From: a virus
Direction: 5' to 3' (one strand)
Virus record (IMG/VR): IMGVR_UViG_3300043544_000172
Span: 1 to 22,648 of that record
Length of the DNA stretch: 22,648 bases
Below are positions 1 to 22,648 of this stretch, one piece after another. The notes beneath the pieces were generated by a model. It did not search any database. It was not told where the DNA came from and was given only the letters and a program-made list of their open reading frames with translations. The position numbers were made by a program, and so were the translations under genes. The first letter of the stretch is position 1, and each line of letters opens with the position of its first letter.

Positions 1-18
1 CAATCACCACGCACGGCA

Positions 19-735
19 TCACACCACCCCCCAGAGGGATATGGATATGTCCCGGATCGCCGAGTCCGCTGTGGAGGGGGCCACGATGCGCAGCAGGGCC
101 CCGGTGCTCAGCGAGGTGGGCGTGGTGTCTAGCGAGACCGTGCCGGTAGTCTGCCCGGCGGAGACGGACACCGTGCCGATGGCCGTGCCTCCGTTGTAGA
201 TGGTGGCGGCCCAGTTCGCCACTGGGGCCGTCCCTACTCTCACCGAGCCTCCCTGGAGGGAGAGGTCACGGGGTACCACGATGACCGCCAGTAGGGTTTC
301 AGAAAATGGCCTCCCTGGGTAGAAGATTGCCAGATCATAGGGGATTGCCCCCGCTGCGAGCTTGGATCGAGTCACGCTCCCGTCGGCCAACTTTTCCTGG
401 GTAACTGCCCCGTCAGCCAGCTTGGGCGCAGTGACGCTCCCGTCGGGGTGGTCTAGCACCGGGGCATCGCGGTGGGTAGCGAGGAGGGCGTTCATACTGC
501 CCTCCACGCTGCTTTCCAGAGCGCTCACCCGTCCCGCGAGCCCGGCCAGGGTATCTGGCGGCGTGGCGTCCCAGGACATGCCCAGGATGGCCGCGATGCG
601 GTTTTTCAGGCGTTCAGTGCGGTTCAACAAGCGTTGGAAAAGCACCTCCAGCGGCCCAATGCGTCGCGGCTCGCCTGGGACGGGCACCTGAAAGTCAGTC
701 TCCCAGCGGTCTTCAGGTGTTAGGTTCTTCGGCAT
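19..735 (-). CDS. Tail fibre-like protein, 238 aa
   Basis: Last gene of the tail cluster in this window, downstream of the gpI-like baseplate gene, which is where Mu-like phages place their fibre gene. ATG start at 735 with a GGAGGTAAG ribosome site overlapping the previous stop. Residues 1-45 are charged and probably helical. Residues 98-130 hold three copies of a 10-residue unit of the form DGxVTxxKLA, a repeat seen in many trimeric phage fibres. The C-terminal third is rich in Ser, Thr, Gly and Val and looks beta-structured (about residues 150-238). It is short for a receptor-binding fibre, so a further fibre or tip gene may lie beyond the left edge. Fibre role is inferred from repeats and position; receptor unknown. 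Confidence 0.7.
   Translation of the reverse strand: MPKNLTPEDRWETDFQVPVPGEPRRIGPLEVLFQRLLNRTERLKNRIAAILGMSWDATPPDTLAGLAGRVSALESSVEGSMNALLATHRDAPVLDHPDGSVTAPKLADGAVTQEKLADGSVTRSKLAAGAIPYDLAIFYPGRPFSETLLAVIVVPRDLSLQGGSVRVGTAPVANWAATIYNGGTAIGTVSVSAGQTTGTVSLDTTPTSLSTGALLRIVAPSTADSAIRDISISLWGVV
346..444 (-). repeat. 30-bp repeats coding DGxVTxxKLA units in the fibre gene
   Basis: Three consecutive 10-residue units (DGSVTAPKLA, DGAVTQEKLA, DGSVTRSKLA) followed by a degenerate AGAI end. The DNA copies are diverged, so selection on the protein, not recent duplication, is the likely reason for the pattern. Such units usually form a repeated trimeric stalk segment. Confidence 0.7.
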
Positions 736-744
736 CCTTACCTC

Positions 745-1383
745 CTATGGGTATATCTGTGTGGGCTCAGGATTCCAGACATCGCCGTCTTCGTCCCACA
801 CCGCTCCGTCGTCCCAAACGTCCCGGGGGCCCGGGATGTAGTAGATGGACCGCACGCGGGTGTGGGCAGGCTTTACCTCCCTGACCAGCGCTGGCACACG
901 CTGCAGCTCCACCCCGTTTAGGGTGTAGTCCCAGGGGGTGTCGTCGTCCCACGCCCCCACCTCGTCGTCCCATTGGTCCGTGGTGAACTCTGGGCGGTAG
1001 GGCCAAAGTTCCAGCGAAAACTCGGCCCAGATGGAGGGGTCATAGCGGCTCCACTCTGTAACGTGGGCCTCGTACCCCAACACCCGAAGCCAAGACACGA
1101 GACCCGGTAGAGTCCCCGCCCGCCGCCAAAACTCCCACGCCGCCAGCAAGCGGGCTCGGTACGCTTCCGTAAGCTCACCAGGGAACCGTGGCAAGGACCG
1201 CTCCTCGCCGATAAGGCTCAGAGCGTCCTCGGGGGCCCGCTGGATCATGCGGGCCAGAACGGCCTGGCGCACGCGCTCCGCCAGGCCGTCTTTGACCTCG
1301 CCCAAACCCTCCAGGAAGCGCCCGCCTGCCCCTTCCTGGAGCCAAGGCGGAGCCAGCCGCCGCTGCCACTCCCGGTAGGTCAT
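745..1383 (-). CDS. Baseplate/tail protein I-like (Mu gp48 position)
   Basis: 212-residue protein directly after the baseplate J gene, with a 4-base ATGA overlap. This is the invariant J-then-I order of P2- and Mu-type phages. The N-terminal half (residues 25-110) is helical and fits the tail protein I / gp48 family, which joins the baseplate wedge to the fibres. The C-terminal half is unusual: it carries six W-D or W-D-D clusters near residues 138, 145, 151, 190, 196 and 203, making a very acidic, aromatic tail that may bind the fibre. Family call rests on gene order and overall character. Confidence 0.7.
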   Translation of the reverse strand: MTYREWQRRLAPPWLQEGAGGRFLEGLGEVKDGLAERVRQAVLARMIQRAPEDALSLIGEERSLPRFPGELTEAYRARLLAAWEFWRRAGTLPGLVSWLRVLGYEAHVTEWSRYDPSIWAEFSLELWPYRPEFTTDQWDDEVGAWDDDTPWDYTLNGVELQRVPALVREVKPAHTRVRSIYYIPGPRDVWDDGAVWDEDGDVWNPEPTQIYP

Positions 1384-2477
1384 TCCGCCATCTCCTCCCA
1401 GGTGAGGGACGGGCTCAGGACCAGGGCTTCCACCGCCCCCAAGGCCAGGTCATCGGTGGGCTGGGTCAGAGCTACGTTGACCACATAGGGGCGGGCGAAC
1501 AGCGCCTCTATGAGGGCAGAGCGGTAGAGGATGCCCCCGATGGGCGTGGCCCGCTGAAGTGCGGCCAGCTCCTCCGCCACGGCGGCCTGGGCCTGGGAGA
1601 GATAGCCGGCCCGTACGTAGACCGTGGCCACCACGTCCACGGTCCTGGGGGTGGCCGAGTAGACGGCCACGTTCGCCGTCAGAGGACGCCGCTCCTGGAT
1701 GTAGGCGTCCACAGCGCTCACCACATCAGCTCCTAGGCCGCCCTCCCCCCAGATCACCACGTCCACCGTGCCCTGACCCCGGGGGTGTTCGTCTAGCACC
1801 CGGACTTTAGTTACGGCGGGGTGGGCGTTCAGCGCCCAGAACTCGTAGGCTGCCCGGGTAGCCCCGGTGCCCAGGCTGGCCCAGCGCAGGCGAGCCCTTT
1901 TCCTCAGCTCCTCGTCCGTCTCCTCGTCCCGGGCCGCCTCCAGGAGCCAGCCAGGAGGGTTGGTGACGCTGACCCCGGGCAGGGGCGTGTGCAGGATGGA
2001 TATCGTCCCTGCGGGCACGTTGTACCGGCTCCCCGGCGACTCGCTTTGGATCTCCACCTCCAGAGTACCTCCCATAGGCAAAAGCCCCCCGGTGGTGTTG
2101 TAGTAGCGCAAACCGTCCGGTGTGCCCACCCAGAGGTTGCCAGGCCCCAGCGTGTAGGGGCCGAAGCCCGGCTCAGCGGTTAGGGCTACCCGACCCCTCG
2201 CAAAGGTGGCGGGGTACCGACGCAGGTCGTAGGCGCTCTCCACCAGGAGGTCCAGCCAGGGACCCTGGGCGGTGGACAGGTACCCTCCGGCGGCGATGAC
2301 TGGCACCAGGGCGTAGAGGTCTTCCAGGGCGGCGGCCTCCACCTCCAAGATGGTCCGCCCCACCCCACCGGGGTGCCAGTCGGTGATGGGGAAGCCCTTT
2401 TCCCGCAGGCGGTCTATGAGTTCCTGCAGGATAGCGTCCTGGCTTTTTGGGGTGAGGATGTCACGCAGGCTGGGCAC
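1380..2477 (-). CDS. Baseplate J-like wedge protein (Mu gp47 family)
   Basis: 365-residue baseplate J family protein, which forms the peripheral wedge ring that triggers sheath contraction. The N-terminus (helix, then the ILEVEAAALEDLY segment), a central beta region, and the block near residues 180-215 (EETDEELRKRARLRWAS) are typical of the family. The start is GTG at 2477: a GGAGGTG ribosome site lies 4 bases upstream, and the gene overlaps the preceding gp25-like gene by 17 bases. Length is normal for Mu gp47 or P2 gpJ. Confidence 0.9.
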   Translation of the reverse strand: MPSLRDILTPKSQDAILQELIDRLREKGFPITDWHPGGVGRTILEVEAAALEDLYALVPVIAAGGYLSTAQGPWLDLLVESAYDLRRYPATFARGRVALTAEPGFGPYTLGPGNLWVGTPDGLRYYNTTGGLLPMGGTLEVEIQSESPGSRYNVPAGTISILHTPLPGVSVTNPPGWLLEAARDEETDEELRKRARLRWASLGTGATRAAYEFWALNAHPAVTKVRVLDEHPRGQGTVDVVIWGEGGLGADVVSAVDAYIQERRPLTANVAVYSATPRTVDVVATVYVRAGYLSQAQAAVAEELAALQRATPIGGILYRSALIEALFARPYVVNVALTQPTDDLALGAVEALVLSPSLTWEEMAE

Positions 2478-2844
2478 GCAGCACCTCCACGCCCACTTCA
2501 GACACGGCCACGGTTAGGCGGAAGGGGCCCGCGGCGGTTTCAACTAATGCGTCCGCCTGGATGCGCTTGAGGTCTTTTGTCACCGCTTCCACTGTGGCCC
2601 GGTAAACTCGGGGGTCCTTTTCCAGCTCCTGCTCCACCAGGACCTTCATCTCGTACTCGGTGGCCTCGTCCAGAACCTCGTTCAAATACCGGCGCAGGTC
2701 CCAACCGTAGGTAGGGTCGTAGAAAAGGGCGCCCCTGGGAGTCAGTAGCCGCCGGGCCAAGGCCTCCCCCAGGTTGGCTAGCCCGTCCTTGAGCTGGAAC
2801 CTGAGCTCTGGTAGGGCGGTCAGATCGGTGCCGAAGTCAGTCAC
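2461..2844 (-). CDS. Baseplate wedge protein, gpW/gp25-like (Mu gp46)
   Basis: 127-residue protein of the GPW/gp25 family, the small lysozyme-like-fold wedge subunit that contacts both sheath and baseplate. Family features are the RRLLTPRGALFYDPTYG block (about residues 31-47), a helical middle, and a C-terminal beta strand ending in the gene overlap with J. GTG start at 2844, 3 bases after the stop of the spike gene, with a GGTGAT ribosome site. Confidence 0.85.
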   Translation of the reverse strand: MTDFGTDLTALPELRFQLKDGLANLGEALARRLLTPRGALFYDPTYGWDLRRYLNEVLDEATEYEMKVLVEQELEKDPRVYRATVEAVTKDLKRIQADALVETAAGPFRLTVAVSEVGVEVLRAQPA

Positions 2845-2847
2845 GAA

Positions 2848-3345
2848 TCACCCCGCAAACACCTTGGACGAGCCCGATATGATGGTCCCAACGGCGCTTC
2901 CAACTTGCACCATGTCCCCAACCCGGGCCACAGGAGGACCGCCCCCAGCCAGCTCCACCACAGGAGCCTCTACCCGCACCAACGCGGGGTCCTGAATCAA
3001 GGTGACGCCCGCCTCGTCATCCAGTCGCATCCGCCTCCCGCCCGCCGTGCGGACTTCCACCACCACCACCGCTCCTGCCTCCCACAGGTAGGCCACGGGA
3101 CGGGTGGGGTCCGCTTCCTCAAAGCCGAGGAGGACCCGCCCCCCGGGCTGCACCTTCACATAGGCCCCAGGCAAAAAGAGCCGGAGCGGCACCCGCACCA
3201 GATCGGGCATGGCGGCGTGGTCCGGCCTGAGGTCCAAGTGCATGTCCCCGTGGTCCTTCAGCACGAGGCTGGGGTAGAGAAGGGCATAGTCCAGCTCTTC
3301 CGGCCGGGTCAACAGGCGCAGGGCCCTTTTCGCCCGCTCACGCAC
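2848..3345 (-). CDS. Baseplate spike / central puncturing protein (gpV, Mu gp45-like)
   Basis: 165-residue protein. Residues about 50-95 look like the OB-fold of gpV-type spikes (LVRVPLRLFLPGAYV then a V-L-L-G-F strand). A beta-rich repeat region near 95-135 follows, and a C-terminal stretch P-V-A-R-V-G-D then G-T-I-I-S-G-S-S resembles a reduced PAAR-type tip. It is expected to be a trimeric needle at the tail end that perforates the outer membrane. The GTG start at 3345 was chosen for the GGAGGT ribosome site 5 bases upstream. It overlaps the hub gene by 8 bases. No cysteines or obvious metal ligands were seen in the tip. Confidence 0.75.
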   Translation of the reverse strand: MRERAKRALRLLTRPEELDYALLYPSLVLKDHGDMHLDLRPDHAAMPDLVRVPLRLFLPGAYVKVQPGGRVLLGFEEADPTRPVAYLWEAGAVVVVEVRTAGGRRMRLDDEAGVTLIQDPALVRVEAPVVELAGGGPPVARVGDMVQVGSAVGTIISGSSKVFAG

Positions 3346-4006
3346 GCCATACCTCCGTTACGAGCCGCCTGGGGTCTATCCGGTGCACCACCCGCTCCAC
3401 CCGGACCTGGCTCTTGGCCCCGCCCAGATAGAGTTCCAGCGTGGTGCCCGGGCGTAAGGTGAGGTCCATGACCGCCCCCCAGGCTTTGTGGTCCAGCTCC
3501 TCCAGGGCGTAGGCCGGCCCCGACGCAGCCCAAGCGGGGGCCACGACCTCTACCTCCCCTTCCTCGTTGATCCGCCAGACCTTCCCCTCTGGGGTCAGGA
3601 GCTCCAGAAGGTCCGCCAGGGGCATGGCCCGCCGGACGTACCGGGTGGCCACGCCTTCTACCTCCAGCTTCCCAGGCCGCTCCCCAGCCTCGCGGATGGC
3701 GTCCGCCAGCACGGTGCGGTAGGGGATGCCCTCGTAGTAGCGGGGCCGGAGGGGCCCCTCCAGTCCGTTCGCCCCGCCCACGAAGCGGGCTACCGTCCAG
3801 CCCTCAGGGTGGGGAGAAAGGCGGACGGTGCCCCGCCAGGCGCTCACCTGGTCGTCCAGCTCCATGCGCAGAGTGGCCTGCCCGTCCTGAAGCCGGCGCT
3901 CTTCCCAGGGTTCGGCCACAATGAAACCCCCCACAGGCCTCCCCCGGAGAGGTAGGCTCAGGTACCCCGAGGCGATAGGGCTGTCGTTTAGGGTGAAGGC
4001 GGGCAT
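3338..4006 (-). CDS. Baseplate hub protein (gpD / Mu gp44 / XkdQ-like)
   Basis: 222-residue protein between the gp43-position gene and the spike gene, the slot of the hub that connects tube to spike. The N-terminus is beta-rich, and residues about 90-165 show the hub pattern of a Y-R-T-V-L-A-D-A-I helix followed by an ADLLELL helix and the turn G-x-V-W-R-I-N-E-E-G-E. It is shorter than Mu gp44 (about 380 residues) and may be a minimal hub. ATG at 4006 lacks a clear ribosome site and lies 6 bases after the previous stop, so translational coupling is likely. Confidence 0.65.
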   Translation of the reverse strand: MPAFTLNDSPIASGYLSLPLRGRPVGGFIVAEPWEERRLQDGQATLRMELDDQVSAWRGTVRLSPHPEGWTVARFVGGANGLEGPLRPRYYEGIPYRTVLADAIREAGERPGKLEVEGVATRYVRRAMPLADLLELLTPEGKVWRINEEGEVEVVAPAWAASGPAYALEELDHKAWGAVMDLTLRPGTTLELYLGGAKSQVRVERVVHRIDPRRLVTEVWRA

Positions 4007-4012
4007 GGTCGG

Positions 4013-4549
4013 TTAGGGTTTAGGGGGCGACTTGGACGGGCGGTCCACTTCCAGAACGCTCACTCCAGTCCCGAGCATGGGTTCCTCACCGGAGCCGCCC
4101 TTCTGGGCTTTGGCCTTTTGGGTGGTCCGCTTGGTCTCTGGCCACCACTCGCGGAAGGTCATGGTGAGCCTGTAGCCCTCTTTCCACGAAAGGGGAGCCT
4201 CCTCTATGTCGGTCAGATACACCTCCGAAATCCCCCACCGGTAGGTGGCGGGGTGGACTATCTGCACAGGATCGTGTTTTTGCGCCCCCCGCCTGTTTCG
4301 GTAGTGCTCGGCGAACTGGCGGAGCCGATCCAGCTGGCGGAAGTCGGCCACCCGCACCTCCACCGTCACTTCAGCGGGGGCGTAGCCCAGGCGGGTGGTG
4401 ACCACGCCGTCCTGGCCCGGCACCTCCACGCTAGATTCCCGAAGCCCCCCACCCCGCACCGTCACCCGGCACTCCCCCACGATGTCCGCTCGGGGGTCAG
4501 GAGCTATGCGCCAGCGGCCCTGGCCCACGATGACGACTTCGTCATGCAT
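4013..4549 (-). CDS. Baseplate-proximal tail protein in Mu gp43 position
   Basis: 178-residue protein that overlaps the tape measure stop by 8 bases. It has alternating beta strands, then a segment L-D-R-L-R-Q-F-A-E, a strand-rich part including YRWGISEVYLTDIEE, and a Lys/Thr/Pro-rich disordered tail from about residue 145. Position between tape measure and hub matches Mu gp43 (DNA-circulation family N-terminal part) and XkdP-like proteins, which link tube end and hub. No LysM domain is visible, unlike XkdP. Exact family not settled. Confidence 0.55.
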   Translation of the reverse strand: MHDEVVIVGQGRWRIAPDPRADIVGECRVTVRGGGLRESSVEVPGQDGVVTTRLGYAPAEVTVEVRVADFRQLDRLRQFAEHYRNRRGAQKHDPVQIVHPATYRWGISEVYLTDIEEAPLSWKEGYRLTMTFREWWPETKRTTQKAKAQKGGSGEEPMLGTGVSVLEVDRPSKSPPKP

Positions 4550-7280
4550 GGCCGTCTTCCAACGCCAGGAACTCCAGGCCCCGCACCACGATGCGCCCAG
4601 CGGCCCACTCGTCTAGGGCCTCCACTACCTCTCGGGCCACGGCCTTGGGATCCCGGGCCCCGTCCACGGTGATGTTCACCACCACACTCCTTTCCGCTTT
4701 GACCTGAGGGGCGCTGAGGGTGGGCCCCTCCATCCGAATAGGTGGGGAGGTAGACGTGGACGGGGTTACGCGGGGCAAGGCGGTGACCATCCGGAAGGCG
4801 AGAGGTCTCACCGATGCCATAGGGTCAAGCAGAACGACTCGGGGAGCTTCCACACGAGGAGCCACCGTGGGAACCTCTACCCGAGGAGCCACCACAGGGG
4901 TTTCCACCTGAGGCACGACTCGGGGAGCTTCCACACGAGGAGCCACCGTGGGAACCTCTACCCGAGGAGCCACCACAGGGTTTTCCACCTGAGGCACGAC
5001 TCGGGGAGCTTCCACACGAGGAGCCACCGTGGGAACCTCTACCCGAGGAGCCACCACAGGAGCCTCTACCCTAGGAACCACCGTGGGGGCTACCACTTCA
5101 GGCACTACCCGCTGAACAGAGGCCTCCATGACCCGAGCCACCGCCGGGACCATGGCAGTGGCCCCCAAAGTCAGACCCGCCATGGCCATCCGCCCGTAGT
5201 GGGCGAAGAGCCTGGAGGGTGAGCGCACCTGGAGCACGTTCTTCGCCCCCTGGGCCAGGGCCCCGGCCACCGTGGCCCCGGCCTCCCACACCCGCCGAAC
5301 CCCAGCGGTGACACTGGTGAGGGCCCGGAGAACGAGCTCACCGCCGGGCACCTTGGCCACCTCAGCCTTGATGGCCTCCAGCAGCTGGCTTCCTAACCCC
5401 TTTAGGCCCCCCACGATGCGGCCCGGAAGCCCTTTGAACCAGTCCACGATGGAGCTGACGACCCCGCCCACCGTGTCCCGCAGCTCCTGCCAAGCGCCCT
5501 TGGCCGCGGCCAGAACGCCCTGCCAGGTGAAGCGGGCCCTATCCGCCAGTGCGGAGAACCAGCCCGTGACCTTGGCCCAGGCCCCACTGGCCGCCTGGGC
5601 CACGCCATCCCAGGCGGACCTCGCCCACCCGGCCACAGCGTCCCACACCCCTCCAAGCCAGCTCTTGATCCGGTCCCAGTTTTTGACGATGAGATAGCCC
5701 GCCGCGATGGCCCCGCTTACCAGCCATCCCCACGGCCCCAGCCCCATGACGAGCCGCCCCAACCCTATGAGGATGCGAGGAAGAAAAGCCCGCAGGATGC
5801 CCCACGCCCCCATAAGGGCGCGGGGGAGAGAAGTCCTCAAAACGCCCCACACCTGAACCAGGGCCGGGCGAAGCCCAGGAAGCAGGCGCACGGCCCCCAC
5901 CCGCAGGAGCGCCGCGCTCAGCCGCAAAAGGGCACCAGGTAGGCCCAGGGTCAGAACGTTGAGGAGCTTCCAGGCCGCCACCAGCCCCAGAGCCGCCCCG
6001 GCCAGGCGGGTAAACCCTGAGGCCGCTCCCGCCGCCTGCGTCCCGGTGTCCCCGAGAGGACGCACCAGGCCGCTCACAAAGGCCAGGATGGGGCGCAGAT
6101 AGCCCCAGGCTTCTTGCATGATGGCGAAGGCGTCCTTGACCCCGGCCACAAACTCCCGCACCTGCGCCCAGGCGGCGCGAAGGGTGGGCCCCAACTGCCT
6201 GGCCCACCCCTTGAGCTGGTCCAGCCAGGCGGTGAGGGCGGGCTCTAGGGCCTTGGGGTCCGTGGCCTTGGCCAGGGGGCCGAACAGGCTCTGCACCCCA
6301 GCTCCGATGGCGCTCTCCAGTCCCGCCTTGAGCCGCTGGCCGAGGCTGGACGTGGTGTCGGTGATGGCCACGAGGTTCCGGAGGAGGTTTTCTAGGGGTG
6401 TAATCCGGATGTCTTTGAAAAACTCAAAAGGTCGGCTCCTGAGGGTGGACCACAGCCCCGTCAGGGTATCCGCAAACTGATCCATGAGGCCGCCTAACCG
6501 CCCGCCAGACACCGTGTCCCGGATGGCCTCCAGAACGGCCACGATGCCCAGGTCGGAAGACACGCGCCCGGCCTCTATAAACTTTCGGGCTTGCTGGGCT
6601 GTTACTCCCAGGCGGGCACCGATCCGCTCGTAGATTTTGGCCAGTGGGGCCCCAGCTTCGGCCAGCTGCATCAGTTCCTCACCCTGGATCCGACCCTTGG
6701 CACGGATCTGGGTCAGGGCCGTGATGATGCGATTTACAGCCTCCTGAGAGAACCCCTGCATGGCGGAGAGGTCGCCCACCCCTTTGAGGATGACGGGAAT
6801 CTCTACGGGTTTAAACCCGGCAATAGCCAGCCGTTTATAAGCGTCCACCACCTGTTGCGTGGTGAAGGGGGTCCGGGCGGCGAAGCGTGTGGCCTCCTCC
6901 AGGGCCTTGGCGGCGACCTCGCGGAACCCCAGAACGGTCCGGAGGGCCACCTCAGTGTTTTGCCGGAAGGTCACGGCGTCCAGCACCATCTTGGCCCCGA
7001 AGCCCACCACCCCCGCCGTCAACAAGCCGGGGAGGGAGGTGATCTGACGGACGGCCCAGCCCGCCGTCCCGGCCAGCCTGCGGTAGCCCCCTTCAACAGC
7101 GGAGAGACCCGTCAGCACCGACCCCACCCCGGTCAGGTACAGGCGGGGCAGGGCCGTCCTAACACTGGAGGCCCGAACGCCCTCCAGGGACTTCTGCACC
7201 CGGGTCAGGTCCGCCACGGCGGCCCGGATGCCCGCCACCTGGGCCTTGACCCGGAAGATCCACTCCAGGGCGTTATTCAT
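4542..7280 (-). CDS. Tail tape measure protein, 912 aa
   Basis: Longest gene in the window, located right after the tail assembly chaperone as in nearly all long-tailed phages. Residues about 85-260 match the tape-measure N-terminal domain (FRQNTEVALRTVLG, RFAARTPFTTQQVVDAYKRL, GRIQGEELMQLAEAGAPL). Residues about 430-530 are hydrophobic and may insert in the host membrane. Residues about 540-640 are Trp-rich helical segments (AWARSAWDGVAQAASGAW). A proline-valine repeat region follows (see repeat), then a short acidic C-terminus. Using the usual rule of roughly 1.5 angstroms per residue, the tail would be about 130-140 nm long. ATG at 7280 overlaps the chaperone extension stop by 8 bases. Confidence 0.92.
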   Translation of the reverse strand: MNNALEWIFRVKAQVAGIRAAVADLTRVQKSLEGVRASSVRTALPRLYLTGVGSVLTGLSAVEGGYRRLAGTAGWAVRQITSLPGLLTAGVVGFGAKMVLDAVTFRQNTEVALRTVLGFREVAAKALEEATRFAARTPFTTQQVVDAYKRLAIAGFKPVEIPVILKGVGDLSAMQGFSQEAVNRIITALTQIRAKGRIQGEELMQLAEAGAPLAKIYERIGARLGVTAQQARKFIEAGRVSSDLGIVAVLEAIRDTVSGGRLGGLMDQFADTLTGLWSTLRSRPFEFFKDIRITPLENLLRNLVAITDTTSSLGQRLKAGLESAIGAGVQSLFGPLAKATDPKALEPALTAWLDQLKGWARQLGPTLRAAWAQVREFVAGVKDAFAIMQEAWGYLRPILAFVSGLVRPLGDTGTQAAGAASGFTRLAGAALGLVAAWKLLNVLTLGLPGALLRLSAALLRVGAVRLLPGLRPALVQVWGVLRTSLPRALMGAWGILRAFLPRILIGLGRLVMGLGPWGWLVSGAIAAGYLIVKNWDRIKSWLGGVWDAVAGWARSAWDGVAQAASGAWAKVTGWFSALADRARFTWQGVLAAAKGAWQELRDTVGGVVSSIVDWFKGLPGRIVGGLKGLGSQLLEAIKAEVAKVPGGELVLRALTSVTAGVRRVWEAGATVAGALAQGAKNVLQVRSPSRLFAHYGRMAMAGLTLGATAMVPAVARVMEASVQRVVPEVVAPTVVPRVEAPVVAPRVEVPTVAPRVEAPRVVPQVENPVVAPRVEVPTVAPRVEAPRVVPQVETPVVAPRVEVPTVAPRVEAPRVVLLDPMASVRPLAFRMVTALPRVTPSTSTSPPIRMEGPTLSAPQVKAERSVVVNITVDGARDPKAVAREVVEALDEWAAGRIVVRGLEFLALEDGHA
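4835..5098 (-). repeat. 81-bp tandem repeats coding VExPxVxPx units in the tape measure gene
   Basis: Copies begin at 4835, 4916 and 4997, an exact 81-bp period. The first two copies differ by one base (a Thr/Asn change), and the third is identical for its first 64 bases and then decays towards 5098. Each 81-bp unit codes three 9-residue subunits such as VEVPTVAPR, VEAPRVVPQ and VENPVVAPR, so the array is hierarchical (27 bp within 81 bp). The near identity at the DNA level means recent amplification or homogenisation. The protein segment would be an extended Pro/Val/Arg stalk. Confidence 0.92.
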
Positions 7281-7726
7281 CGCTGGGGATGGTGCTCAGG
7301 TAGTGGGCGGCGGTCAGGACGGCCCCGGCCCCCGCCTCGTGGTCCCGGTAGCCCCGGGTGTAGGCCCAAAGCGCCCTCGCCGCCGCCACCAGGTCCCTCC
7401 GCTGCAGAATCTCCGCCGCCCTCTCAGCCGACGCGCTCCAGAAATCGGGCCTCTTCGTCCTGGGCCAGAGCGATGAGGTCGGCGGCGATCTTGACCACCA
7501 GCCCAGGGCGCTTGGCCACGATCTGGGAGAAGGTCTTCCGGTCCGGCTCCACCAGGCAGTCCATGACCAGGGCCTTCTGGGCGGCGTACAGGTCCGCCCC
7601 GTCCCGGGCGCTGGTGGCCACGAATCGGCGGAACTCGGGCTCCTGGGGGGGGCGGAGCTTGGCCTCACCCCAGGAGCCCCGAGCCACGTACAGCTCCTCA
7701 CTCTCTAGACGCTCCAGGGTCTCCAT
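7273..7726 (-). CDS. Tail assembly chaperone, frameshifted long form (G-T type)
   Basis: The frame that continues to 7273 lies +1 relative to the chaperone frame and has no good start or ribosome site of its own near the overlap. Its N-terminal part is a Pro/Ser/Trp-rich shadow of the upstream gene, but after about 7440 it becomes ordinary protein (WSASAERAAEILQRR, then AARALWAY). A +1 slip at TTT-C (7444-7441) would join residue Phe95 to 55 further residues, giving about 150 residues. The stop at 7273 overlaps the tape measure start, the usual arrangement for a T extension that binds the tape measure. Shift position is inferred; the existence of an extension is better supported than its exact site. 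Confidence 0.65.
7424..7726 (-). CDS. Tail assembly chaperone, short form (upstream frame)
   Basis: 100-residue protein between tube and tape measure, the fixed position of the lambda G / Mu gp41 type chaperone that coats the tape measure during tail assembly. It is hydrophilic at the start (METLERLESEELYVARG) with helices to the end (TFSQIVAKRPGLVVKIAADLIALA). ATG at 7726 follows a GGTAGG ribosome site that overlaps the tube stop. The reading frame ends at 7424, but a second open frame continues to 7273 and codes a sensible helical domain (see next entry). Confidence 0.8.
   Translation of the reverse strand: METLERLESEELYVARGSWGEAKLRPPQEPEFRRFVATSARDGADLYAAQKALVMDCLVEPDRKTFSQIVAKRPGLVVKIAADLIALAQDEEARFLERVG
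7441..7447 (-). other. Candidate +1 ribosomal frameshift site, CGA-TTT-C
   Basis: On the coding strand the bases read CGA TTT CTG in the chaperone frame. The Phe tRNA on TTT can re-pair with TTC after moving one base forward, keeping three good pairs, after which TGG opens the second frame. No lambda-like GGGAAAG heptamer or plausible -2 slip was found in the last ten codons before the stop. Confidence 0.45.
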
Positions 7727-7728
7727 GC

Positions 7729-8160
7729 CTACCTAGCCAGGGGGTTCTTGCTCCGGGGCCAGACGTCCAAAGCCTTGCCCTTCAGCTCCACTATCACCGG
7801 CTCCGCTCCCCGGGACACGCTCACGCTCTCGGAGGTGGGGCGGAACTGGCGGATGAGGTCCACGGTGGTCGCGCCGTCGGTATCGGCGTAGATCACCTGG
7901 ATGTCAAACTCCTTCATCCGGTAGTCGTTGCCCCACTTGTCCAAAAGCTGGTGCCAGATGTCAGCGGGGAGCTTGACCGTCACCTCCACAGGCTCCTGCA
8001 TGCCCGGCGTCCTGGCCACGGGCTTGCCCCGCTTGTACAGGTACTCCTCCTGGAGCTCCGGGACGGCGTAGTCCACCTCGGCGTCCACAGGGATGGTCTC
8101 CCCGTCAATGACCAGTTCCACGGCCTGGTAGTCGTAGGCCTTTTTGGGATTCAGCTGCAT
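7729..8160 (-). CDS. Tail tube protein (Mu gp40 / XkdM-like)
   Basis: 143-residue beta-rich protein directly downstream of the sheath gene, the standard place for the contractile-tail tube. Features are an N-terminal strand pair (VELVIDGETIPVDAEVDY), a loop with Y-L-Y-K-R-G, strands EVTVKLPADIWHQL, and a C-terminal ELKGKALDVW segment. Strong GAGGAGGTGA ribosome site before the ATG at 8160, as expected for an abundant structural protein. Confidence 0.82.
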   Translation of the reverse strand: MQLNPKKAYDYQAVELVIDGETIPVDAEVDYAVPELQEEYLYKRGKPVARTPGMQEPVEVTVKLPADIWHQLLDKWGNDYRMKEFDIQVIYADTDGATTVDLIRQFRPTSESVSVSRGAEPVIVELKGKALDVWPRSKNPLAR

Positions 8161-8171
8161 GCCTCACCTCC

Positions 8172-9581
8172 TCACCGCACCGCCAGGGCGGGGTTCTCAA
8201 AGCCGATGGTCGCGCTGATGTACTTGGCGTACCCGAGGGGCACGATGGCGATTTCCACCGGAAGGCGGCGGCTGGAGAGGATGTTCTCGGTGCGGTCCAC
8301 CGTGACCCGCACGGCGGGCTGGCCGCCGTCCTCAGAGACCTTCCCCTTTAGAGCTGTGGTCAGCATGCCCCGGATGTAGGCCTCCACCTTTTTGGCGTCC
8401 CGGTCGGCGATGCCCCCGGTGGCGGGGTCCACCTGAATGGACTCGTTCACGAACCTGAGCCCGGCCTGGTACGCCACGGTGCAGGCCAGGTCCATCACGC
8501 TCCGGTACTGGTCCAGCTCAAAGTCGCTGCCCGGGGGGGCCATGATGCGCCCCTGGGTGAGGAAGTGCCCGGCGTAGGCGGGGTAGGTGCGGGCGGTGGT
8601 GAAGCGGGCCTCGTCCAGCCCAGGGGTCACGTACTCGTCCCGGTGCAGCTTCACCACGCCCACCAGGGGGCCGGAAGCCACCCGGCCCACGTCCTCCTGG
8701 GCGGGCCTGGCCGCCCTGCGCCCGGCCCAGAGCCAGGCGATGGGCCTGCGGTGGACGCGGCCCGTGAGGGGGCTCGCCACCTCGGCGTAGCCCACTCCCA
8801 CGCCCACACGAACGCTGGCGAAGCTGGCCCAAGCGGTGCGCAGATCGTTGTCGCTCAGGTCCTGGGCCTCCAGCATGGCCCAGATATACCGGTGGGCCTG
8901 AGCGGCTTCCCCCATGCGGGCGTCCACGGCGGCGGCCACTGTGGGCGTGGCCGCCCCCACCACGTGAACGAACTGGTAGCGCAGCTGAGCCTGGGCGAAG
9001 AGGGCGTCTATGGCGGCGTTCAGGTCGGCGAGGGAGTAGGCGGGAGCGGTGGTGGTGAAGGTGTAGGTGTCCCCCACCTCAAAACTCGTGCCGCTAGCCC
9101 CGTTCGTGAAGGTGAGGGTGATACCGGTACCCGGGAGGGCGTAGGTGCCGCCGGAAGGAACGGCGATCTCTGGGGAGTAGGTGTCCCCGTCCAGAGAGTA
9201 GACAAAGGCGGCGGTGCCCCGGTTTCCCGCCCGGGTGATCTTGACCACCACCTCGTAGGCGTCGTTGGGGCTACCGGCGGCGGAAAGGTTGCCGGTGCCC
9301 GTGCCCGTCTTCTGCACCGTGCCGATGGTGCCCGCCACGCTGGCGTTGGCCCGAACGGCGTAGACCAGCCCGGCCCCCTGGGCGATGGCCACGGCGATGG
9401 CCTCGGGCAGGGGGCCGCCCCCAAAGACCTCCTTGGCCTGCTTGGTGGACGTGATGGCCTGGACCTGGTTCACGGGCCCCTGCTGAGCCACGCCGATCTT
9501 GACGTGGACCCCCTCTCCCAGGGCAGGGAGCACCCCTAGATTCCCGTCCTGCACGTTTATGCTTACACCCGGCAGAGACAT
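8172..9581 (-). CDS. Tail sheath protein, DUF2586-like, 469 aa
   Basis: Contractile tail sheath. The start [16 protein letters not shown], the KIGVAQQGP segment, a Gly/Thr-rich beta insertion (about residues 85-180, ending [13 protein letters not shown]) and a C-terminal domain with [20 protein letters not shown] and a final strand I-G-F-E-N-P fit DUF2586-type sheaths. The ATG at 9581 is preceded by an almost perfect ribosome site, AAGGAGGTGATCC, which is itself the last codons (KEVIR) of the upstream gene, with which it overlaps by one base. This predicts very high translation. Confidence 0.88.
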
Positions 9582-9781
9582 CAGCGGATCACCTCCTTGA
9601 GGGCGGCCTCAACTGCCCGGTCAAACTCCTTCTCCGTCACCTCCTGCCCCAGCGCCCACCCGGCCTTGGCGCGGGCGGCAGCGAGGAGCCAGGCGGGGGT
9701 GCCTTTCTCGGCTGCCCACTCCTCATGGGGACGGCGAGCTTCCTCTTGACCTTGCGCCTGCGTTTCCTTCTCCTTCGGCAT
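9581..9781 (-). CDS. Small protein of unknown function before the sheath (66 aa)
   Basis: Not recognised by family. Residues 1-25 are charged and Gln/Glu-rich, probably disordered. Residues 26-66 form two predicted helices with a W-x-x-G-x-x-V-T-E-x-E-F turn. It sits where Mu gp38 lies (between gp37 and sheath) but does not resemble DUF2635 to my eye. A GGAGGGT ribosome site precedes the ATG at 9781. The last five codons double as the sheath ribosome site. Coding status is well supported by spacing and ribosome site. Confidence 0.75.
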   Translation of the reverse strand: MPKEKETQAQGQEEARRPHEEWAAEKGTPAWLLAAARAKAGWALGQEVTEKEFDRAVEAALKEVIR

Positions 9782-9782
9782 A

Positions 9783-10226
9783 TTACCCTCCTAGGCCACC
9801 GCACCTCTGGGCGATGGCCTCAAGCGTCACGTAGGTACGCGCCTCCACCACGGGCATGCGCGCCCGGATGTCCAAGACGTAGGCCACACCACGGGAGATG
9901 GCCCCACCCTCCTCCCACCTGCCCCGCTCCAGCTCCACCACCCCGGGGCCGAACGTCCGGCGAAGGGCGGTGATGACCTCGGCCAGCATCCCCTCCACCT
10001 CCACGTACCCCTCGCCCCAGAGCCAAAGCTGGAGCCCCACCAACCGGGTGGCGAAGCTGGCCGGGGCCTGGGGGTAGGTGAGGGCGCTGGCGGGGGCGAA
10101 GCTCTCGTCCGTGGGCACCAGAACCAGCCGAGGCGGGGCGGCCCGCTCGCCTAGGGCGTCCGCCCCCAGGTAGAAGGGGATGGCGGGCAGGACCGCTTTG
10201 AGGGCGGCGTAGAAGTCGCCGATCAT
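9783..10226 (-). CDS. Tail terminator-like protein (Mu gp37 position)
   Basis: 147-residue protein in the gp37 slot, between the gpG-like gene (ATGA overlap) and the pre-sheath gene. Pattern: N-terminal helix (MIGDFYAALKAVLP), strand R-L-V-L-V-P-T, strand V-G-L-Q-L-W-L-W-G, helix E-V-E-G-M-L-A-E-V-I-T-A-L, and C-terminal strand SRGVAYVLDIRARMPV. This helix-strand order is that of tail terminator/completion proteins, which cap the tube and join it to the head. Identification is by fold pattern and position. Confidence 0.6.
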   Translation of the reverse strand: MIGDFYAALKAVLPAIPFYLGADALGERAAPPRLVLVPTDESFAPASALTYPQAPASFATRLVGLQLWLWGEGYVEVEGMLAEVITALRRTFGPGVVELERGRWEEGGAISRGVAYVLDIRARMPVVEARTYVTLEAIAQRCGGLGG

Positions 10227-10753
10227 CCGAGCGTCCTCCTCAGGTAGGCCTGAATGGCCTCGGCCATGTGGGGGGCGTAGCGGCCCAGGTCGTTCCCTTC
10301 GGGGAAGAAGGGGCGGGCGGGGAGGTGCACCTGGGTGGTCGCTACCCAGCGGCCCCTGCCACTCTTCCGCCTTCCCCGCCCCCCGGCCAGGCGGAAGCGG
10401 AGGTAGCGGGCCCGCTTGGGGGTGATGGTGGCCCCGAACTGGTGGGGGGCGGCGTAGCGGACGTTGGTGCCGATGGTAAACCCCCAGGAGCCGGTGGCCC
10501 GCACGCTGAAACTGCGGCGGAGCCGCCCGGTGTCCGAGAGGGTCTGACCGCCCTCCAACTGGGCGCGGAGGGATGGTTTCCAGGGGCGGCCCTTGGGGTC
10601 GGTGGCGGTAGAAAAGCGCTCCTCCAGGGCGCTCAGGGCCCCCCAGGCGGCCGCCTTCACCACACCGGTCTGGCCCTGGGGCGTGGCCAGGTGGCGGGCG
10701 GCGCGGATGAGCCGCCTGAGGCTGGCGAAGTCGCCGATCAGAGAGGCGCTCAT
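10223..10753 (-). CDS. Virion morphogenesis / tail completion protein (gpS, Mu gpG-like)
   Basis: About 176 residues. Family signs are a helical N-terminus, the DPKGRPWKPSLRAQL segment, the T-L-S-D-T-G-R-L-R-R-S-F motif, VRYAAPHQFGATI, and PARPFFP near the C-terminus. These are the conserved stretches of the phage virion morphogenesis family (P2 gpS, Mu gpG). I take ATG at 10753 because it makes an ATGA overlap with the upstream stop and has GAGGTG before it; a GTG two codons upstream is possible. In Mu the gpG gene follows gpF, whereas here it lies after the gp36-like gene. Confidence 0.85.
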   Translation of the reverse strand: MSASLIGDFASLRRLIRAARHLATPQGQTGVVKAAAWGALSALEERFSTATDPKGRPWKPSLRAQLEGGQTLSDTGRLRRSFSVRATGSWGFTIGTNVRYAAPHQFGATITPKRARYLRFRLAGGRGRRKSGRGRWVATTQVHLPARPFFPEGNDLGRYAPHMAEAIQAYLRRTLG

Positions 10754-11142
10754 GGCCACCTCTTAGGGCTGGTCACGGCGAAGAACGCCCCCTCGCGCAC
10801 GTCGGGGGTGGAGTCTTCCACCTCCGGGCTCACCGCCCCGGCGGCCACCCGTTCCAGCCAGCGGATGGCATCCTCGTAGCGGAGCCGCAGCACCTCGTCC
10901 GCCCCTCGGGCCGGATCGTAGCCCCGGACCGCCATGAGATCATAGGCGGCGATGGCGGCCACCGCACGGGTCAGGGCCTCGTCCCAGGCGGTGAGGGGCA
11001 GGGCGTAGCGGGCCCGGAGGTAGGAGTCGGCCAACCGGGAGGCGGCCTCCAGCGCGTCCTCTATCGCGGACAGCGAGACGCCCCTGAGGGCTCCCTCGGG
11101 TAGCCCCAGGCGGTAAAGGTCATCCCGGGTGGCGTAGGTCAT
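10750..11142 (-). CDS. DUF1320 family connector protein (Mu gp36-like)
   Basis: 130-residue, mainly helical protein that begins MTYATRDDLYRLGLPEGAL, followed by a helix ending A-D-S-Y-L-R-A-R-Y-x-L-P-L and later LRYEDAIRWLERVAAG. This is the DUF1320 / Mu gp36 pattern, a head-tail connector of the gp6-like class. Overlaps both neighbours by ATGA, so it is translated together with the HhH gene upstream and the gpS-like gene downstream. Confidence 0.85.
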   Translation of the reverse strand: MTYATRDDLYRLGLPEGALRGVSLSAIEDALEAASRLADSYLRARYALPLTAWDEALTRAVAAIAAYDLMAVRGYDPARGADEVLRLRYEDAIRWLERVAAGAVSPEVEDSTPDVREGAFFAVTSPKRWP

Positions 11143-11384
11143 TCAGACTCCAGGGCCTGCAGAATCTGCCTAGCCAGCTTGGGCCCAATCCCCTTGATGG
11201 CGATGAGGTCGGCCTCGCTGAGGCCGCGGAGGCTCTCCAGCGTGGTGTACCCCGCGGCCAACAGGGCCGATGCGCCGGGAAATCCCGGGGGTAAAAGGGT
11301 GGCGGAGGCGGCGGCGGGTTGCTGGTCCTGCGTTTCCCCCGCCTGCCTTGCCAAGACCCCGATGTAGCTGCGCCTGCGTCCCAT
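11139..11384 (-). CDS. Small helix-hairpin-helix protein (81 aa, Mu gp35 position)
   Basis: N-terminal basic patch (MGRRRSY), a Gln/Ala/Pro-rich linker to about residue 35, then a helix-hairpin-helix domain at residues 43-79 with the hairpin I-K-G-I-G-P-K-L-A (63-71). Such domains bind DNA backbone non-specifically or mediate protein contacts. It lies between the major capsid gene and the DUF1320 connector gene, the slot of Mu gp35. No clear ribosome site; 11 bases after the capsid stop. Role in the head is unknown; DNA contact at the head-tail junction is a guess. Confidence 0.75.
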   Translation of the reverse strand: MGRRRSYIGVLARQAGETQDQQPAAASATLLPPGFPGASALLAAGYTTLESLRGLSEADLIAIKGIGPKLARQILQALESE

Positions 11385-11395
11385 GGCCTATAGGT

Positions 11396-12253
11396 TTACT
11401 GGGTGATGAGGCGAACCACCGGGGGTTTGTCGTGCTGGGGTAACCTCTTGTAGCGGTGGGCCACGAAGTAGGTGTTGATGACCAGCTCGTCCCGGTCCCG
11501 CGCGGGAATGCGGTCCCTCTCAATCGTGGGCTCCCCGTTGTACCAAAGCGCAAGGGCTCCACGGAGGACAAACAAGGTCACGTATTTGGTGGGGGTGCCG
11601 CTCAGGGTGGGGAGCCGGTCGGAGGTGATGATGGGCAAGCCCAAAACTCTGGGCAGGCCACCCTGCTGGGCGTCAATGAAAAGGGGAAGGCCCCCAAGGT
11701 CTTTGAGCTTCATGAGGTCCGTTTTGACCTTGGAGTGCATCACCACCGCGGCCACGTCCACCTGCGCGTCCCCAAACGCGCTCAGGGCGTCCACGATGGC
11801 GTCGTAGGTGATGGTCTCGGTGCTCCGGTCCACCGTGGTCTGCCCGGCTCCCGACGCGTTGGCGGCGGCGATGAGGGCAGCGTCAAACTGCCGCTTGACG
11901 GCGTCCATGAACTGGCGGCTCACCTCAGCGTAGGGGTCCGCGTAGCGGGCGGACATTTCTGCCAAGACGGTCATAGGCAGCCGTTTGCCCGCCCGCTGGA
12001 CGGTGGCCTCCTCGGAGGTCATGGTAAGCCTGGCGGGTGGTAGCTCCTCGTCTTCGCCGACAACGTCCAGCTCCCCGATGATTTCAAAGTACGGGACCTT
12101 GACCTTGGTCCCGCCCCGCACCCCGCCAGGAAGGGTGGAAGACTCCACCACCGCTGGGGTACCCTCAAGCGCTATCCGGTTGGGCCAAGCAGCCTGGATG
12201 GCGTCCGCCAGAATCTCGGGGATGATCAGATCGTTGGTTGTCGTCACGGCCAT
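11396..12253 (-). CDS. Major capsid protein (HK97 fold, 285 aa)
   Basis: Placed after the protease/scaffold gene and preceded by a GAGGAGGAAGT ribosome site. The sequence pattern is that of HK97-fold coats: a flexible N-terminus, the strand segment GGTKVKVPYFEIIGELDVV (E-loop region), a long helix A-D-P-Y-A-E-V-S-R-Q-F-M-D-A-V-K-R-Q-F-D-A-A-L (spine helix), the ITYDAIVDALSAFGD helix, V-V-M-H-S-K-V, and a C-terminal beta part. It looks closer to general HK97/N4 gp56-type coats than to Mu gpT, although the surrounding genes are Mu-like. Confidence 0.88.
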   Translation of the reverse strand: MAVTTTNDLIIPEILADAIQAAWPNRIALEGTPAVVESSTLPGGVRGGTKVKVPYFEIIGELDVVGEDEELPPARLTMTSEEATVQRAGKRLPMTVLAEMSARYADPYAEVSRQFMDAVKRQFDAALIAAANASGAGQTTVDRSTETITYDAIVDALSAFGDAQVDVAAVVMHSKVKTDLMKLKDLGGLPLFIDAQQGGLPRVLGLPIITSDRLPTLSGTPTKYVTLFVLRGALALWYNGEPTIERDRIPARDRDELVINTYFVAHRYKRLPQHDKPPVVRLITQ

Positions 12254-12254
12254 C

Positions 12255-12737
12255 TCACTTCCTCCTCGTCAGCGCCTGCATGCGCCGGTAAAGGTCAGGG
12301 TTTTCCCGGTAGATGCGCTCCCGCTCCTTGTAGGAGAGCCGGTTCCACCCCTCCAAGGAAAGCTCGTGCGCGGGCTCCCTGACCTCGTCTCCCACGATGC
12401 GAGGGGCGGCCTCCAGGAACGCCTTGAAGACCTTCAGGTCCACCTCCCTGGCCCACCGCTCCAGGGCGGGGGTGAGCTTTCCATCGGCCCTGGCCTGGCG
12501 GATCAGCTCCTCCCGCTCCCGGGCCTCCCGCTCAGCCTCCAGCTCCCGGACCCGGGCGTTCAGGGTTTCCACCTGGCGGGCAGCCTCCTTCCAGGCCCGG
12601 ACCACGCCCAGGGCTTCCTGGGGGTCCTCCTTGCCGGTGAGGGCCACCACCTCGGCCAACCCCGCCCTGAGCCGGGCGATGGCCTCGAGGGCGGCCACCT
12701 CGTCCTCTACACCTAGCGCCGTCAAAACTCGCGTCAT
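12255..12737 (-). CDS. Internal scaffold protein, in-frame start inside the protease gene (Mu Z-like)
   Basis: An ATG at 12737 (Met273 of the protease) is preceded by GAGGAGG with a 6-base spacer, far better than the start of the full gene. It gives a 160-residue protein identical to the C-terminus of the protease. It is rich in Glu, Arg and Ala with a long coiled coil (T-L-N-A-R-V-R-E-L-E-A-E-R-E-A-R) and a C-terminal capsid-binding-like basic helix. Mu and lambda use the same nested design (I/Z, C/Nu3) to make more scaffold than protease. Nested start is read directly; its use is inference. Confidence 0.7.
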   Translation of the reverse strand: MTRVLTALGVEDEVAALEAIARLRAGLAEVVALTGKEDPQEALGVVRAWKEAARQVETLNARVRELEAEREAREREELIRQARADGKLTPALERWAREVDLKVFKAFLEAAPRIVGDEVREPAHELSLEGWNRLSYKERERIYRENPDLYRRMQALTRRK

Positions 12738-13553
12738 TTTCGCCTCCTCGTCCCTTTCCCACGGGGCTTTCTCGCCCCATTGGTGGTAGTGCTGGGCGAT
12801 GTGGCGCCGGACCGCGGCCACGTCCGATTCGGGGATGTCCACGCCGCCCCTGGCCCCCTGCAGGGCCGCGGCGGCGGCCATCACTCCCCGCTTGTGGACC
12901 ACCAGCTCCCCGTCCCGCACGTCGTGGTGGGGAAGCTTGTAGGACCCAAAGTTCTCGGGATCGCCGGCGTCGTACCAGGCGAACGCCTGGCGGTACTTCT
13001 CCCAGTCAATGGTCTCCTTCTCCCCGGACCCGTCCCGGGAGGCCCACCGCCGCACTCGGGCGACGGCGGCGTCCGCGTCCCAAGAGCCGTCCACCACTTC
13101 GCCCGCCCGAAAGGGCACCGCCTTGGCCACCAGGGGCTCAAGGCGCTTGGTGGCGGGCAGGTTGGTGAGGGCGATGTTGATGAGCTCCACGATGTGGCCG
13201 TCCTCCACCCGGAAGGCAGGAGAGAAGTAGCGGTATTCCCGGTTTTTGAGGAGCTCCAGAGCCCGAGGCGTCCACTCCACGTTCACGGCCCACAGGCCGT
13301 CCGGGCGCACCTCCAGGTCAAACCACCCCGCCGCCGGGGTGGGGCCGTTGGCCACGGGCTCAAGGGCCTGGTGCTCGTAGTCTATGGAGAGGCGGTTCCC
13401 CCAGTCCCGCCAGGCCTGGAGGACGCGCTGGGCGTCCTCGGGAGTAAAGAGGAAAGTCCCCTTGGTGGTCTCCACCTTTCCGAAGGGGAAGATGCGGAAC
13501 TCCTGCGGGATGCCAGCGGGAATCTCCGCGGTGAACGAGCTTAGTACCCTCAT
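12255..13553 (-). CDS. Mu I-like prohead protease fused to scaffold, with an inserted domain (432 aa)
   Basis: Residues 1-150 match Mu I-type proteases: the R-I-F-P-F-G-K-V start, S-I-D-Y-E-H-Q (56-62), the YFSPAF block (109-114) and A-L-T-N-L-P-A (128-134). Residues about 152-262 are an inserted domain with FGSYKLPHHDV and LQGARGGVDIP, seen in several phage proteases, function unknown. Residues 273-432 are a charged coiled-coil scaffold that also has its own start. The protease ATG at 13553 has no ribosome site and lies 9 bases after a terminator-like hairpin, so its expression is probably low or regulated. Cleavage of scaffold and coat during maturation is the expected role. Confidence 0.85.
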   Translation of the reverse strand: MRVLSSFTAEIPAGIPQEFRIFPFGKVETTKGTFLFTPEDAQRVLQAWRDWGNRLSIDYEHQALEPVANGPTPAAGWFDLEVRPDGLWAVNVEWTPRALELLKNREYRYFSPAFRVEDGHIVELINIALTNLPATKRLEPLVAKAVPFRAGEVVDGSWDADAAVARVRRWASRDGSGEKETIDWEKYRQAFAWYDAGDPENFGSYKLPHHDVRDGELVVHKRGVMAAAAALQGARGGVDIPESDVAAVRRHIAQHYHQWGEKAPWERDEEAKMTRVLTALGVEDEVAALEAIARLRAGLAEVVALTGKEDPQEALGVVRAWKEAARQVETLNARVRELEAEREAREREELIRQARADGKLTPALERWAREVDLKVFKAFLEAAPRIVGDEVREPAHELSLEGWNRLSYKERERIYRENPDLYRRMQALTRRK

Positions 13554-13562
13554 GGCGGCACG

Positions 13563-13589
13563 AAAAATCCCCCGGGGTGGGCCCGGAGG
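13563..13589 (-). terminator. Intrinsic terminator-like hairpin just before the protease start
   Basis: On the minus strand CCTCCGGG, loop CCCAC, then CCCGGGGG form an 8-bp stem (one G-U pair), followed at once by ATTTTTC. It ends 9 bases before the ATG at 13553. Structure read directly. It may end transcripts from the packaging genes or act as an attenuator. Confidence 0.55.
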
Positions 13590-13690
13590 TCTAGAGTATG
13601 CCGATTCTAGCCGTAGCCTAGCACAGAGCGGAGCCTAATGCAAGCCCCCGTTTACTCCCGGTGTGGGGGCGTGATAAGATAGGGCTAACC

Positions 13691-13725
13691 CACCGGGGTG
13701 GGCCTGGGTTCCCGATACCCCGGTG
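13691..13725 (-). repeat. Inverted repeat, 9-bp perfect arms (CACCGGGGT)
   Basis: CACCGGGGT at 13691-13699 and its complement at 13717-13725, with a 17-base loop, 36 bases after the MuF-like gene stop. AACCCA (13687-13692) and TGGGTT (13705-13710) offer an alternative, mutually exclusive stem. No T-run follows on the minus strand, so it is not a standard terminator. Confidence 0.5.
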
Positions 13726-13760
13726 CAGGACGCACGGCCTTCCAGGAGGCCGAGGCCCCT

Positions 13761-14921
13761 TCAACCCCGTTTGAAGCGCAAAAATCCAACCCTCTGAGCG
13801 TTCAGGTAGCTGGCTCGGCTACTCTCAAAAAACGTGTACCCAGCAACCAGCACTCCCTTTTGGAACTCCCCCACAAACAACACGTTGCGCTGCCGCTCAT
13901 CTTTGTAAATCTTCACGTAGCGCAGGCGAAACACCACGGCTCGCCCGTCCACCTTCCGCATGGGCACCAGCCAGACCTCCTCCGGGTCCCGCACCACGTC
14001 CGGAAGCCAGGAAAGGAAGCGCTCTCGCCCATCAGGCTTCAGGTGGCGGAGAAACGCCTCGTCCAGGAGGACCATCATGCCCGTGGGGTCCTGGACGTAG
14101 AGCGGCACAGCCCCCCAGGCCCCCTCGAGGGCCTTCCTAAACCCCTCCCTCCCCGCTTCCTCCACCGTGGGCAAGAGGGAAGTAGGAGGGGGGTGAGCGG
14201 GTAAGCGCTCCGGGCAGCCGTAAGTCCGCCAATCCGGGGGCGGACCGATAAACGCAGGCTCCCACTGCCCCGGCTTGGCGGTGTCCGTGACGCCTCTGGC
14301 GTAAGCGCGCCCCCACTCGGCGAAGTCAGGGGCGAGGCCAAACCCCTGCTGAGGAGGCTCGGAAAGGGGTTCCCGGACCACTCCCCTTCGCCTGGCCTCG
14401 GCCTCGGTGAGGGGCCTCACCCCAGACCGACAGTTGAAGTGAAGGGGAGGCCAGTTTCGGCGCCACCACGGGTCATCGGCTGGTAAGACGGTACCGTTGC
14501 GTGTCCGGCATATCTCCGTGGTGCGGCTGTCCAGGACGGCGTCGTACATGAAGTAGGGGTGGGTAGCCCGCACCTCGGGGTCCTGGAGCTGGGCCCAGCG
14601 CCCCGACTGGTAAGCCATCTGGACGTTGGTGCGGAAGATGGTCTCCACCCGGTAGCCGTCCCTCCTTCCCCAGGCACCCTCCAGCTTCTCCCGCACCCCT
14701 CTCTTCCACTCCTCGTAGGGGGTGCCCTCTTCCAGCGCCCGGACCAGGGACTCCCACACCTCGGCCAGAAGGTCCAGGGAGGCCACGCCGGCCACGGTGA
14801 AGGCCCTTCGCCTGGCCGCCTCCTGCAGGCGGGCCCACTCCTCCTTGCGGAGGGGCACCCGGGCCTGGAACCAGGCGATGGCCTCCTCGGGCCGGGTGGG
14901 GTCAGCGCTGACCCGCCACAT
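13761..14921 (-). CDS. MuF-type minor head protein with C-terminal PBECR-like nuclease domain (386 aa)
   Basis: Residues 90-172 carry the MuF (SPP1 gp7-like) domain: F-R-T-N-V-Q-M-A-Y-Q-S-G-R, Y-D-A-V-L-D-S-R-T-T-E-I-C, and the ending PPLHFNCRSGVRPL. A linker rich in Pro follows (180-265). The last 120 residues look like the phage Barnase-EndoU-ColicinE5/RelE-like nuclease domain often fused to MuF: R-H-L at 292-294, RERF near 299-302, D-P-E-E-V-W (312-317), R-Y-V-K-I, a TFF motif at 363-365, and R377 near the end. In the known MuF polymorphic toxins this domain is carried by the virion or acts in lysogens. The gene overlaps the portal by 20 bases. No immunity gene sits next to it. MuF part is firm; nuclease part is by pattern. 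Confidence 0.8.
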   Translation of the reverse strand: MWRVSADPTRPEEAIAWFQARVPLRKEEWARLQEAARRRAFTVAGVASLDLLAEVWESLVRALEEGTPYEEWKRGVREKLEGAWGRRDGYRVETIFRTNVQMAYQSGRWAQLQDPEVRATHPYFMYDAVLDSRTTEICRTRNGTVLPADDPWWRRNWPPLHFNCRSGVRPLTEAEARRRGVVREPLSEPPQQGFGLAPDFAEWGRAYARGVTDTAKPGQWEPAFIGPPPDWRTYGCPERLPAHPPPTSLLPTVEEAGREGFRKALEGAWGAVPLYVQDPTGMMVLLDEAFLRHLKPDGRERFLSWLPDVVRDPEEVWLVPMRKVDGRAVVFRLRYVKIYKDERQRNVLFVGEFQKGVLVAGYTFFESSRASYLNAQRVGFLRFKRG

Positions 14922-16383
14922 CCCGCGCCACCGCGTACCGCCCCGCCAGTTCCGAGAGGAGAAGGGCGGCCTCCATAAGCCCCGCCAACTCGGTTGGGTC
15001 GGCCTCGGGGATGAGGTCTATGAACCTTTGGCGGAGGGCCTCGTAGTCCCCGGCCTCCTCTATGGCCTGGAGGACGGCGTCCAGCCGCTTGCGCAAGAGG
15101 GGCACGGCCGCCCCGATGGCCTCGTCCGCCACCCGGTCAGCGTAGAGCTGGCCCTGCACAAAACCGCTGGAGAGGGCCACCCGGTCCCCCGAAGCCAGGC
15201 GCACGGTCTGGGTGGAGGCCTCCTGGGCCACCGGCACCCCGTAGGCTTCCAGGATGGCCCGGAGGTCCACCGGCGCCCCAGCCTGGGTAAGCCCCTGGAT
15301 GGCCTGGGCCAGCTTGGCCAGGGTCTCAGCCTCCACCCGGCGGTCCTCGGGGGGCGTGGTGTCCCACCGGGGCCAAGGGGCGAGGCGGGCGGACCCCCAG
15401 TTGTACTCGGCCCACCAACGGACGACTCCTTCCCGCAGAGAGGTGGCCAGGGCCTCGGCGTCCGCCTCCAGGAGGTCCTGGCGCACCATGTGGTGCACCT
15501 GGGCGGCGGCGTAGGAGCCCCCCTGGACCTCGGTGGTGAGGTTCTGGCCCAGGACGGCCACGGCGATGGCCCGGTCCGCCCAGGCGATGGCCGCCTCCCG
15601 GCCCCGCCACACCTCCCCCGAGGGGGAGAGGATGTCCATCTCGTAGCCTGGGGGGAGGACCAGCCCGGTGTCGGCTCCCATGTCGGCCAAGAGCCGGGCC
15701 AGGGCTTCCCGCTCCTCCTGGGCGCTCATCTCCCCGGCCTTGGCCACCCGCACCGCCCCCACCTCGTTGTCCCGGGCCCAGTAGCGGGCGGCGTCCAGCT
15801 TGATGAGCCAGGGCAGGGCGATGGCCCGCCACAGGCCCATCTCCCAGGGCCGCCTGGAGCCGTATGGGGTGTAGAGCCACCAGGCCCCCTCCTTCAGGGG
15901 GCGCTTGGGGTCCTCCCGGGTGCGCACGTACCAGCGCTCCTCCTGGGGGTCCCAAAACAGGTTCCGGGGGTGCCAGGGCTCCAGGTGGGGGAGAAGCCTC
16001 CCCGTCTCCTCGTCCTCCCGCCAGTCCAGGCGGGCCAGGCCCACCCCCAGAAGGAGCCCCCAGGCCAGGACCTGGTAGAGGGCCTCCTCGGGGGCGAAGC
16101 GGAAGAAGTCCAGCTCAAGGGCCCGGGCGATGGTCTTCCCCTCCCGGTCGTTGGGGCGCTCCACGGAGAACGGCAGGCCCAGGAGGCCCCGCACCCGCAC
16201 CCCCACCGTGGCCGCCACCCGGTCGTCCGCCAGCATGGCACCCACCAGGTCCGCCGCCGGGAGGAGGTTCCCCCCCATGGCGGCCCGGGTGGCGTAGGCC
16301 AGGTCTATGGGGGCCCACTCCCGCCACCCCCACGGGGAGGGCTCCCGAACGAGGTCGCTTAAGCTTCGTGGATTCTTCGCCAT
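14902..16383 (-). CDS. Portal protein (Mu gp29-like, DUF935), 493 aa
   Basis: Forms the dodecameric DNA gate of the head, between terminase and MuF genes as in Mu. Typical stretches are D-R-V-A-A-T-V-G-V-R-V-R-G-L-L-G-L-P-F, the WHPRNLFWDP block, DNEVGAVRVAK, and the segment around residues 255-300 (AIAVAVLGQNLTTEVQGGSYAAAQVH), which is highly characteristic of DUF935 portals. The C-terminus is helical. ATG at 16383 has a GGAGGAG ribosome site and overlaps the preceding small gene by 25 bases. Confidence 0.9.
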   Translation of the reverse strand: MAKNPRSLSDLVREPSPWGWREWAPIDLAYATRAAMGGNLLPAADLVGAMLADDRVAATVGVRVRGLLGLPFSVERPNDREGKTIARALELDFFRFAPEEALYQVLAWGLLLGVGLARLDWREDEETGRLLPHLEPWHPRNLFWDPQEERWYVRTREDPKRPLKEGAWWLYTPYGSRRPWEMGLWRAIALPWLIKLDAARYWARDNEVGAVRVAKAGEMSAQEEREALARLLADMGADTGLVLPPGYEMDILSPSGEVWRGREAAIAWADRAIAVAVLGQNLTTEVQGGSYAAAQVHHMVRQDLLEADAEALATSLREGVVRWWAEYNWGSARLAPWPRWDTTPPEDRRVEAETLAKLAQAIQGLTQAGAPVDLRAILEAYGVPVAQEASTQTVRLASGDRVALSSGFVQGQLYADRVADEAIGAAVPLLRKRLDAVLQAIEEAGDYEALRQRFIDLIPEADPTELAGLMEAALLLSELAGRYAVARDVAGQR

Positions 16384-16643
16384 ATCTCCTCCAGTTTAGG
16401 TCGGGCCAGGGCGTACTCCACCAGGGTGGGGCGGTCGGCGTGCAGGAAGCGGGCCAGGTCCCGGGCCTCTGGGCTGCGCTCTTCCTCGGGCAGGTGGAGC
16501 TCCAGGGCCTCCCGCAGGACCAGCCGCACGCGCTCCCAGGGGTACCAGCGCCCGGCCACGCGAATCCGGTAGCTCGCGGGCCGCCCCACCACGGGCTCCG
16601 CCCCCGCCCACCGCCCACTCCCAGGCGGTCCCGCCCGCCGCAT
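16359..16643 (-). CDS. Small protein of unknown function between terminase and portal (94 aa)
   Basis: Not recognised. I chose ATG at 16643 because TGAGGAG, overlapping the zinc-ribbon stop, precedes it by four bases, and the gene then begins right after its neighbour ends. The frame stays open 60 codons further upstream, inside the zinc-ribbon gene, but that part reads like a shadow. Residues 1-20 are Gly/Arg/Pro-rich; the rest has basic strands (YRIRVAGRWYPWERV), then two helices (VLREALELHLPEEE and AYLARP-like end). Possibly a structural accessory protein; no function is assigned. Confidence 0.65.
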   Translation of the reverse strand: MRRAGPPGSGRWAGAEPVVGRPASYRIRVAGRWYPWERVRLVLREALELHLPEEERSPEARDLARFLHADRPTLVEYALARPKLEEIWRRIHEA

Positions 16644-16651
16644 CCGGCTCC

Positions 16652-16870
16652 TCAGCGCTCCGTGGAAGGCGAGGGCCCAGCGCTCCCGGGCTCGTCCGTT
16701 AGTTCGTAGGTGTGAAAGATAAGCCCGCAGCGCCTGCACCTGTACCGCCTCACCAAAACCACGTCCGGCCATGCTCCCTCCAGTCCCACGCGGCCGCGGG
16801 ACTCCACTTCCCCGCTCCCGCATTTAGGGCAGGGCACCTTGGCGTAAACTATGCCGATTCTACGAGGCAT
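16652..16870 (-). CDS. Zinc-ribbon protein, 72 aa
   Basis: Two C-x-x-C pairs (C14/C17 and C45/C48, each followed by Gly) form a treble-clef or ribbon-like zinc site. Between them is a basic, beta-prone stretch, and an F-H-T-Y-E strand follows the second pair. The ATG shares its A with the TAA stop of the large terminase (TAATG), so the two are translationally coupled. Zinc ribbons of this size bind nucleic acid; Mu Com is one phage example, but I see no specific tie to Com. Function unknown; a link to packaging is suggested only by position. Confidence 0.75.
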   Translation of the reverse strand: MPRRIGIVYAKVPCPKCGSGEVESRGRVGLEGAWPDVVLVRRYRCRRCGLIFHTYELTDEPGSAGPSPSTER

Positions 16871-18150
16871 TATACACCACCCCGGAGCCCGCTCCAGCGC
16901 CCCGGCACCTTCAGAACCTGCCCGGTCCCCCTCGAGGCCCTCGCCGCGTCCAGGGCCAGGGCTAAGGCCATGACCAGGTCGTCGTGAAGCCCCTCGGGGG
17001 CGGAGTAGGCGTAGCCCCCCGAGGGTAGAGGGCGGGCCTCAAAGGCCCTTAGCTCGCCCAAGAGCTCGGCGTGGGGGTAGAGGAGGAGCTCCTGGGTCTC
17101 CAGGGCCGACTGGAGGCGCCCCACGAGGTTCTCCTTGGACCTGGTGCCCCGCCCGTCGTCCCTACCCCCGGTGATGCGGATGGGCCTCACCCGCGGCCAC
17201 TCGGCCCGGATGCCCTCCCAGGCGGCGTCCCCCACGCCGGTGGCGTCCACGTGGGCGTAGGCCTCGTAGCGGGCCAGGAGGCCCGCCACCTTCCGGGCGG
17301 TGAGGGTGTAGGAGAGCCCCCGCCACCTCTCCACCCGCACCAGCTCCAGCTGCGCCCCCAGGCGCAGGACCGCCACGGCGGTGTAGTCCTGGCTCCGGGC
17401 CAGGTCCACCCCGGCGGCGTAGCGCTCTCCCGGCCTCGGGTCCTCGGGGCCCTGGAGGAGGAGGGCGGCTTCCAAGGCGTCCTCGCTGAAGACCCGGCCC
17501 TCGGCGTCCACCCACTCGGCCAGGATCTCCTGGCGGTAGCGCTCCCGGGTCATGGTGGCGGCCATGCGGGCCAGCTCCTCCTGGGAGAGGAAGGGGTTGC
17601 GGTGGGAGGGCTCGTGGAAGTGGGCCCACGCCGGGTCGTCCAGGGTCAGGTTCCAGAGTTCATAGAAGGCGTTCCGCCCCTTGGGCGTGGACGCTATCCA
17701 GGCCGAGCCCAGGCGGTCCAAGAGGGTGGGGAGGATGGCCTCCTCCCAGACCCGTGCTAAACTGGGGGCGAAGGCGGCCTCGTCTATGATGGCGAGGTCA
17801 TAGGCCCTTCCCCTCCCTGGCACGTCCTTGGAGTCCAGGGACCAGAACTCTATGCGCCCCCCGGAAACGTAGCGGATGACGGGCTGGGGCCGCTCGGCGG
17901 CCCTGACCACCCCGGGCCTGGTTCGGCGCAGGAGCTCCTCGTAGGCCGGAGCTAGGAGGGAGTAGATGGGGGCGAACCAGCCCACCGCCTGCCCCCGCTC
18001 CGCCGCGGCCTGGGCCGCCAAACGGAGGAGGAGGGTCGTCTTCCCCCAGCGCCTCCCGCACCGGAGGATGTTGAACCGCTTGGCGGCCCCCACCACCTCC
18101 CGCTGGGCGGGGTGGAGGGGCGGAAAGACCAGGGGGATGACCCGCTTCAC
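16870..18150 (-). CDS. terL: Terminase large subunit, 426 aa
   Basis: DNA-packaging ATPase and nuclease. ATPase motifs: C-G-R-R-W-G-K-T-T (31-39, Walker A with the terminase-type Arg), L-A-I-I-D-E-A (119-125, Walker B with D123 and E124), and A-S-T-P-K-G (153-158, coupling motif). RNase H-like nuclease part: A-G-V-D-L (D249), D255, V-D-A-T-G-V-G-D (D302 and D308) and L-H-D-D-L-V-M-A (D390/D391). All key acids are present, so it should be active. Overlaps the small subunit by 4 bases (ATGA). Confidence 0.95.
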   Translation of the reverse strand: MKRVIPLVFPPLHPAQREVVGAAKRFNILRCGRRWGKTTLLLRLAAQAAAERGQAVGWFAPIYSLLAPAYEELLRRTRPGVVRAAERPQPVIRYVSGGRIEFWSLDSKDVPGRGRAYDLAIIDEAAFAPSLARVWEEAILPTLLDRLGSAWIASTPKGRNAFYELWNLTLDDPAWAHFHEPSHRNPFLSQEELARMAATMTRERYRQEILAEWVDAEGRVFSEDALEAALLLQGPEDPRPGERYAAGVDLARSQDYTAVAVLRLGAQLELVRVERWRGLSYTLTARKVAGLLARYEAYAHVDATGVGDAAWEGIRAEWPRVRPIRITGGRDDGRGTRSKENLVGRLQSALETQELLLYPHAELLGELRAFEARPLPSGGYAYSAPEGLHDDLVMALALALDAARASRGTGQVLKVPGRWSGLRGGV

Positions 18151-18482
18151 CCGTCCACTACCTTGAGCTCAACGCCCTCCAGGCTCACCTGCTCCACCCG
18201 CTCGGTGTAGCCCCGCTCCTTGCCGACGGTCTTCAGGACGAACATGACGGCCCAGGGCTTTCCCTGCAGGGCGGCCTGGATGAGGCGGCTCTCCACATCG
18301 TCCAGAATCTCGTCCCGGACCTCCCGCAGGAAGCCTTCCAGGCCGTGGCGCTGGATGGCGGCGTAGAGCCCCTGCCTGGTCACGCCCAGGGCCCGCGCGG
18401 CCACGGCCAGGACGCCCCGGGAGGCCCGGATGGCTTCCTCAACTTTCTTCTTGGTCAGCCTCTCCCTGGTCAGCTTTTTCAT
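18147..18482 (-). CDS. terS: Terminase small subunit-like HTH protein, 111 aa
   Basis: Directly upstream of the large subunit with a 4-base overlap. Residues about 12-45 form a helix-turn-helix (GVLAVAARALGVTRQGLYAAIQRHG), followed by a helical segment L-R-E-V-R-D-E-I-L-D-D-V-E-S-R-L and K-T-V-G-K-E-R-G-Y, all usual for small terminases, which recognise the packaging site and assemble into a ring. GGGAGGAGG ribosome site before the ATG at 18482. A regulator role is less likely because of the coupling to terL. Confidence 0.8.
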   Translation of the reverse strand: MKKLTRERLTKKKVEEAIRASRGVLAVAARALGVTRQGLYAAIQRHGLEGFLREVRDEILDDVESRLIQAALQGKPWAVMFVLKTVGKERGYTERVEQVSLEGVELKVVDG

Positions 18483-18507
18483 GCCTCCTCCCTTGTGTAA
18501 AAATGCA

Positions 18508-18864
18508 TCAACTCCGCTCCGCCTCCTTCACCACCAGCCGCACCTTTCCTGGCCGCTCAAAAGGACGCCGCTCCACGTACAGCACGGCCACTTGGTAGTC
18601 GTCTTTCAGGACTCCCGCCTTTACAAGAGCGTCCAGAAGGGCCTTTGTGATGTTGTCCAAGTCCCGCTTGCGGCGGTCTGGCGGGTGGGCGAACACGTAG
18701 ACCGCCACCTCCCCTGAGTAGCGCACCCCCTGGGCCTTCAGAACCGCCCAGGCCTCCTTGTACCACCCACGCGCTTGGGGAGAGAGGTAGCGGCCACGGT
18801 CTCTAGCTCCCCAATAGTGGTTGACTGAAGGGGGCCAGGGCAAAAGCACGTCCAGGGTCTTCAC
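18508..18864 (-). CDS. rusA: RusA-type Holliday-junction resolvase, 118 aa
   Basis: Dimeric endonuclease that cuts four-way junctions to clear branched phage DNA before packaging. N-terminal P-P-S-V-N-H-Y-W (11-18) and the catalytic block R-R-K-R-D-L-D-N-I-T-K-A-L-L-D-A-L (64-80) with D68 and D70, then K-D-D (87-89), match the RusA family. All active-site acids are present. GTG start at 18864 overlaps an upstream ORF by GTGA and has GGGGGTGA before it. Placement just ahead of terminase fits a debranching role. Confidence 0.92.
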   Translation of the reverse strand: MKTLDVLLPWPPSVNHYWGARDRGRYLSPQARGWYKEAWAVLKAQGVRYSGEVAVYVFAHPPDRRKRDLDNITKALLDALVKAGVLKDDYQVAVLYVERRPFERPGKVRLVVKEAERS

Positions 18865-19034
18865 GCTTCACCCCCTTTCCCCTCCTCCCGCGGGACCCCC
18901 CGGCCCTCCGAGGCCCCGCAGAGGAGGGGTGCTAGCCCCAGATTGTGGGGAGCCCCGTGGGTGAGGGGGCGGGGCCACCCCCCGAGTAGGCCGGTACCTC
19001 GGGCGTGACGCCCGTGAGGGTCAACCTCTGCCAT
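18861..19034 (-). CDS. Doubtful small ORF (57 aa) between DUF4326 gene and rusA
   Basis: Open frame from ATG 19034 (GAGGTG 7 bases before) to a TGA that makes a GTGA overlap with rusA, the same junction type used elsewhere in this operon. Against it: the protein is Gly/Pro/Arg/His-rich with no clear fold, third-base GC is lower than in neighbours, and it begins inside the upstream gene. It also contains a small perfect hairpin at 19000-19014. It may be a real tiny protein or just a translated spacer. Confidence 0.3.
   Translation of the reverse strand: MAEVDPHGRHARGTGLLGGWPRPLTHGAPHNLGLAPLLCGASEGRGVPREEGKGGEA
19000..19014. repeat. Short perfect hairpin CGGGCG-TGA-CGCCCG
   Basis: Six-base arms with a 3-base loop in the stretch between the DUF4326 gene and rusA. 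No T-run on either side, so not a standard terminator. Could stabilise or pause the transcript; in such GC-rich DNA it may be chance. Confidence 0.3.
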
Positions 19035-19356
19035 CCACACACACCTCAACTCGGTACCCCTTTCGTTCCAGCCGGGAGGCGATCTCCTCCGCCACCACCT
19101 CGGCGTGGCAAGGTTCAGGGGCGCACCAGCAGAGGAGCGTGAGCGTTTTCCTCTTCTCGGCCTCCCTTTCCAGCGCGGCTAGGGCCTGAGCTACTTTCCC
19201 CTCGCTCTTGACCCTAGAGAACCACTCGCGGTATCGCCGCACCGCCCCCTCCCGCCCAAACGCCTCCACCCGGTAAGGGTTCCCCAGGAGGGTCGGCCTA
19301 CCCACGTATCGCCCCTCCCTGGTGTTTTTGCGGTTGGCCACCCGGATAGAGATCAC
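19021..19356 (-). CDS. DUF4326 family protein, 111 aa
   Basis: The signature is clear: I-R-V-A-N (4-8), Y-V-G-R-P (17-21), L-G-N-P-Y (24-28), then C-W-C-A-P-E-P-C-H (76-84). C76, C78, C83 and H84 could bind a metal or act in catalysis. The family is common in phages and its function is not established. I place the start at GTG 19356 because it makes a GTGA overlap with the membrane-protein gene; ATG 19371 and GTG 19410 are alternatives. Confidence 0.85.
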   Translation of the reverse strand: MISIRVANRKNTREGRYVGRPTLLGNPYRVEAFGREGAVRRYREWFSRVKSEGKVAQALAALEREAEKRKTLTLLCWCAPEPCHAEVVAEEIASRLERKGYRVEVCVDGRG

Positions 19357-19523
19357 CTCAGCACCCCCCATATCAGGGCGATGACGCCCCACCAGAAGAG
19401 GAAGATCCACATGTACCCCACTACCGCCCCCTCGGGGCCCTGCCTGCCGCCCCTGAGAGCCCAGGCCACGGTGGCGATGGTGGCCAGAAGGGCCAGGAGG
19501 TAGCTGACCAGGATAGCCATCAT
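19353..19523 (-). CDS. Small two-span membrane protein (56 aa), possible holin
   Basis: Two hydrophobic helices (residues 3-23 and about 35-54) separated by a basic turn R-G-G-R-Q-G. The ATG at 19523 follows an ideal AGGAGGTGAT site with a 3-base spacer from its last T. A second in-frame start, GTG at 19550, overlaps the upstream stop by GTGA and would add nine residues containing four Glu. Size, two spans and paired starts resemble holins, but no lysin gene lies nearby, so function remains open. Confidence 0.7.
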   Translation of the reverse strand: MMAILVSYLLALLATIATVAWALRGGRQGPEGAVVGYMWIFLFWWGVIALIWGVLR

Positions 19524-19546
19524 CCCTATCACCTCCTCTTCCTCCT

Positions 19547-20224
19547 TCACGCCGCCTCTTCCCTGAATGCCAGCCCCCACGCCCGCCCGTGCCGGGCCAA
19601 AAGGCGGACCCACGGGCCTAGGTCCACCCACGGGTCCAGCCGGCTCACCCCGCGTCGGTTGCGGACGGCCAGGGCCACCAGCCAGGCCCGCCAGGCCCAG
19701 GCTTCGGCTTCGTTGGCCAGCTCCTCCTTCCTCGCTTCCCACTCCGGGTCCCCAAAGCGGCACGCGAAAAGGTGAGCCTCTCTGGAGCGGTGGGCCTGAG
19801 CCCACCGCTCCAGAGCCCTGACCTCTAGAGCCACGTGCTGACCCTCCTCCACGGCCTCCAGGAGGGCCGCCCAGGTGTAGCGCTCCAGGCCCCAGCGGAC
19901 GTAGCCCGAAAGCGCGTCGGTGAGGAGGCACCAGAAGGCGTAGGCCAGCCAGTAGGGCACGTTCCGCCCGATCTCCTCCTCCGCCTCAGCCCGCAGTTTG
20001 GCCTCGTAGGCCATGGCGAACTCCTCCCGGGCCTCGGGGGCGTTGTCCTGGGTGGTGATGAGGAAGTGGGCCAGGAGGTCCCGGTAGGCGTTCAGTTCCT
20101 CCCGGTGGCGGGCCAGGAAGGCTCGGGCGGCCTCGAAGTTCCCCACGAACTTGGGCCGCCCTCCCTCCACGGCGAGGGTCAGCCCCTCCTCGTCCAACGC
20201 CTTCACCAGCTCCGCCAGGCTCAT
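19547..20224 (-). CDS. TubC_N-like protein of unknown function, 225 aa
   Basis: Begins at ATG 20224 (GGGAGGTG ribosome site; ATGA overlap with helicase stop). Residues 1-50 (L-A-E-L-V-K-A-L-D-E-E-G-L-T-L, then A-R-H-R-E-E-L) look like a TubC_N-type docking domain, which also occurs at the ends of phage and plasmid replication proteins. The rest is helical, Trp- and Ala-rich (YWLAYAFWCLL near 105; WAWRAWLVALAV near 185). No catalytic motif is seen. Coupling to the helicase suggests a partner or loader, which is a guess. Confidence 0.7.
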   Translation of the reverse strand: MSLAELVKALDEEGLTLAVEGGRPKFVGNFEAARAFLARHREELNAYRDLLAHFLITTQDNAPEAREEFAMAYEAKLRAEAEEEIGRNVPYWLAYAFWCLLTDALSGYVRWGLERYTWAALLEAVEEGQHVALEVRALERWAQAHRSREAHLFACRFGDPEWEARKEELANEAEAWAWRAWLVALAVRNRRGVSRLDPWVDLGPWVRLLARHGRAWGLAFREEAA

Positions 20225-21846
20225 ACCCACACCTCCCCCCAGTACTCGTCCACCCTCGGCCACGGGTAGCCGTGCGGGGCCTTCCCCTGGTCCATGAGGA
20301 CCACCCTCTTTCTCGCCCTGGTCACCGCCACGTACATCAGGCGGTGAAGGGCGTCCGGGTTCTCCCTGAGCCCCTCCGCCGCCTTGCGGGTGTAGCCGGG
20401 CCAGACGTAGACGTGGTCGGCCTCACCGCCCTTCACGGAGTGGACGGTGCCGATCCACACCAGGGGCTTCCCGTGGAGGACCAGGTCCGGGTGGCGCGTG
20501 GCCACCATGAGGGCGCTCCGCATTCCCTTCGGGGCGCTCCCCAGCAGGTGGTCCAGGAGCCACCCCGGGTCCCTGGCCGCGATGTAAGGGCGGTGCTCCG
20601 GCCTAAAGACGCCCCATATAGGGTGGTCGTCGGGGACAACCGCCTCGTCCGGGAGGACGGCGATAGCCTCCAGAGCCTCCGCCTTCTTTCCCAAGAAGGG
20701 GACCCGGGTCAAATACTTGGCCCAGGCCTTCACGTCCTTCCCTAGGCGCTTCGGGAAGAGGAAGGCCCGGGCCTTCTGCCACCCGGCCCGCTCGTCATCG
20801 GGGAAGAGGTTGAGACTGTGGCGTTTGGGGGCGTAGGGGTTCCCCCACGGGAGGCCCTTCTCGGCCAGAACGCCCTTCAGGTCCTCCAGGTAGTAGCGCG
20901 TGGTGGCCAGGAAGAGCACGCTCTCCCCCCGCCGAATCGCCCCCTCGGCGTCCTCCACGGCCCAGCGGGGGGCATCGGGGGGCACGCGCAGGTAGGCGAC
21001 CTCACCCTCCTCCGGCCGGGGGCGGTAGCGCTTCTCGGCCCGGTTCCGCGCTCTCCCGATGATAGACTCGGCCAGCGCCTGGACCTTCGCCGGCACCCGG
21101 TAGGACTGGGAAAGCACGATCTCCCGGTCCACCGGGAAGGAGAGGAAGCTGGTGCCGTCCGCCCCCAGGTGGGCGTAGATGCTCTGGTCGTCGTCCCCCA
21201 CCAGCGCCGTGTAGCGGGTTCCGCTTGACCACTTCTTTACCAGCTCCAGCTGGAGGGGCGTGAGGTCCTGGGCCTCGTCCACGAAGAGGTAGTCCACGCC
21301 CAGGCCCGGCAGGACGAGGGCTCTCTCCAGCATGGCCGGGAAGTCCACCAGCCCCTCCTGGCTCATCCACGCCCTCCAGCGGGTCCAGAAGGCCCGCACC
21401 TCCTCGGGCCACTGGGCCATGGGCCGCATGGCGTTGCGGAGGTAGACCAGCTGGTCGTAGATCTGGTCGCCGGGGAGGCCTCCTTCCTCCTCGCTGTAGG
21501 GGTCCAGGGCGTCCACGGTGTTCCCGCGGTGGTCCACCCGGGGCGTCAGCCGCCACGTGTCCGGGACCTGGGCGTTCCATTGGGCGATCCGCTCCTTAGT
21601 GAGGGCCAGCTCGGGGTTGCCCAGGGCCCGGTAGGCCAAGGAGTGGATCGTGCCCAGGTTGTCCCGAGGCACCTGCCCGCCGATCCTAGCGGTAAACTCC
21701 TTGAACGCCGCCCTGGAGAAGGACGCCACGGCAATCGCCTCTCCAGGCACCCCACTTGTGACAAGCTTCTCCACTTCACCGGCCAACCAGGTAGTTTTCC
21801 CGGTGCCGGGCGGCCCGTAGACCCTCACGCGGTTAGAACCAGTCAT
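20221..21846 (-). CDS. UvrD/Rep-like superfamily 1 helicase, 541 aa
   Basis: All major SF1 motifs are present: G-P-P-G-T-G-K-T-T (11-19, Walker A), V-D-E-A-Q-D (189-194, motif II), G-D-D-D-Q-S-I-Y (217-224, motif III), Q-S-Y-R (247-250, motif IV), G-T-V-H-S-V-K-G (466-473, motif V) and M-Y-V-A-V-T-R-A-R (504-512, motif VI). It should unwind DNA 3' to 5'. It is shorter than host UvrD (about 700 residues). I use ATG 21846 (GGGGGGTGG before it), 14 bases inside the upstream gene; the 21 residues upstream of it look non-coding. It lies 27 bases from the mirror-symmetric repeat array. Confidence 0.92.
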   Translation of the reverse strand: MTGSNRVRVYGPPGTGKTTWLAGEVEKLVTSGVPGEAIAVASFSRAAFKEFTARIGGQVPRDNLGTIHSLAYRALGNPELALTKERIAQWNAQVPDTWRLTPRVDHRGNTVDALDPYSEEEGGLPGDQIYDQLVYLRNAMRPMAQWPEEVRAFWTRWRAWMSQEGLVDFPAMLERALVLPGLGVDYLFVDEAQDLTPLQLELVKKWSSGTRYTALVGDDDQSIYAHLGADGTSFLSFPVDREIVLSQSYRVPAKVQALAESIIGRARNRAEKRYRPRPEEGEVAYLRVPPDAPRWAVEDAEGAIRRGESVLFLATTRYYLEDLKGVLAEKGLPWGNPYAPKRHSLNLFPDDERAGWQKARAFLFPKRLGKDVKAWAKYLTRVPFLGKKAEALEAIAVLPDEAVVPDDHPIWGVFRPEHRPYIAARDPGWLLDHLLGSAPKGMRSALMVATRHPDLVLHGKPLVWIGTVHSVKGGEADHVYVWPGYTRKAAEGLRENPDALHRLMYVAVTRARKRVVLMDQGKAPHGYPWPRVDEYWGEVWV

Positions 21847-22648
21847 CGTCCACCCCCCCTTGGGCCGGTGGCGTTGCCGCGTTGCCACTTCCCTCAAAAG
21901 AAGTGGCAACGGGGTTTATGCCGTTCAGGACACGCTTTTCGCCCCCCGTTGCCACATTGCCACTTGATTTTTCTTTTTCCGGGTCCCTACCCCGGGAATC
22001 GTCACGAAGTGGCAATGTGGCAACACCCTCCTTTTTCTCCGTGCTGGACGGGGCGGAAAGCGTTGCCACTTCTCGGTGGAGAAGTGGCAACGTGGCAACA
22101 CCTGTGAAATCTGTCTCGGCCTCGTCCTGCCCGTTCAGTAGGGAAGCGGGCAGGGCCCAGTAACGCCTGTGCACGTACCCGCTGGACCTCAGCGCCAGCC
22201 GGACGCTTTCCGCCCCATACCGGCGCAGGAGGTAGGCCATCTCCCGGGGGCGGATCCGCTGCCCCCGGCTCTCCGTGCTCCACTTGGCCAAGTGGGTGGC
22301 GTGCACTAGGGTAGCGCCACCATGTTTCACCGGGAGCTCCATGCGCACGTGGCTCTTCCAAGCCGCCTCGTCCTCCTCCTCCGCCGGCTTGTAGGCGTCC
22401 AGGTAGGCCTCCAAGAGGCTCACCAGCCAGTCCAGCTCCTCGGCCTCCGGGGCCTCGTAGTCCACGGTGGCCTGGGCGATGACCTGGACGACGATGTCCC
22501 AGTAGCGCTGGTCCACCCAGCGCAGGAGGTGATGCGTGGCCTGGAAGACGCTGAGGCGGAGGCGCCGCTGGTTGAGCAGGGCTTCCGCCGTGCCCAGCTC
22601 CACGTGCTGTCCGTTCACCACGGCCACGTACCGGGGCGGCGTGGAGAG
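21833..22648 (-). CDS. Unrecognised early protein, 5' end outside window, hosting the repeat array
   Basis: The frame is open to the right edge (codons for L-S-T-P-P-R-Y before GTG 22627), so the gene probably starts beyond the window; GTG 22627 would give 264 residues. The first 175 or so residues seen are a mixed alpha domain (LNQRRLRLSVFQATHHLLRW, later IRPREMAYLLRRYGAESVRLAL, which could be a winged helix). The last 90 residues are hydrophilic and contain V-A-T-L-P-L repeats forced by the DNA array. A replication initiator with an origin in its own gene, as in lambda O, is an attractive but unproven reading. It overlaps the helicase by 14 bases. Confidence 0.65.
   Translation of the reverse strand, partial: LSTPPRYVAVVNGQHVELGTAEALLNQRRLRLSVFQATHHLLRWVDQRYWDIVVQVIAQATVDYEAPEAEELDWLVSLLEAYLDAYKPAEEEDEAAWKSHVRMELPVKHGGATLVHATHLAKWSTESRGQRIRPREMAYLLRRYGAESVRLALRSSGYVHRRYWALPASLLNGQDEAETDFTGVATLPLLHREVATLSAPSSTEKKEGVATLPLRDDSRGRDPEKEKSSGNVATGGEKRVLNGINPVATSFEGSGNAATPPAQGGVDDDWF
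21873..22099. repeat. Mirror-symmetric array of ten GTTGCCAC words (putative origin or operator)
   Basis: Forward words start at 21873 (GTTGCCGC), 21881, 21948, 21956 (ATTGCCAC) and 22062. Reverse words (GTGGCAAC) start at 21903, 22009 (GTGGCAAT), 22017, 22084 and 22092. Seven are exact and three have one mismatch. The order is >> < >> << > <<, and every word has a partner at the same distance from 21986. Nested palindromes result: 21880-21911 (12-bp arms), 21948-22024 (18-bp arms) and 22061-22092 (14-bp arms). The middle has a T-rich run (21967-21978) and a CCGGG/CCCGG hairpin. Repeats read directly; role inferred. Confidence 0.9.

Follow-up and report, generated by a model that had tools for sequence, protein, structure and literature searches.

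In phage-inducible islands (PICIs; for example SaPI and EcCI), where the gene order is pri-rep-ori, short iterons stand in two sets on either side of an A/T-rich middle, and the origin follows the initiator gene directly on its 3' side (PMC6092414, PMC7581432). This origin segment supports plasmid replication (PMC6092414), and the initiator Rep is said to bind it as two hexamers (PMC7581432). Sites of a related kind are known from other replicons. The crr and ori regions of phage P4, of which crr lies just 3' of the primase-helicase gene, are built of 8-bp type I iterons, some direct and some inverted, and the P4 alpha protein binds its repeats by a winged helix (PMC4234260). Lambda ori is formed by four 19-bp inverted repeats that bind O dimers; it sits inside the initiator gene O beside an A/T-rich region, and a second replication gene follows downstream (PMC5043065). 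In the pRN1/BIP-1 group, the gene for a PrimPol-type protein with a C-terminal winged helix is directly followed by a dyad element, the sequence of which is poorly conserved between conserved flanks (PMC4234260).

The DNA analysed here (22,648 nucleotides in all; hereafter the window) is a tailed-phage fragment with Baseplate_J, tape measure, portal, terminase and major head genes. By analogy, the array that it carries most likely follows the plan of the two-sided PICI origins: mirrored sets of sites around an A/T-richer middle lie in the 3' end of a primase-type gene in Thermus phages, or directly 3' of it in the Meiothermus phage MMP7. Because this layout matches that of PICIs, we infer the same role, with the array-bearing gene, P0001, as the presumed initiator gene. 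An initiator with a C-terminal DNA-binding domain and a primase in the operon would also be common to both systems (PMC6092414, PMC7581432). There are clear differences, however. The PICI initiator Rep is a helicase, whereas P0001 lacks a recognised helicase domain and has a UvrD-like SF1 neighbour; PICIs are satellites that use a helper virion, whereas the hosts of the array are Thermaceae tailed phages with their own head and tail genes; and the array is mostly inside the gene, with a strict mirror geometry and an added palindrome. The P4 sites differ in sequence, spacing and symmetry, with scores of 156 and 134 on the template described below and a dyad at chance level, and no homology was detectable between P4 alpha and P0001. 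Lambda shares the position of its sites within a gene, yet its 19-bp repeats contrast with the 8-bp words found here. Finally, pRN1 has no iterons and uses an SF3 helicase; in the window a hairpin is possible, but the words are conserved and the spacers between them unpaired.

The array occupies the last third of P0001. The first-pass annotation had described ten 8-bp words in 227 bp that form five mirror pairs around one centre, in a frame that is the 3' end of a minus-strand gene immediately preceding a gene for a UvrD-like helicase, and all of this was reproduced (Table 1). Seven of the ten words are exact copies of GTTGCCAC and three carry one mismatch. With up to one mismatch allowed, the other 22.4 kb of the window contain 18 matches, so that about 0.2 would be expected per 227 bp, as compared with the ten seen. 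The order of the words across the array is >> < >> << > <<, and the outer coordinates of all five pairs add up to 43972 (21873+22099, 21881+22091, 21903+22069, 21948+22024 and 21956+22016). An independent scan returned the same best dyad centre, with 65 of 112 positions complementary versus a maximum of 52 in 100 shuffles. Resolved by element, the symmetry in the window amounts to 39/40 positions in the words, 8/11 in the palindrome and 7/22 in the centre. Since it is confined to these elements and the spacers match at chance level (12/40), a simple inverted duplication is ruled out, and the earlier idea that the whole block is an old one has to be given up. A GC-skew scan, which is uninformative with almost all genes on one strand, showed no switch at the array.

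Table 1. Coordinates in the window of the array, its elements and the genes around it.
Feature	Position	Strand	Remarks
UvrD-like SF1 helicase gene	20221..21846	-	likely ATG 21844-21846; overlaps the P0001 end by 14 nt
P0001, array-bearing gene	21833..22648	-	start beyond window end; 306 aa in relative L008
C-terminal tail, encoded across the array	21836..22129	-	predicted disordered, pLDDT ~33
Word 1 (outer pair), GTTGCCGC	21873..21880	+	word match, template fit
Word 2, GTTGCCAC, adjoining word 1	21881..21888	+	word match, template fit
Word 3, lone inverted word	21903..21910	-	word match, template fit
Palindrome-like element, CGTTCAGGACA	21922..21932	.	half-coordinates 50-60; near CGTCCWGGACG; mirrored position constant across lineages
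Word 4 (inner pair), GTTGCCAC, 75 bp from word 1	21948..21955	+	word match, template fit
Word 5, ATTGCCAC	21956..21963	+	word match, template fit
Central gap with T/A run, candidate melting region	21964..22008	.	45 bp; local GC
Word 6, ATTGCCAC	22009..22016	-	word match, template fit
Word 7, GTTGCCAC	22017..22024	-	word match, template fit
Mirror copy of the palindrome, CGTGCTGGACG on +	22040..22050	.	21922+22050 = 43972
Word 8, lone inverted word, other half	22062..22069	+	word match, template fit
Word 9, GTTGCCAC	22084..22091	-	word match, template fit
Word 10, GTTGCCAC	22092..22099	-	word match, template fit
Predicted winged-helix DNA-binding domain of P0001	22154..22330	-	strands/helices at L008 residues 142-200
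Wing of the predicted winged helix	22169..22189	-	changes along with the array between Riverbug and L033

In the relatives, which are Thermus and Meiothermus phages and prophages, the word order and the spacing within each half are conserved while the word sequence changes. The relatives retain the array, so that the refutation proposed by the first-pass annotation, a protein kept without its repeats, did not come true. Three close IMG/VR contigs (L008-L010) are identical to the window in word and spacing. The nearest named relative, Thermus phage Riverbug (PMC11437467), has no GTTGCCAC; it carries ten RTAGTCAG-type words in the order and spacing of the window. For scoring, we used a half-array template with plus-strand words at 0 and 8, a minus-strand word at 30 and plus-strand words at 75 and 83, mirrored, with the start and the gap left free. 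The window, L008-L010, Riverbug, L021, L032, L033 (a genome of the class Deinococci) and L025 (a Meiothermus MAG) reached 234-342 of 360, against 118-148 for 20 shuffles; L025 fits the template least well, its lone inverted word being one base off. The word type is RTTGCCAC, RTAGTCAG or CTAGTCAC/ATAGTCRG depending on the lineage, and each has changed in concert at all copies.

The Meiothermus phages MMP7, MMP17, L022 and L024 did not fit the exact template (145-150) and were then scored by a looser dyad test, in which the dyad was significant (57/112 in MMP7 and 64/112 in L024; null maximum, 52). Their words are divergent and of the form TGTGACA, two of them 75 bp apart. In these phages, the P0001 homologue ends before the array, which falls in a small ORF overlapping both neighbours. 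In MMP7 (L011 3052-3276) this ORF has 75 aa and an oxidoreductase annotation without support; it is open in 5/5 Meiothermus loci checked and is perhaps kept for translational coupling. When IMG/VR was scanned with the window's word pair as a DNA pattern, arrays were found in the known relatives only and all other matches were single pairs; the L025-type word pair gave four hits, each with a single match. No array lies beside the helicase in the distant UvrD/primase phages L013, L014 and L034-L036.

Besides the words, each half contains an 11-bp palindrome near CGTCCWGGACG, which keeps a fixed mirrored position although the words change. In the window, Riverbug and MMP7, the two copies are placed on the array's own centre, and between lineages they are 77-86% identical, as opposed to 36-51% for the spacers. 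CGTCCWGGACG-like sequences occur fairly often in genomes this rich in GC, so the argument is the fixed mirrored position, not rarity. The inverted match noted earlier between the flanks near 21921 and 22041 is a separate palindrome-like element. Between the halves, GC over 60 bp drops to 0.50 versus 0.68 for the contig, which is in the lowest 0.7% of 60-bp windows. The gap measures 45 bp in the window group as against 32 bp in the other lineages, Riverbug, L025 and L033 among them. The T-rich run and small GC hairpin that had been placed at the centre do lie inside the gap, but the relatives' gap, 13 bp shorter, is without that hairpin.

The structure prediction for the folded part of P0001 is fairly confident (pLDDT 86.6, pTM 0.67) and shows, at the end of that part, strands and helices arranged as in a winged helix. 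Fold searches of the PDB gave weak winged-helix matches, none of them confident, and a sequence search of the PDB gave no match; nor did P0001 match any PHROG, NCBIfam or O family model. The family does align to residues 317-481 of the primase of another phage, L034 (hhalign 96.5%, E 9e-10), which carries AEP and PriCT_1 domains, and the phrog_21866 primase is a further basis for equating P0001-type proteins with a primase C-terminal half. By profile comparison, then, P0001 is homologous to the C-terminal half of a PrimPol-type primase. The homologous gene in Riverbug is annotated as a primase, and in MMP7 a Prim-Pol gene is directly upstream of the P0001 homologue. No hexameric helicase was recognised beside the array, whereas the known two-sided origins use one.

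A 208-aa protein, well conserved in the group, is encoded upstream of the P0001 homologue (L008 3509-4132; L006, which is Riverbug, 27938-28564). A weak PriCT_1 match was obtained with the Riverbug copy only; the L008 and L025 copies had no match, and profile comparison with the primases tried showed no link. It may be the degenerate other half of a split primase.

A natural exchange may connect the wing with the words. Riverbug and L033 are 96.3% identical before the wing and 96.5% after the array, but 72.2% over the wing and array; within the divergent stretch, most of the wing-to-tail sequence and one palindrome are unchanged. L025, whose protein is only about half identical, has the word of L033, and a wing Trp is common to these two and absent from Riverbug. 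This covariation supports, but does not prove, recognition of the words by the winged helix, because the lineages are few (about five available) and the difference between Riverbug and L033 may be a single recombination tract. Constraint also appears at the level of DNA. In the window group, 7.5% of sites vary in the words and 4.5% in the palindromes, compared with 20% in the spacers and 13.9% in the folded domain; among third codon positions, 2/24 vary in the words versus 40/173 in the domain. All these counts are small. The word starts occupy all three reading frames.

Judged from these comparisons, the array is very likely the docking site of the P0001 protein, and it is probably a replication origin of the phage, for which we propose it as a candidate. 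The explanation that we favour, and hold with a good deal of confidence, is a cis-acting array read by the winged-helix primase part encoded in its own gene, most likely as an origin. Among the roles raised by the first-pass annotation, iterons of a phage origin in the initiator gene are best supported, since the geometry is conserved with changing words, the wing covaries with them and the site is 3' of a primase-type gene; a partition site and an mRNA operator fit worse.

A different kind of origin, resembling that of pRN1/BIP-1, would have the 230-bp dyad extrude as a large hairpin (inner stem 18-22 bp, loop ~30-41 nt, just 3' of the primase gene), the structure of which is recognised by the primase. 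The strand indeed folds far better than shuffles (z of -8.3 in the window and -9.4 in L025), both sides have changed in 29/62 pairs of the consensus fold, and pRN1 depends on a stem-loop (stem of 21 nt, loop of 58 nt) situated 3' of the gene for its PrimPol-helicase (PMC4234260). For such a structure complementarity alone would suffice, yet all ten words have a common sequence, even where they stand in tandem; mismatches occur between some mirror words of L008, L025 and Riverbug; and the spacers, in Riverbug (13/40) as in the window, are complementary at chance only. Because the word sequence is shared and the spacers are unpaired, protein binding to duplex words is favoured and the hairpin appears improbable. 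Slightly less probable still is an operator, through which the P0001 protein, bound to the array, would repress or otherwise control its own operon or the helicase gene, acting on DNA or mRNA. The array's place inside an operon, directly upstream of the helicase start, and the strong mRNA fold predicted over it would suit this role, but ten sites in 227 bp with a strict two-sided dyad in a transcribed gene are unusual for operators, and the palindrome and A/T-rich centre are left unexplained.

Sites of the parS type, too, are typically clusters of short words in both orientations, which would agree with a centromere-like partition site of a plasmid-like prophage. We consider this very unlikely: the covarying partner is a primase-type protein, and the Riverbug annotation, as far as annotation goes, names no ParA or ParB and includes an integrase. 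Least credible of all is that the repeats serve the peptide, or moved in as a mobile palindromic element. The reading frame is open across the whole array in Thermus phages, as a role in the peptide would have it; against this, the words fall in three frames, the tail is predicted to be disordered, amino acids vary freely with the words kept (seen in part), and the dyad is outside the gene in Meiothermus phages. Nor were copies found elsewhere among 111 Deinococci genomes, contrary to what the first-pass annotation had expected of a mobile element.

Under the favoured origin reading, the predicted winged helix of P0001, taken as a separately encoded C-terminal primase half, would bind the ten words in two sets of five that mirror each other, and a second factor would bind the palindrome in each half. 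The mirrored complexes would hold the A/T-richer centre between them, which would open; the UvrD-like helicase, once loaded, would together with the primase and the host polymerase set up bidirectional forks. That no stop codon interrupts the frame across the array probably serves to let ribosomes run on to the overlapping start of the helicase gene. More tentatively, the array could stand for a distinct origin class, a possibility that we raise with some reserve, in which a helicase-free primase subunit reads a rigid iteron dyad and passes the melted centre to a UvrD-like SF1 helicase, the wing and array forming one short exchangeable cassette that would let closely related phages switch replicon specificity.

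For a group of thermophilic phages, the array is a specific origin candidate that can be put to the test, and the natural exchange of wing and array is a ready-made specificity experiment. It is also an example of a geometrically strict DNA signal maintained within coding sequence. If our reading is true, the array would be an instance of such an origin in complete phages and with another kind of helicase.

Riverbug (PQ109080) has a second, unrelated array at ~23049-23200, inside Riverbug_39, composed of GTTCACC/GGTGAA words in both orientations that resemble the P4 type I iterons (TGTTCACC). In the Thermus phages Cumys and Lalka, proteins related to Riverbug_39 carry annotations for replication initiation or as O-like proteins. 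The main origin of Riverbug could lie at this in-gene array instead.

Elsewhere in the window, a Fis-family HTH protein (PF02954) is encoded at 18147-18482, immediately before the gene for the large terminase and thus in the place expected for a small terminase. In addition, the tape measure gene contains direct coding repeats at 4840-5090, with GGAGCC-containing units ~81 bp apart.
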